A DNA stretch of 50,633 nucleotides from Lachnospiraceae bacterium (GTDB taxonomy: Bacteria > Bacillota > Clostridia > Lachnospirales > Lachnospiraceae), in assembly GCA_022792335.1 (NCBI GenBank), contig JAAWAV010000011.1:1-50633 (forward strand). The letters are read 5' to 3'. The position numbers and the translations under genes are program-made. The notes beneath the pieces were generated by a model. It was not told the origin of the DNA, did not search any database, and saw nothing but the letters and a program-made list of their open reading frames with translations. This document shows positions 1 through 50,633 of the stretch, in pieces (the first letter of the stretch is position 1; every line of letters begins with the position of its first letter).

Positions 1-64
1 GAGATTTGAACTCTCGACACCACGGGTATGAACCGTGTGCTCTAGCCAACTGAGCTATTCCGCC
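1..64 (-). tRNA. tRNA-Met (CAT), 3' end outside the window
   Basis: On the minus strand the acceptor GGCGGAA is followed by TA, a GCTC/GAGC D-stem and a CACGG/CCGTG anticodon stem whose loop TTCATAC gives anticodon CAT. The T-arm (GAGAGTTCAAATCTC) reaches base 1, so the 3' acceptor strand lies outside the window. It is 4 bases from tRNA-Val on the same strand and probably co-transcribed with it. The three GGG-C pairs of initiator tRNA are not present in the anticodon stem, so an elongator tRNA-Met is more likely. Confidence 0.93.
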
Positions 65-68
65 ATAG

Positions 69-141
69 TGGGGCCTACAGGGCTCGAACCTGTGACCCTC
101 TGCTTGTAAGGCAGATGCTCTCCCAGCTGAGCTAAGACCCC
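69..141 (-). tRNA. tRNA-Val (TAC)
   Basis: Complete cloverleaf: acceptor GGGGTCT pairs with AGGCCCC, D-stem GCTC/GAGC, anticodon stem TCTGC/GCAGA with loop CTTACAA (anticodon TAC), T-arm ACAGG TTCGAGC CCTGT. CCA is not encoded, as is common in Firmicutes. It precedes tRNA-Met on the minus strand. Confidence 0.96.
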
Positions 142-349
142 GTAAAATACTCTTTAAAATTTCGACCAGTTTTTTCGACTGCTTAGGTAGTATACCCCTT
201 ATTGTTCTGATTGTCAAGACTTTTCTGACGATTTTTGTTTAGAAAATTTTTCTTTGTATCTGTGGCAGGTTCTGTGGTACAATGACGGTATCATATCGGG
301 CCGGTAAAACTGAAGAAACCGGTCTTTCATACCGGCAGGAGGAAGTGTC

Positions 350-1285
350 ATGTATTACTTTATTGTAAACCCCCATTCCCGTTCAGGAAAAGGACTTGGG
401 ATCTGGCATAAAATTCAGAAGCAGCTAGACCGGGACGAGATTCCCTACACAGTTCATATGACAGAGTCCCCCGGACACGCTACACAGTTAGCTGCCCGCC
501 TCACTTCCGCGCGTTGTGAGGATCAGACTCCAAAGAACCTCATCGTTCTGGGAGGCGACGGCACCTTAAATGAAGTCTTGAACGGGCTTTCCATGTCGGC
601 GTCCGTGACGCTTGGTTATATTCCTTCCGGTTCCGGAAATGATTTTTCCAGGGGGATGAAGCTTCCCCGAAATGCACAAAAGGCGCTGCAGCGGCTACTT
701 TGCGCCAAACGGATCCGCTCCCTCGATTATGGGATTCTTTCCTATACGGACGGACGGCCTTCCCACAGACGTTTTCTTGTCAGCAGCGGAATCGGATACG
801 ATGCGGATGTCTGCCAGAATCTTTTTTCCACCTGCCTGAAAAAGTGGTTCAACCGGCTTCATATGGGGAAACTGGTCTATCTGTTTATCGGAATCAAGCG
901 TATTGTTCTCTGCAAAAGCGCTGACGGTTGCCTGACTCTGGATGGAGTGAAAAAAATCAGTCTGAAAAAGATTCGATATATCTCCTCTCATATTCAGAAA
1001 TATGAGGGCGGAGGTTTTCAGTTTGCGCCGAAAGCCGATCCGGCCGACGGATATCTGGATCTATGTGTGGTATCCGGAGTGTCCAGATTGCGGCTAACCT
1101 TTCTTTTGGCGGCGTCCCTGGTGGGAAAGCACGTCTGTTGTAAGGGGGTGCGTACCTATTCCTGCAGAGAAGCCTCCCTTCATACGGAACGTCCCCTTCT
1201 CGTCCATGTAGACGGGGAAATCTGCGGGAAGCAGACGGATATTTCCCTCCGATGCGTGGAAAAAAAGGTACGGTTCCTGTCCTGA
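350..1285 (+). CDS. Diacylglycerol kinase (DgkB/YegS-type lipid kinase)
   Basis: Soluble ATP-dependent lipid kinase of the DAGK catalytic family, which phosphorylates diacylglycerol or a related lipid so it can return to phospholipid synthesis. The N-terminal NPHSRSGKG segment (residues 7-15), the nucleotide-binding GGDGT (68-72) and SGSGNDF (93-99) are the family signatures; a DGE motif near the C-terminus completes the active site. At 311 residues it has normal length. The ATG follows GGCAGGAGGAAG at good spacing. An extended -10 (TGGTACAAT, near 275-283) may be the promoter, with a weak -35. The leader carries three CCGGT segments that can pair. The exact lipid substrate cannot be read from sequence. 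Confidence 0.9.
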   Translation: MYYFIVNPHSRSGKGLGIWHKIQKQLDRDEIPYTVHMTESPGHATQLAARLTSARCEDQTPKNLIVLGGDGTLNEVLNGLSMSASVTLGYIPSGSGNDFSRGMKLPRNAQKALQRLLCAKRIRSLDYGILSYTDGRPSHRRFLVSSGIGYDADVCQNLFSTCLKKWFNRLHMGKLVYLFIGIKRIVLCKSADGCLTLDGVKKISLKKIRYISSHIQKYEGGGFQFAPKADPADGYLDLCVVSGVSRLRLTFLLAASLVGKHVCCKGVRTYSCREASLHTERPLLVHVDGEICGKQTDISLRCVEKKVRFLS

Positions 1286-1419
1286 GAAAGTCAGGAATAA
1301 AAAATCCATTTTGAACCTGTCACCTATAAAATATGGATAGACGCTTCTTTCTATCCTTGTCCGGATAGATTCATATGTTGTAATTCTTCAAAAAAATGCG
1401 GAAACTCCTGGAAATTATC

Positions 1420-1448
1420 TTGACTATTTAAAGAACAACCGCTATAAT
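1420..1448 (+). promoter_or_regulatory. Sigma-A promoter of tRNA-Gly
   Basis: TTGACT (1420-1425), a 17-bp spacer and TATAAT (1443-1448), placing the start of transcription a few bases before the tRNA at 1457. Confidence 0.85.
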
Positions 1449-1456
1449 GTCTTTAT

Positions 1457-1527
1457 GCGGATATAGTTCATTGGTAGAACACCAGCTTCCCAAGCTGGAT
1501 AGGCGGGTTCGATTCCCGTTATCCGCT
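1457..1527 (+). tRNA. tRNA-Gly (TCC)
   Basis: Acceptor GCGGATA pairs with TATCCGC, discriminator T; anticodon stem CCAGC/GCTGG with loop TTCCCAA gives anticodon TCC; T-arm GCGGG TTCGATT CCCGT. CCA is not encoded. A T-rich run directly follows and probably ends the transcript. It stands alone with its own strong promoter. Confidence 0.96.
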
Positions 1528-1609
1528 TTTTTTGTTACCCAATTTTATTAAATGTCACAAAATCTCGGGAAAAGGAGCTTTTTTCCTATGATTTTCTGAC
1601 ATTTATATC

Positions 1610-1638
1610 TTGCTATCTAGTTTTAAATACTATATAAT
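1610..1638 (+). promoter_or_regulatory. Promoter of the DUF1836 gene
   Basis: TTGCTA (1610-1615), 17-bp spacer, TATAAT (1633-1638). It overlaps an upstream in-frame TTG and therefore argues for the ATG at 1658 as start codon. Confidence 0.75.
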
Positions 1639-1657
1639 AGCAGGAAGAGGTGAGTAT

Positions 1658-2275
1658 ATGAAAACCAATGAAGAATTAGTACAGGAGCTTCTGGAACGGC
1701 TGAAGAAGTTGAATTATATCCACAGTCGGGATATCCCGAATATTGAATTATATATGGATCAGGTCACTACCTTCATGGAGCAGCATCTGTCTCCTGGAAA
1801 AAGGCACGATGAGGATAAAATCCTCACCAAAACCATGATCAACAATTACGCGAAGAACAATCTGCTCCCGCCTCCCGTGAAGAAAAAGTATTCCAGAGAT
1901 CACCTGATTTTGCTGGCTTTTATCTATTACTTTAAAGGTTTTTTGTCAATTGGAGATATTCAGGTACTGCTCTCGCCTTTATCTGAGAAATATTTCACGG
2001 AGGAGCACCACGCGCTGGACAGGATCTACACAGAAATTGTAAAAATGGAAAAACTGCAGCTTGTAGATCTTTTCAAGGAGATACCGGCCCGCGCAGAGCT
2101 TGCCGGAAAGTCCTTTAAAAACGCTCCGGAAGAAGAACGGGATTATTTGCAGCTCTTCTCTTTCATCTGTATGCTCAGTTTTGACGTCTATGTAAAGAAG
2201 CAGATGATTGAACAGATCATTGATGAGATGAGGGAGCGTGAAAAAAAGAACGCTCCGGACAAAGACAAACAGTAA
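1658..2275 (+). CDS. DUF1836 domain protein, putative MerR-like HTH regulator
   Basis: A 205-residue cytoplasmic protein of the DUF1836 family, found mainly in Clostridia and Bacilli and thought to contain a winged-helix/MerR-like DNA-binding region. The family core is visible around residues 55-110 (TMINNYAKNNLLPPPVKKKY and the following hydrophobic helix LILLAFIYYFKGFLS). The C-terminus is strongly charged. The ATG at 1658 has GGAAGAGGTGAG upstream, and a promoter ends 20 bases before it, so an in-frame TTG at 1610 is rejected. A hairpin terminator follows the stop codon. Function is inferred from family only; no target operator could be identified. Confidence 0.8.
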   Translation: MKTNEELVQELLERLKKLNYIHSRDIPNIELYMDQVTTFMEQHLSPGKRHDEDKILTKTMINNYAKNNLLPPPVKKKYSRDHLILLAFIYYFKGFLSIGDIQVLLSPLSEKYFTEEHHALDRIYTEIVKMEKLQLVDLFKEIPARAELAGKSFKNAPEEERDYLQLFSFICMLSFDVYVKKQMIEQIIDEMREREKKNAPDKDKQ

Positions 2276-2296
2276 AAGCGGCCGTAGGCCGCTTTT
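2274..2296. terminator. Bidirectional intrinsic terminator
   Basis: AAAAGCGGCC, loop GTA, GGCCGCTTTT: 10-bp perfect stem flanked by A and T runs, lying between the convergent DUF1836 and YerC-like genes. Confidence 0.9.
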
Positions 2297-2305
2297 TATG
2301 CATCT

Positions 2306-2608
2306 TTATACTTCTGATTCCTGCTCTTCCAGTCTGGCAAACACCATATCATATCCGTCGTTTCCGTAATTCAGGGAACGGTTTACACGGCTGATGGTTG
2401 CTGTCGATGCTCCTGTCTTTTCTGCAATTTCCAGATACGTTCTCCCGGACCGTAGCATCTTTGCCACTTCATATCTCTGGGATAAAGACAAAAGTTCATT
2501 CACTGTACAGACATCCTCAAAAAATGTATAGCACTCGTTGATATCTTTTAAAGTAAGGACTGCCTGAAACAGATGATCAACAGCCTCGGTTTTTAACTTT
2601 TTATTCAT
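2306..2608 (-). CDS. YerC/YecD-family TrpR-like protein
   Basis: A 100-residue all-helical DNA-binding protein of the YerC/YecD family, related to the Trp repressor fold. Residues 36-55 (VNELLSLSQRYEVAKMLRSG) and the helix-turn-helix at about 58-79 (YLEIAEKTGASTATISRVNR) match the TrpR pattern of the first half of the family. The product is a probable transcription regulator; the effector and target genes of this clostridial branch are not known. RBS GGAGAAG precedes the ATG. It has no tryptophan genes nearby, so a role as trp repressor is not supported here. Confidence 0.88.
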   Translation of the reverse strand: MNKKLKTEAVDHLFQAVLTLKDINECYTFFEDVCTVNELLSLSQRYEVAKMLRSGRTYLEIAEKTGASTATISRVNRSLNYGNDGYDMVFARLEEQESEV

Positions 2609-2746
2609 TGCAACTTCTCCTCCGACGCTTTTTCACGATTTCTCAAGCACACTTACATATTTTAACATTTTAACGCTTTAAAGTCCAGTCCCAGTCCCTT
2701 ACTTTTTATAAATATTTTTGTCCCTTTTCGCTTAAGAAAAGCGCTC

Positions 2747-3460
2747 CTACTTTCTCAGATAGCTCCGAAACCGTTTTATATCCGTATTGATAATCAGTCT
2801 TTCCGGAAATCCCGTTCTTTCCAGCAAACTTTGAGCCTCCTCAAATCTTCCTACGGAAGAAGGAAAATGGGAGTCCGTATTGACAATAATCTCCTGATCA
2901 TATTGTTCGCAAAGTCTCAGAATCTCCGTCAGATTAGAAACAGAATTTCGCCTACATGCTCCTGCAGTCAGAGAACTGTTGTTAAGCTCGATCAACACGC
3001 CATGTTCTTTCGCCCCTTTTACCATAGCTTTATAGTCAATGTCATAACGGCCGTCGTCCGGATGTCCGAGGATTCGTACATAGGAATTTTCCATGGCCAT
3101 AAGCAGGGCTCTCGTATTTTCCTCCCTCGTTCCCGGCTTCAGACAGACTGTATGAAGGCTGGCAATACAAAGATCCATCTTCTTTAAAAGATTCTCTTCC
3201 AAGTCTACAGTCCCTCTGTAATCAATAATATTCAGCTCCACCCCCATTAGAATCTCCACGCCAAACATTTCTTTATCAATTACCTTAAAGTTCCGGAAGT
3301 ACATTTCATGAGGTCCGCCGGGAAGCTTCGGCGCATGATCCGTAATGGCGAGTAGCTCAAGCCCTGCCTCAGAAGCCGCCTTTGCCATCTCCGTCACCGT
3401 CCCGTAAGCATGTCCGCTGGCAACTGTATGAGTATGCGTATCCAAAATAAATTTTTTCAT
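2747..3460 (-). CDS. PHP-domain phosphoesterase (YcdX-like)
   Basis: Metal-dependent phosphatase of the PHP superfamily, similar to YcdX. Conserved metal ligands are visible: HTH at residues 9-11, TDH near 40, GHPDDG in the centre and a C-terminal NTDSH. The barrel would hold a trinuclear metal site; the substrate is unknown. The gene begins at the stop of the HAD phosphatase gene upstream. Two ATGs are possible: one overlapping that stop (3466) and one at 3460. I prefer 3460, because AGGAGG lies 7 bases before it and only 1-2 bases before the other. The tight coupling suggests the two hydrolases are co-translated. Confidence 0.88.
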   Translation of the reverse strand: MKKFILDTHTHTVASGHAYGTVTEMAKAASEAGLELLAITDHAPKLPGGPHEMYFRNFKVIDKEMFGVEILMGVELNIIDYRGTVDLEENLLKKMDLCIASLHTVCLKPGTREENTRALLMAMENSYVRILGHPDDGRYDIDYKAMVKGAKEHGVLIELNNSSLTAGACRRNSVSNLTEILRLCEQYDQEIIVNTDSHFPSSVGRFEEAQSLLERTGFPERLIINTDIKRFRSYLRK

Positions 3461-3462
3461 TC

Positions 3463-4278
3463 TCATTCCTCCTCCAGTATAAATTTCTCGATCACTGCCG
3501 CAACCCCGTCCTCTTCATTGGAACAGGTGATATAATCTGCCCTGGCCTTAATCTCCGGACAGCCGTTTTCCATGGCTACCCCCAGACCCGCCACTTCGTT
3601 CATGGGAATATCATTGTCATAATCCCCGCAGGAAACCACTTCTTCCCTGGATATCCCAAGATAATCCAAGGCTTTCAAAAGTCCGCTGCCCTTGTCAATG
3701 CCTGCCGGAAGAATTTCCAGATGATAAGCCTCCGAACGGAACACAGAAAATTCCGGTCCGAGGGCGTCTCTCACAATAGGCTCCATCCGAAGGATCTGTT
3801 CCTCACTGCCTACCATCATCAACTTCACAATGGGAAATGTCAGGTAGGAAATCAAATCCGGAACTGCTTTCACCTTCATTCTGGTATTTCTTGCCTCCCC
3901 CTGCACATAAGGGTTTTCTGCACATTCGCTGATCACATATTCCCCTTCATAAGTAAGGATTGCCGTTTCATGAACCCTGGCCAGCCGGATAATCTCAGGA
4001 ATCCGCTCCTTAGGTATCCTCACAGAAAACACTGCCCGTCCACTCTTGCAGTCTAAGAGCTCGCCTCCATTATAGGCAAGGATATATCCTCCTTTTTCCG
4101 GAAGAGCAAACTCCTTTGCCACATGCCAGACCCCATAACTGGGCCTTCCAGAGGACAGTATCAGAGTTCCTCCCTGGCTGAGCATGGCTTCTACCGCCCG
4201 TTTTGTCCTTTCTGTGACTCTCTTTTTCTCTGTTACAAGCGTCCCGTCCAAATCTGTTGCCAATAGTCTGTATTTCAT
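3463..4278 (-). CDS. Cof-type HAD-IIB phosphatase
   Basis: A 271-residue haloacid-dehalogenase phosphatase with a C2B cap, the class that dephosphorylates sugar phosphates, nucleotides or flavin precursors. Motif I is DLDGTL at residues 9-14 (nucleophile first Asp), motif II SSGRP near 43, and motif IV GDYDND near the C-terminus. The ATG at 4278 is preceded by AAAGAGGA; an in-frame GTG 15 bases upstream lacks an RBS. The gene is translationally coupled to the PHP phosphoesterase downstream. The substrate cannot be assigned. Confidence 0.9.
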   Translation of the reverse strand: MKYRLLATDLDGTLVTEKKRVTERTKRAVEAMLSQGGTLILSSGRPSYGVWHVAKEFALPEKGGYILAYNGGELLDCKSGRAVFSVRIPKERIPEIIRLARVHETAILTYEGEYVISECAENPYVQGEARNTRMKVKAVPDLISYLTFPIVKLMMVGSEEQILRMEPIVRDALGPEFSVFRSEAYHLEILPAGIDKGSGLLKALDYLGISREEVVSCGDYDNDIPMNEVAGLGVAMENGCPEIKARADYITCSNEEDGVAAVIEKFILEEE

Positions 4279-4329
4279 AAGTTCCTCTTTCACCTGTAAT
4301 TTTCTTTATGCGCCCTATACATCAAAAAA

Positions 4330-4359
4330 ACAGGACAGCTTCCATATAAACCGCCCTGT
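4330..4359 (-). terminator. Possible terminator upstream of the HAD gene
   Basis: On the minus strand ACAGGGC pairs with GTCCTGT (one G-U), loop of 16, followed by TTTTTTT. It would end transcripts coming from mutY, although mutY stops about 340 bases earlier. Confidence 0.45.
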
Positions 4360-4412
4360 CTTTTTGTGTTTTTCGTCTCGTCATCTCATTTCTGTCTTTT
4401 GACGCGCATCTT

Positions 4413-4566
4413 CTGTCCGCTTATGATGTCCACTTCGCTGTCCGCTTACGATGTCTCCTTCGCTGTCCGCTATGCAAGTCCGCTCATGCTGTCTCCATGA
4501 AGCCCGCCAGAATGCATACCTGTTGCCTGCACCGGTGTCTCCGTCCGAGTCCGCATTGATGTCTCC
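4413..4566. repeat. Degenerate 25-bp tandem repeats in a 405-bp gene-free stretch
   Basis: CTGTCCGCTTATGATGTCC... (4413-4437) and CTGTCCGCTTACGATGTCT... (4438-4462) are adjacent 25-bp units with 22 identities. A third unit starts at 4463 and decays; a shorter copy GTCCGCATTGATGTCTCC lies at 4549-4566. No credible reading frame covers the stretch 4294-4698, and apart from the possible terminator I see nothing else in it. Confidence 0.7.
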
Positions 4567-4698
4567 AAGATGTCTGTACTTTGACTATATCATGGCCTTT
4601 TTTAGAAATCAAGGAATTTTTCCACGCAAAAATGCATTTTGGCACATTCACAAAAAACCGTTCCAATTCCCCGTTTTTTCTCTGTGCAATTTGTACGC

Positions 4699-5817
4699 CT
4701 AACTTTGAAACAGATATTTTGCATAGGCTCGGAAGGCGCCTGGAAGCGCATAATTTTCCTGCAATTCTCCCCTGTCAGTGAAGAATCCTGCTTCTGTTTC
4801 CGCTCCTTCTTTTAAGAGAATATAATATCCCTTCATCCGCCATTCCACATGCGAAAAAATATGTTTTGCATCCGGAAGCGGTTCTATAAATTCCACCATC
4901 TCTTCTTCCACTCCCAACCAGCAGAGAGCTTCCTCCCTACCCAGATACTGGTTTTCCCCTGGAAGTTCATAAAGCCCGGCCAACAGTCCCTTCTCCGGCC
5001 TTTTATGAAGCAACACCTGTTCTCCCTTTCGCACTGCGAACACCGTCCGCTCCTCAATCACTCTTGCTTTTTTCGGTGTCTTTACCGGAATCTGCCCGGT
5101 CAGATCCTCTCGCCTGGCCAAGCAAAGTCCTTTCACCGGACATTCCTGGCAATGAGGCGCGCCATTTGGTACACAGACCAGAGCGCCGAGCTCCATAAGC
5201 GCCTGGTTAAAAGCGCCAGCCGCATCTTTTGGCATGATTTCCCGGAGTAGCTCTTCCATCTGTCTCTTCACGGACTGTTTCAGGATGTCTCCCCTGTCTG
5301 CCAGAAGTCTGGATACCACCCGCAGTACGTTTCCGTCCACTGCCGGTTCCGGAATCCCATAAGCAATGGAAGCGATAGCCCCTGCCGTATAACTGCCGAT
5401 TCCAGGCAGCAAAAGAAGCTCTTTATAGGAAGCCGGAAGGTTCCCTCCATAACAGGCAACGGCCTCTTTCGCCGCTTTTTTCAGGTTTCTGGCCCGGTTA
5501 TAGTATCCAAGACCCTCCCACAATTTCAAAAGCCTCTCCTCCGGCACTTCAGCCAGGGAAGGAATGTCCGGAAGCGCTTCCAGGAATCTCCTGTAATAAT
5601 CTTTGACAGCCTCCACTCTGGTCTGTTGCAGCATAATTTCCGAAATCCATACATGATATGGAGTCGGATCTTCTCTCCAGGGCAGGACTCTGGCGTTTTT
5701 TCGAAACCAGGAAAGAAGCGGTTTTGTCGCCGCCCTCACCCGTTCTTCGGCAGACAGAGGCGCCTCCTCCCGTTCCAGTACTTCCAGATTCTCAAAAAAC
5801 CAATCATTTCCATTCAT
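4699..5817 (-). CDS. mutY: A/G-specific adenine DNA glycosylase MutY
   Basis: Base-excision repair enzyme that removes adenine mispaired with 8-oxoguanine. Visible features: catalytic Glu60 in SEIMLQQTRV, the helix-hairpin-helix LLLPGIGSYTAGAIAS (134-150) with Tyr143, catalytic Asp161 in AVDGNVLRV, an iron-sulfur cysteine set C215-C223-C226-C232, and a C-terminal NUDIX-like 8-oxoG recognition domain from about 255. The first cysteine spacing is seven residues rather than the six of E. coli. The 372-residue length is normal. The start has only a weak GGGTGAT upstream. Its 5' region overlaps the operator cluster shared with the divergent DUF2975 gene. Confidence 0.95.
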   Translation of the reverse strand: MNGNDWFFENLEVLEREEAPLSAEERVRAATKPLLSWFRKNARVLPWREDPTPYHVWISEIMLQQTRVEAVKDYYRRFLEALPDIPSLAEVPEERLLKLWEGLGYYNRARNLKKAAKEAVACYGGNLPASYKELLLLPGIGSYTAGAIASIAYGIPEPAVDGNVLRVVSRLLADRGDILKQSVKRQMEELLREIMPKDAAGAFNQALMELGALVCVPNGAPHCQECPVKGLCLARREDLTGQIPVKTPKKARVIEERTVFAVRKGEQVLLHKRPEKGLLAGLYELPGENQYLGREEALCWLGVEEEMVEFIEPLPDAKHIFSHVEWRMKGYYILLKEGAETEAGFFTDRGELQENYALPGAFRAYAKYLFQS

Positions 5818-5833
5818 AATTTTATCACCCGGC

Positions 5834-5895
5834 GCTTATCGATAAGCATTAATTTTTTATCGATAAACATTATATTTTTATTGACAAACGATAAA
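5834..5895. promoter_or_regulatory. Operator cluster of TTATCGATAA palindromes
   Basis: Box 1 GCTTATCGATAAGC (5834-5847) and box 2 TTTATCGATAAA (5856-5867) are perfect palindromes whose centres are 21 bp apart, two helical turns. A half site CGATAAA lies at 5889-5895 inside the promoter spacer of the DUF2975 gene. The small HTH protein encoded downstream is the obvious candidate to bind them; this is inference. Confidence 0.75.
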
Positions 5896-5909
5896 TTCTA
5901 TGATATTTT
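5881..5909 (+). promoter_or_regulatory. Promoter of the DUF2975-HTH operon
   Basis: TTGACA (5881-5886), 17-bp spacer and TATTTT (5904-5909) with the extended -10 TG at 5901-5902. A CGATAAA half site sits in the spacer, two full palindromes just upstream. Confidence 0.75.
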
Positions 5910-5992
5910 TATTCCATCAGACCGGCTGACAGATTCCATTCACCGGCGGCATAAGAAGCTATGCTGCCTGCTTATTGAAAAAGGAGAGTGCT

Positions 5993-6568
5993 ATGAAAAA
6001 ATTGAATCCCGCCGCCCTTTTTGCTTCCAAACTGTTAGAAATTTCTCACTGGCTCACCGTAGCTTTAATGGCCGGATGTTTCTTATGTTCCATTGCTGCC
6101 CAAAATCTATTGACGGAATTATTTTCCTTCTTTGACTTTTCTGAATATGGCGGTAATCTTTCCGTCTATGGCTTTGAACTTATGATAGTAGATACAAGTG
6201 GCACTATGAATATGACTGCAGTGACTTTGTTCTCCCTGGGAGGAATCGTCATTTTAAGTCTTATGGCCATGATATTCCGAAATGTCTGGCTCATCATCCG
6301 TCTTTCTACCGGAAAGGCCCGACATACAGACAGAGTCACTCCCTTTCAAAAAGACACGGTACGTCTGATAAAAGAACTTGGCATCTTTTATATCTCCATT
6401 CCCATCGTCGGCCTGTTTTTCAGCATTCTCTCCCGACTGATCATCGGCCCGGACGCGGAAATCTCCGTGGGAGTCAGCGGATTTATCACAGGAATCTTGT
6501 TCCTGTGGCTCACTCAGGTTTTTGCTTATGGCACACAGCTTCAAAGCGATGTGGACGGACTGGTATAG
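5993..6568 (+). CDS. DUF2975 integral membrane protein
   Basis: A 191-residue membrane protein with four predicted transmembrane helices (about 19-38, 72-95, 123-145 and 155-180). The DUF2975 family is nearly always encoded next to a small Xre-type HTH regulator, as here; its molecular role is unknown. The ATG at 5993 follows AAGGAGAG, so the in-frame TTG at 5975 is rejected. The regulator gene starts 13 bases after its stop codon, so the two form an operon. The pair may be a membrane sensor with its cytoplasmic regulator, but nothing in the sequence proves that. Confidence 0.85.
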   Translation: MKKLNPAALFASKLLEISHWLTVALMAGCFLCSIAAQNLLTELFSFFDFSEYGGNLSVYGFELMIVDTSGTMNMTAVTLFSLGGIVILSLMAMIFRNVWLIIRLSTGKARHTDRVTPFQKDTVRLIKELGIFYISIPIVGLFFSILSRLIIGPDAEISVGVSGFITGILFLWLTQVFAYGTQLQSDVDGLV

Positions 6569-6580
6569 AGGAGGTGTTTT

Positions 6581-6811
6581 ATGGGGAATGGGACGATCAT
6601 CCTGCGACTGGACCGCATGATGGCAGAACGAAAAATTTCACTGAATGAACTGGCGGAGCGGGTCGGTATTTCCAATGTCAACCTGTCGAAAATCAAAAAT
6701 AACCGGGTATCGGCCATCCGTTTTTCCACCCTTGCCGCCATTTGCGAGGTACTGGACTGCAGCGTCGGAGATATCTTGGAATTTCAAAAAGGAGAAGAGG
6801 CCCAAATCTGA
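6581..6811 (+). CDS. Small Xre-type HTH regulator (YozG-like)
   Basis: A 76-residue single-domain Cro/C1-type regulator, the usual partner of DUF2975 proteins. The HTH is at about residues 18-40 (SLNELAERVGISNVNLSKIK), followed by the typical NNRVSAIRFSTLAAICEVLDCSVGDIL stabilising helices. There is no separate effector domain. A strong RBS, GAGGAGGTG, precedes the ATG. It probably controls its own operon through the TTATCGATAA boxes at 5834-5895. A hairpin terminator overlaps its stop codon. Confidence 0.9.
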   Translation: MGNGTIILRLDRMMAERKISLNELAERVGISNVNLSKIKNNRVSAIRFSTLAAICEVLDCSVGDILEFQKGEEAQI

Positions 6812-6825
6812 TTCGGGCTTCTTCT
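6793..6825 (+). terminator. Terminator of the DUF2975-HTH operon
   Basis: AGAAGAGGCCC pairs with GGGCTTCTTCT (11 bp, one G-U), loop of 11, overlapping the HTH stop codon. The trailing sequence (CAAAAACTTTTTC) is moderately T-rich. Confidence 0.65.
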
Positions 6826-6840
6826 CAAAAACTTTTTCTC

Positions 6841-7215
6841 TTATTTTGCCGCAATGGCTTCCACTTCTACCAACACATCTTTGGGCAGCCTCGCCACTTC
6901 CACACAGGCTCTGGCGGGACATTCCGACTTGAAGTACTCTGCATAAATGGCGTTTACCTTTGCAAAATCATTCATATCCTTGATAAATACGGTGGTCTTT
7001 ACCACATCCTCCGGCTTTGCTCCGGCTGCCGCCAGAAGATTCACCACGTTTTCCATGGACTGTCTGGTCTGAGCTTCGATGCCCTCAGGAACCTCGCCTG
7101 TAGCCGGGTTCACCGGAATCTGTCCGGATGCAAATACAAATCCGTTTGCTTCAATGGCTTGGGAATAAGGTCCAATCGCTGCGGGCGCCTTGTCTGTGGA
7201 AATTACTTTTTTCAT
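6841..7215 (-). CDS. ridA: RidA family enamine/imine deaminase
   Basis: A 124-residue RidA/YjgF protein. Members hydrolyse reactive enamine and imine intermediates, such as 2-aminoacrylate from serine or threonine dehydratases, releasing ammonia. Family marks are AIGPYSQAI (13-21), [12 protein letters not shown] near 30-42 and the C-terminal [20 protein letters not shown] with the carboxylate-binding Arg. It has a strong AGGAGG RBS and starts 6 bases after the stop of cvfB, so the two are probably one transcript together with the thioesterase gene. Confidence 0.96.
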
Positions 7216-7221
7216 GATATC

Positions 7222-8067
7222 TTACCTCCTGATCATCTCTATGGTATCTGCTTTCGCATTTATCTGAATCTTACCCTCCTTCAGAAGATGGCCCACCGCC
7301 CGTTTAAAGGCATTTTTACTAAGGCCCGTCTCCAGACGGATCAGGTCCGAATCGGATTTGTCTGTGAAGGGCAGCTTTCCCCCGTAATCCTCAATCAGGG
7401 AATACACTGCTTCTGCATCGATATTCATCTGTTTGTATGCTTTTTTCCGGACGCTTAAGACTAACTTTCCATCGCTTCGGACTCTGGCTACTCTCGCCTC
7501 CACCGTCTCTCCTGACCGGAGCGTCCGGTCAAGCTCCACGGCCGGAATCATACCAAAATATCTGCCGTCCACGGCCACGAAACCGCCCAGATCCCGGTTG
7601 ATATCATAAAGCACTCCTGACACTGAATCATCCTTTTTATAAGGAGAATCTTCTTTCAGATAACGCTCCACCCGCATGGTAGCGCACAGCCTTCTACTCT
7701 TGTCCAGATAGAGAGCCACATAAACTGGTTCTCCCTTCTTCACCTTCCATTTCTGCTCCTTAAAAGGAAGAAACAGGTCCCGCTCCAGGCCCCATTCTAA
7801 AAATGCGCCGATGCTTCCTGTCTCCGCCACTGTGAGAACTCCCAGTTCCCCAAGGGTAAGGAACGGTTCGTTCACCGTGGCGATCAGACGGTCCTCAGAA
7901 TCCTTATAGAGAAACACTTCCAGCTCATCGCCCACATTCAGCTCTTCTGGCACCTGTTTTTTAGGAAGAAGGACTCCTGTTTGTGCATCTTCCTTCTCGC
8001 CCAGATACACACCGTTCTCTCTCTTCCTGAGCACCTTAAGGACCTGCTTTTTTCCAAGTTCTATCAT
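7222..8067 (-). CDS. cvfB: CvfB-type S1 RNA-binding protein
   Basis: A 281-residue RNA-binding protein of the CvfB (YitL) family: several S1-type OB-fold domains followed by a C-terminal winged helix (about 215-281, ending in the NAFKRAVGHLLKEGKI helix-wing). CvfB affects virulence gene expression in Staphylococcus; its role in Clostridia is undefined. The DSVSGVLYDINRDLGGFVAVDGRYFGMIP segment is the third S1-like domain. Located between the thioesterase gene and ridA on the same strand. The RBS is weak (AAAGAGA). Confidence 0.85.
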   Translation of the reverse strand: MIELGKKQVLKVLRKRENGVYLGEKEDAQTGVLLPKKQVPEELNVGDELEVFLYKDSEDRLIATVNEPFLTLGELGVLTVAETGSIGAFLEWGLERDLFLPFKEQKWKVKKGEPVYVALYLDKSRRLCATMRVERYLKEDSPYKKDDSVSGVLYDINRDLGGFVAVDGRYFGMIPAVELDRTLRSGETVEARVARVRSDGKLVLSVRKKAYKQMNIDAEAVYSLIEDYGGKLPFTDKSDSDLIRLETGLSKNAFKRAVGHLLKEGKIQINAKADTIEMIRR

Positions 8068-8181
8068 TCTCTTTTTATCCTCTTCTCTGTTATGCTCTTT
8101 TTGTCATACTTTTTATTATGCTTTTTTTACTATACGCTTCCTTTTTAATCTTTTTATTCTTCCCTGGCCGATACCTTTTTT

Positions 8182-8886
8182 CTATACCCTCGCTTCCAGT
8201 ACTGCGTAAATCTGGCCTTCCGTCCCCTTCAATACAACTGTATGGCTGTCCATTCCTCTGTATACTGCCGGCACAATCTGATCTCCGTGCCTGGCGGCGT
8301 GCTGATAAGCCACTCGGAGTTTTCTGACTCCGGATGCTGCCGGAAGCCATTCTTCTGCCATTTCAATATATTTGGCATTGTTCACATGGCCGTTGGTATC
8401 AATCTGAGCCTTTCTCACAGGAAACGCCGGATATTCCTCCAGACTTTCTGGGATCCGTATCTTTCTTCCCACTTCTTCCATCTCAAGAGGGGCTTCTTCC
8501 CCATAAACGGCCACTACCTCTGTATTTACCCGCTCCGGCCGCCCCGTCTCCACATTCATATAAACCCAAGTGGAGGCGGCCCGGACAAGGTCCTCTCCCT
8601 CTCCGTCCCGGATAACAAAGTTCCGGTAACCATACATGGCCTTAAATCCGCTGGCCCAGGTACCTATGGTAATTTGCTCCTTAAGTTTGGGCATCCTCCG
8701 AAACTCGATCTGCCAGGCTGATAGAAACCAGGCCCGTCCGATCTGTCTCATGGGTTCCACACCCACTCCCAGTTCTTCTGACTGAAAGGTACTGCAATCC
8801 TGCATATAATGAACAGCGCTGCTGAGGCTTAAGTGCCCGTCCTCTCCCGTTTCGCTGTATCTGACTCTGCTTTTAAAAGAATACAT
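8182..8886 (-). CDS. Acyl-ACP thioesterase (FatA/FatB family)
   Basis: A 234-residue thioesterase made of two tandem hot-dog folds; it releases free fatty acids from acyl carrier protein, setting chain length or disposing of acyl groups. The second hot dog carries the catalytic motif DTNGHVNNAKYIEMAEEWLP at 163-182, with Asp163, Asn165, His167 and an acidic residue about ten positions on. The first hot dog starts at RVRYSETGEDGHLS. Bacterial FatA-like enzymes of this length are common in Clostridia. GGGAGA serves as RBS. The 114-bp gap to cvfB is T-rich and holds nothing recognisable. Confidence 0.9.
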   Translation of the reverse strand: MYSFKSRVRYSETGEDGHLSLSSAVHYMQDCSTFQSEELGVGVEPMRQIGRAWFLSAWQIEFRRMPKLKEQITIGTWASGFKAMYGYRNFVIRDGEGEDLVRAASTWVYMNVETGRPERVNTEVVAVYGEEAPLEMEEVGRKIRIPESLEEYPAFPVRKAQIDTNGHVNNAKYIEMAEEWLPAASGVRKLRVAYQHAARHGDQIVPAVYRGMDSHTVVLKGTEGQIYAVLEARV

Positions 8887-8999
8887 CTGTTTTTTCTCCC
8901 GGTATCTTGACGATGCCCATTTTTCAGTCTATAATTCTCTGGACATTATAGCACATTTGTGTGAAAATTGCTCTTATTTTTTTATTTTCGGAGGATTTT

Positions 9000-9779
9000 A
9001 TGATTCGGCTCATTGCAAGTGATATGGACGGTACCATTTTGAGAGACGGCGCCCAGACGCTCCCGCCCCGTATTGTTCCCATTTTGCGGGAATTGATCGG
9101 ACAGGATTTTCTTTTTGTGGCCGCCAGCGGAAGGCAGTATGCCAACTTAAGACGGTTGATGGGAACTTTGGCAAATGACGTGGACTATATCTGTGAAAAC
9201 GGCGCTTTTGCCGTCCATAAGGGAGAAATTATTTACAAGGCCACCATGGACCGAGCACTGGGACAAGAGCTGATGGCCGATATTCTGGCCGCAAAGGACT
9301 GCGAAGTGCAGCTTTCCGGCGTGGAGACTGCCTACATTCAGCCGAAACGACAGTCCTATACGGATCATCTGAAACATATTCTAAAAAATAATATTACGGA
9401 GGTGGACGATATTTTCTCCACTTCCGAGGATTATATCAAAATTTCCGCCTATGTTCACGGCGACGGGACGGAGCGATATTTGGAGCAGTTTAAGGAGCGG
9501 TGGGGTCGCCAGTTTCTCCTGGCCTCTACCTGCCCCCACTGGATTGACTTTATTCCGCCGGATATTCATAAGGGCCGCGCTATGGAAGCTCTTATGGATA
9601 TCCTGGACGTTTCGAAAGAAGAAGTCATGGCTTTCGGTGATAATTACAACGATCTGGAGCTTCTGGCCTGTGCTGTGGAAAGCTATGCCGTCTCCACCGC
9701 GAAGCCGGAGGTCATCGCCGCCTGTCGCCATACTTGTGAATATGTGGAGGATGTGCTGCAAAGGTTGCTTCATCCTTAG
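9000..9779 (+). CDS. Cof-type HAD-IIB phosphatase
   Basis: A second HAD-IIB phosphatase, 259 residues. Motif I is DMDGT at residues 8-12, motif II is AASGRQ, and motif III/IV appear as KGRAMEAL and GDNYNDLELL. The C2B cap lies between about 85 and 190. The ATG at 9000 follows TTCGGAGGATTTT; an in-frame upstream ATG at 8961 has no RBS. It converges on the flavodoxin gene with only 8 bases between stop codons. The substrate cannot be deduced; it is not closely similar to the HAD protein at 3463-4278. Confidence 0.9.
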   Translation: MIRLIASDMDGTILRDGAQTLPPRIVPILRELIGQDFLFVAASGRQYANLRRLMGTLANDVDYICENGAFAVHKGEIIYKATMDRALGQELMADILAAKDCEVQLSGVETAYIQPKRQSYTDHLKHILKNNITEVDDIFSTSEDYIKISAYVHGDGTERYLEQFKERWGRQFLLASTCPHWIDFIPPDIHKGRAMEALMDILDVSKEEVMAFGDNYNDLELLACAVESYAVSTAKPEVIAACRHTCEYVEDVLQRLLHP

Positions 9780-9787
9780 ACTTCCTG

Positions 9788-10339
9788 TCAGTTTCTTTTG
9801 TTTTGGACTGCTTGGGAATGTTTCGTTTCCCGGAGAGATTCCAAAATGGGAATCGTATAAGATCTGTCAGAAATATCATAAGATTGTCGGATCATCCGTG
9901 CCATCGTCTCCTCCTCCGGCGTCTTTTCTTTCTTTTTATTTACTACGGAGGCAAACAGCTTCATCATGGCCTTTGAAACGGCTCCCATCCGCTCATAGCG
10001 CAGTCCCCCCGGCAGATAGAAGGCTTTGATATCTTTTCCCAAAGCGCTGAGAGTTTTCAAAAATGATTCCACTTCCGGATTTTCTGCAGGGGAGGCTCCT
10101 ACGGCAAATAAAACTTTCTGTTTTTCTTGCCACTGAGGAAGTATCTCCCGAAACCAGCGAATCTTCTTAAGCTGCCCGGCATGGCACCAGCTCCCAAATA
10201 GAATCGTGTCATACTGGGAAAAATCAATGGTGTCCTTTTTTTCAAAGGCAATATAAGGACACAAAAGTTCCTCTGCCATCCACTTTGCATACTGTTTTGT
10301 AAATCCAGTCTGTGAATGATAAATAATGACCGGTTTCAT
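9788..10339 (-). CDS. Flavodoxin-domain protein
   Basis: A 183-residue protein with an N-terminal flavodoxin-like FMN site: YHSQTGFTKQYAKW (7-20) is the phosphate-binding loop, and YDTILFGSWCHAGQLKK forms the second flavin contact. The C-terminal third (NKKKEKTPEEETMARMIRQS) departs from classical flavodoxins and resembles the menaquinone-dependent protoporphyrinogen-oxidase-like flavodoxins. It probably carries electrons or acts as a small oxidoreductase in the cytoplasm. Its start is 27 bases after the TetR stop codon on the same strand, so TetR probably controls it. Confidence 0.85.
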   Translation of the reverse strand: MKPVIIYHSQTGFTKQYAKWMAEELLCPYIAFEKKDTIDFSQYDTILFGSWCHAGQLKKIRWFREILPQWQEKQKVLFAVGASPAENPEVESFLKTLSALGKDIKAFYLPGGLRYERMGAVSKAMMKLFASVVNKKKEKTPEEETMARMIRQSYDISDRSYTIPILESLRETKHSQAVQNKRN

Positions 10340-10366
10340 CTTGACTCCTCCTGTTTGGTTTCTGTT

Positions 10367-11089
10367 TTATAGTTTCCCCTCGCCATACTTTCCTCTCTCT
10401 GTTGTTTTTTCTATACGGATTTCTTCCGTCTGTTCCTCTCTTTCCATCTGATGTTTCATCTGTTTTTTTGCCGGAATACGGTACAGACTGGCAAACTGCC
10501 GGATATGCTTCTCAAAGGCCTCTCTCGCTTCTTCCAGGCTATCGCAGGTATGGAACAGCAGAAATACCGGACCATAAAATTCCATGGCTGTCGTCTTTGG
10601 ATCTGCCTTCTTAAATTCCCCCAGCTCCATAAGCGCGGCAAAAAGTTTGCTTTGAAAACGGAGTGGGTAATCTCTGTAAAGGCTCCTGTAAATCTTTTTC
10701 GCCTCTTCATTTTCATACTGATTGACCAGCAGAAGTTTCCTAAACTGTACATTCCAGGGATCGTCGAAAAAATAACCGAATGTAGAAAATAAAAGCTCTT
10801 CCAGACGAGATAATTCCACTCCCTGATACATGGACAGGTCGTCCCCTTCTGCAAAAGGCAGGCTGTGGGTCCTGAAATATTCCTCTGCCTTTTTGAAGCA
10901 GTACTGCACAATTGTATCAAAGATATCCTGCTTATTCTTAAAATGGTAGTACAGGGAGCTTTCCCGAAGTCCCGCCTTTCCGGCAATATCGCGGACGGAT
11001 ACAGCCCCGTAACCTTTTTCAGAAAACAGGGCAAGCGCCGCTGTAACGATCCGATCTTTCGTATTTTGTACGTCTGTTTTTTCTTCCAT
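10367..11089 (-). CDS. TetR/AcrR family regulator
   Basis: A 240-residue TetR-type repressor. The DNA-binding domain is at about residues 9-55: DRIVTAALALFSEKGYGAVS, then VRDIAGKAGLRESSLYYHFKNKQDIF. The C-terminal ligand domain is unremarkable; the last 25 residues are strongly charged. I chose the ATG at 11089 because AGGAGGGAG lies upstream; in-frame TTG/GTG codons up to 11155 lack an RBS. A TTGACA-17-TATATT promoter at 11196-11224 overlaps a long perfect palindrome, which points to tight autoregulation. The flavodoxin gene follows in the same operon. Confidence 0.88.
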   Translation of the reverse strand: MEEKTDVQNTKDRIVTAALALFSEKGYGAVSVRDIAGKAGLRESSLYYHFKNKQDIFDTIVQYCFKKAEEYFRTHSLPFAEGDDLSMYQGVELSRLEELLFSTFGYFFDDPWNVQFRKLLLVNQYENEEAKKIYRSLYRDYPLRFQSKLFAALMELGEFKKADPKTTAMEFYGPVFLLFHTCDSLEEAREAFEKHIRQFASLYRIPAKKQMKHQMEREEQTEEIRIEKTTERGKYGEGKL

Positions 11090-11174
11090 ACGTGTTTCTC
11101 CCTCCTGCCGGACTCCACTGGTTTTCCCTTTTCTTTTCTCCACTCTCTTTCGCAAACAGAGCTTCCATCACTCA

Positions 11175-11219
11175 AATCGAACAATCGTTAGATATAATAT
11201 ATCTAACGATTGTTCGATT
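11175..11219. promoter_or_regulatory. 45-bp palindromic TetR operator
   Basis: Two perfect 22-bp arms (11175-11196 and 11198-11219) around one central base; each arm contains CGAACAATCGTTAGATAT. It covers the spacer and -10 of the tetR promoter. A site this long could hold two TetR dimers. Confidence 0.9.
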
Positions 11220-11224
11220 GTCAA
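11196..11224 (-). promoter_or_regulatory. Promoter of tetR-flavodoxin
   Basis: On the minus strand TTGACA (11224-11219), 17-bp spacer, TATATT (11201-11196). The -10 and spacer are inside the palindromic operator. Confidence 0.85.
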
Positions 11225-11236
11225 GGAACAAAAACC

Positions 11237-11446
11237 TCACCCACTCACAGGCATATATTTGTCGAGATATTCCTCGACTGCTTTCATATACTGCTTGTAT
11301 ATTTTATCGTCATTTTGCAGTCCGTGTCCCGAATGGGGCATTTCAAAATACTTATAATCCACGCCGTTTTCTTTCAGAGCATTTACCAGATATACGGCGC
11401 TTCCAAACGGACACACACGATCGTGGGCGAAGAAATATTTATGTGA
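11237..11446 (-). pseudogene. 3' fragment of an alpha/beta-hydrolase (esterase) gene
   Basis: About 70 residues of the C-terminal end of an alpha/beta-hydrolase of the acetyl-esterase type: KYFFAHDRVCPFGSAVYLVN resembles the acid-residue loop and the following helix (ALKENGVDYKYFEMP), then HSGHGL with the catalytic histidine, then the terminal helix. The nucleophile elbow and oxyanion hole are absent. Homology seems to stop near 11446, where the 5' remnant of a TetR gene on the other strand begins. No start codon or RBS. It is therefore a dead gene fragment. Confidence 0.8.
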
Positions 11447-11919
11447 TAGAGCATATAACGGAATCTCTCCTAACACTATTGGAAGATAAGGCGATTGAGG
11501 ATATTTCCATCAGCGAATTATGTGACAATGCAGGCATTGGATGGGCTTCTTTCTACCGAAACTATACTAGCAAAGAAAATATTTTAAGGGCATATATCAA
11601 TAAATTATTTGATGGTTGGAAAAGTGGTTGGGAGAAAAATAACGGCCTTCCCCTTAGTTCTGTTATTGGCATGATATTCGAGCATTTTGAGCAACATAAA
11701 GCCTTTTATCATCTTTTGAATGAACGTCGCCTTACTTATTTGTTAAAAGATGTCATTTTAGACATGATGGAATTTAAACCAGATCTGCCTGGAAACGAGG
11801 TTTATGCAAAAGCATTTGTTGCATATAGCCTGTATGGCTGGGTAGAAGTATGGTTTCAGAGAGGAATGCAGGAACCCGCAGAAGAAATGAAACAGCTATT
11901 CCGAAGTCAAGGGATATAA
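11442..11919 (+). pseudogene. TetR/AcrR regulator gene lacking its 5' end
   Basis: About 155 residues of a TetR-type regulator. The HTH is visible (DISISELCDNAGIGWASFYR followed by NYTSKENILRAYI), as is the C-terminal helical domain ending in EEMKQLFRSQGI. Roughly ten N-terminal residues, the start codon and the promoter seem to be lost. A GTG at 11442 could still serve as start, but the bases before it belong to the truncated hydrolase gene and carry only a weak GAAGAA. The stretch is more A+T-rich than its neighbours, hinting at an acquired segment. A hairpin terminator follows. Confidence 0.75.
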
Positions 11920-11938
11920 TCAGCAGATAATAAAGCAT

Positions 11939-11965
11939 GGGCAGGTAAGAACCTCCTTACCCGCC
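11939..11965 (+). terminator. Terminator after the truncated tetR
   Basis: GGGCAGGTAAG pairs with CTTACCCGCCC (one mismatch), loop AACCT; T-rich tract (ACTTTTTG) begins 8 bases later. Confidence 0.65.
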
Positions 11966-12027
11966 CTGATTGAACTTTTTGTTCGGAGCTATACTCCATA
12001 CAAAAAGTTTTTATTGAGGTATGATAC

Positions 12028-12058
12028 ATAAAAACACCGTACTGATTTCTCAGTACGG
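12028..12058 (-). terminator. Terminator of tRNA-Gln
   Basis: Minus strand: CCGTACTGA, loop GAAA, TCAGTACGG, then TGTTTTTATG. The stem is perfect (9 bp) with a GNRA-like tetraloop. Confidence 0.85.
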
Positions 12059-12068
12059 CATCTCTTCG

Positions 12069-12140
12069 CTGGGCTGCAAGGATTCGAACCTTGAAATGCT
12101 GGAGTCAGAGTCCAGTGCCTTACCATTTGGCGACAGCCCA
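12069..12140 (-). tRNA. tRNA-Gln (CTG)
   Basis: Acceptor TGGGCTG pairs with CAGCCCA, discriminator G; anticodon stem CTGGA/TCCAG with loop CTCTGAC gives anticodon CTG; T-arm CAAGG TTCGAAT CCTTG. CCA is not encoded. Confidence 0.94.
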
Positions 12141-12235
12141 TTATTTCTTTGCTGCAACGAAATATAGTATACACGAAAACTTCTGATTTGGCAAGCCCTT
12201 TTTTTAATTTTTTATACTTTTTGGAAAATTTTGTT

Positions 12236-13021
12236 TTATTCTTCCGTATACCGGGAAAGGAAACGTTTTGTCCGCTCTTCCTGCGGATTTCCAAAGACCT
12301 GTTGGGGCGTCCCCTGTTCCAAAATCTGTCCGTCGTCCATAAAAATCACCTGATCTGAGACATCCCTCGCAAAAGCCATCTCGTGGGTCACAATCACCAT
12401 GGTCATATTCCGTTCGGCAAGCTCCCTCATCACCCGCAGCACCTCTCCTGTAAGTTCCGGATCCAAGGCCGAAGTCGGTTCATCAAAGCAGAGAATGTCC
12501 GGGTTCAGCGCAAGCGCTCTTGCGATAGCCACTCTCTGGCACTGGCCGCCAGAAAGCTGATGGGGATAGTTTTTCATCCTGTCTCCCAACCCCATCTGTC
12601 TCAAAAGCTCCTCCGCCTCTCCCTCGATCTTCTCATGAATCTCTTTTTTCCTGGCCTTATAGTCCGGCTGTTCCTTTGCCAGAAGTTCCTTTGCCAACAT
12701 CACATTCCCGAGAGCCGTATACTGAGGAAAGAGATTGAAAGACTGAAATACCAGCCCAAAATGAAGCCGTTTTTTTCGGATCACCGACTCTTTTCTCGAA
12801 AAAGAGTCTGCTCCGTCAAACAGAGTTTCTCCATTCACACGGATCACTCCTCCATCCGGCTGCTCCAGAAAATTCAGACACCGAAGAAGCGTCGTCTTTC
12901 CGCTTCCGGAGGAACCAATCAGAGAAAGGGCCTGTCCTTTTTCCATGGAAAAACTGATATCCTTTAAGACTTCTGTCCGATCAAACGATTTACAGATATG
13001 TTCCACCTCTAAAATTGCCAT
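12236..13021 (-). CDS. Polar amino-acid ABC transporter, ATP-binding protein
   Basis: A 261-residue ATPase of the PAAT importer family (GlnQ/ArtP/HisP type). Walker A is GSSGSGKT at 36-43, the signature [15 protein letters not shown] lies in the middle, and Walker B is [13 protein letters not shown]. It energises the permease encoded just upstream; permease and ATPase genes are 14 bases apart. GGAGGAC is the RBS. The middle segment [20 protein letters not shown] is longer than in GlnQ, a common feature of clostridial members. Transported amino acid not determinable; cystine, arginine and glutamine systems all look alike at this level. Confidence 0.93.
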
Positions 13022-13035
13022 CGTTTTTGTCCTCC

Positions 13036-13722
13036 TTATCGGAAATAATCTAACTTCTTTTCCAGTTTTCCAAGAAGTATCGTCACCATACCATTCCAGA
13101 TTAGGTAATAAAAAGCCGTAAAGAACATGGGCCAGATGGCTCCGGAAATCCCTTGGGAGCCTTTCATAAAGGCCTGTCCGGCCCAGATAATCTCCTGCAA
13201 CGCAATGATCCTTGCCAAAGAGGTATCCTTCACCAGTGTGATAACTTCGTTGGATACCGGCGGCACAATCCGTTTCACCATCTGCAACAGTTTTACCCGG
13301 AAGAAAATCTGACTCTTTGTCATACCGAGGACCAGTCCAGCTTCCTCTTGTCCTTCCGGAATGCTCTGAATCCCGCCCCGGTAAATTTCTGAAAAATAGC
13401 AGGCATAGTTGATGATAAAGCCAATGGAAGCAGCCAGAAAACGACCGGATTCTCCACTTCCCCAGATATTGTTTTTAAAGACCAGTCCGGGGAAAAAATA
13501 GAGAATCAGAAGCTGTATCATAAGAGGCGTTCCCCGGATGATCCAGACAATCAGCCTGGACAGCCAGCTTAAAGGCTTAAACCGGGACATGGATCCAAAT
13601 GCGATCACCAGTCCCAGGGGCAGCGCACCGATAAGCGTCACGAAAAAGAGCTTTAAAGTCTGCAAAAAGCCGGCGTTTAACGCCCGCAAAACGATCGGCA
13701 TCTGTTCCATCATCAGTTCCAT
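13036..13722 (-). CDS. Polar amino-acid ABC transporter, permease
   Basis: A 228-residue inner-membrane permease of the HisMQ/GlnP type with about five transmembrane helices. The EAA loop that docks on the ATPase is seen as [20 protein letters not shown] followed by [12 protein letters not shown]. Only one permease gene is present, so it would act as a homodimer. RBS CAGGAGAG. It lies between the binding-protein gene and the ATPase gene; a strong hairpin in the 116-bp gap before it could lower its expression relative to the binding protein. Confidence 0.93.
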
Positions 13723-13787
13723 AATACTCTCCTGTAAAAAATCTTATTCTCTCCGCCTGAAGCCAAAAGGCTGTGGCAAAACAGTCG

Positions 13788-13816
13788 GATACCGGAAGCC
13801 ATCGGCTCCCGGTATC
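13788..13816 (-). other. Intercistronic hairpin between binding-protein and permease genes
   Basis: GATACCGG/CCGGTATC outer stem with inner AGCC/GGCT and a small loop. No T-run follows, so it is more likely an mRNA-stabilising or attenuating hairpin than a full terminator; such a structure typically gives more binding protein than permease. Confidence 0.65.
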
Positions 13817-13838
13817 TGCCATCCCATAAAATCACGAA

Positions 13839-14747
13839 CTACTGCTCAATGATAGCTGCCTGTACGCCGTAAGTCTCCGCACACTTTAACATCGATCCGT
13901 CTGCATAGCTCTCGGCAAAAAACTGATTCAGAGCCTCCGCCAAATCGGAACCCTTACGGAATCCAACGCCATATTCCTCACCGTTTAAGCTGACGGTATA
14001 GGTCAGGTCCGCATAGCCGGTTCCCTCTCCTACCATGGCCCCGGCCATCAGAGAGTCGATGATCGCCGCGTCTGACGTTCCGGCTGCTACTTCCATCAGC
14101 GCATCCGACTGCTGGCTCACCGGAGTATAATTCAGTTCCCTGGTTTTCGCCTCTGCCTCTCCGGCGCTTCCTGCTTCCACAGCAAAAGTCAGTTCGGAAA
14201 GGCTTGCCTCTTCCTGATACTGCTCCGCCTTATCTGTAGGTACAATCACAGTCTGAGCATTCTGGCAATAAGGTTTGGAGCATTCCATGGCGCTTGTCAC
14301 CTCATCTGTCAGCGTCATCCCGTTCCATACACAGTCAATGCTCTTCCCGTCCAGCTCCAGGATCTTATTATCCCATACAATCTCTACAAATTCCACCTCA
14401 ACACCCAGGCTCTCGGCAAATGCCTTCGCCATATCAGCGTCAAAACCGACCCACTCGCCGCTCTCGTTCTGGTAATCCATCGGCTCAAATTCAGTGATTC
14501 CCACTACCAGCTTTCCCTTGTCCTTCACATAGGCCATGTCGCTGTCAGAAGCGTCCTTCGTCTCAGTCCCGCCTGCTGTTTCCTTCGCGCCTTCCGTATC
14601 TGTCTTTGCATCTGTTTCTGCCTTTGTGTCAGTCTCTGTTTTGCTCGTCGCCGCTTTTGTTTCGTCTTTTTCATCCTTTCCGCCGCAGCCTGCAAAAACT
14701 CCCGCCACGACCACAGCCGCCATCAGCAATGCCGCCAGTTTTTTCAT
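13839..14747 (-). CDS. Amino-acid ABC transporter, substrate-binding lipoprotein
   Basis: A 302-residue extracytoplasmic binding protein anchored as lipoprotein: signal peptide with lipobox VFAGC, lipidated Cys21. Residues 24-70 are a low-complexity linker rich in Lys, Thr, Glu and Asp (repeats of TETDTKAETDAKTDTE type). The bilobed domain begins near 75 (KGKLVVGITEFEPMDYQNES) and shows the SBP_bac_3 pattern, including GFDADMAKAFAESLG and EYGVGFRKGSDLAEALN. It is the first gene of the operon, with RBS AGGAGGA, divergent from the flavodiiron gene. Ligand specificity is not evident. Confidence 0.93.
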   Translation of the reverse strand: MKKLAALLMAAVVVAGVFAGCGGKDEKDETKAATSKTETDTKAETDAKTDTEGAKETAGGTETKDASDSDMAYVKDKGKLVVGITEFEPMDYQNESGEWVGFDADMAKAFAESLGVEVEFVEIVWDNKILELDGKSIDCVWNGMTLTDEVTSAMECSKPYCQNAQTVIVPTDKAEQYQEEASLSELTFAVEAGSAGEAEAKTRELNYTPVSQQSDALMEVAAGTSDAAIIDSLMAGAMVGEGTGYADLTYTVSLNGEEYGVGFRKGSDLAEALNQFFAESYADGSMLKCAETYGVQAAIIEQ

Positions 14748-14915
14748 AATTAAAATCCTCCTCGTTTCGATAATTTCTCCTCAATTTTGTCTACGCCTGA
14801 CGCCGACTATGTTATAGTAGCACATTATCACAATAAAGCGCAAGCGTTTTTTCGTATTTTTCTGCATTTTTCGGAAAACAATAGGAATATCCTCTTCCCT
14901 TTGATAAGAACCGTA

Positions 14916-14924
14916 TGCTATAAT
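14916..14924 (+). promoter_or_regulatory. Extended -10 promoter of the flavodiiron gene
   Basis: TGCTATAAT, an extended -10, 55 bases before the start codon. No good -35 is seen at 17 bp. Confidence 0.6.
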
Positions 14925-14978
14925 AACTAGAACTATCTGTTAAACATAAACTTTTCAAAATGAAGGAGTGAATTAGCC

Positions 14979-16769
14979 ATGGAAATTACAAAGGACATTA
15001 AATATGTAGGCGTGAATGACCATGAGGTAGACCTTTTCGAAGGACAGTACGTGGTCAAAAACGGCATGGCCTACAATTCCTATGTGGTGCTTGACGAAAA
15101 AACAGCCGTGTTTGACACCGTCGACGCCCGCTTCACCCATGAATGGCTGGACAATATCCAGAATGTGCTTGGTTCGAAAGCGCCTGATTATCTAATCATT
15201 CAGCATATGGAGCCGGACCATGCAGGCAGCATCGCAGGTTTTATGCAGACTTATACAGACACTACGGTTGTCTCCTCCGCCAAGGCTTTTGTCATGATGA
15301 AGCAGTTTTTCGGCACAGACTATGAGGACAGACAGGTAATCGTAAAAGAAGGCGACAGCCTTTCTCTTGGAAAACATACTCTTGCTTTTGTGGAAGCGCC
15401 CATGGTCCACTGGCCGGAAGTTCTCGTCACCTATGACACCTGTGACAAGGTTTTATTCTCTGCAGACGGCTTCGGCAAATTCGGCGCCCTCGACGTGGAA
15501 GAAAAGTGGGCATGCGAGGCCCGTCGTTATTATATCGGCATTGTTGGAAAATACGGCGCACAGGTTCAGAGCCTGCTTAAGAAGGCGGCTGGTCTGGATA
15601 TCCAGGTGATTTGTCCCACTCACGGTCCTGTTCTCAAGGAAAATCTCGGTTATTACTTGAATCTGTATAATATCTGGTCCTCTTATGAAGTAGAGACGGA
15701 AGGCATCGTTATCGCTTATACCTCCGTATATGGCCATACCAAGAAAGCCGTGGAAGTTTTAGCCGACAAGTTCCGCACGAAGGGTTGTCCCAAAGTTGTG
15801 GTCCATGATCTGGCCCGTTGCGACATGTCCGAAGCTGTGGAAGATGCTTTCCGCTATGGAAAGCTGGTACTTGCCACCACAACCTACAACGCCGGAATCT
15901 TCCCCTTCATGCGGGACTTTATCGAACATCTGACAGAGCGGAATTATCAGAATCGCACCGTTGCTCTGATTGAAAACGGTAGCTGGGCTCCCATGGCTGC
16001 AAAGACCATGAAAAATATGTTCTCCGGCTGCAAAAAACTGACCTTCACAGATACTACGGTTCATATTATGTCCGCACTGAGTGATGAAAGCAGCGCTCAG
16101 CTTGAAGCTCTGGCCGATGAACTTTGCAAGGATTACCTGGCGCAGCACAGCGACACGGCTGACAAGAATGATTTAACAGCCCTGTTCAACATCGGATACG
16201 GCCTGTATGTGGTCACTTCCAACGACGGAAAAAAGGACAACGGCCTGATCGTCAACACGGTTTCTCAGGTTACCAATACGCCCAACCGAATCGCTGTCAC
16301 CATCAACAAGGCTAATTATTCCCACCATGTGATTAAGCAGACGGGAGTCATGAACTTAAACTGCCTGTCTACGGACGCTCCTTTCTCTGTATTCCAGACC
16401 TATGGTTTCCAGAGCGGCCGAAATGCAGACAAGTTTGCCGGTATCACGCCTCTTCGCTCCGATAACGGCCTGGTATTCCTGCCCAAATACATCAATTCCT
16501 TTATGTCTTTAAAGGTAGAGCAGTATATTGATTTGGACACCCATGGAATGTTTATCTGCAGTGTTACTGAAGCGAGAGTTATCACCAATGTGGAGACCAT
16601 GACCTATACCTACTATCAGAAGAACGTGAAACCCAAGCCCCAGACAGAAGGGAAGAAGGGGTTTGTATGCAAGGTCTGCGGTTACATCTACGAAGGAGAC
16701 GAGCTTCCTGATGATTTCATCTGCCCGCTCTGCAAACACGGCGTCGCCGATTTTGAACCCATCGGATAA
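14979..16769 (+). CDS. Flavodiiron protein with flavin-reductase and rubredoxin domains
   Basis: A 596-residue fusion that reduces O2 to water or NO to N2O. Domains in order: metallo-beta-lactamase-like diiron domain (1-240) with ligands H76-x-E78-x-D80-H81, H144, D163 and H215 all present; flavodoxin domain (about 242-385) with FMN loop YTSVYGHT at 247-254; a flavin-reductase (DIM6/NTAB) domain (about 398-545); and a C-terminal short rubredoxin (562-596) with C564-x2-C567 and C582-x2-C585. The rubredoxin loop is shorter than in free rubredoxin. The fusion supplies its own electron-entry domains. It is a single-gene transcript with extended -10 promoter and a hairpin terminator; its likely role is oxygen or NO defence in an anaerobe. 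Confidence 0.95.
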   Translation: MEITKDIKYVGVNDHEVDLFEGQYVVKNGMAYNSYVVLDEKTAVFDTVDARFTHEWLDNIQNVLGSKAPDYLIIQHMEPDHAGSIAGFMQTYTDTTVVSSAKAFVMMKQFFGTDYEDRQVIVKEGDSLSLGKHTLAFVEAPMVHWPEVLVTYDTCDKVLFSADGFGKFGALDVEEKWACEARRYYIGIVGKYGAQVQSLLKKAAGLDIQVICPTHGPVLKENLGYYLNLYNIWSSYEVETEGIVIAYTSVYGHTKKAVEVLADKFRTKGCPKVVVHDLARCDMSEAVEDAFRYGKLVLATTTYNAGIFPFMRDFIEHLTERNYQNRTVALIENGSWAPMAAKTMKNMFSGCKKLTFTDTTVHIMSALSDESSAQLEALADELCKDYLAQHSDTADKNDLTALFNIGYGLYVVTSNDGKKDNGLIVNTVSQVTNTPNRIAVTINKANYSHHVIKQTGVMNLNCLSTDAPFSVFQTYGFQSGRNADKFAGITPLRSDNGLVFLPKYINSFMSLKVEQYIDLDTHGMFICSVTEARVITNVETMTYTYYQKNVKPKPQTEGKKGFVCKVCGYIYEGDELPDDFICPLCKHGVADFEPIG

Positions 16770-16798
16770 TCTTGTAATTGAGAAACTGATTTTCCTAG

Positions 16799-16825
16799 CC
16801 CCTTTCCGTTTGGAACGGAAGGGGG
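16799..16825 (+). terminator. Terminator of the flavodiiron gene
   Basis: CCCCTTTCCGTT, loop TGG, AACGGAAGGGGG (12 bp with one G-U), followed by CCGGTTTTAT. Confidence 0.8.
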
Positions 16826-17000
16826 CCGGTTTTATATGCGTAAAGTTTCAGGGGGAAGGATGCGGCAGACGGCGACAGAGCCTTCCACAAAATTTTGTCA
16901 CTTTATGACATACGATTTTAATAAAAAATTCCTTTAAGGCGTTGACAAGACCTTTCAAATATAATACTCTGAAAATATTATAAAACCCTGGAGGCAGAAC

Positions 17001-17996
17001 ATGAGAACATCTAGTAAAGAACGGACTTTACAGTGGATAAATAACCAGTACGGAAAAGGGAATATCTCTTTTTCTCACAAACTTCAGCGCCCCATCGGGC
17101 AATGGAATCCGCGTATGAAATCTCTGTTGATTCATAGTTTATTATCCGGATTTCCGGTAAATCCGATTTATATTGTAGAGGAAAACGGAACGCTCTACAC
17201 TCTGGACGGCTCCCAGAGGACATCCACCTGTATCAGTTATGTAAACAATGAATTTGCCATCAGCAAAGATACTCCCGATATTACGATCACCAGCAAAGAA
17301 AACGGCGAATCCATTTCCAGAGAATACAAAATAGCCGGAAAAAAATTCAAACGGCTGGATGAAGAAGTACAGAACACACTTCTCGCCTGCAGCCTGGAAT
17401 TTTGCACCTTATCAGAGTACACAGAAAACGAAGTCAAAGAGATGTTTCGCAGACAGAATGCCGGAAAGCCGTTGAATGGCAAATTGTTAAGGATTATCAA
17501 AGAGTCTGACGCATTCAGCGATATCGTATACGAACTTTCCACTCATCCTTTTATGGATAAACTGGTGACAAAAACCCAGAGGAAAAACGGAACAGACAGG
17601 GATCTGATCATTCAGACATTTATGCTCATGGAGACAAATCAGGACCAGGAATTTCTTTCCTTCCGGACCAAAGACATCGATGTCTTTGTCTCAGAATATT
17701 CAGACCGGATTACGGATGAGAACGTCGGCATGTTTAAAACCGCATTGGACAGATTCCATGAGTCTTTCGAGCAAATAAAAATTCCTGTGACTTCCATTCC
17801 TATGATCCTCTACAGCGGATACCGTATTTTAAAAGAAGGAAAATCTTTTTCCAAGCTGACGGATCTCGTCAATGAGTTCCTAAATCATTACGATACCAAC
17901 GAAGCCTATCGAAAGTACGTGACATCCGGTACAAGCTCTATAGAAAATGTAAAAGGAAGAGTCGAGTACTGGGAAGGGCTGATCCAGAGCGCCTGA
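17001..17996 (+). CDS. DUF262 (GmrS/ParB-like) domain protein, solitary
   Basis: A 331-residue protein whose N-terminal half is a DUF262 domain, the ParB/Srx-like nucleotide-binding fold of GmrSD-type defence nucleases. Visible motifs: RPIGQWNPRMKSLLIHSLLSG (30-50), the catalytic-type DGSQR at 69-73, and FRRQNAGKPLNGKLLR near 149-164, the FxRxNxG region. The DUF1524 HNH nuclease domain that normally follows in GmrSD is missing; the C-terminal 150 residues are helical with no motif I recognise. No partner gene is adjacent. It could be a single-gene defence protein, a regulatory GTPase-like protein, or a relic. RBS CTGGAGG. Confidence 0.85.
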   Translation: MRTSSKERTLQWINNQYGKGNISFSHKLQRPIGQWNPRMKSLLIHSLLSGFPVNPIYIVEENGTLYTLDGSQRTSTCISYVNNEFAISKDTPDITITSKENGESISREYKIAGKKFKRLDEEVQNTLLACSLEFCTLSEYTENEVKEMFRRQNAGKPLNGKLLRIIKESDAFSDIVYELSTHPFMDKLVTKTQRKNGTDRDLIIQTFMLMETNQDQEFLSFRTKDIDVFVSEYSDRITDENVGMFKTALDRFHESFEQIKIPVTSIPMILYSGYRILKEGKSFSKLTDLVNEFLNHYDTNEAYRKYVTSGTSSIENVKGRVEYWEGLIQSA

Positions 17997-18020
17997 CAAA
18001 AAAAAACGCGGATATTTCAG

Positions 18021-18046
18021 AAAACGGACCCTTCAGAGTCCGTTTT
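18021..18046. terminator. Bidirectional terminator between DUF262 and Spo0A_C genes
   Basis: AAAACGGAC pairs with GTCCGTTTT, loop of 8; T-run on the plus strand, and the minus-strand stop codon of the Spo0A_C gene lies inside the hairpin. Confidence 0.8.
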
Positions 18047-18380
18047 CTTTTAGTCCATCCGCAAAATATTCTGCAAAAATTTCAATAATTTCTTTCGGAT
18101 ATGGGGCGTTATTAGTCCAGACATCCTCCGTCATCTCTGACAGCAAACGGGCGCCTCCGTTTCTCATCATCACATCTCTCACAGTCCGGATGTTTTTTTC
18201 CACATTCATAATATCTGTGTGGCACATCTGGGCAACCGGAAGATAGATTTCTTTTCGGACATTCTGCAGACGCTGTGGTTCTCTGGCCGCCAGCTTTACA
18301 GCCAGAATCAAATACCGGTATCCACAGTAATGCCGAAAAACACCGACAGATTGAAGAACGGAATCGATGGTTTGCTTCAT
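18033..18380 (-). CDS. Stand-alone Spo0A C-terminal (effector) domain protein
   Basis: A 115-residue protein equal to the DNA-binding effector domain of the sporulation regulator Spo0A, without the receiver domain. The region VGVFRHYCGYRYLILAVKLA and the later CHTDIMNVEKNIRTVRDVMM segment match the Spo0A_C pattern (GVPAHIKGYxYLR and the recognition-helix pair). Such short proteins occur in Clostridia, but their function is not known. Without a receiver it cannot be phosphorylated and may bind 0A-box-like DNA constitutively or compete with Spo0A. Short gene, good RBS (AGGAGGATTGTTACC). It converges on the DUF262 gene. Confidence 0.8.
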   Translation of the reverse strand: MKQTIDSVLQSVGVFRHYCGYRYLILAVKLAAREPQRLQNVRKEIYLPVAQMCHTDIMNVEKNIRTVRDVMMRNGGARLLSEMTEDVWTNNAPYPKEIIEIFAEYFADGLKENGL

Positions 18381-18483
18381 GGTAACAATCCTCCTGTGTA
18401 TCTCTCTTATTTCTTAGAATATAGAATATTATAGATAAAAAGTCCATACACAAGACAAAAATCGACCTGAAATCATAAAAACT

Positions 18484-18520
18484 TCTTTCTCTCTTTATGC
18501 TTCCTGTCGTGTCACCTGAT
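18484..18520 (-). repeat. Relic duplicate of the metA 3' end
   Basis: Downstream of metA, TCTCTCTTTA and GTCACCTGATACA recur 51 bp apart with 12-13 diverged bases between. On the minus strand metA ends in codons for YQVTPYEL-stop; the relic reads MYQVTRQEA-stop, followed by the same AAAGAGAGAAA. It looks like the tail of an earlier metA allele. Confidence 0.7.
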
Positions 18521-18546
18521 ACATCTAACAAGGCTCTTTTCTCTCT

Positions 18547-19452
18547 TTACAGCTCGTACGGCGTCACCTGATACACATAAAAATTAATCCAGTTGTTATA
18601 AAGGGCATTGGCATGCATCCGCCAGGAGAGACAGGGCCTCTTTTCCGGATCGTCGTCCGGATAATAATTTTTAGGGATGGCGGTATCCATGCCCTTCCCC
18701 CGATCGCGGCGGTACTCGCCGTCCAGAGTGACCCGGTCGTACTCCGGATGTCCCATCACAAAAATCCGCCGACCGTCTCGACTCTGAACCAGAAAGACAC
18801 CGGCCTCGTCAGACTCGGCCAAAAGCATCAGGTCCGGACAGGCTACAATATCCTCTCGCTTTACATAAGTATAACGGGAGTGAGGAGCCCTAAACATATC
18901 ATCGAAACCGCGGACCAGGGGAATGGTACGATTCAAAACTCTCTGTTCAAAGATACCGAATAGTTTCTTCTCCATTTCGTGCTTTTGGATCCCGTAATGA
19001 TAGTAAAGTCCTGCCTGAGCGCCCCAGCAGATATGAACGGTGGAGGTCACATTGGAGCTGCTCCAGGCCATAATCTCGGCCAGCTCCGGCCAGTAATCCA
19101 CCTCCTCAAATTCCATCTGTTCCACCGGCGCTCCGGTAATGATCATTCCATCGAATTTCTTTCCCCGGATAGCGTCAAAGGTCACATAAAACCGGTTCAG
19201 ATGGCTGATTGAGGTGTGGGTCGACTCGTGGCTCGACATGTGGAGAAAGGTAATATCAAGCTGGATCGGCGTATTGGAAAGAGCGCGCAAAAGCTGTGTC
19301 TCCGTGTCCTCCTTCACTGGCATCAGATTCAGGATCACGATCTGAAGAGGGCGGATATCCTGAGAAACTGCGCGGTTTTCATCCATCATAAAAATATTTT
19401 CTGTCTCAAGGATTGCCCGCGCCGGCAAATGGTTCTGTACTTTAATCGGCAT
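18547..19452 (-). CDS. metA: Homoserine O-acetyltransferase (MetA type)
   Basis: First step of methionine synthesis from homoserine; 301 residues, full length. Catalytic Cys142 (HICWGAQ), His235 and Glu237 (MGHPEYD) are in the E. coli positions. Residue 111 in GAPVEQMEF is Glu. In MetA enzymes Gly111 goes with succinyl-CoA and Glu111 with acetyl-CoA, so despite the family name this should make O-acetylhomoserine. RBS ACAGGAG. It starts 39 bases after ligA, so read-through is likely. I see no SAM riboswitch or T-box in that gap. A relic of its 3' end lies just downstream. Confidence 0.95.
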
Positions 19453-19491
19453 AATTTACTCCTGTATTCGTTTTCTGTCTAATCGCTTCGT

Positions 19492-21459
19492 TTACTCCTG
19501 TCTGACCATTTTCAGAAACTCCTCTTCTGTGAGAATGGGAATCCCCAATTCTTTTGCTTTTTTGTTTTTGGAGGAATTTGACGTCTGGTCGTTGTTAATC
19601 AGGTAATCGGTTTTGGCTGTGACGGAACCTGTCACTTTGCCGCCCAGGGATTCAATCAGAGCCTTCGCTTCATTTCGGTTGGCAAAGTGCTCCACACTCC
19701 CGGTGATGACAAAGGTCTTTCCGCCAAGAACCAGCTCGTCCGCTGATGGCATTTCATCGTGAAATGTCACCAGCTCAAGCATTCGATCCACCTCCGCACG
19801 GTTTTTTTCTGACTGAAAATAAGCCTGAAGGCTGTCGGCGATCACCGGTCCGATACCGGGAGTTTCCTCAAACTCTTCCTTCGTTCCCTGACGGAGTTTT
19901 TCAAAATCATAGTCGAAGGCCTTGCACAAAAGTTTTGCGTTAGCTACGCCGATTCCTGCGATCCCAAGACCGTAAAGGAACCGGGCCATGGTCGTATCCT
20001 TCGCCCGTTCTACAGACGCTAGCAAGTTCTCATAGGACTTCTCCCCAAATCCCTCCATGGAAACGATCTGTTCTCTGTATCGTTCCAGATGGAACAGATC
20101 AGAAAATTCCCGCACAAACCCGGCGTCCACAAATTTTTCCAGAGTCGCCTCTGAAAGTCCGTCGATGTTCATGGCATCCCGGCTCACAAACAGAGAAAAA
20201 CCCTTAATTTTTTTTGCCTGACATTCCGAATTGGTACAATAAAGCGTTTTCACTTCGTTTTCTTCACGGATCTCCGTGGGGCCATTGCAGACGGGACAGG
20301 CTTTCGGAATCCTGACAGTTCCACTCCTCGTAAGATTTTCCGCAATCTGCGGAATGATCATATTCGCCTTATAGACGGTAATCCTATCTCCCTCGCCGAG
20401 CGCTAAAGCCTCCACAATACTCACATTATGAACGCTGGCCCGGCTCACCGTAGTCCCCTCCAGTTCCACCGGTTCGAAAACCGCCACCGGATTGATAAGT
20501 CCTGTGCGAGATGCGCTCCACTCAATATAAGAAAGTCTGGTCTCCTGGATTTCATCCGCCCATTTAAAGGCAATGGAATCCCTGGGAAATTTTGCCGTTC
20601 TCCCCAGAGAACGGCCATAGGCGATATCGTCAAGTAAAAGTACCAGCCCGTCGGAGGGAAAGTCATTATCCGGAACAGCTTTGGCAAACGCCTCCACTGC
20701 CGCTTCCACGGTTTTCCTGTCAACCCGCCTGTATTCCACCACGTCAAATCCTTGCCCCAAAAGCCAGAGAAGCTCTTGCTCCCTGGAATTTTTAAAATCT
20801 ATGCCCTCCGCCTTTACCAGTGAAAAGGCAAAAAATTTTACGTTCCGTCTGGCTGTAATCTCATTGTTGAGCTGCCGTACAGAACCACTGCAAAGATTCC
20901 TGGGATTTTTATATCTGGCGTCAACGTCCTCTATCTCTTCATTAATTTTATAGAAATCAGAATACTGGATGACAGCCTCGCCCCGAAGTACCAGCTCTCC
21001 CTGATAGGAAATGGACAGGGGCACATTGGCAAATACCTTCGCATTTCCGGTAATCACTTCGCCCACTTCCCCATTTCCCCTGGTGACTGCCTTAAACAGC
21101 CGCCCTTCCCGGTAAGTGAGTACAATGGTCAGTCCGTCCAGTTTCCAGGAAAGGAGTCCCTCTTTCTCTCCCAGCCACTCTGCCAGGGCGCCCGGCTCTT
21201 TGGTTTTGTCCAGGGATAGCATGGGACTCTCATGAGCTTCTTTTGGAAGCTCACTCAAAACCTCATAGCCTACCTGGCTGGTCGGACTTCCGCCCCAAAC
21301 CACGCCTGTCTCTTTTTCCAGCGCCAGAAGCTCGTCATAAAGCCGGTCATATTCATAATTGCTCATCAGTTCCCGGCTTTCCTGATAGTAAGCCTTTCCG
21401 GCCTCCCTGAGGATGGAGACCAGCTCTCTCATTCGTACAAGCTTTTTTTCCTGTTCCAT
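19492..21459 (-). CDS. ligA: NAD-dependent DNA ligase LigA
   Basis: Joins nicks in replication and repair using NAD+. Order: Ia domain, adenylation domain with active-site Lys106 in KLDG (106-109), OB fold, a four-cysteine zinc finger (CPVC...CTNSEC, near 390-412), helix-hairpin-helix repeats (GFGEKSYENLLASVERAK; GLGIAGIGVANAKLL) and a C-terminal BRCT (about 577-655). The motif after the lysine is KLDGLTIV rather than the common KIDGLAVS, typical of a divergent clostridial branch. 655 residues, complete. It lies 19 bases after the pseudouridine synthase gene and before metA. Confidence 0.95.
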   Translation of the reverse strand: MEQEKKLVRMRELVSILREAGKAYYQESRELMSNYEYDRLYDELLALEKETGVVWGGSPTSQVGYEVLSELPKEAHESPMLSLDKTKEPGALAEWLGEKEGLLSWKLDGLTIVLTYREGRLFKAVTRGNGEVGEVITGNAKVFANVPLSISYQGELVLRGEAVIQYSDFYKINEEIEDVDARYKNPRNLCSGSVRQLNNEITARRNVKFFAFSLVKAEGIDFKNSREQELLWLLGQGFDVVEYRRVDRKTVEAAVEAFAKAVPDNDFPSDGLVLLLDDIAYGRSLGRTAKFPRDSIAFKWADEIQETRLSYIEWSASRTGLINPVAVFEPVELEGTTVSRASVHNVSIVEALALGEGDRITVYKANMIIPQIAENLTRSGTVRIPKACPVCNGPTEIREENEVKTLYCTNSECQAKKIKGFSLFVSRDAMNIDGLSEATLEKFVDAGFVREFSDLFHLERYREQIVSMEGFGEKSYENLLASVERAKDTTMARFLYGLGIAGIGVANAKLLCKAFDYDFEKLRQGTKEEFEETPGIGPVIADSLQAYFQSEKNRAEVDRMLELVTFHDEMPSADELVLGGKTFVITGSVEHFANRNEAKALIESLGGKVTGSVTAKTDYLINNDQTSNSSKNKKAKELGIPILTEEEFLKMVRQE

Positions 21460-21478
21460 GCCCTTCCTGCTTTCTGTC

Positions 21479-22309
21479 CTATTTGTTTCGAACTGTACTC
21501 CGGCTCCCTTCCCCTCTTCGCTCCGGCTCTTTTCGGGATTTCCCGGCCTCTTTCATGCTGCGATTCCCAGCATTTCTTTCTTTGTAAGGTCTCCCATCGG
21601 ATTTTACAAGGAGGCCCAAGAGCGCTGCAAGCTCCTCCTCCGTCGCCTCCCGGTATCCGCCGGGAGCGATGCCGTCCAGAGTAATATTCATGACCCGGAG
21701 CCGTTTAAGCCCTGTCACCCGGTAATCAAAGTATTCGCACATCCGCCTGATCTGGCGATTCAATCCCTGCGTCAGAATCATCCGAAAGCTCTTTGGCCCA
21801 GTCTTTTCCACCTTACAGGGTGCCGTCACCGTCCCCAGTATGGGAACGCCCCGCCTCATAGCTTCCAAAAACTCTGCGCTCACCGGCCGGTTGACCTCCA
21901 CCAGATACTCTTTCTCGTGAGCATTCCCCGGTCGTAGAATCCGATTCATCAGCTCTCCCTGATTGGTCATCAGAATCAGCCCCTCCGACTCTTTGTCCAA
22001 TCGCCCCACCGGATACAGGCGGATAGGATAGTGAACCAGGTCCACGATGTTTTTCTCTCCCTTAAATTTCGCCGTAGTACAGACAATCCCGGCAGGCTTA
22101 TTCACGAGCAATACTACCGGCCGCTCCTTCTCTCCCACCAAAGTTCCATCTAGGCATACCTGCTGCCCCGGACTCACCCGCTCTCCCAGAACTGCTCTGT
22201 GTCCGTCCACGGTGATTCTCCCTGCTTCTAAAAGCCGGTCGGCCTCCCTCCGGGAACAGATTCCTGCCTCGCTGAGATATTTATTTAAACGTATTCCAGA
22301 TTCTTCCAT
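21479..22309 (-). CDS. 23S rRNA pseudouridine synthase, RluF-like
   Basis: Isomerises uridine to pseudouridine in large-subunit rRNA. N-terminal S4 RNA-binding domain (7-52, LNKYLSEAGICSRREADRLL) followed by the catalytic domain with Asp105 in GRLDKESEGL and the QGLNRQIRRMCEYFDYRV motif that is typical of the RsuA/RluB/E/F family; the last detail resembles RluF. The C-terminal 40 residues are basic and disordered. I prefer the ATG at 22309 (GGGAGAG upstream); an in-frame ATG at 22381 would add 24 residues. Probably first gene of a transcript with ligA and metA. Confidence 0.9.
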   Translation of the reverse strand: MEESGIRLNKYLSEAGICSRREADRLLEAGRITVDGHRAVLGERVSPGQQVCLDGTLVGEKERPVVLLVNKPAGIVCTTAKFKGEKNIVDLVHYPIRLYPVGRLDKESEGLILMTNQGELMNRILRPGNAHEKEYLVEVNRPVSAEFLEAMRRGVPILGTVTAPCKVEKTGPKSFRMILTQGLNRQIRRMCEYFDYRVTGLKRLRVMNITLDGIAPGGYREATEEELAALLGLLVKSDGRPYKERNAGNRSMKEAGKSRKEPERRGEGSRSTVRNK

Positions 22310-22542
22310 CTTATTCTCTCCCAACTCCTGCTCGCCTGACCCGGACCTTTTTGGAGCCCGGCTCAACATGCCTTCTATCATATCACTAACTTCTGAGATT
22401 TTCCACCGTTTTATCTTTGGTTTTCCGCATTTCGAACTTTTCCAAAGAAATCCAGGAAAAGATTTTTCTAAGATGATTCCATTCAGGAGGCCATTATAGT
22501 ATAATGCTCTTGGTGACAGGCAAACAGTGATGGAGGAAGGGC

Positions 22543-22749
22543 ATGGGACAAATCGCCAATCAGATGGCTCTGGTACTGCTCCAAAGAGTCAGGAATAAGC
22601 TCCGGGGAGACAAACTTCAGAACAATAATATTCAGACAGACGGCATCCGGACGGATGGTATCCAGAAAGGCAATCTCCATACAAAAAACAGGAAAAAGCA
22701 AGACGAAAAGGGAATATCCAATGATAAAATACCGAAATTTAAACGCTGA
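22543..22749 (+). CDS. Possible small protein/leader ORF upstream of the acetyltransferase
   Basis: A 68-codon frame whose ATG follows GGAGGAAGGGC, a good RBS, and a TATAAT at 22500-22505 (weak -35 TTCCAT). It overlaps the acetyltransferase start by 29 bases in another frame, the geometry of translational coupling. Its product is basic, contains an internal TDGI repeat (QTDGIRTDGI) and resembles no family I know. It may equally be an accidental frame in an untranslated leader. Confidence 0.35.
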   Translation: MGQIANQMALVLLQRVRNKLRGDKLQNNNIQTDGIRTDGIQKGNLHTKNRKKQDEKGISNDKIPKFKR

Positions 22750-23254
22750 GGAAATCACTCCTGAACTTTTTTGCGCCTTTAAACGCAGACAGGAGGTTAC
22801 AGACTGTTGGCGAAAGGAAAACGGCACATGGGTAATAAAAAGAGCTCCTTTCATCGACGATTGGGGAAAGGATGAATATGAAATACTGGTTCACTGTTTA
22901 AAACATACGGCAGAAACCGGAGGGTTCGTGTGCGGAGCCTTTCTCAATCAGGAATTGAAAGGATTTGTATCCGTGGAAGGCGGCCTGACAGGTTCCTGTT
23001 TACAATACATGGATCTGTCCAGTATCCACATATCGCAGGATGTACGCGGACAGGGTATCGGTAGACAACTGTTTTCCATGGCAAAAAATTTCGCCAAAAA
23101 ACGAAATGCCAAAAAACTGTATATCTCCGCCCATTCTGCAGTAGAAACCCAGGCTTTTTATCGTGCGATGGGCTGTAAGGAAGCGGAAGAATATGATCAG
23201 GCGCATGTAGAAAAAGAACCTTACGACTGCCAGCTTGAATGTGAACTATTGTAA
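22721..23254 (+). CDS. GNAT family N-acetyltransferase
   Basis: A 177-residue acetyl-CoA-dependent acetyltransferase. The CoA-binding motif A is visible as HISQDVRGQGIGRQLFSMAK (about 110-129), and motif B as KKLYISAHSAVETQAFYRAMG (about 138-158). The acceptor is unknown; small-molecule amines or antibiotics are both possible. The ATG at 22721 has AAAGGGAA upstream. A short ORF precedes and overlaps it. The gene is followed by a strong terminator shared with the aldonate operon. Confidence 0.85.
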   Translation: MIKYRNLNAEEITPELFCAFKRRQEVTDCWRKENGTWVIKRAPFIDDWGKDEYEILVHCLKHTAETGGFVCGAFLNQELKGFVSVEGGLTGSCLQYMDLSSIHISQDVRGQGIGRQLFSMAKNFAKKRNAKKLYISAHSAVETQAFYRAMGCKEAEEYDQAHVEKEPYDCQLECELL

Positions 23255-23266
23255 GTCGTTACCGTG

Positions 23267-23295
23267 TAAACCCAGGCCTGTCCGGCCTGGGTTTA
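23267..23295. terminator. Bidirectional terminator
   Basis: TAAACCCAGGCC, loop of 5, GGCCTGGGTTTA; 11-12 bp perfect stem between the convergent acetyltransferase and kdgK genes. Confidence 0.85.
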
Positions 23296-23331
23296 TGCTG
23301 TTTTATGACAATCGGTAAAATGCTCTCTCCG

Positions 23332-24429
23332 TTATCTTTGTACTCTTGCTCCCGCTCCCCCCATCAGAGCTTCCACCTCTTTTTTGCTGGCCATTGTAGT
23401 ATCGCCGGGCATAGTCATGGCAAGAGCCCCGTGGGCCGCTCCATAATTTACGGCCGCCCCTGTGTCTCCTGTGGTCATCAGACCGTAAATCAGACCGGAT
23501 GCAAAAGAATCTCCGCCGCCAACCCTGTCCAGGATTTCCAGGCCTTTATAATCCTTCGCCTTATGGATTTCTCCGTCAGCCCAGCAAATAGCGCTCCAGT
23601 CGTTGACTGTAGCCGTCCGAACAGTCCGAAGAGTAGTGGCTACTGCCTTAAAATTAGGATAAATTTTCGCTGCCTCTCCTATCATCTTTTTATAACCGTC
23701 CAGATTTAATTCCTTTAATTTGGCATCGTTCCCTTCAATCTCAAACCCCAGGCATGCAGTGAAGTCCTCTTCATTTCCAATCATGACGTCCACGTATTTC
23801 GCCACTTCTTTGTTTACTTCCTGGGCCTTTGCCTCTCCGCCGATGGCGCTCCACATGGAAGGACGGTAATTCAGATCATAAGAAACTATGGTTCCATACT
23901 TCTTGGCCGTCCGAATGGCCGCCAGGACCGTCTCGCAGGACTGCTCTGAGAGGGCAGCATAGATGCCGCCCGTATGGAGCCAGCGTACCCCCACCTCTCC
24001 AAAGATATGGTCGAAGTCAAAATCCTTTGGCGTTGCCTTGGAAATGGCCGTATTGAACCGGTCAGAGCAGCCTACCGCCCCGCGGATGCCAAAACCCCTT
24101 TCCGTAAAGTTCAGTCCATTTCTGCAGATCCGGCCGATTCCGTCCGTTTTCATCCATTTGATAAAAGAAGTATCCACGCCTCCCTGCAAGATAAAATCTT
24201 CCATAAGCATGCCGACTTCATTGTCTGCAAAGGCCGTAATCACAGCCGTTTTCATTCCGAAACAACGGCGCAGTCCCCGTACCACATTGTATTCTCCGCC
24301 TCCCTCCCACGCGCGGAAGGAACGGGCGGTACGGATTCTCCCCTCGCCCGGATCCAGACGAAGCATCACTTCTCCAAGAGATACGGCGTCAAATCTGCAG
24401 GTTTCCTTCGGTCTTAAATTGAGTTCCAT
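23332..24429 (-). CDS. kdgK: 2-keto-3-deoxygluconate kinase (PfkB family)
   Basis: Ribokinase/PfkB-type sugar kinase, 365 residues, expected to phosphorylate 2-keto-3-deoxygluconate (KDG) to KDPG. The N-terminal GEVMLRLDPGEGRIRTARSF and the C-terminal anion hole/catalytic motif RVGGGDSFASGLIYGL (catalytic Asp in GGGD) are present. Specificity for KDG is inferred from the neighbours: KDPG aldolase starts 6 bases upstream, preceded by a dehydratase and a GntP permease. RBS GGGAGGTAG. It is the last gene of the operon. Confidence 0.88.
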   Translation of the reverse strand: MELNLRPKETCRFDAVSLGEVMLRLDPGEGRIRTARSFRAWEGGGEYNVVRGLRRCFGMKTAVITAFADNEVGMLMEDFILQGGVDTSFIKWMKTDGIGRICRNGLNFTERGFGIRGAVGCSDRFNTAISKATPKDFDFDHIFGEVGVRWLHTGGIYAALSEQSCETVLAAIRTAKKYGTIVSYDLNYRPSMWSAIGGEAKAQEVNKEVAKYVDVMIGNEEDFTACLGFEIEGNDAKLKELNLDGYKKMIGEAAKIYPNFKAVATTLRTVRTATVNDWSAICWADGEIHKAKDYKGLEILDRVGGGDSFASGLIYGLMTTGDTGAAVNYGAAHGALAMTMPGDTTMASKKEVEALMGGAGARVQR

Positions 24430-24434
24430 CTTAT

Positions 24435-25073
24435 CTACCTCCCGGTTTCTTTTACAAGGGCCACGGCCTCTTTTGTCAGCTCACGGATTTTCTCAAATTC
24501 ACCAGCTTTGATTAAATCCCCTTTAACCATCCAGCTCCCGCCGCAGGCAATGATCTTGTCAAAGCTTAAATAATCTTTCAGATTTTTGGCGCTGATGCCT
24601 CCCGTCGGCATAAATTTCATCATGGTATAAGGCGCTGCCAGGGCCTTGACGGCCGCCAGGCCGCCAAGCTGCTCCGCCGGAAAGAACTTCACCACCTTAA
24701 GTCCCCGCTTCACCGCCTGAGCAATCTCCGAGGGGGTAATGCAGCCCGGAAAGATCGGGATATTTTTCTTCAGACAGTAGTCCACCACCTCCGGGTCAAA
24801 GCCGGGGCTTACGATAAACTTTGCGCCTGCCGACATCGCCCGGTCCGCCTGCTCTGTTGTCAGGACTGTTCCTGCCCCAACTAACATTTCCGGATACTTC
24901 GTACTCATCCGGCGGATGGATTCCTCCGCCGCCTCTGTGCGAAAGGTCACTTCTGCACAGGGCAGGCCTCCCTCCACAAGCGCCTTCGCAAGGGGTATGG
25001 CGTCCGCTGCGTCGTATAACACCACCACCGGAACCACGCCAAATCCCTGAATCTGTTTTTCCATTGCTCCCAT
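24435..25073 (-). CDS. eda: KDPG/KHG aldolase
   Basis: Class I aldolase splitting 2-keto-3-deoxy-6-phosphogluconate into pyruvate and glyceraldehyde-3-phosphate. Marks of the family are CAEVTFRTEAA (with the base Glu), GAGTVLT, and the Schiff-base lysine in VKFFPAEQLGG, followed by FMPTGGISAKNLKDYL. Two starts are possible: an ATG overlapping the dehydratase stop (25100) and one at 25073. AAGGAG lies 7-8 bases before the latter, giving 212 residues, the usual length; I chose it. Third gene of the aldonate operon. Confidence 0.93.
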   Translation of the reverse strand: MGAMEKQIQGFGVVPVVVLYDAADAIPLAKALVEGGLPCAEVTFRTEAAEESIRRMSTKYPEMLVGAGTVLTTEQADRAMSAGAKFIVSPGFDPEVVDYCLKKNIPIFPGCITPSEIAQAVKRGLKVVKFFPAEQLGGLAAVKALAAPYTMMKFMPTGGISAKNLKDYLSFDKIIACGGSWMVKGDLIKAGEFEKIRELTKEAVALVKETGR

Positions 25074-25096
25074 ATCTTCTTCTCCTTCCCAAATTT

Positions 25097-26848
25097 TCAT
25101 TTATCGTATTCCAGATATGCGCCCTTCATGGGGCTGGCCGCCAGATCACTAAACAGACGCAGCACCCCCGTCTGATACTTTGGTTCCCGAGGCTTCCAGT
25201 TTTTCTTACGCTCTGCAAGGACTGCCTCCACTTCCTCCATGGTCTTTCGTTCCCCGGCAATCCCGACAATATTAAGTTTCCGCGCCTCCACGTCAATCTC
25301 AATCAGATCTCCTTCTTCCACCAGGGCGATGGGGCCTCCAGCCACGGCCTCCGGACTGCAGTGCCCGATCACCGGGCCTGTGGAGGCGCCGGAAAATCGG
25401 CCGTCCGTAATCAGCGCAATGCTCCGGCCAAGCTCTTTGTCGCTGCTGATAGCCTCCGAAGTATAAAACATCTCCGGCATACCGCTGCCTTTCGGGCCTT
25501 CGTACCGGATAAATACTGCATCACCTTTCTGTACTTTGTGCCTGAGTACTGCCTCCAGGCACTCCTCCTCGCTGTCAAAGGGCCTCGCTCGAAGAACTGC
25601 TTTGAACATCTCCTTCGGGCAAGCCGTATGCTTGATCACTGCTCCTTCCGGAGCCAGATTACCTTTCAGGATAGCAATGCTTCCGTCTGTTCCAATGGCT
25701 TTGTCGTAAGGGCGGATGACATCCTCTCTGGTCACCGTCACACCATGACGACGGCCAAAATCCTGTAGCCATGTTTCACAGCGATCATAAAACCCCCGTT
25801 CTTTCAACTCCCTTAAATTTTCTCCCAGAGTCCTTCCCGTCACCGTCATAACATCCAGATGCAGGCGATCTTTGATCTCCTCCATAATCGCCGGAACACC
25901 GCCTGCATAGTAAAATACTTCCGCCGGCCACCGCCCTGCCGGACGGACATCCAGAAGATAATGTGCTCCTCTGTGGAGCCTGTCAAAAGTATCCCCTGTG
26001 ATTTCCATATGAAACTCATGGGCCAGAGCCGGAATATGCAACAGACAGTTGGTACTTCCGGAAATCGCGGCGTGGACTAGGATTGCATTTTCAAAGCTCT
26101 CCATGGTCACAATGTCGCTTGGGCGCATATCCGGCATGGTGGCAAGTTTTACTGCCTGTGCCCCCGCCTGCCTGGCGAAGGCCAAAAGATCCGGGCTGGT
26201 GGCAGGCATCAGAGCGCTTCCCGGAAGTGCAAGCCCCAGCGCTTCCGCCATAATCTGCATGGTGGCGGCCGTTCCGATAAAAGAACAAGACCCACAGCTT
26301 GGACAGGCGTTGCACTTTGCCCAGTTTAACTTTTCCTCGTCAATCTCGCCTCTCTGATACTTCGCATTGTACATGCCGAGCTGCTCCAGCGTCAACATCT
26401 TTGGCCCTGCATTCATCGTACCTCCAGGCACCACTACAGCGGGAATGTTGACCCTGGCCAGGCCCATCAGATTGGCCGGCATCCCTTTGTCGCAGCTTGC
26501 AAGATACACTCCCGCATCAAAAGGAGTGGCGTTCGCATGAATCTCAATCATATTGGCTATCATTTCCCGGCTGGCCAGGCTGTAATTGATCCCGTCCGTC
26601 CCCTGGCTCTCGCCGTCGCAGATATCCGTCGCAAAATATCTCGCCCCGCGTCCTCCCGCCTCTTCGATCCCCTTTCGCACTTCCTCCACGAGGATGTCCA
26701 GATGGCCGCTGCCCGGATGGCTGTCGCCAAAAGTACTCTCGATCAGTACCTGCACCTTTCCCAGGTCCTCTTTCTTCCAGCCTGTTCCGATACGCAGCGG
26801 ATCAAGCTCCGGCGCGATCTTCCTCATTTTCTGACTGACAAGTTCCAT
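25097..26848 (-). CDS. IlvD/Edd-family sugar-acid dehydratase (probable gluconate dehydratase)
   Basis: A 583-residue iron-sulfur dehydratase of the IlvD/EDD family. Cluster cysteines are visible in CDKGMPANL and in CNACPSCGSC; ICDGESQGTDGINYSLASRE and SGSTNCLLHIPALAHE are family segments. It is annotated by similarity as dihydroxy-acid dehydratase, but its place between a GntP permease and KDPG aldolase/KDG kinase argues for a sugar acid such as D-gluconate, giving KDG. True Edd (phosphogluconate) is less likely because KdgK would then be unnecessary. Start at 26848 after AAGGAAGGAG. An upstream in-frame start at 26911 lies past a palindromic box and is rejected. Confidence 0.85.
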   Translation of the reverse strand: MELVSQKMRKIAPELDPLRIGTGWKKEDLGKVQVLIESTFGDSHPGSGHLDILVEEVRKGIEEAGGRGARYFATDICDGESQGTDGINYSLASREMIANMIEIHANATPFDAGVYLASCDKGMPANLMGLARVNIPAVVVPGGTMNAGPKMLTLEQLGMYNAKYQRGEIDEEKLNWAKCNACPSCGSCSFIGTAATMQIMAEALGLALPGSALMPATSPDLLAFARQAGAQAVKLATMPDMRPSDIVTMESFENAILVHAAISGSTNCLLHIPALAHEFHMEITGDTFDRLHRGAHYLLDVRPAGRWPAEVFYYAGGVPAIMEEIKDRLHLDVMTVTGRTLGENLRELKERGFYDRCETWLQDFGRRHGVTVTREDVIRPYDKAIGTDGSIAILKGNLAPEGAVIKHTACPKEMFKAVLRARPFDSEEECLEAVLRHKVQKGDAVFIRYEGPKGSGMPEMFYTSEAISSDKELGRSIALITDGRFSGASTGPVIGHCSPEAVAGGPIALVEEGDLIEIDVEARKLNIVGIAGERKTMEEVEAVLAERKKNWKPREPKYQTGVLRLFSDLAASPMKGAYLEYDK

Positions 26849-26875
26849 TAAGAATCTCCTTCCTTTTCTATTTAG

Positions 26876-26887
26876 TAGTATACTAGT
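26876..26887. promoter_or_regulatory. TAGTATACTAGT box between gntP and the dehydratase
   Basis: Palindrome TAGTATACTA (26876-26885) extended by GT. The core ACTAGTAT recurs upstream of gntP at 28392-28399. Possible GntR-type operator; no regulator gene is nearby. Confidence 0.4.
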
Positions 26888-26923
26888 CCCTTTCAGACAA
26901 ACAGACGCCATTTGTAACTATTT

Positions 26924-28279
26924 TCAGACGAAAAAAGAAATGATTAACGCCACAAGAAATCCAGTACCCCCCACCAGAGTTTCCATAATAGTCCAAGTCT
27001 TAAGCGTCGTCTTTTCATCCAGTCCTACCAGAGATTTCACCAGCCAGAAACCGGAATCGTTGAAATGGGAGCAAACGGTCGCCCCTCCTGCCACAGCCGC
27101 CGTCACACACGCCAGATACATGGGAGAACATTCGGCAATGCCCGGCATGGAAGCGACAATCCCCGCTGCCATGGTCATAGCCACTGTAGCGGAACCTACA
27201 CAGATGCGAACCAGCGCCGCCACCAGAAACGCTACCACTACCAGAGGAAGGTTTGCAGAAGAAACAGCATTTCCAATCACATCGCCAAGACCGGAATACT
27301 GTAGCATATAGCGCAGCACGCCGCCGCAGGCTGTTACCAGCAAGATCAGGCCTGTAGGCTCCAGAGATTTTGTCATAATTTTTTCCAGCTCCGCCAGACT
27401 GTAGCCATAGCGAATCCCAAGTATAAACATGGCTGCAATTGTCGCAATCAAAAGAGCCACAAAAGGTTGTCCCAGAAAAGACAGAACCGGTTCTGCCTTT
27501 TCCAGGGCCGGAATCACACCCGCCAAGGATTTTAATACGATTAATACCAGTGGAATCAGGATAATTCCCACCACCGCGGTAAAACCCGGAAGCTTCGACT
27601 CGTCAAACTCTTCCTGGCTGGCCACATGTTCCGGAATCGCCACCTCATAGTTCTTCCCACAGATGTTTCCCCAAAAAGGTCCCGCCACAATCATAGCGAA
27701 AATCCCGCAGAGTACCCCGACCAGAATCACCCAGCCAAGCTCCACTCCCAGCATGGTCGCTACCAGTACAGGCCCGGGGGTCGGCGGAATAAAGGCGTGC
27801 CCCACAGCCAGACCGGCAAGAAGAGGAATCACATAAAACAAAGAGGAACGCTTGGTTCTCTTTGCCAGAGAGAAAGCCAACGGAATTAGGATAATCAGCC
27901 CTGCGTCAAAAAATACCGGCATCGCGATAACTAACCCGGTGATTCCCAGCGCCCATGCCGCCTTTTTGTCTCCGAATTTGTTTACCATGGTCACAGCCAG
28001 TGTCTGAGCGCCCCCGGAAACTTCTAAAATTGCGCCGAACATGGAGCCAAGGCCGACCAAAAGGGCGATACCTTTTAAGGTGTTTCCGATCCCATCGTCC
28101 ACTGCCGTAACAATATCCGAAAAAGGCATACCGGCAATCAGACCGATAACCACAGCCCCAATCAGAATTGAGAGCATGGCGTGAATCTTAAATTTGATAA
28201 TAAACGTTAGTAAAAGCGCCAGGCCGACAAGGGCCGCAAGAACCAGCCTAGTCGGATCGAGAGTTACGTTTGGATCCAT
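26924..28279 (-). CDS. GntP family gluconate:H+ symporter
   Basis: A 451-residue integral membrane protein with about twelve hydrophobic helices, of the GntP family (gluconate and related sugar acids). Characteristic segments are HAFIPPTPGPVLVATMLGVE, KSLEPTGLILLVTACGGVLR and VTAAVAGGATVCSHFNDSGF. First gene of the four-gene operon. GAAGGAGGAC is the RBS. A promoter-like TTGATG-17-TATCAG lies around 28405-28434 on the minus strand, with ACTAGTAT just downstream of it. Substrate could also be another aldonate such as galactonate or idonate. Confidence 0.9.
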   Translation of the reverse strand: MDPNVTLDPTRLVLAALVGLALLLTFIIKFKIHAMLSILIGAVVIGLIAGMPFSDIVTAVDDGIGNTLKGIALLVGLGSMFGAILEVSGGAQTLAVTMVNKFGDKKAAWALGITGLVIAMPVFFDAGLIILIPLAFSLAKRTKRSSLFYVIPLLAGLAVGHAFIPPTPGPVLVATMLGVELGWVILVGVLCGIFAMIVAGPFWGNICGKNYEVAIPEHVASQEEFDESKLPGFTAVVGIILIPLVLIVLKSLAGVIPALEKAEPVLSFLGQPFVALLIATIAAMFILGIRYGYSLAELEKIMTKSLEPTGLILLVTACGGVLRYMLQYSGLGDVIGNAVSSANLPLVVVAFLVAALVRICVGSATVAMTMAAGIVASMPGIAECSPMYLACVTAAVAGGATVCSHFNDSGFWLVKSLVGLDEKTTLKTWTIMETLVGGTGFLVALIISFFV

Positions 28280-28446
28280 AAAAAGTCCTCCTTCATACTC
28301 CGTTTTGCCAGATTCATCTGACCTTTTATGTTTTGTATCTTCTTATTCTGATTTTCCCCAGGTCTTTCCATCCATCAAATGGCTTTTCTTTACTAGTATG
28401 GTTTTTCTGATACGTTTTCATCCTGTTTTCATCAAGAAAACATAAC

Positions 28447-28466
28447 AAAGCGAAGCCGCCCGCTTT
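28447..28466 (-). terminator. Possible terminator of the feo operon
   Basis: AAAGCG/CGCTTT hairpin, loop of 8, followed on the minus strand by GTTATGTTTTCTT. It lies 60 bases after feoB; the T-tract is interrupted, so the call is tentative. Confidence 0.4.
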
Positions 28467-28526
28467 ACGCTGGACAACTCCGCTTTGGAGAAAGGAAAAT
28501 ACGATTATGTAATACTCATTTGATTT

Positions 28527-30968
28527 TTATGCTTTTACTTTTACTGGAAAGCCCCGCTCTGCTTTGCCGGGTCGGACCAGCAGATACAAAATGCCCGCCG
28601 TCAGGAAAACTGCCGCTACTGCGCCCGGTACATTTACAGTTCCGGAAAAAAGAAGCCCGATCTGGTAGACTATCAACGCGGCGACATAGGCAAAGACACA
28701 CTGATACCCAATGGCAAACCAAGTCCACTTTGCACTGTTCATTTCCCGTCTGATTGCACCGATAGCCGCAAAGCAGGGAGCACATAACAGGTTAAAAATC
28801 AGGAAGGAATAAGCCGCCAGAGGAGTAAACGCCGCCCGCATATTCCCCCAGATCTGCCATCCGTTTTCCGCAACTTCGTCAAATCCGCCAAAAAGTACGC
28901 CAAATGTCCCAACTACATTTTCCTTTGCAATAAGACCGGTCACAGACGCCACAGCTCCCTGCCAGTGTCCCCAGCCAAGGGGTGTAAAAATCCAGGCGAC
29001 CCCTTTTCCAAAAGCTGCCAGAATGCTCTCATCCATCTCCACTGTGCCAAAGCCATGTTCGCCAAAACCATAGGAAGAGGTAAACCACACCAAAACCGTC
29101 GCCAGAAGAATTATGGTCCCCGCCTTTTTGACAAAGGACCACCCTCTCTCCCACATGGAGCGCAATAGGTTTCCCATAGTAGGAAGATGGTATGCAGGAA
29201 GCTCCATGACAAAAGGAGCCGGATCGCCTGCGAACATCCTTGTTTTCTTTAGCATCATACCGGAAAGAACAATTGCTATAATTCCGACAAAATAGGCGCT
29301 GGGTGCCACCCACCAGGCTCCGCCAAACATAGCCCCCGCAATCAGAGCGATAATGGGAAGCTTGGCGCCGCAAGGAATAAATGTGGTCGTCATAATGGTC
29401 ATCTTCCGGTCCCTGTCATTTTCAATGGTTCTGGAAGCCATGATTCCGGGCACGCCGCAGCCTACGCCCACCAGCATGGGAATAAACGATTTTCCGGAAA
29501 GACCAAATTTACGGAACATCCGGTCCATGATAAAGGCGATCCGCGCCATATAGCCGCAGCTTTCTAAAAATGCCAGGAACAAAAATAGTACCAGCATCTG
29601 AGGCACAAAGCCCAGCACTGAGCCTACTCCTGCTACAATCCCCTCCAAAATCAGACTCTGAAGCCAGTCGGCACAGCCTGAGGCTTCCAGACCATTCTTA
29701 AGGAGCCCCGGAATCCCAGGTACCCAGATGCCATATTCAGCCGGATCCGGTTCCTTTTCCTCCGCTGCTTTCCGATAGCTGTCATAGGTGACTGGAATCG
29801 TTTCTTCCACCTTGCCTTCGTCGTCATAAAGATAAGCAGTTGTGGAAATTCCTGCCGCTATCTTCTCATCAAATATGGTTTCCCCATCTGTGGAGCGAAC
29901 TTCCTCTATGGCCCCTGCTTCCTTCGCTGCCGTCAGAAACGCTTCCTGTATGGCCTCCGGAATTTCATATTCCTCTGCGGCTGCCTCATAGTCTCCCCGC
30001 CCCATACCAAATAAGTACCAGCCGTCTCCAAAGACGCCGTCGTTGGCCCAGTCCGTAGCCATTCCGCCCACAGTAGTCACAGATACATAGTAGACAAGAA
30101 ACATGACAAAGGCAAAGATGGGAAGAGCCAGAAATCGGTTCGTCACCACTTTATCAATCCTGTCAGAAACGGACAGTCCCCGCTCCTTCTTTTTTCTATA
30201 GCACCCCTGGATAACGGAAGTAAGGAAGAGATAACGTTCGTTTGTGATAATGCTCTCCGCGTCATCTTCCATCTCCTTTTCCGCCGCCCGGATATCCTCC
30301 TCGATATGAGCCAGTTTTGCCTGATCCAGGTTCAACTGTTTTAACACACTCTCGTCCCGTTCAAAAATCTTGATGGCGTACCAGCGCTGCTGTTCTTCCG
30401 GCATATCGTGCAGGGCTGCCTCTTCAATGTGGGCAATGACGTGCTCCACCACGCCGGAAAAGCTGTGAACCGGAACTGTTTTTGTCTCTTTCGCCGCCTT
30501 TGCCGCCGCTTGCGCTACTTCCATCACTCCCTCCCCTTTCAGGGCGGAAATTTCCATAACTTTGCAGCCAAGCCGCCTGGAAAGTTCTCCTGTATCGATC
30601 TTATCGCCGTTTTTCTGAACCACGTCCATCATATTGACAGCTACTACCACTGGAATCCCAAGCTCCGTAAGCTGAGTGGTCAGATACAGATTCCGCTCCA
30701 GATTGGTGCCGTCAACAATGTTCAAAATCGCGTCGGGCCGCTCGCCAGTCAGATACTTCCTGGCCACCACCTCTTCCAGAGTATAGGGAGAAAGGGAATA
30801 AATCCCGGGGAGATCGATAATCTTTATATCGTCATGTTTTTTTAACCTTCCCTCTTTTTTCTCCACCGTAACGCCAGGCCAATTTCCCACAAACTGATTG
30901 GAACCGGTCAGCGCGTTGAATAATGTGGTCTTCCCGCTGTTTGGATTACCCGCAAGGGCAATTTTCAT
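28527..30968 (-). CDS. feoB: Ferrous iron transporter FeoB
   Basis: Fe2+ transporter with a cytoplasmic GTPase fused to a polytopic membrane domain. GTPase motifs: G1 GNPNSGKT, G3 DLPG and G4 NMMD (about 7-14, 52-55, 112-115), then a helical GDI-like domain. The Gate segments include VLGFVPQMLVLFLFLAFLES followed by CGYMARIAFIMDR, and VGVGCGVPGIMASR. At 813 residues it is longer than typical FeoB (about 700), because roughly 100 acidic residues lie after the first membrane helix (near 305-410, e.g. EEYEIPEAIQEAFLTAAKEA), facing outside. An ATG 6 bases upstream is an alternative start. It is the last gene of feoA-feoA-feoB. Confidence 0.95.
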   Translation of the reverse strand: MKIALAGNPNSGKTTLFNALTGSNQFVGNWPGVTVEKKEGRLKKHDDIKIIDLPGIYSLSPYTLEEVVARKYLTGERPDAILNIVDGTNLERNLYLTTQLTELGIPVVVAVNMMDVVQKNGDKIDTGELSRRLGCKVMEISALKGEGVMEVAQAAAKAAKETKTVPVHSFSGVVEHVIAHIEEAALHDMPEEQQRWYAIKIFERDESVLKQLNLDQAKLAHIEEDIRAAEKEMEDDAESIITNERYLFLTSVIQGCYRKKKERGLSVSDRIDKVVTNRFLALPIFAFVMFLVYYVSVTTVGGMATDWANDGVFGDGWYLFGMGRGDYEAAAEEYEIPEAIQEAFLTAAKEAGAIEEVRSTDGETIFDEKIAAGISTTAYLYDDEGKVEETIPVTYDSYRKAAEEKEPDPAEYGIWVPGIPGLLKNGLEASGCADWLQSLILEGIVAGVGSVLGFVPQMLVLFLFLAFLESCGYMARIAFIMDRMFRKFGLSGKSFIPMLVGVGCGVPGIMASRTIENDRDRKMTIMTTTFIPCGAKLPIIALIAGAMFGGAWWVAPSAYFVGIIAIVLSGMMLKKTRMFAGDPAPFVMELPAYHLPTMGNLLRSMWERGWSFVKKAGTIILLATVLVWFTSSYGFGEHGFGTVEMDESILAAFGKGVAWIFTPLGWGHWQGAVASVTGLIAKENVVGTFGVLFGGFDEVAENGWQIWGNMRAAFTPLAAYSFLIFNLLCAPCFAAIGAIRREMNSAKWTWFAIGYQCVFAYVAALIVYQIGLLFSGTVNVPGAVAAVFLTAGILYLLVRPGKAERGFPVKVKA

Positions 30969-30996
30969 ACTCATGTCCTTTTATCCTTTCTATGAT

Positions 30997-31012
30997 GTTA
31001 GTTTTTTCTAAC
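30997..31012. promoter_or_regulatory. GTTAG-N6-CTAAC box before feoB
   Basis: Palindrome GTTAG TTTTTT CTAAC in the 88-bp gap between feoA and feoB, same architecture as the boxes at the operon promoter. Probably a metalloregulator (DtxR/IdeR-like) site. Confidence 0.7.
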
Positions 31013-31019
31013 CGAAGTT

Positions 31020-31047
31020 CAGAATATCCTTTTTGCAGGATATTCTG
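31020..31047. other. Intercistronic hairpin between feoA and feoB
   Basis: CAGAATATCCT and AGGATATTCTG form an 11-bp perfect stem with loop TTTTGC. No T-run follows on the minus strand, so it is likely an mRNA-processing or attenuation hairpin. Confidence 0.65.
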
Positions 31048-31056
31048 GCGAACCTG

Positions 31057-31278
31057 TCAGGTAATCTCGATCAGTTCTGCATCTGCTTTTCGAAGGGACA
31101 GTTCATATCCCCTCACCATCACCTCGACCGGATCTCCCAAAGGAGCCACTTTCCGTACATAGACATCCGTCCCTTTGGTGATTCCCATATCCATGATCCG
31201 GCGCTTCACCGCCCCTTCCCCATGGAGTTTCACCACTGTGGCCGTATCACCAATTTTCGCTTCTCTCAGTGTTTTCAT
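31057..31278 (-). CDS. feoA: FeoA-domain protein
   Basis: A 73-residue SH3-like FeoA protein, cytoplasmic partner of FeoB thought to act on the GTPase or its assembly. Family signature: MKTLREAKIGDTATVVKLHG, RRIMDMGITKGTDVYVRKVA, PLGDPVEVMVRGYELSLRK. The ATG at 31278 follows AGGAGGAG; an earlier in-frame ATG at 31302 is less well placed. It lies between the second FeoA gene and feoB. Confidence 0.93.
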   Translation of the reverse strand: MKTLREAKIGDTATVVKLHGEGAVKRRIMDMGITKGTDVYVRKVAPLGDPVEVMVRGYELSLRKADAELIEIT

Positions 31279-31324
31279 CCTAATCTCCTCCTGTCCTGAC
31301 AATTTCCTATAGAGCTATATCCTT

Positions 31325-31561
31325 CTATTGCCTGTTTTGTCCGGTTCCCGCCTGTATCAGTATCTTTCCTGCCATCTCTTTACTGATAGCCACGCGGGAG
31401 TCCTTCACATTCACAATCAGATTTCCTCCCATCGTAGAAATCACCGTGACCGTTCCCCCAGAGACAAAACCAAGGTTTTCCAGATGCGCCCGGACGGACG
31501 GTTTTCCTCCTACCCTCTGGATTTCATTCTCCTCTCCCACTGCTGCAAATGTAAGTGGCAT
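31325..31561 (-). CDS. FeoA-domain protein (second copy)
   Basis: A 78-residue FeoA homologue, first gene of the feo operon. The fold pattern is seen in VRAHLENLGFVSGGTVTVIS and LIVNVKDSRVAISKEMAGKI. It is only weakly similar to its neighbour, so the pair is an old divergence rather than a recent duplication; two FeoA proteins before FeoB are common in Clostridia. Start at 31561 after AAAAAGGAG; an upstream in-frame start at 31648 falls inside the promoter and operator and is rejected. Confidence 0.9.
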   Translation of the reverse strand: MPLTFAAVGEENEIQRVGGKPSVRAHLENLGFVSGGTVTVISTMGGNLIVNVKDSRVAISKEMAGKILIQAGTGQNRQ

Positions 31562-31581
31562 CCTGTTTTCTCCTTTTTGTA

Positions 31582-31656
31582 GTAAGTTTTCGCTAATCAT
31601 TACCCAAAAACATTGGTTAGATTTTCCTAACCGTATTAATATTAGCACCGACTAAC
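31582..31656. promoter_or_regulatory. Series of GTTAG-N6-CTAAC operators at the feo promoter
   Basis: Three copies with the same spacing: GTAAG-N6-CTAAT (31582-31597, degenerate), GGTTAG-N6-CTAACC core 31616-31631 (perfect), ATTAG-N6-CTAAC (31641-31656). The last overlaps the spacer and -10 of the feo promoter, the perfect one lies just past the start of transcription. This is the arrangement of a repressor, presumably iron-responsive. Confidence 0.8.
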
Positions 31657-31667
31657 CATTTTGTCAA
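31639..31667 (-). promoter_or_regulatory. Promoter of the feo operon
   Basis: Minus strand TTGACA (31667-31662), 17-bp spacer, TAATAT (31644-31639), overlapped by a GTTAG-N6-CTAAC-type box. Confidence 0.8.
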
Positions 31668-31731
31668 TCCCCTTTTGGGGAAGAACGGAAAAAACTTTTC
31701 CGCATACCATGAGTATAAAGGAGATGAACCC

Positions 31732-32307
31732 ATGGCAAATAATGAATCTTTCTGCTTTGACACAAAAGAATATCTGGTTACCTTTTACTGCATTCTCGAT
31801 AAAATGGTCCAGGAAATGACAACAGCAAACCTGACGGAAAGCATTTCAAACAATTTTATTGTCCAAATGATCCCTCACCATCAAGCTGCCATCCAGATGG
31901 CTGAAAACCTCTTGAAATACAGCGACTGGTGTCCTCTTAAAACCATGGCCGAGCAGATCATAGAAGAACAGAAAAAAGAGATTGCCGATATGGAAGCGCT
32001 TCTTGGTTCCTGCTGTGAACTGATCAACTGTGACAAAGAACTCTGTCTCTATGATCGCAGGGTCTGTCAAATCCTGGAGGTCATGTTTACCGATATGGAG
32101 TTTTCCCGTCAGACAGACTCCATCGACGCCAATTTCATGCTGGAAATGATTCCCCATCATCTCGGGGCCGTCTCCATGGCAGAAAACGCGCTTCATTATG
32201 AAGTCTGCGACGGTCTTGTCCCCATTCTGGAGTCCATAATTACTTCCCAGAAACGAGGCGTGCGCCAAATGCAGTTCCTGTTACGCAGAATCGGGTATGG
32301 TATGTAA
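31732..32307 (+). CDS. DUF305 protein with two DUF305 repeats
   Basis: A 191-residue protein made of two ferritin-like DUF305 halves. Each carries the family motif: QMIPHHQAAIQMAENLL (45-61, His49-His50) and EMIPHHLGAVSMAENAL (138-154, His142-His143). The paired histidines suggest metal binding; DUF305 proteins are often tied to copper or other metals, but no enzyme activity is established. A Cys-rich centre (CCELINCDKELC) adds further possible ligands. No signal peptide, so it is cytoplasmic, unlike many DUF305 proteins. It is divergent from feo. Start at 31732 after AAGGAG. Confidence 0.85.
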   Translation: MANNESFCFDTKEYLVTFYCILDKMVQEMTTANLTESISNNFIVQMIPHHQAAIQMAENLLKYSDWCPLKTMAEQIIEEQKKEIADMEALLGSCCELINCDKELCLYDRRVCQILEVMFTDMEFSRQTDSIDANFMLEMIPHHLGAVSMAENALHYEVCDGLVPILESIITSQKRGVRQMQFLLRRIGYGM

Positions 32308-32313
32308 AACCCA

Positions 32314-32378
32314 GACGGTCAGAAAAACATCCGGTTGATTTTTCTTGTTTCTCTCAACATCAACCGGATAGAACCGTC
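32314..32378. terminator. Bidirectional terminator hairpin
   Basis: Inner stem ATCCGGTTGAT/ATCAACCGGAT (11 bp, perfect) and outer GACGGT/ACCGTC, between convergent DUF305 and metallophosphoesterase genes. Confidence 0.75.
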
Positions 32379-33507
32379 ATTTCAAAGTGATAACCACATA
32401 CTCGCAGTGTTCCTCCGTCCGGAAGGGATAGCCCCAGCCGGTAAAACCGGAAGAGACGATAATCCGGCAGTCCCCCTCCTGGTATTCACCATAATTAAGC
32501 GTTCCAAATAATTCCGAACAAACGCCAATTGGCCAGATCTGTCCCGCATGGGTATGGCCGGATACCAGGAGATCCACGCCTGCCGTCGCATTTTCCTCCG
32601 CCTCGACCGGCTGATGATCCGCCACAATTATAAATCGTTCTCTGTCTGTGCCTTTTAAAAGCTCTTCCACAGACGCCCGGCCGTTAAGATTCCCCCAGGC
32701 AGCATCCGCCCGGCCGGCAAGCAGAAGATCCTCGCCAAGTTCCACAGCCTTATCTTCCAGAATCACAATTCCGTTTTTTCTGGCTGCATCTGCCAGCTCG
32801 CTGTCTCCATAAGTCGGTTTATCAGTATAAGGCTGTCTGTCATGGTTTCCATATACATAATAAACGCCGTATCGACTTTCAATGCTGCCTAACACCTGGA
32901 AGGCCTCTTCCATGTGCTCTCTTGAAGTATTTTCTTCCACAATATCTCCGCACAGAATCACAACATCCGGTTTTTCCAGGCTGATTTCTGCCGCCTTCTC
33001 TTTTAACAGTTCTGTATCCTGAATGGTTCCGTAATGGGTATCTGTAATGAGGACCAGCCTGTAACTCTCTTCCAGCCCCTTCTCTGTTTCCATCCAATAC
33101 TCCGTACGCACCACATGACCCATGTTGAAGAATCCATAGCCTAACATTCCTGCTGTGATGACCACCGGCAGGATACCGCACCGGTAAAGCGCCTTTGCTG
33201 TCTGAAGCAGACGGTTTCCCTCTTTTCGTTTTTTCAAAAGCCGTCGGAATATGGCTGCTACAGCATCTGTCAAAATCGATACAAACGTCACATGAAGAAC
33301 CAGCATGGTCCTCGTACTCCAGAAGTTGCCGGCAAGGGCGGCAAGACCCAGGGCAGTTATCACACTCAGTACCTTTGCATTGGTTTTTTTCATCCCCGGC
33401 CGGTAAAAACCCAATATCCTTCTTATATAAAAATAAGAATAAATACCGACAAAAGCTGCCGGCAGCATTCGGAACATCAGATAGTAAACTAGATAGTAGG
33501 CCGCCAT
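32377..33507 (-). CDS. Membrane-anchored metallophosphoesterase (YkuE/YaeI-like)
   Basis: A 376-residue protein with about four N-terminal transmembrane helices (to about residue 135) and a C-terminal calcineurin-like phosphoesterase. Metal ligands are visible: ITDTHYG (D and H), CGDIVEE, YGNHDRQ, and VSGHTHAGQIWP. The substrate is unknown; relatives include lipid or UDP-sugar phosphoesterases. RBS GGAGGAG. Its promoter (33565-33595) has the 19-bp spacer and dyad of a MerR-controlled gene. It is transcribed away from the response regulator. Confidence 0.88.
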   Translation of the reverse strand: MAAYYLVYYLMFRMLPAAFVGIYSYFYIRRILGFYRPGMKKTNAKVLSVITALGLAALAGNFWSTRTMLVLHVTFVSILTDAVAAIFRRLLKKRKEGNRLLQTAKALYRCGILPVVITAGMLGYGFFNMGHVVRTEYWMETEKGLEESYRLVLITDTHYGTIQDTELLKEKAAEISLEKPDVVILCGDIVEENTSREHMEEAFQVLGSIESRYGVYYVYGNHDRQPYTDKPTYGDSELADAARKNGIVILEDKAVELGEDLLLAGRADAAWGNLNGRASVEELLKGTDRERFIIVADHQPVEAEENATAGVDLLVSGHTHAGQIWPIGVCSELFGTLNYGEYQEGDCRIIVSSGFTGWGYPFRTEEHCEYVVITLK

Positions 33508-33564
33508 GTTTCTCCTCCTGTCTGCGAAGTTTCATCTCCGGCGAAATTTCCGCCCATCTTCATC

Positions 33565-33595
33565 AGTATATACCTTCAAGTAGACTTGAAGTCAA
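33565..33595 (-). promoter_or_regulatory. MerR-type promoter of the metallophosphoesterase gene
   Basis: Minus strand TTGACT (33595-33590), 19-bp spacer, TATACT (33570-33565). Between them lies the perfect dyad CTTCAAGT-AG-ACTTGAAG (33574-33591). A long spacer with a dyad inside it is the hallmark of MerR-family activation. No MerR gene is in the window. Confidence 0.8.
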
Positions 33596-33600
33596 CCCCG

Positions 33601-33629
33601 TTGACACTTTATCCGGAACTTTTTATAAT
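33601..33629 (+). promoter_or_regulatory. Promoter of the response regulator gene
   Basis: Consensus TTGACA (33601-33606), 17-bp spacer, TATAAT (33624-33629); back to back with the MerR-type promoter. Confidence 0.9.
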
Positions 33630-33689
33630 AGTCTCAGCAGTGATAAGGTTTCACGGCCAAACAGTATGGGCAGAAAGGAGCGGCCATAG

Positions 33690-34346
33690 ATGAGAACCAT
33701 CGCAGTCATCGACGACGACGTACACATTGGAAGCATGCTGGAGGAGATCCTCACAAGAGAGGGGTATCGGACTTTACGGGCCTATTCCGGTACGGAAGCT
33801 CTGCTTCTTCTGGAACGGGAACAGCCGGACCTGCTCCTTTTGGATCTGATGTTGCCAGGTCTTTCCGGAGAAGAGGTTTTAAAAAGAATTTCCGGCATTC
33901 CAGTCATCGTCTTAAGCGCCAAAGCTGATATCCAGGACAAGGTATCTCTTCTCCTTGACGGCGCCGCCGACTATATGACAAAGCCTTTCGATACGAGGGA
34001 GCTTCTGGCCCGTATTGCCGTGCAGCTTCGAAATGCCTCCTGTACCTCTTCCGGAGTGTTTACTTTCGGCGCCCTGTCTTTGGATACAAAAGCCAGAACC
34101 GTCTCTTTGAACGGAACTTCCGTTCGCCTGACCAGAACGGAATATGCCATCTTAAAGCTCCTTATCCAGAATCCTGAACAAGTGCTCACCAAATCCCTTC
34201 TTCTGGAACGAATCAGTCTGGACACGCCGGACTGTACGGAAAGTTCCTTAAAAATCCATGTGAGCAATTTACGAAAAAAACTAAAGCAGATCGATGGAGA
34301 CGACCACATCGAAGCCATCTGGGGCATCGGTTTTCGCCTGAGATAA
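33690..34346 (+). CDS. OmpR-family response regulator
   Basis: A 218-residue two-component regulator: receiver domain (1-115) with acidic pocket DDD at 8-10, phospho-acceptor Asp52 in LLLLDLMLPGLSG and Lys78 in VLSAKAD, followed by a winged-helix DNA-binding domain (about 125-218, ending in RKKLKQIDGDDHIEAIWGIG). The partner kinase is encoded 2 kb downstream beyond an ABC exporter, so the four genes form one module. Four CTTTAC repeats just before the ABC genes are its probable target. It likely senses a cell-wall-active peptide, by analogy with similarly arranged systems. Confidence 0.93.
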   Translation: MRTIAVIDDDVHIGSMLEEILTREGYRTLRAYSGTEALLLLEREQPDLLLLDLMLPGLSGEEVLKRISGIPVIVLSAKADIQDKVSLLLDGAADYMTKPFDTRELLARIAVQLRNASCTSSGVFTFGALSLDTKARTVSLNGTSVRLTRTEYAILKLLIQNPEQVLTKSLLLERISLDTPDCTESSLKIHVSNLRKKLKQIDGDDHIEAIWGIGFRLR

Positions 34347-34427
34347 CCGAAAGCAATGTTTTCACACAGCAAGCCCTGTCAGAATGAAGGTCGTTTCCTG
34401 TCCAATCTTTTCCGGAAAAGCGCCTTG

Positions 34428-34468
34428 CTTTACCATTTCTTTACCCTTTCCTTTACTGTTTTCTTTAC
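34428..34468 (+). promoter_or_regulatory. Four CTTTAC repeats, likely response-regulator operator
   Basis: CTTTAC at 34428, 34439, 34451 and 34463: direct repeats at 11-12-12 bp pitch, one face of the helix, as bound by OmpR-type dimers. A TTTACT/TAGTAT pair (34452-34457, 34476-34481) could be the regulated promoter. A stem AGATACGG/CCGTATCT follows in the leader. Confidence 0.7.
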
Positions 34469-34544
34469 CATCCAGTAGTATCCTTGATTTCAAGATACGG
34501 CGGCAAGAGCTTCCGTATCTCAGGATAAAAGGAGGTTTTATGTT

Positions 34545-35459
34545 ATGGAATATGTTTTAACCGCCGATTCTCTTACAAAAAAGTACCGGCATTTCAAAGC
34601 CCTGGACCATCTCTCTTTGCACATTCCAAAGGGCGCTATTTATGGCATGGTAGGAAAAAACGGAGCAGGGAAAACTACATTGATCCGGATTATCTGTGGT
34701 CTGCAGGAGGCGACGGAAGGGGAATATACTCTTTATGGGAAAAAGAGTACCGATCGGGATCTTTATAAGTCCAGGAAACGGATGGGGGCCGTGGTGGAAA
34801 TGCCGTCTATCTATCTGAACATGACGGCCGAAGAAAATTTAAAGGAACAGTACCGAATCCTGGGAGTGCCCTCTTTTGAAGGAATTTCAGAGCTTCTGGA
34901 ACTGGTAGGACTTGAGAATACGAAAAAAAAGAAAGCGAAGAATTTTTCCCTGGGGATGCGCCAGCGGCTGGGCATCGCCGTCGCGCTTTGCGGGAATCCA
35001 GATTTTCTGGTGTTGGATGAACCAATCAACGGCCTGGATCCCCAAGGCATCATTGAAATGCGGGAACTGATCTTAAAGCTTAACCGGGAACGAAACATCA
35101 CGTTCCTAATCTCCAGCCACATTCTGGATGAGCTTTCCAGACTTGCCACTCATTATGGCTTTGTAGACGGCGGCCACATGGTGAGGGAGTTAAGCGCCGC
35201 ACAGTTGGAAGAAAACTGCCGCAAATGCACTCGGGTGGAGGTTACAGATATAAAAGCCCTCTCCCGCACTCTGGATAACCTGGAACTTGACTATAATGTC
35301 ATTTCCCTCAATCAGGCGGATATTTTCGCCCAGATAAATCTTTCTGAACTGGTTCATGCCCTGGATCAGGAAAACTGCCAGGTTCTCTCAGCTTCTGAAC
35401 GGGACGAGAGTCTGGAAAGCTATTTCATCAGTCTGGTAGGAGGTACAAACCATGAATAG
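34545..35459 (+). CDS. ABC exporter ATPase (BcrA/lantibiotic-immunity type)
   Basis: A 304-residue ATPase with Walker A GKNGAGKTTL (about 37-46), signature FSLGMRQRLGIA (a BcrA-like variant of LSGGQ), Walker B FLVLDEPINGLDP, and a C-terminal 80-residue extension after the core. This form is characteristic of exporters that give self-protection against bacitracin, lantibiotics or related peptides. The downstream permease gene overlaps it by 8 bases. The start has AAAGGAGG upstream. Transcription probably starts at a promoter under the CTTTAC repeats. Confidence 0.9.
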   Translation: MEYVLTADSLTKKYRHFKALDHLSLHIPKGAIYGMVGKNGAGKTTLIRIICGLQEATEGEYTLYGKKSTDRDLYKSRKRMGAVVEMPSIYLNMTAEENLKEQYRILGVPSFEGISELLELVGLENTKKKKAKNFSLGMRQRLGIAVALCGNPDFLVLDEPINGLDPQGIIEMRELILKLNRERNITFLISSHILDELSRLATHYGFVDGGHMVRELSAAQLEENCRKCTRVEVTDIKALSRTLDNLELDYNVISLNQADIFAQINLSELVHALDQENCQVLSASERDESLESYFISLVGGTNHE

Positions 35460-36288
35460 ATTATTATCTGCGGGGTTTGCCCGCCTGAAAAAAGAAAAAA
35501 CACTGTGGATCTCCATGATTTTTATGGCTCTCTTTGGAATCCTCCTTGCTGCCAGCGCTTACAAAACCTATCATAAATACGGCCTGGAGTCTTCTCTTGG
35601 GCGTTCTCTTTTTGCTTATGGACATCTGATCGGCATTCTGGCCTCCGTTTTTTCCGGCTTATTCCTGGGCACGGAATACAGCGACGGAACCATACGGAAC
35701 AAGCTGATCGCCGGGCATAAACGACTTTCCGTCTATCTCTCCGGCCTGTTTTTAAATCTGTCAGCCTCCATCCTGATGATTCTTTCCTTCCAGCTTGCCC
35801 TTTTTGTCACAGGCACCCTGCTTCTTGGAATAGGAGTTTTTTCAGTTGATGCTGATTTCCTGCTCTTCCATCTGGCGGGAGGGTTTCTCCTGACAGCCGC
35901 CTACTGCGCCATTTTCACCTTCATCAGTATGCTGGTGCAAAAACGTGCCGTCGCCTCTGTCGTCGCCATCCTCACTTCCTTTCTTTTGCTGTTTGCAGGG
36001 GCTATCGTCATGTCCCGTCTGGCTGAGCCGGAATACTGGGAGAACTACAACATCACCGCCGGCACAGAAGAAGTCGTCAAGACAGAACTGGAGCCCAATC
36101 CCCATTATCTCAGAGGAACGGAGCGGAAAGTCTATGAATTTTTGTTTGATTTTCTACCTGGCTCCCAGTCTCTCCGTCTCTCTGAAGGCGGTCTGCTCCA
36201 ATGGCCTCCTCTCCTGTATTCTCTGCTCCTCACAATTTTCTTTACCTGCGTAGGAAGCCTGCTCTTCAAAAGAAAAAATCTGAATTGA
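35452..36288 (+). CDS. ABC exporter permease (ABC-2/BcrB type)
   Basis: A 278-residue membrane protein with about six helices: one near residues 20-40, four in the central region (60-80, 105-128, 140-165, 170-190) and one at the C-terminus. A loop of about 60 residues (near 190-245) lies before the last helix on the outer face. It is the partner of the ATPase; the two genes overlap by 8 bases. GGAGGTAC is the RBS. The pair would expel a peptide or lipid from the membrane. No cognate peptide precursor or synthesis gene is present in the window. Confidence 0.85.
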   Translation: MNRLLSAGFARLKKEKTLWISMIFMALFGILLAASAYKTYHKYGLESSLGRSLFAYGHLIGILASVFSGLFLGTEYSDGTIRNKLIAGHKRLSVYLSGLFLNLSASILMILSFQLALFVTGTLLLGIGVFSVDADFLLFHLAGGFLLTAAYCAIFTFISMLVQKRAVASVVAILTSFLLLFAGAIVMSRLAEPEYWENYNITAGTEEVVKTELEPNPHYLRGTERKVYEFLFDFLPGSQSLRLSEGGLLQWPPLLYSLLLTIFFTCVGSLLFKRKNLN

Positions 36289-36322
36289 CGGCACTTTCAG
36301 TCTTTGTCCGGGAGGAAGTTTT

Positions 36323-37207
36323 ATGGTCTGGTTTTGTGTTTCCATCGTATTTCTGTTTATGAGCGTCCTCCTGTCGTTGAAAATCGCGGCCCTTCACCGG
36401 GCCGCTGACGAAATCAGACAGGAGTTTTCTGCCTGGTTTGATCGCGATACCAATACGATGATCACTCTTTCCAGCAGGGATGGGCATATGCGCCGTCTGG
36501 CTGCGGACTTAAACAGAGAGCTTGTCAGACTCCGGGACATCCGCCTTCAGTTTGAACAGGGCGACAGGGAATTAAAGGAGTCTGTGACCAACCTTTCCCA
36601 TGACCTGCGCACCCCTCTCACCGCCATCCTGGGCTATCTGGACCTTTTGGATTATGTGGAGAAACCGGAACAGATAGAACGGTATCTTTCCATGATTCGA
36701 AATCGGTCTGAGATGTTAAGGCAACAGACGGAAGAGCTGTTTGGTTACTCCATCGTGAAATCTGTATCAGAAGAAACATCTGAACTTCTCTCCCTAAACC
36801 ATATGTTGGAAGAAAGTCTGGCTTCCTATTATGGCGCTCTGACTGGCCAGGGGATCACGCCGGAGATTTCTATTCCAGCGCCGGCCGTCATGCGGCGGTT
36901 AAACCGATCCTCCCTGAATCGTATCTTTGGCAATATCATAAACAATGCTCTCAAGTATAGCGACGGGGATTTCTCTGTCTCTATGACAGCAAACGGGATC
37001 ATCGTCTTTTCCAATCGCTCCAAGGCTCTGACTCCAGTGACAGCCGGACGGCTCTTCGACCGGTTTTATACTGTGGAATCCGGTCGTCACAGTACAGGCC
37101 TTGGACTTTCCATCGCAAGGCTTCTGACGGAACAGATGAACGGAAAAATCTCTGCCGATTACCGGGACGGACGTCTCTTTATCACACTCTCTTTTCCGGA
37201 ATTTTAA
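36323..37207 (+). CDS. Sensor histidine kinase
   Basis: A 294-residue kinase with one short N-terminal membrane helix (3-20) and almost no extracytoplasmic part. HisKA holds the phospho-acceptor His93 in LSHDLRTPLTAILGYLDLL; the ATPase domain shows the N-box IINNALKYSDG and the G2-box STGLGLSIARLL. Kinases with such a small sensor, encoded with an ABC exporter, usually detect through the exporter. RBS GGGAGGAAG. The gene ends the four-gene operon and is followed by a very strong terminator. Confidence 0.92.
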   Translation: MVWFCVSIVFLFMSVLLSLKIAALHRAADEIRQEFSAWFDRDTNTMITLSSRDGHMRRLAADLNRELVRLRDIRLQFEQGDRELKESVTNLSHDLRTPLTAILGYLDLLDYVEKPEQIERYLSMIRNRSEMLRQQTEELFGYSIVKSVSEETSELLSLNHMLEESLASYYGALTGQGITPEISIPAPAVMRRLNRSSLNRIFGNIINNALKYSDGDFSVSMTANGIIVFSNRSKALTPVTAGRLFDRFYTVESGRHSTGLGLSIARLLTEQMNGKISADYRDGRLFITLSFPEF

Positions 37208-37211
37208 AGGA

Positions 37212-37255
37212 GGGGCTGTTACAATACCGTCAGTTTTTGGTATTGTAACAGCCCC
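37212..37255. terminator. Strong bidirectional terminator
   Basis: GGGGCTGTTACAATACC pairs with its exact complement at 37239-37255: 17 bp, loop of 10, T-rich flank on the plus strand. It separates the kinase gene and convergent ackA. Confidence 0.92.
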
Positions 37256-37284
37256 TTTCTTATCTTTTTCTTTTTAAACAAATT

Positions 37285-38478
37285 TTATTTTACCAGCGCA
37301 ACTGTCTCCTGCATAATAGCCAGCTCCTCATTGGTAGGAACCACTGCCACCTTCTTGGCAGAATCGTCCGCCGAGATAACCACTTCTTTGCCACGGCAGT
37401 TATTTTTCGCCGCATCGATCTTGATTCCCAGATATCCAAAGTACTCGCAAATTTTCTCACGGACCAAAGGCGCGTTCTCTCCGATACCTGCCGTAAAGGC
37501 AATAGCGTCCACACCGTTCATGGCCGCCACATAGGATCCGACGATCTTCGCTACCCGGTAGCAGAAGATATCAATCGCGTCCGCTGCAAGCTGGTTGCCG
37601 TCTCCCATGGCTTCCTCCAGATCGCGGAAATCACTGGAAAGATTCTTGGTCAGGCCCAGAACACCGGATTTCTTGTTGAGAATATTCAGAACCTCGCTGA
37701 CGCTCTTTCCTTCTTTGTTGCAGATATACTCCACTACAGCCGGATCAACATCGCCGGAACGGGTTCCCATCACAAGGCCTTCCAGAGGCGTCAGACCCAT
37801 ACTGGTATCCACACATTTGCCGTCCTTCACTGCACTGATGGAAGCGCCGTTTCCAAGGTGGCAGACAACGACTTTGGAATGATCCGGATCAAGTCCCAGA
37901 AATTTGATCGTTTCTTTAGAAACGAAACTGTGGGAGGTTCCATGGAATCCGTATTTCCGGATATGATACTTCTCATAATATTCATAAGGAATCCCGTACA
38001 TAAACGCCTTCGTGGGCATTGACTGATGGAAGGCAGTATCGAATACGGCCACATTGGGCTTGCCGGGCATCAGTTTCTGACAAGCATAAATCCCCTTCAG
38101 GTTCGCAGGATTGTGAAGCGGTCCTAAGTCGCAGCACTCCTCCACTACCTTTAACACTTCATCCGTAATGATGCAGGACTGGGTAATCTTGGCTCCGCCA
38201 TGGAGTACCCGGTGTCCGATGGCGTCTACTTCCTCCAGGGATTTTAATACGCCGCTCTTTTCGTTGACCAGTGCATCCAACACCATCTGGATAGCCTCCG
38301 TATGGGTGGGCATGGGGGCCTCTGTCACTTCCTTCTCTCCGCCTGCGGGCTGATAAATCAGACGTCCGTCAATGCCGATTCTCTCGCAAAGTCCTTTTGC
38401 CTGTACCTGCTCTGTCTCAGAATCAAGGATCTGATATTTCAGAGAAGAGCTCCCGCAGTTAATAATCAATACTTTCAT
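37285..38478 (-). CDS. ackA: Acetate kinase
   Basis: Makes ATP from acetyl phosphate, the final step of acetate fermentation; 397 residues, full length. N-terminal NCGSSSLKY (7-15), VFDTAFHQSMP, the GFHGTSH motif and GTRSGDVDP, FTAGIGENAP are conserved ASKHA phosphotransferase elements. Start at 38478 after GGAGGAAGG; the extra 31 residues of the longer frame are not supported. The usual partner, pta, is not in the window. Confidence 0.97.
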   Translation of the reverse strand: MKVLIINCGSSSLKYQILDSETEQVQAKGLCERIGIDGRLIYQPAGGEKEVTEAPMPTHTEAIQMVLDALVNEKSGVLKSLEEVDAIGHRVLHGGAKITQSCIITDEVLKVVEECCDLGPLHNPANLKGIYACQKLMPGKPNVAVFDTAFHQSMPTKAFMYGIPYEYYEKYHIRKYGFHGTSHSFVSKETIKFLGLDPDHSKVVVCHLGNGASISAVKDGKCVDTSMGLTPLEGLVMGTRSGDVDPAVVEYICNKEGKSVSEVLNILNKKSGVLGLTKNLSSDFRDLEEAMGDGNQLAADAIDIFCYRVAKIVGSYVAAMNGVDAIAFTAGIGENAPLVREKICEYFGYLGIKIDAAKNNCRGKEVVISADDSAKKVAVVPTNEELAIMQETVALVK

Positions 38479-38627
38479 GAATTTCCTTCCTCCTAAAATA
38501 ATTTTCCGTATTTTATGTAAAACACAAACTACTCTTATTCTATCGCTTTCCTCCTTCTCTGTAAAGGACATTTTCTTCTAAGTTTCTCCATAGTAACCAT
38601 CAAATTTTTTCTTTCTTATTAAGTAAC

Positions 38628-38905
38628 GGTACCGTCGCTTGACAAAGACATACACGCCCTGAACCACGATATTTGCTTGATTTTCTGCGTTATCCTTAGT
38701 CGGTGGTCCGGTACACCTCCATCGTCTGCCTTGAAAATCAAGCAAATATCAGTGGTCAGGGTTGAAAAGTCGAACAGGGATGAAATTCAGCCCCTGCAAA
38801 GCACTTGACCGACGCGTACTGGACGTACGCGGAGTGAAAGTAACGCCGCAGGAGCTGAATTTCCCCCTTTTTCGACCGTGCGTGCTCTTATCAGGCGACG
38901 GTATC
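38628..38905. other. 278-bp three-way-junction palindromic element
   Basis: P1 pairs 628-656 with 877-905 (coordinates minus 38000); it has an 8-bp core ACCGTCGC/GCGACGGT and about eight transition-type mismatches. P2 starts at the very next base: 657-685 pairs with 733-761, 28 pairs with two single-base bulges. Seven bases later P3 runs 769-876: GTCGAA/TTCGAC, GGG/CCC, GAAATTCAGC/GCTGAATTTC, CCTGC/GCAGG, CACT/AGTG and CGCGTAC/GTACGCG with a 5-base loop. P3 ends where the P1 return strand begins. No credible protein is encoded. It may be a mobile palindromic element (MITE-like) or a structured RNA. Confidence 0.8.
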
Positions 38906-38941
38906 CTGTCTATAAACAATTTATTAAATATTGATACGGCC

Positions 38942-38969
38942 TTGACTTCGCCATTTGATTTGTTATACT
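38942..38969 (+). promoter_or_regulatory. Promoter of the ftsH operon
   Basis: TTGACT (38942-38947), 16-bp spacer, TATACT (38964-38969) with extended -10 TG at 38961-38962. It lies 37 bp past the three-way element. Confidence 0.8.
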
Positions 38970-38997
38970 ACATGTAACACACGAGGAGGAACGAACG

Positions 38998-40839
38998 ATG
39001 AAAGAAGTACAACCCCCGAAAAAACCGATTCTGTTTTATTACTTAATTGCCCTAATTATCCTGCTTTTGTTAAATGCGCTTCTCTTTCCGAAGATGTTCA
39101 GCGCCAAGGTCACGGAAGTGGATTACGGCGAATTTCTTTCCATGGTGGAAAATGGCAATGTGGGGCAAGTAGAGATCAATTCCAATGAGATTATTTTTTC
39201 TGATAAAGGTATCAGTCCTTCCTATTACAAGACAGGCGCCATGAACGATGAAAAACTCATCGACCGGCTTTATGAAGCCGGGATCACTTCTTTTGGTACC
39301 CCGATTGTTGAAGAGACTTCTCCAATCTTAACCTTTCTTTTAAGCTGGGTGGTCCCCATTTTTATTTTCCTGCTTATCGGCCAGCTTCTATCCAGGGCCA
39401 TGATAAAGCGGATGGGAGGCTCCCTGGGCAACGCCATGAGTTTTGGAAAGAGCAATGCCAGGGTATACGTGGAGTCCAAAACCGGAATCAAGTTCTCCGA
39501 TGTGGCCGGAGAGGATGAGGCCAAGGAACTGCTTAAGGAAATTGTCGACTTTCTCCACAATCCCAAAAAATATACGGAAATCGGAGCAAAAATGCCAAAA
39601 GGCGCCCTGTTGGTCGGCCCTCCCGGAACGGGAAAAACACTGTTGGCGAAGGCTGTGGCCGGAGAAGCTGAGGTCCCCTTCTTCTCCATCTCCGGTTCAG
39701 AATTTGTCGAAATGTTCGTAGGTATGGGCGCCTCCAAGGTCCGCGACCTGTTTAAACAGGCCGCCGACAAGGCTCCCTGTATCGTATTTATCGACGAGAT
39801 CGACACCATTGGAAAAAAGCGGGACGGAAACGGCATTGCTGGAAACGACGAACGGGAACAGACGCTCAATCAGCTTCTCACAGAGATGGACGGCTTTGAC
39901 GGTACCAAAGGCGTTATGATCCTGGCCGCCACCAATCGGCCTGATTCTCTGGATCCGGCTCTTCTCCGCCCTGGTCGCTTTGACAGACGGGTTCCGGTAG
40001 AGCTTCCTGATCTGAAAGGCCGGGAAGCCATTCTGAAAGTCCACGCCAAAGACATCCGTCTCAGTGATAACGTAGACTTTCTGGCCATCGCAAGAGCTGC
40101 GTCAGGCGCCAGCGGCGCAGAGCTTGCCAATATGATCAACGAAGCTGCTCTCCGCGCTGTCCGGGACGGCCGGAAGATCGTCAGCCAGATGGATCTGGAG
40201 GAAAGTGTGGAAGTTGTTATCGCCGGATATCAGAAAAAAAACAAGCTTCTCTCCGACAAAGAAAAGCTCATCGTCTCCTACCATGAAATCGGACATGCCC
40301 TGGTGGCCGCTTTACAGACGAACTCCGCTCCTGTCACCAAAATCACCATCATCCCCCGTACCTCCGGCGCTCTGGGATATACCATGCAGGTGGATCAGGA
40401 TGAAAAAAATCTCATGTCCAAAGAGGAACTGGAAAATAAGATTTCCACCTTAACTGGAGGCCGTGTGGCTGAGGAACTGGTCTTTCACTCCATCTCCACC
40501 GGAGCTTCCAATGACATTGAACAGGCCACAAAAGTAGCGAGAGCCATGATCACCCGTTACGGTATGGACGATGCTTTCGGTATGGTCGCTTTTGAAACAC
40601 TCAAGAATCAGTATCTGGGCGGAGACACTTCTCTGGCCTGCTCTGAGACTACCTCAGCCCGGATTGACGAAACTGTGATCTCTCTGGTAAAATCTAGATA
40701 TCAGAAGGCTGAGGAGCTAATAAAAGCCAATATGCCCAAGCTCCATCAGCTTGCCAAATATCTCTATGACCATGAAACCATCACCGGGGATGAGTTTATG
40801 GAGATTCTGAATACTTCTGAACCAGAAAGGGAAACGTGA
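38998..40839 (+). CDS. ftsH: ATP-dependent zinc metalloprotease FtsH
   Basis: Membrane AAA+ protease that degrades misfolded membrane and regulatory proteins. Two N-terminal membrane helices (about 12-30 and 108-130) flank a small external domain. AAA domain: Walker A GPPGTGKT (207-214), Walker [10 protein letters not shown] (261-269), second region of homology RPGRFDRR (324-331). The protease has the zinc motif HEIGH (429-433), and a third ligand Asp is expected in the SNDIEQAT segment. 613 residues, complete. RBS CGAGGAGG. The next gene begins on its stop codon. Confidence 0.96.
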
Positions 40840-41978
40840 TGAACAAAAAAGAAATTTCAGAAATAAAGAAACAGTTTACCCAGTCCAATTGCGCCATCAC
40901 CCGCGTCTGCGGTTGTTATGTGGACGGGGAGGGAGAACGGAAGGCGGATATAAAGGAAGCCTTTCTCTCTCTTCCGGAAGAAGAAATGTTCAAATACTTT
41001 GAGATCTTCCGAAAGAATCTGTCCGGAACTCTGGGAAAAAACCTGATCAATCTGGAATTTCCCCTGGCCGCGGAAAATGAAGGCAGTACCCATGATCTGC
41101 TCCTGCGGCTGAGAGAGTCCAGGCTGACAGACGATTTGCTTTTGGACAGCTTTTATGATCAGATTCTGGAAAATCTGGATATGGAAGGCAGCTTTCTTAT
41201 CCTTCTAATTCATTCTGTCTATGATATTCCGGGAAAATCCACCGATGGAAGCGAACTTTTTGACGCCTCCGACGAGGTTTACGATCATCTCCTCTGTACG
41301 GTGTGCCCCGTCAAATTGACCAAGCCGGGGTTATGTTACAACACTGCAGAGGGCGTCATTCAAAATCGGATCCGCGACTGGCTGGTGGAGCTTCCGATTA
41401 CCGGTTTCCTGTTTCCTGCCTTCAACGACCGGAGCACGGACATTCACAGTCTGCTCTTTTATTCCAAGGACGCCAACCTGTTTCCTTCCCGCCTCATTGA
41501 AGATTTTCTTCGCTGTGCCCTCCCCATGGCGGCAAACAGCCAGAAAGAAACGTTCAATACTCTGGTAGAAGAAACCCTGGGGGACGGCTGTGATTTTGAA
41601 GCAGTCAAGGCGATTCACGAGCAACTGGCCGAACGGCTGGAGGAAGCGAAAGAAAATCCGGAGCCTCTGACTCTTTCAAGATCTGAGGTCCGCTCCCTGC
41701 TCTCTGAACATGTGGCCGACGAAGAACAACTTTCTGATTTTGAACGTCGATATGAAGAGACGGCTGGTTCTGATATGCCCATTCTGGTTTCCAATCTTGC
41801 AAATACCAGAAAATTCGAAATCCGGACCCCTGATGTGATTGTACAAGTCAAACCGGAGCAGGCGGCCCTTGTAGAGACGCGCATTCTGGATGGGCGCCCT
41901 TGCCTGGTGATCCCCCTAGGGGGACAAGTAGAGGTCAATGGAATCTGCATACATACCAATGGAAGGGAAGATATCTGA
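40839..41978 (+). CDS. DUF4317 domain protein
   Basis: A 379-residue soluble protein of the DUF4317 family, known from Clostridia and without assigned function. The opening NKKEISEIKKQFTQSNCAIT and VCGCYVDGEGERK are family landmarks. The C-terminal 50 residues form a basic patch and a beta-rich end. The ATG overlaps the ftsH stop (TGATG), so translation is coupled. The FtsH link might hint at a role in proteolysis or stress, which is inference. No signal peptide or membrane helix is seen. Confidence 0.85.
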   Translation: MNKKEISEIKKQFTQSNCAITRVCGCYVDGEGERKADIKEAFLSLPEEEMFKYFEIFRKNLSGTLGKNLINLEFPLAAENEGSTHDLLLRLRESRLTDDLLLDSFYDQILENLDMEGSFLILLIHSVYDIPGKSTDGSELFDASDEVYDHLLCTVCPVKLTKPGLCYNTAEGVIQNRIRDWLVELPITGFLFPAFNDRSTDIHSLLFYSKDANLFPSRLIEDFLRCALPMAANSQKETFNTLVEETLGDGCDFEAVKAIHEQLAERLEEAKENPEPLTLSRSEVRSLLSEHVADEEQLSDFERRYEETAGSDMPILVSNLANTRKFEIRTPDVIVQVKPEQAALVETRILDGRPCLVIPLGGQVEVNGICIHTNGREDI

Positions 41979-42004
41979 AAGGCTCAGATTCGGGAACAAA
42001 ACAT

Positions 42005-42679
42005 ATGGAAATGTTTAACCAATCACGTTTAGAAAACCATTACAGAAATATTTTGGAACAGAACAGAGAAGCGATTTTAAGAGGAGGGGTCGGTGACGAC
42101 TACCTAAAATTTCCGGGCAGAGACACCAGAATGGCTCTGGCCCTGGTTATCCGGATTTCTCCCAACGTCTGTAGCCTCATTGAAGCATATCTCCATAAGT
42201 TAAAAACAATAGAGCCGGATTTATACTATTATCCGGCCCGTGATTTACATATTACGGTTCTGGATTTGCTTCGGGGCGTTCCGGATCGGACAATTCCCGA
42301 TAACATTGATGATTATACCCGCTGTATTCGTGAATGTGCGAAAAAGATTTCTCCTTTCGAAATTGTCTTTGACGGACTGACCATGAGCGACAATGCCGTA
42401 ATGATCAAGGGATATTATGAATCTGCCCTGGAAGATTTCCGCCAGGAACTCCGCCGGTCCATGAAAAGGTATGGTCTTTTACTGGAAGAACGGTACGAAA
42501 CCTTTTCCGCCCATATCACTGCTGCGAGGATTCCGGATCAGTTACGCCATCCGGAATCTTTTGTCACATACTTAGCAGATAAGCATCCTTTCGGGGAGAT
42601 GAAGGTAACTGCCTTTGAACTGGTCTTTCATAACTGGTATGATTCTCAAAAAAAGGTTCTCGCAAAAATCCTTCTTTAA
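42005..42679 (+). CDS. 2H phosphoesterase (2'-5' RNA ligase superfamily)
   Basis: A 224-residue protein with the two catalytic HxT motifs of the 2H superfamily: HIT at 82-84 (DLHITVLDLLRG) and HIT at 170-172 (AHITAARI). The superfamily includes RNA cyclic phosphodiesterases and enzymes for ADP-ribose 1'',2''-cyclic phosphate or cyclic oligonucleotides. The actual substrate is unknown. It follows DUF4317 by 26 bases, so it belongs to the ftsH transcript. The start lacks a clear RBS; ATG at 42005 and 42011 are both possible. Confidence 0.85.
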   Translation: MEMFNQSRLENHYRNILEQNREAILRGGVGDDYLKFPGRDTRMALALVIRISPNVCSLIEAYLHKLKTIEPDLYYYPARDLHITVLDLLRGVPDRTIPDNIDDYTRCIRECAKKISPFEIVFDGLTMSDNAVMIKGYYESALEDFRQELRRSMKRYGLLLEERYETFSAHITAARIPDQLRHPESFVTYLADKHPFGEMKVTAFELVFHNWYDSQKKVLAKILL

Positions 42680-42723
42680 CAGAACCACCTGCCAAGGACC
42701 GTCGGTTCCGATGGCGGAGCCTT

Positions 42724-44070
42724 CTACAGGAACAGGTTTGCGAACAGTACAATCAAAGGAATCGCAAGGACCGTCCTCTCCAGAAATACGATAAACAGCT
42801 TCCAGAGATTTAAGGGAATCTCGCTTTTGATAATAATTGTTCCTACTTCCGTCAGATAAATAATCTGGATCAGGGAAAGAACACCGATGATAAATTTCGT
42901 CTTTACAGACTGGATTCCCGTAATCAGAAGGGCCGGAATGAACATATCCGTGAACCCTACCAGGGTGGCGGGAGCCGCAGCAAACGCCTCTGGCACGCCA
43001 AGTATCTGAAGAAGCAGTCCCATCGGATAAGAAATCCACTGGAATACCGGGGTATAGGTGGCAATGATCAACGCCGCCGTCCCCCAGGCCACGACGATGG
43101 GGATCAGGTCAAATAACATGCCCACCACCACTTCCAGGCCGCTTGTGAATACGCCCCTGAGGCCAAAAGTCTCTGCGCGCTCACAACTGCTCTCCAGCGC
43201 ATAGGCCAAACGTCTTTTTTCTCCTGGTACTTCCTCATTGATCTGCTTTCCCGCTTGTTCCTGATAAGTATCTGGAAGCGTACGGATCGGAGGGATTCTT
43301 GCAATGATAACTGCCAGCAGGATCCCTACCATACAGATACATAGATAAAAAGCCGGAAACAGATTGGCAATTCCCACAGTATCCGCAATTAACAGACAGA
43401 AGGGAATGGATACCAGGGAGAAATTCGTCATAATATAACCGGCTTCCCGTTTCGTATAAAATCCTTTCATATATTGTTCTCTGGTCAGAATCACCGCCGC
43501 GTTGGAGGCTCCGAACCAGGAGGCAATCAGATCAATGGAGGCGCGGCCCGGAACCCGAAACAGCGGGCGGACCACCGGTTTTAGCAGAACCCCCAGAAAC
43601 TCCATAATGCCGCAGTCCGTGAGAAATGGCAGAATGAAGCTGAAGCTTAATACAATGCAAAACAGCGTGGCGCAAAGATCGACAATTGTCGCTCCCGTGT
43701 CGGCGGAAATGATAAACTCCGGTCCCACGCCAAAAACTACCATACAGGTCACTACTGCTCCCAGAACCTTGGATATCAGGTAAAAAGGCGTTGTGGAAAA
43801 ACCTCTTTTTAAATAGTGATTGTTCCGGATCCAATCTGGTTTACAGATAAAATCATAGACAGTAAGTACTGCGGAAATCACCATAATCACCACTAATATA
43901 TAGGAAAGGCCTCCTCCCAGCAGGTTTTTCAAAAAACTTTTGATAAAATCCAGCAGCGTGGTAAAGGACTCTCCCTGAGGAATCGGCACCAGAAACATCA
44001 AAATTCCAAAAGCCGAACCCAGAATAAACTTCAACAGATTTTTTGTATTCACGCTCTTTGTCCGCTCCAT
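42724..44070 (-). CDS. YjiH-family membrane protein (nucleoside-recognition Gate domain)
   Basis: A 448-residue integral membrane protein of the YjiH family, with about ten helices and Gate (nucleoside-recognition) domains as in CNT transporters, FeoB and spore maturation SpmA/B. Visible: DCGIMEFLGVLLKPVVRPLF and WFGASNAAVILTREQYMKGF, which are Gate segments. Function unproven; probably a transporter or a membrane gate. Start at 44070 after GGAGGGAG; in-frame codons upstream are poorer. It follows the alcohol dehydrogenase and aminotransferase genes on the same strand, with gaps of 75 and 60 bases. Confidence 0.85.
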   Translation of the reverse strand: MERTKSVNTKNLLKFILGSAFGILMFLVPIPQGESFTTLLDFIKSFLKNLLGGGLSYILVVIMVISAVLTVYDFICKPDWIRNNHYLKRGFSTTPFYLISKVLGAVVTCMVVFGVGPEFIISADTGATIVDLCATLFCIVLSFSFILPFLTDCGIMEFLGVLLKPVVRPLFRVPGRASIDLIASWFGASNAAVILTREQYMKGFYTKREAGYIMTNFSLVSIPFCLLIADTVGIANLFPAFYLCICMVGILLAVIIARIPPIRTLPDTYQEQAGKQINEEVPGEKRRLAYALESSCERAETFGLRGVFTSGLEVVVGMLFDLIPIVVAWGTAALIIATYTPVFQWISYPMGLLLQILGVPEAFAAAPATLVGFTDMFIPALLITGIQSVKTKFIIGVLSLIQIIYLTEVGTIIIKSEIPLNLWKLFIVFLERTVLAIPLIVLFANLFL

Positions 44071-44145
44071 ACTCGCATCTCCCTCCTTCTGATTGATTCT
44101 CAATTTCTGTTTTGAATTTTTCTCTATGGTGTAAAATACGTATTT

Positions 44146-45219
44146 CTAAAGAGCTTCCACGGCTTCCATGGCCTTATAAATCATCTCCTCCGTCACTGGA
44201 TACGGGATGTGCTCCATGTCCGGCTCTGTGACAATGTCTTTCAAAACTGCATCCAGATCCTTTCTGTTTAGAGGAACCTCCATCTCCTCAAGAGTAGTTT
44301 TGATTTCCAGATCTTTTAAAAAAGCTTTCAGCCGCAAAGCCTCCTCCCGTTCCCCGTCTACGAGAAGCTGTACCAGTACGCCGTAAGCCACTACGTTTCC
44401 GTGGAGGTTCTCTTCCTCAAAGCCGGGAAGAAGTACCAGTCCATAATAAACGGAATGAGCGATGGCACAGTTATAATCGTCCAGCACCATAAGAGATACC
44501 AGCCCGGTGCTGACCACATTCGCCAGTACTGCCTGAGAAAGCGCATGGCTCACCAGGCCCTTCTTGCAGTCGATAAGAGCTTTCGCGCCATGTTCCAGCA
44601 GCGGCCCATAACACAGATTGCTGATTTCTCTTCCCAGAGCTGAACTGTGATCTAGCCTGTCCCCCCTGGCTGAAAAGTGGCATTCAAAATATTTGCCAAT
44701 GGTATCCCCCATGCCGGCCTGCAGATACCTGGCCGGCGCATGGGAAATCACTGTCAAATCCAAAAAACAGTGGCGGGCCGGACGATCGTAAAAATAAAAA
44801 CTGTCAAAGCTCCCATCCTCCCGGTAAACCACCGACAGGGCTGTCGTAGCCGCACAGGTTGCCGCAATGGTTGGAAAGGTAAACACCGGAATCCCGGCCT
44901 CAAAAGCCGCCCCTTTTGCCACATCCAGCGCTTTTCCTCCGCCCATTCCGAAGATCATATCCGCCTGAACTTCCCTCGCCTGTTTTGCCAGGCGGTGAAT
45001 TGCCTCATAGGTGCAGTCTCCTTGGAATACTTCTACTGCTTCCAGATACAGACTACTTTCCCTTAAGGCTTCTTTGAGTCTTGGAAGCCCTGCTTCGAGA
45101 GCTTTTTCCCCTCCGGACAATAAAATACGCTTCCCAAAGCTCCCGCAGACTGCAGATACCTCTGTATAAGGATCCTCTCCAATGGAATAATTACAAAAAT
45201 ATATGGATGTTGTTTTCAT
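44146..45219 (-). CDS. Iron-containing alcohol dehydrogenase (glycerol-dehydrogenase-like)
   Basis: A 357-residue group III dehydrogenase. The dinucleotide site is GMGGGKALDVAKGAA; metal ligands are seen in GMGDTIGKY (Asp), CAIAHSVYYG (His) and NLHGNVVAYG (His). It is closest in style to GldA-related proteins that act on glycerol, hydroxyketones or hydroxy acids. It lies 60 bases after the aminotransferase gene and 75 before the YjiH gene. Together they could transaminate an amino acid and then reduce the keto product; this is inference. RBS AGAGGAG. Confidence 0.88.
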   Translation of the reverse strand: MKTTSIYFCNYSIGEDPYTEVSAVCGSFGKRILLSGGEKALEAGLPRLKEALRESSLYLEAVEVFQGDCTYEAIHRLAKQAREVQADMIFGMGGGKALDVAKGAAFEAGIPVFTFPTIAATCAATTALSVVYREDGSFDSFYFYDRPARHCFLDLTVISHAPARYLQAGMGDTIGKYFECHFSARGDRLDHSSALGREISNLCYGPLLEHGAKALIDCKKGLVSHALSQAVLANVVSTGLVSLMVLDDYNCAIAHSVYYGLVLLPGFEEENLHGNVVAYGVLVQLLVDGEREEALRLKAFLKDLEIKTTLEEMEVPLNRKDLDAVLKDIVTEPDMEHIPYPVTEEMIYKAMEAVEAL

Positions 45220-45279
45220 TTTCTCCTCTTTTTCCTGCCCCCTCTGTGTTATCATTCCGGAAATGAGACAAGTGTCCTT

Positions 45280-46461
45280 TCATGCTTTCAGCAACCCCTG
45301 TAACCTGCTCAGCCTGGAAATTGCCTCGTCAATCGTAGCCTCCTCCCTGGCAAAATGAAGTCTTATCAGATGGTTGACCTCTTCTTTAAAGAAACTGGAG
45401 CCGGGAACTGCCGCCACTCCCACGTTCCGGATCATCCACTCACAGAACTCCAAGTCCGTATAGCCCGCAAATTGGGGCAAATCCAAAAACTCCTGAATAT
45501 CGATCAGTACAAAATACGTCCCCTGGGGAATGTTATGCTTCAGGCCGATTCTATCTAAGCCTGCCAGGAAATAATCTCTCTTTTTTGTATAAGTTTCCAG
45601 CAGTCTGTCATAATAAGTCTGCGGAAATAAAAGTCCGGCCACCGCCGCCTCCTGAAGCGGAGCCGCCGCACCCACTGTCAGAAAATCGTGAACCTTTTTG
45701 GCTCCCTCAATGACTTCTTCCGGTCCGATCAGATAGCCTAACCGCCAGCCAGTGATGGAATAAGTCTTGGACAGAGAGTTACAGGTAATGGTATGCTCGT
45801 ACATTCCCGGCAAAGACGCCATACAGATATGATGATATGGGGCATAGACCATATGTTCATATACCTCGTCCGTAACCACAAAAGCGTCGTACTTTACTGC
45901 CAGCTCCCCAATCGCCATAAGTTCCTCTCTGGAAAACACCTTTCCACATGGGTTGGAAGGATTGCAGACAATGATTGCCTTCGCCCCCTCTGCAAATCCC
46001 TTCTCCACAAGACTCAGATCAAACTCATACTCCGGCGGTACCAGAGGAACATAGATGGGTTCTGCTCCGGACAGAATCGCGTCCGCACCATAATTCTCGT
46101 AAAAAGGAGAAAATACCAGCACTTTGTCGCCGGGATTGCAGATGGTCATCATGGCACACATCATGGCTTCCGTACCGCCGCAGGTAACCACGATTTCCCT
46201 GTCCGGGTCAATCGCCCTTCCGATAGCTCTTCCCTGTTTTTTGGCCAGCGCTTCCCTGAAGTTCTCCGCTCCAAACGTTATGGAATACTGGTGAGGCCCT
46301 GTATAAGCTGCTTTTGCCAAGGCATCCATGATTTCCTTTGGCGGATCAAAATCCGGAAACCCCTGAGAAAGATTGATGGCTCCATATTCGTCACTGATTC
46401 TCGTCATCCGACGAATAACTGAATCTGTAAAACTCTGTACTCGCTCACTTAAAACTGGCAT
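45280..46461 (-). CDS. Class I/II aminotransferase
   Basis: A 393-residue PLP enzyme of the fold-type I aspartate-aminotransferase superfamily. The cofactor lysine is in CNSLSKTYSITGWRLG (about residue 237), with the typical NLSQGFPDFDPP start, GGTEAMMCAMMT and CNPSNPCGKVFS. The pattern NLSQGFPDFDPP is that of kynurenine/methionine aminotransferases (YbdL-like) and other broad-specificity enzymes, so the substrate is open. First gene of a likely three-gene operon with the alcohol dehydrogenase and YjiH. Confidence 0.9.
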   Translation of the reverse strand: MPVLSERVQSFTDSVIRRMTRISDEYGAINLSQGFPDFDPPKEIMDALAKAAYTGPHQYSITFGAENFREALAKKQGRAIGRAIDPDREIVVTCGGTEAMMCAMMTICNPGDKVLVFSPFYENYGADAILSGAEPIYVPLVPPEYEFDLSLVEKGFAEGAKAIIVCNPSNPCGKVFSREELMAIGELAVKYDAFVVTDEVYEHMVYAPYHHICMASLPGMYEHTITCNSLSKTYSITGWRLGYLIGPEEVIEGAKKVHDFLTVGAAAPLQEAAVAGLLFPQTYYDRLLETYTKKRDYFLAGLDRIGLKHNIPQGTYFVLIDIQEFLDLPQFAGYTDLEFCEWMIRNVGVAAVPGSSFFKEEVNHLIRLHFAREEATIDEAISRLSRLQGLLKA

Positions 46462-46551
46462 ACTACTGACTCCTCTTTTCCCTCTTTTTATTTTAAGATA
46501 ACGTGCTTTCTTACAATTTTTTCTGTATAAAATTCCCTTACAATCATAAAC

Positions 46552-46583
46552 GCACCTTCACTCTGAGTCAAGAGCGAAGGTGC
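46552..46583 (-). terminator. Terminator of the P-type ATPase gene
   Basis: GCACCTTC/GAAGGTGC outer stem plus CTCT/AGAG inner stem (one mismatch), loop of 6. The minus-strand tail GTTTATGATTG is only moderately T-rich. Confidence 0.6.
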
Positions 46584-46625
46584 ATAAAAATACAATTTTC
46601 TTTATATTTCCATTAAGTATCACCC

Positions 46626-49136
46626 TTATTTTCCAAATCGGGCGCGAAGCTTTCGGAACCCCTCCTGCAACCGGGCAAGCCCTACGGTTAAATACCTAAG
46701 AAGCGGCTCTGTGGCAATGGCAAACAGAACAAAGAGCATGGCGCATTCTCTGGAAATCGCTTGAATGGCAAAAAGGTCCGGCAACAATACGCCGCCGAGA
46801 ATTAACCCCGCCACACATCCAATCCAGACTGCCATACGAAATTTATTCATAGGCTGGCAGATTTTAAAGAGAATCATAAATCCGACAATGGCAAGCAACA
46901 TAGTCGCAGCCGTAGAAACATCTTCCGCACGGACGTCAAAGGTGTGGGCAAACACCACCAAAGCTCCTACAGCAATCACATCCGTCAACCCTCCGGGCAG
47001 CGCTTTCCTGATGACATTGGACATAAAGTGTCCCTGGATTCGCTCTTTGTTGGGCTGTAAGGCCAGAAAAAATGCCGGTACGCCGATGGCGAACATGCTG
47101 ATCAGAGAAATCTGAGCCGGTTCCAGTGGATACGTGATCATAAATGCCACAGAAAATAAGGACAGCAGCAAAGAAAAAATATTTTTCACCAGGAAAAGGC
47201 TGGCCGAGCGTTCAATGTTATTGACTACTCTTCGTCCCTCCAAAACCACCTGAGGCATACAGGAGAAGTCGGAGTCCAGAAGCACGACCTGAGAAGCTTG
47301 AGCCGCCGCCTCACTTCCTGAAGCCATGGCCACGCTACAGTCGGCATCTTTCAAAGCCAGTACGTCGTTGACCCCGTCTCCGGTCATAGCGACGGTTCTC
47401 CCCTGCGATTTCAGGGCTCCTACAAACTGACGCTTCTGATCCGGCGTTACCCGCCCAAATACAGTATATTCCCGCATGGCTTTGTTTACTGCTTCCGGCG
47501 TGGTCAGCGTGGATGCATCCACATAATGTTCCGCTCCTGCAATCCCCGCCTCTTTGGCCGCCTCCGATACTGTCAGAGGATTGTCTCCGGAAATCACTTT
47601 TATCTCCACGCCCTGCTCTGCAAAATATGCAAAAGTTTCCGGCGCCTCCTTCCGAATCGGATTGGCCAAAAGCACAAATCCAAGGGGCGTCACTACTCCC
47701 GTCAGCGGTTTCCCATCCGGCTCCCCGTCATAAGATCCAAACACCAGCACCCGGTATCCTTTGGCTGTGTGAGCCTCTACCTCTGTCCGTACCGCCCCAA
47801 AATTATCCCGCAAGACAAACTCCGGCGCTCCCAGCACATAGGCGCTTTCCTTAAATATCACGCCGCTGTATTTGACTGCCGAAGAAAAGGGAATGACTCG
47901 GACTGGCACGGCTCCCGTCCCCTCCCGGAAATACTCTTTGAGGGCTTCCATGGTAATATTGTCGTTACTCATGGCCTTCGCAAAATCTCCGAGAAGCGCG
48001 CTGAGAGGCGCCATGGTCCCTTCTTCATAACCGAAAGCCGGAACCACTGCTTTCACACTCATCTTGTTTTCCGTAATCGTCCCTGTCTTATCCACGCAGA
48101 GCACATCCACCCTCGCCAGGGTCTCAATGCTCTTCATATCATGAAGCAGCACTCCTCTGGAAGCCAGACGGATAGAGCTGACCGCCAGAGCCACGCTGGT
48201 CAGAAGATAAAGCCCTTCCGGGATCATACCAATGACTGCGGCTACCATAGACGTAATACTGTCTGTGATGGTTTCTCCGTTAAATACATAGCCCTGAACA
48301 AAAAGCGCGGTGGCAATGGGAATCAGAAGGATCCCCACCACCTTGAGAATCCTATCCAGAGAACGCATCATCTCTGACTGCTCTCCCGTTTTCATTTCCT
48401 TCGCCTGCATAGTCAGTTTCGATATATAGGAGGCGCTTCCGACTGCCGTAAGGGTCGCATAGCACTGGCCGGATACCACAAAGCTCCCGGAAATTAGCGG
48501 ATCTCCCCGGCGCTTTGTGATCTCGTCAGACTCTCCCGTAAGCAGAGACTCGTTGACCTGTACCTCCCCGGCCAGAACCACCGCGTCGGCGCAAATCTGA
48601 TTCCCTCCCCGAAAGATCACCGTGTCGTCCTGCACCAGATCCTCTGAGGCTACTGTCCAGGCTTTTCCGTCCCGTATCACAGTCGCCTTGGGTGCTCCAA
48701 GCATGTTCATTTTCTCCAGCACCTTCTTGGCCCGGATTTCCTGTACGATGCCAATCAGCGTATTCACCACAATAACCGGAAGAAACGTCAGATTCCGAAA
48801 GGAACCTACCGCACATAAAAGCGCTGTCAAAATTGCAAAAATCAGATTGAAATACGTAAAAAGATTTCCTCTAATAATCTCTCCTGTGGTTCTGGAGGAA
48901 GAATCCACTGCCATGTTGGAAAGTCCCATGGAAAAACGTTCTTCTACCTGGCTTCTGGTAAGCCCCATGTTGCTGGGCAGACCAGCCTCGTAACCGGCCG
49001 GCTCCATCCGGCGTACTGGCAGATATGAACCGGCGGTTTCCCTGGGAAAACTGCCCATGTCCCCCTCTGCCATCCTTGGTTTCACCGGAAGCCGTTCTGT
49101 CTCTGTCTCTCTGTCTCTTTGCTGCCGACTGGTCAT
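46626..49136 (-). CDS. P-type cation ATPase (CtpE-like, probable Ca2+ transporter)
   Basis: An 836-residue P-type ATPase. TGES actuator loop at 200-203, PEGL ion-site motif at 306-309 in IGMIPEGLYLL, phosphorylated Asp349 in DKTGTITEN, and MTGDGVNDVLALKDAD. The IPEGL form is that of CtpE-like, PacL-distant Ca2+/Mg2+ pumps, so Ca2+ is the best guess. About ten membrane helices are evident. Residues 1-55 are a disordered, arginine- and glutamate-rich tail. The ATG has GGGAGG 6 bases upstream, so the tail seems real. Substrate and tail function are inferences. Confidence 0.9.
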   Translation of the reverse strand: MTSRQQRDRETETERLPVKPRMAEGDMGSFPRETAGSYLPVRRMEPAGYEAGLPSNMGLTRSQVEERFSMGLSNMAVDSSSRTTGEIIRGNLFTYFNLIFAILTALLCAVGSFRNLTFLPVIVVNTLIGIVQEIRAKKVLEKMNMLGAPKATVIRDGKAWTVASEDLVQDDTVIFRGGNQICADAVVLAGEVQVNESLLTGESDEITKRRGDPLISGSFVVSGQCYATLTAVGSASYISKLTMQAKEMKTGEQSEMMRSLDRILKVVGILLIPIATALFVQGYVFNGETITDSITSMVAAVIGMIPEGLYLLTSVALAVSSIRLASRGVLLHDMKSIETLARVDVLCVDKTGTITENKMSVKAVVPAFGYEEGTMAPLSALLGDFAKAMSNDNITMEALKEYFREGTGAVPVRVIPFSSAVKYSGVIFKESAYVLGAPEFVLRDNFGAVRTEVEAHTAKGYRVLVFGSYDGEPDGKPLTGVVTPLGFVLLANPIRKEAPETFAYFAEQGVEIKVISGDNPLTVSEAAKEAGIAGAEHYVDASTLTTPEAVNKAMREYTVFGRVTPDQKRQFVGALKSQGRTVAMTGDGVNDVLALKDADCSVAMASGSEAAAQASQVVLLDSDFSCMPQVVLEGRRVVNNIERSASLFLVKNIFSLLLSLFSVAFMITYPLEPAQISLISMFAIGVPAFFLALQPNKERIQGHFMSNVIRKALPGGLTDVIAVGALVVFAHTFDVRAEDVSTAATMLLAIVGFMILFKICQPMNKFRMAVWIGCVAGLILGGVLLPDLFAIQAISRECAMLFVLFAIATEPLLRYLTVGLARLQEGFRKLRARFGK

Positions 49137-49258
49137 GATAAACCTCCCAATTCTTTATCCTGCGCTTATTCTACAGGACAATTCCCTGTTTTTTCTCTAT
49201 TTTTAAAAGTATACACTTCCTTTCCTGCTTTTTCCATTAACAAACTATAAATTTTTTC

Positions 49259-49900
49259 TTAGAAAAGGGAGCCCTGAAAATATTCCAGCGCTCTCTCATA
49301 ATTTTCTTTTCCCCGGACACTTAACAAAAACTTCGACGTTTCTTCCGTTCCTACCAGGGCCTTCGCCTGGCCGAACGGCATATAAATTTCCCCTGCAGGC
49401 GTATACATCGTTCCGGCTATCAAACAGGGGTTCCAACTTTCTAACGTTTCTTCTCCGATCAGACAATACTGCCACAAAATCTCTCCGGAGCGTTCCAGAA
49501 GCTCCTTCTGTTTTTCTTCTGAAGCCTTATGGCCGTTTCTATCTGTCATCTCTGAAAGACTCTCTTCTCCAAGAAGTAACACCGGAGTATTTCCCAGTGG
49601 AGTCTCCTGTGACCGGGATATTTGTTTTTCCAGCCTGTCAAGTTCCACTCCGATGACTGTGATATCCATCGTATATTCTTCTGCTTTCAGTCTTATCGGA
49701 ACTTCGAGCGCCAGTGTAAAAGAAGAGATTCCCCGGATTTTTTCAAGCTCCTCCTCCAAATCCCCCTCCCACTCCAGCCCCTCCAAAGAAACTACCGATT
49801 GGTACTGTAGCTTCTCCTCACAGAGCTGCCGGACAATTCGTATCCCAAAAAGGAGAAAAAACACCGCCAAAAGTCCGGTAACTATCACCAATTTTCTCAT
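49259..49900 (-). CDS. Membrane-anchored envelope protein, MacB/FtsX-periplasmic-domain-like (weak)
   Basis: A 213-residue protein with a single N-terminal membrane helix (3-20) and an outside domain. The stretch SVVSLEGLEWEGDLEEELEK to YTMDITVIGVELDRLEKQIS has the feel of a MacB/FtsX permease periplasmic domain, but no permease helices follow. I cannot assign a function. It overlaps the upstream 194-residue reading frame by 4 bases (ATGA), so both are from one transcript. Fits an envelope-export accessory role; low certainty. Confidence 0.55.
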   Translation of the reverse strand: MRKLVIVTGLLAVFFLLFGIRIVRQLCEEKLQYQSVVSLEGLEWEGDLEEELEKIRGISSFTLALEVPIRLKAEEYTMDITVIGVELDRLEKQISRSQETPLGNTPVLLLGEESLSEMTDRNGHKASEEKQKELLERSGEILWQYCLIGEETLESWNPCLIAGTMYTPAGEIYMPFGQAKALVGTEETSKFLLSVRGKENYERALEYFQGSLF

Positions 49901-50481
49901 CTTTTCCTTTCTCCGCCTTCCGGTATCCTGCTGGAAATAGCCTCCGCCAGAAGTATATTTTTTTTACGAAGCCGCAGAAAAAGTAACAAAATCCAGAGCA
50001 AAAGTCCGGTAAAAGCCACGGCAGTCACCGACACCCACCAGGAATTGGTCTCTTCCGGTTCTTCCACTGCAAAAGATACTACCTGCGCTTTTTTAATTTC
50101 CGTCTGGAATGATTTTACCTCCTCATAAACTCTTCCATCTACATCTTCATACTGAAAAATAATCCTTCCCTCCACTGGTCCATAGATCTCCCCGTTTCCT
50201 TCATTCGTCCGTTTTCCGGCGGATTCCATATTACGGGTGCCAATATAGACCTGCATCGTTCCTTCCCCCGCCGTTCCTGCTTCCAGATTTCCTATGAATA
50301 CTTCCCCATCGGGAAACAATCCTTCTGCGTACAGACTGGCCCGTACATTACGGATTTGTGCACGGCCGGTATTGCAGGCTTGCAGAGAAAGCTCCAGCGT
50401 ATCTGAAGCATACAGGATGTCCGGAAGTTCATCTGTCTGAAATTGTACTTCCACTGGCTGTTTCACTGACAGAAAAATCAT
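49897..50481 (-). CDS. C-terminal fragment of a CARDB/COG1361-like envelope protein
   Basis: The frame gives 194 residues: an Ig-like beta domain (about 5-125, ELPDILYASDTLELSLQACN pattern of CARDB/COG1361 repeats), then one transmembrane helix (about 148-170) and a basic cytosolic tail. Proteins of this architecture normally start with a signal peptide and several domains, which are missing. The frame is open 14 codons further upstream (to NGGSEALEYS), then hits TAA at 50524-50526. I believe it is the 3' end of a truncated or interrupted gene; a short, new gene starting at 50481 is the alternative. No good RBS is seen. Confidence 0.5.
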   Translation of the reverse strand: MIFLSVKQPVEVQFQTDELPDILYASDTLELSLQACNTGRAQIRNVRASLYAEGLFPDGEVFIGNLEAGTAGEGTMQVYIGTRNMESAGKRTNEGNGEIYGPVEGRIIFQYEDVDGRVYEEVKSFQTEIKKAQVVSFAVEEPEETNSWWVSVTAVAFTGLLLWILLLFLRLRKKNILLAEAISSRIPEGGERKR

Positions 50482-50497
50482 TTCTTTTCCAGTTGAA

Positions 50498-50574
50498 TAT
50501 TCTAACGCTTCGGAGCCACCGTTTTATAGCTTGAGAGCCATTTGATTTTGGTATTCTAATGCTTGAGAGCCACC
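50498..50574. repeat. 54-bp-spaced direct repeat at the window edge
   Basis: TATTCTAACGCTTCGGAGCC (50498-, 23 bp with ACC) and TATTCTAATGCTTGAGAGCC (50552-, 23 bp with ACC) with 20 identities; a shorter GCTTGAGAGCCA at 50529. The 54-bp period keeps the reading frame on the minus strand (GGSEALEY and GGSQALEY). Beyond it lie ACCAC/GTGGT and TATAGGA/TCCTATA small palindromes up to the end of the window. Confidence 0.6.
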
Positions 50575-50633
50575 ACAACATCTAGTGGTCTTTGATATTT
50601 GATTTTATATAGGATCTCCTATAGATTTTGATA

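What the first reader, a model, noticed from the sequence alone, without database searches (positions are those of the whole stretch)
38628..38905. A 278-bp element that folds into a three-way junction with 0/7/0-base linkers
Between ackA and ftsH lies a block with no credible gene that folds into three stems with almost no unpaired bases at the junction. P1 runs 38628-38656 with 38877-38905. P2 begins at the next base (38657-38685 with 38733-38761, 28 pairs, two single bulges). P3 spans 38769-38876 and ends at the base before the P1 return strand. P1 has about four mismatches that read as G-U on one strand and four that read as G-U on the other. That balance suggests decay of a DNA palindrome by transitions more than selection on one RNA strand. 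It could be a MITE-like mobile element, a recombination substrate, or a structured RNA. I know of no described family with this shape.
Basis: partly seen in the sequence, partly recalled or inferred. Interest (0 to 1): 0.85.

Follow-up and report, generated by a model that had tools for sequence, protein, structure and literature searches.

The report
Three-armed hairpin mobile DNA element
The block between ackA and ftsH is one copy of a small, probably gene-free mobile DNA element, found in many related bacteria, whose long hairpin stems keep changing sequence while staying paired and whose two hairpin tips carry the same unusual, strictly kept motif.

Summary
In detail: three stems with 0/7/0 linkers, far beyond shuffles (z -12 and -13). 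The element is 38630-38903 (274 bp). The window's genome holds 6 full-length copies plus truncated, shortened and TIR-only ones: a MITE. A TA target duplication is supported at three sites with both flanks, but not shown for the window copy. The same two-arm plan occurs in 12 genomes of 9 genera of one family. Over 11 representatives, 64 of 97 pairs change on both sides and 91.7% of cells pair; 0 of 500 shuffles match. G-U and A-C mismatches balance, favouring folded DNA over one RNA strand. Stem strands are 54-58% identical between subfamilies, tips 83-86%. P2 and P3 carry the same tip, inverted: a ladder of tandem G.A mismatches kept in 33 of 35 arms at each of four positions. That tip also caps one-arm CTAG-ended palindromes, some in other families and a viral contig. 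No autonomous partner was found. New variant of a known kind.

The parts
38630..38903 (.). whole element (274 bp), ends TACC...GGTA; the outer TA on each side may be the target duplication (shown for relatives, not for this copy)
   Evidence: copy alignment and flanks; empty sites
38630..38656 (+). P1 left strand = left terminal inverted repeat
38657..38685 (+). P2 stem, left strand
38686..38732 (-). P2 tip; on the - strand it reads as the conserved G.A-ladder tip; 3 nt missing from its inner helix in this copy
38733..38761 (+). P2 stem, right strand
38762..38768 (.). 7-nt linker, the only unpaired bases at the junction
38769..38797 (+). P3 stem, left strand
38798..38847 (+). P3 tip; + strand reads as the conserved G.A-ladder tip
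38848..38876 (+). P3 stem, right strand
38877..38903 (+). P1 right strand = right terminal inverted repeat
38537..38565 (-). promoter-like site on the ackA side (TTTACA-17-TAGAAT), outside the element
   Evidence: 2 sites found in the region, 1.1 expected; this flank aligns with 3 other species of the genus
38942..38969 (+). promoter-like site on the ftsH side (TTGACT-16-TATACT), outside the element
   Evidence: this flank aligns with 3 other species of the genus

Best explanation
It is a non-autonomous transposable element (a MITE) with terminal inverted repeats (P1) that most likely inserts at TA and duplicates it. Shown: many copies, TIRs, TA at most full-length ends, some clear empty sites, stems that stay paired by double changes across genera, and two arms (P2, P3) that are inverted relatives with the same conserved non-Watson-Crick tip. 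Inferred: a cut-and-paste (DDE-type) transposase encoded elsewhere acts on P1 in trans; IS630/Tc1-mariner-like is the first guess because of the TA duplication. The arms are kept because the element works, or survives, as folded DNA. The tips are kept because a ladder of tandem G.A pairs forms on one strand of each arm; since the arms are inverted, either single strand shows one proper tip. Internal deletions at short repeats then yield the shorter hairpins and the 45-59 bp TIR-TIR palindromes seen in the same genomes.
For: Copies: 30 BLAST matches in the own genome, 6 full length (the window copy and five at 94-96%); TIR pattern 14 forward/12 reverse hits, 0 in the reversed-pattern control. 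TA duplication: adding TA improves the empty-site alignment with both flanks at G007b, G007c and, for 1 of 3 comparators, G005b; TA also lines up beside one aligned flank at C43 and C44c and, by eye, at C27 against a paralogous stretch. The window copy is absent from the aligned ackA-ftsH gaps of 3 species of the genus. Covariation: (64 of 97 pairs with a two-sided change; slid controls pair 35-40% of cells against 91.7%). No + strand G.U excess: 30 G.U, 46 A.C events; 27 and 23. P2 found by the P3 model on the opposite strand. Tip. Shortened copies with short shared sequences at several junctions (read by eye).
Against: No autonomous partner: no DDE_3 (PF13358) match in 4 hosts of the genus; the one in G013 has unrelated ends. 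No TIR pair at 0.8-3 kb among the listed hits of the own genome (list cut, 3-mismatch hits incomplete) or of G329, one 3.1-Mb contig. Empty sites: of 18 copies tried, 6 support TA (3 with both flanks), 8 are uninformative (C3, C9, C13b, C14, C37, C14b, C15, G005d), and 4 read otherwise where a flank aligns: the window copy C34 (TT in G009 and G010), C18 (AA in G006 and G007), C29 (TT) and C44b (CG). All comparators are other species, so later substitution is possible. At G007c there is a further small length difference beside the site; at G005b two of three comparators do not show TA. C29 and C32 lack TA on the right, and 13 of 28 short palindromes lack TA at one end or both. P3 alone shows more A.C than G.U events (23 to 9). 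Movement itself was not observed.
Confidence: 0.72

Rival explanations
1. A REPIN-like element: a single-strand (HUH/Y1 or other) host-encoded enzyme recognises the folded hairpin tips and moves the element as single-stranded DNA, as RAYTs are thought to move REPINs.
For: Two inverted arms with the same structured tip, no autonomous element with the same ends found, conservation concentrated in the tips, tip shared by elements with different ends.
Against: TA target duplication and long TIRs are not REPIN features (recalled). Tipless TIR-TIR palindromes are also numerous, so tips may not be needed to spread.
Confidence: 0.15
2. A structured RNA (sRNA or processed mRNA element) spread by transposition and kept for its RNA function.
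For: Stable fold, strong covariation, and a conserved non-canonical tip of the sort seen in structured RNAs.
Against: No sense-strand G-U excess (27 G.U, 23 A.C); few one-sided changes (13 cells by my sum of the table, against 189 two-sided); nothing for the element at Rfam gathering scores nor a credible hit at E up to 5; the two tips are sense on opposite strands.
Confidence: 0.1
3. Neutral upkeep: the stems stay paired not by selection but because replication template switching corrects imperfect palindromes; only the TIRs matter.
For: Two-sided changes greatly outnumber one-sided ones; template switching is reported to create and maintain hairpins (PMC8794818, title and start of abstract in the listing).
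Against: It cannot explain conserved mismatches in the tip (33 of 35 arms at each of four G.A positions), which correction would erase.
Confidence: 0.3
4. Chance structure or decayed gene.
For: None found; the ORFs were not tested by a family search.
Against: 0 of 200 shuffles on each strand; multi-genus family with covarying stems.
Confidence: 0.005

Closest known systems
Correia/NEMIS elements of Neisseria and RUP of pneumococcus (bacterial MITEs)
   Same: Small, gene-free, TIRs, TA at the ends and target duplication, highly paired, multi-copy (table and passages of PMC2229807).
   Different: Those are about 107-155 bp with one long stem-loop; here 274-281 bp with three stems, two inverted arms and a conserved mismatch-ladder tip. 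RUP has a proposed IS630-Spn1 partner; none found here.
CIR repeats of Caulobacter/Brucella
   Same: Two long inverted-repeat arms joined by a linker, with a conserved motif exposed at a hairpin end (PMC2229807 passages).
   Different: CIRs have no TIR in that table; their motif is a GANTC methylation site, not a G.A ladder.
REPINs/REP-RAYT
   Same: Two inverted, related hairpins in one unit; possible supply of the enzyme in trans.
   Different: No closing P1 stem or TA duplication in REPINs (recalled; PMC3116915 seen only as a search listing).
CTAG-ended one-arm palindromes found here (L248, L262, L266, L267, L241, L304)
   Same: Same G.A-ladder tip, palindromic ends that contain TA.
   Different: One arm, 164-166 bp, different TIRs; target duplication not tested.

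Membership tests
MITE (general) | multi-copy, short, no transposase gene | tested here: met
   length 274-281 bp; no protein-family search was run on the internal ORFs
MITE (general) | terminal inverted repeats | tested here: met
   P1
MITE (general) | target-site duplication (TA), for the family | tested here: met
   3 sites with both flanks (G007b, G007c, G005b) and 3 weaker of 18 copies tried; 8 uninformative, 4 read otherwise
MITE (general) | target-site duplication (TA), for the window copy itself | tested here: inconclusive
   G009 and G010 have TT where TA is expected; the left flank does not align at the site
MITE (general) | autonomous partner sharing the ends (usual, not required) | tested here: not met
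   none found; genus genomes are incomplete and lists were cut
IS630/Tc1-mariner-derived MITE | TIRs shared with an IS630-type transposon | tested here: not met
   PF13358 in 0 of 4 genus hosts; the single G013 match has other ends; so not filed as IS630-derived
REPIN/RAYT | RAYT (Y1) gene in the host | not tested
   no genome searches left
REPIN/RAYT | no target duplication (recalled) | tested here: not met
   with the exceptions
Known structured RNA (Rfam 15) | match to a covariance model | tested here: not met
Structured RNA in general | strand-biased G-U with covariation | tested here: not met
   covariation yes, bias no
Structured RNA in general | discrete transcript | not testable with these tools
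   no expression data

The most novel reading that the evidence does not exclude
A class of mobile DNA in Clostridia whose recognised part is a folded single-stranded DNA hairpin tip with a strict ladder of tandem G.A pairs. Unrelated TIR families have been captured under the same tip, and the two-arm form carries the tip twice, inverted, so that either strand presents one. An unknown protein would read the tip and move or protect the element.
Probability: 0.25. Interest if true: 0.85.

Novelty: new variant of a known kind. Interest (0 to 1): 0.58.

Why it matters
Small palindromic repeats are common in bacteria, and what moves them and why they fold is mostly unanswered. Here stems turn over almost completely between subfamilies while pairing is kept, and a defined non-Watson-Crick tip is kept nearly letter for letter across elements with different ends. 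That gives a concrete bait for finding the protein or process that reads DNA hairpins, and a natural series (full, one arm lost, TIR only) to test which parts are needed.

Tried and rejected
Phage and plasmid collections: no match for the window element, the one-arm G295 element or the G256 element (plasmids only). The exact-TIR pattern gave 0 viral contigs. Class-wide pattern searches were poorly designed: the first required a gap that misses normal two-arm P3 tips; its 5 of 391 genomes are the own genome, three with real one-arm tips outside the family (G506, G661, G761), and G677, which looks like chance. The stricter second found only the own genome, 1 of 392. Most of the 33 viral-contig hits look like chance by eye; L286, L294, L289, L298 and L304 have real-looking hairpins, and only L304 passed the stricter pattern.

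A lead that G295 held an autonomous element (two inverted hits about 1.2 kb apart) fell: they are two one-arm copies, and each of five other stretches fetched has a single copy. Neighbour genes: among the 25 largest clusters shown for 84 copy loci, the largest are frames through the elements; real genes recur only in small clusters (ABC-ATPase-like frames in 7 loci, others in 2-4, some being one place fetched twice), and I recognised no transposase by eye. Comparators used for C27 (L120, L121) are paralogous terminator-like stretches, not orthologous loci, so that case counts less.

Literature: searches showed no description of this family in their listings; the library is open-access only. 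Seen: PMC10969869 and PMC2229807, passages; PMC8794818 and PMC3116915, listing with start of abstract; the rest, listings.

Dropped rows: 4 arms (G163, G334, G342, G414) were left out of the strand count but kept. The 11 representatives were chosen one per genome (G006 left out as near-identical to G000; G332 is cut by a contig end). One-arm sequences were found through a model of P3, so their conservation is partly ascertained; the 11 P2 arms were not chosen that way.

Full report
What is in the window. The block 38628-38905 folds as described. Aligning copies moves the ends in by two bases: the element is 38630-38903, TACC...GGTA. It sits in the divergent gap between ackA and ftsH, between two promoter-like sites that lie outside it (2 found, 1.1 expected). 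Those flanks align with three other species of the genus (G004, G009, G010) whose gap lacks the element.

A repeat family. In the window's own genome (2.67 Mb, 61 contigs, 88% complete) BLAST gives 30 matches. Six are full length: the window copy, C29, C44, C16, C3 and C27; the five others are 94-96% identical to it. Others are cut by contig ends (C13, C41, C21), lack one end (C47, C55, C30) or are internally shortened (C18, C53, C14, C13b, C32, C37). Of 61 genomes searched, own included, 5 have matches: G000, G005, G006 and G007 in the genus and G013 in another genus. Full-length G005 and G007 copies are 67-69% identical to the window copy; G013 copies 74-76% over the middle, with a different TIR. 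A named collection holds the close relatives as Lachnospiraceae MAGs, one labelled Lachnotalea; I therefore take the family of the genome searches to be Lachnospiraceae.

Short forms. A TIR pattern with up to 3 mismatches finds 61 forward and 71 reverse hits in the own genome, against 23 and 19 for the reversed pattern. Of 20 such places fetched, 7 hold TIR-TIR palindromes of 46-59 bp and 5 hold 77-102 bp forms; the rest gave none or a doubtful one. G013 has 31 and 36 hits of its own TIR, 0 in the control; 16 places fetched because their hits seemed to pair hold palindromes of 45-52 bp (15) or 70 bp (1). Of these 28 short forms, 13 lack TA at one end or both. Junctions of several shortened copies fall on short sequences shared by the two sides (read by eye), so microhomology deletion is likely. 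Whether short forms then moved on their own is not known.

Target site. Eighteen copies were tried against other species. Adding TA to the joined flanks improves the alignment with both flanks at G007b (+9), G007c (+5.5) and G005b with one of three comparators (+9.5); TA lines up next to one well-aligned flank at C43 and C44c; C27 agrees, by eye, with two paralogous stretches. Four read otherwise where a flank aligns: the window copy (TT in two species), C18 (AA in two), C29 (TT, and its own right end is TT) and C44b (CG). Eight are uninformative. C29 and C32 do not end in TA on the right. I take TA duplication as likely for the family and open for the window copy.

Covariation. With one representative per genome (11 sequences, alignment A3) and a structure written from the G000 copy, 91.7% of 1052 cells pair, 64 of 97 pairs have a two-sided change and 189 cells carry one. 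0 of 500 shuffles reach any of the five measures, and sliding the partner by 1-3 columns drops pairing to 35-40%. The structure came from one of these sequences, which favours it, but the gap is very large. One-sided changes are rare (13 cells by my sum of the table).

DNA or RNA. In 19 copies the stems show 30 distinct + strand G.U events and 46 A.C events (binomial p 0.085; P1 12 and 15, P2 9 and 8, P3 9 and 23). In 31 arms read in tip-sense orientation the count is 27 G.U, 23 A.C. Neither favours an RNA strand. Rfam gives nothing credible.

Two inverted arms, one tip. A covariance model of the P3 arm finds P2 on the opposite strand, and only there, in 11 of 11 two-arm elements tested, E 9e-10 to 3e-16. 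That alone is weak on orientation, since the model also matches the reverse strand of P3 itself in 8 of these 11, the arm being palindromic. The tip letters settle it: they align in the inverted orientation. Over 35 arms (11 P2, 12 P3, 12 one-arm or unresolved) the paired-position table reads: A.G and G.A in 33 of 35 at each of positions 2, 3, 6 and 7; C.A 35 of 35; G.A 32 of 35; G-C 35 of 35; A.G 32 of 35; Watson-Crick with differing pairs in 30, 33 and 34 of 35 at positions 1, 8 and 11; positions 9-10 are Watson-Crick in about half and G.A in most others. Conserved letters are mostly the mismatches while several Watson-Crick positions vary, which is what a folded non-canonical structure predicts; a site read as double-stranded DNA has no evident reason to keep GA on both sides of the same strand. 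Between subfamilies the tips are 83% (P2) and 86% (P3) identical, the P2 and P3 stem strands 54-58%, P1 73-75%.

Distribution. The P3 model hits 24 of 397 family genomes, own included, at E 1e-5 under strict filters. Two-arm architecture was checked in L254, L255, L256, L257, L258 (right end cut by the contig), L259 and L261 besides four genomes of the window's genus and G013: 12 genomes, 9 genera. A second class has one arm, 162-166 bp, and ends in CTAG (L248, L262, L266, L267, L241) or in TTAG/TTAC (L265, L263), with the same tip. Four further weak hits (L264, L235, L237, L239) gave no clear ends. Exact-pattern hits with real-looking hairpins lie in two other families of the class (G506; G661 and G761) and in viral contigs, L304 being a CTAG-ended 166-bp example. 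The CTAG ends contain TA, so CTAG may be TA with a preferred context; this was not tested.

What moves it. No PF13358 match in G000, G005, G006 or G007; the G013 match has unrelated ends. No TIR pair at 0.8-3 kb among listed hits in G000, nor in G329, a single 3.1-Mb contig with 27 TIR hits. No transposase recurs, by eye, in the 25 largest gene clusters beside 84 copy loci. The close likeness of the G000 copies suggests fairly recent activity, so an enzyme should exist or have existed.

Judgement. Mobile element of MITE kind: near certain. TA duplication: likely for the family. Trans mobilisation by a DDE transposase at P1: the most likely mechanism but inferred. Function of the tips: unknown in detail; folded DNA is favoured by the strand balance, by the conserved mismatches and by the inverted doubling. 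The listings show no description of the family.

Noticed in passing
L248 1691-1854 and 2852-3015; L249-L253; L262, L266, L267, L241, L304: A separate class of one-arm palindromes (164-166 bp, CTAG ends) with the same G.A-ladder tip, in several genomes of the family and one viral contig.
   Followed up: partly
G000:C12:2337-2382, C43:46085-46130, C48:3507-3552, C32:9559-9604; G013 L168-L183: 45-59 bp TIR-TIR palindromes; several in G013 seem to share one deletion junction, so either recurrent deletion or spread of a tipless form.
   Followed up: partly
L007 (G000:C13:1), L008 (C41 end), L012 (C21 end), L258, L260: Copies sit at contig ends, so these repeats seem to break assemblies and copy numbers are likely underestimates.
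   Followed up: no
L120, L121, L006: Recurrent AATAGCGCC...GGCGCTATTTTT hairpin stretches near copy C27, resembling (recall) type I toxin-antitoxin terminators.
   Followed up: no
L040: Copy G007c interrupts a gene whose product looks (recall) like a HEPN/HI0074-type protein.
   Followed up: no
L003 and other G000 copies versus L039, L036: Left and right TIRs keep a consistent internal difference (GGAC against GAGC) in G000, G005 and G007, a possible functional left/right distinction.
   Followed up: no
L258 versus L003: G332, another genus, has the window genus's P1 type and is 84% identical over its 268 bp; other between-genus values are 69-83% except G013/G256 (92%) and G329/G355 (85%). Horizontal transfer is possible.
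   Followed up: partly
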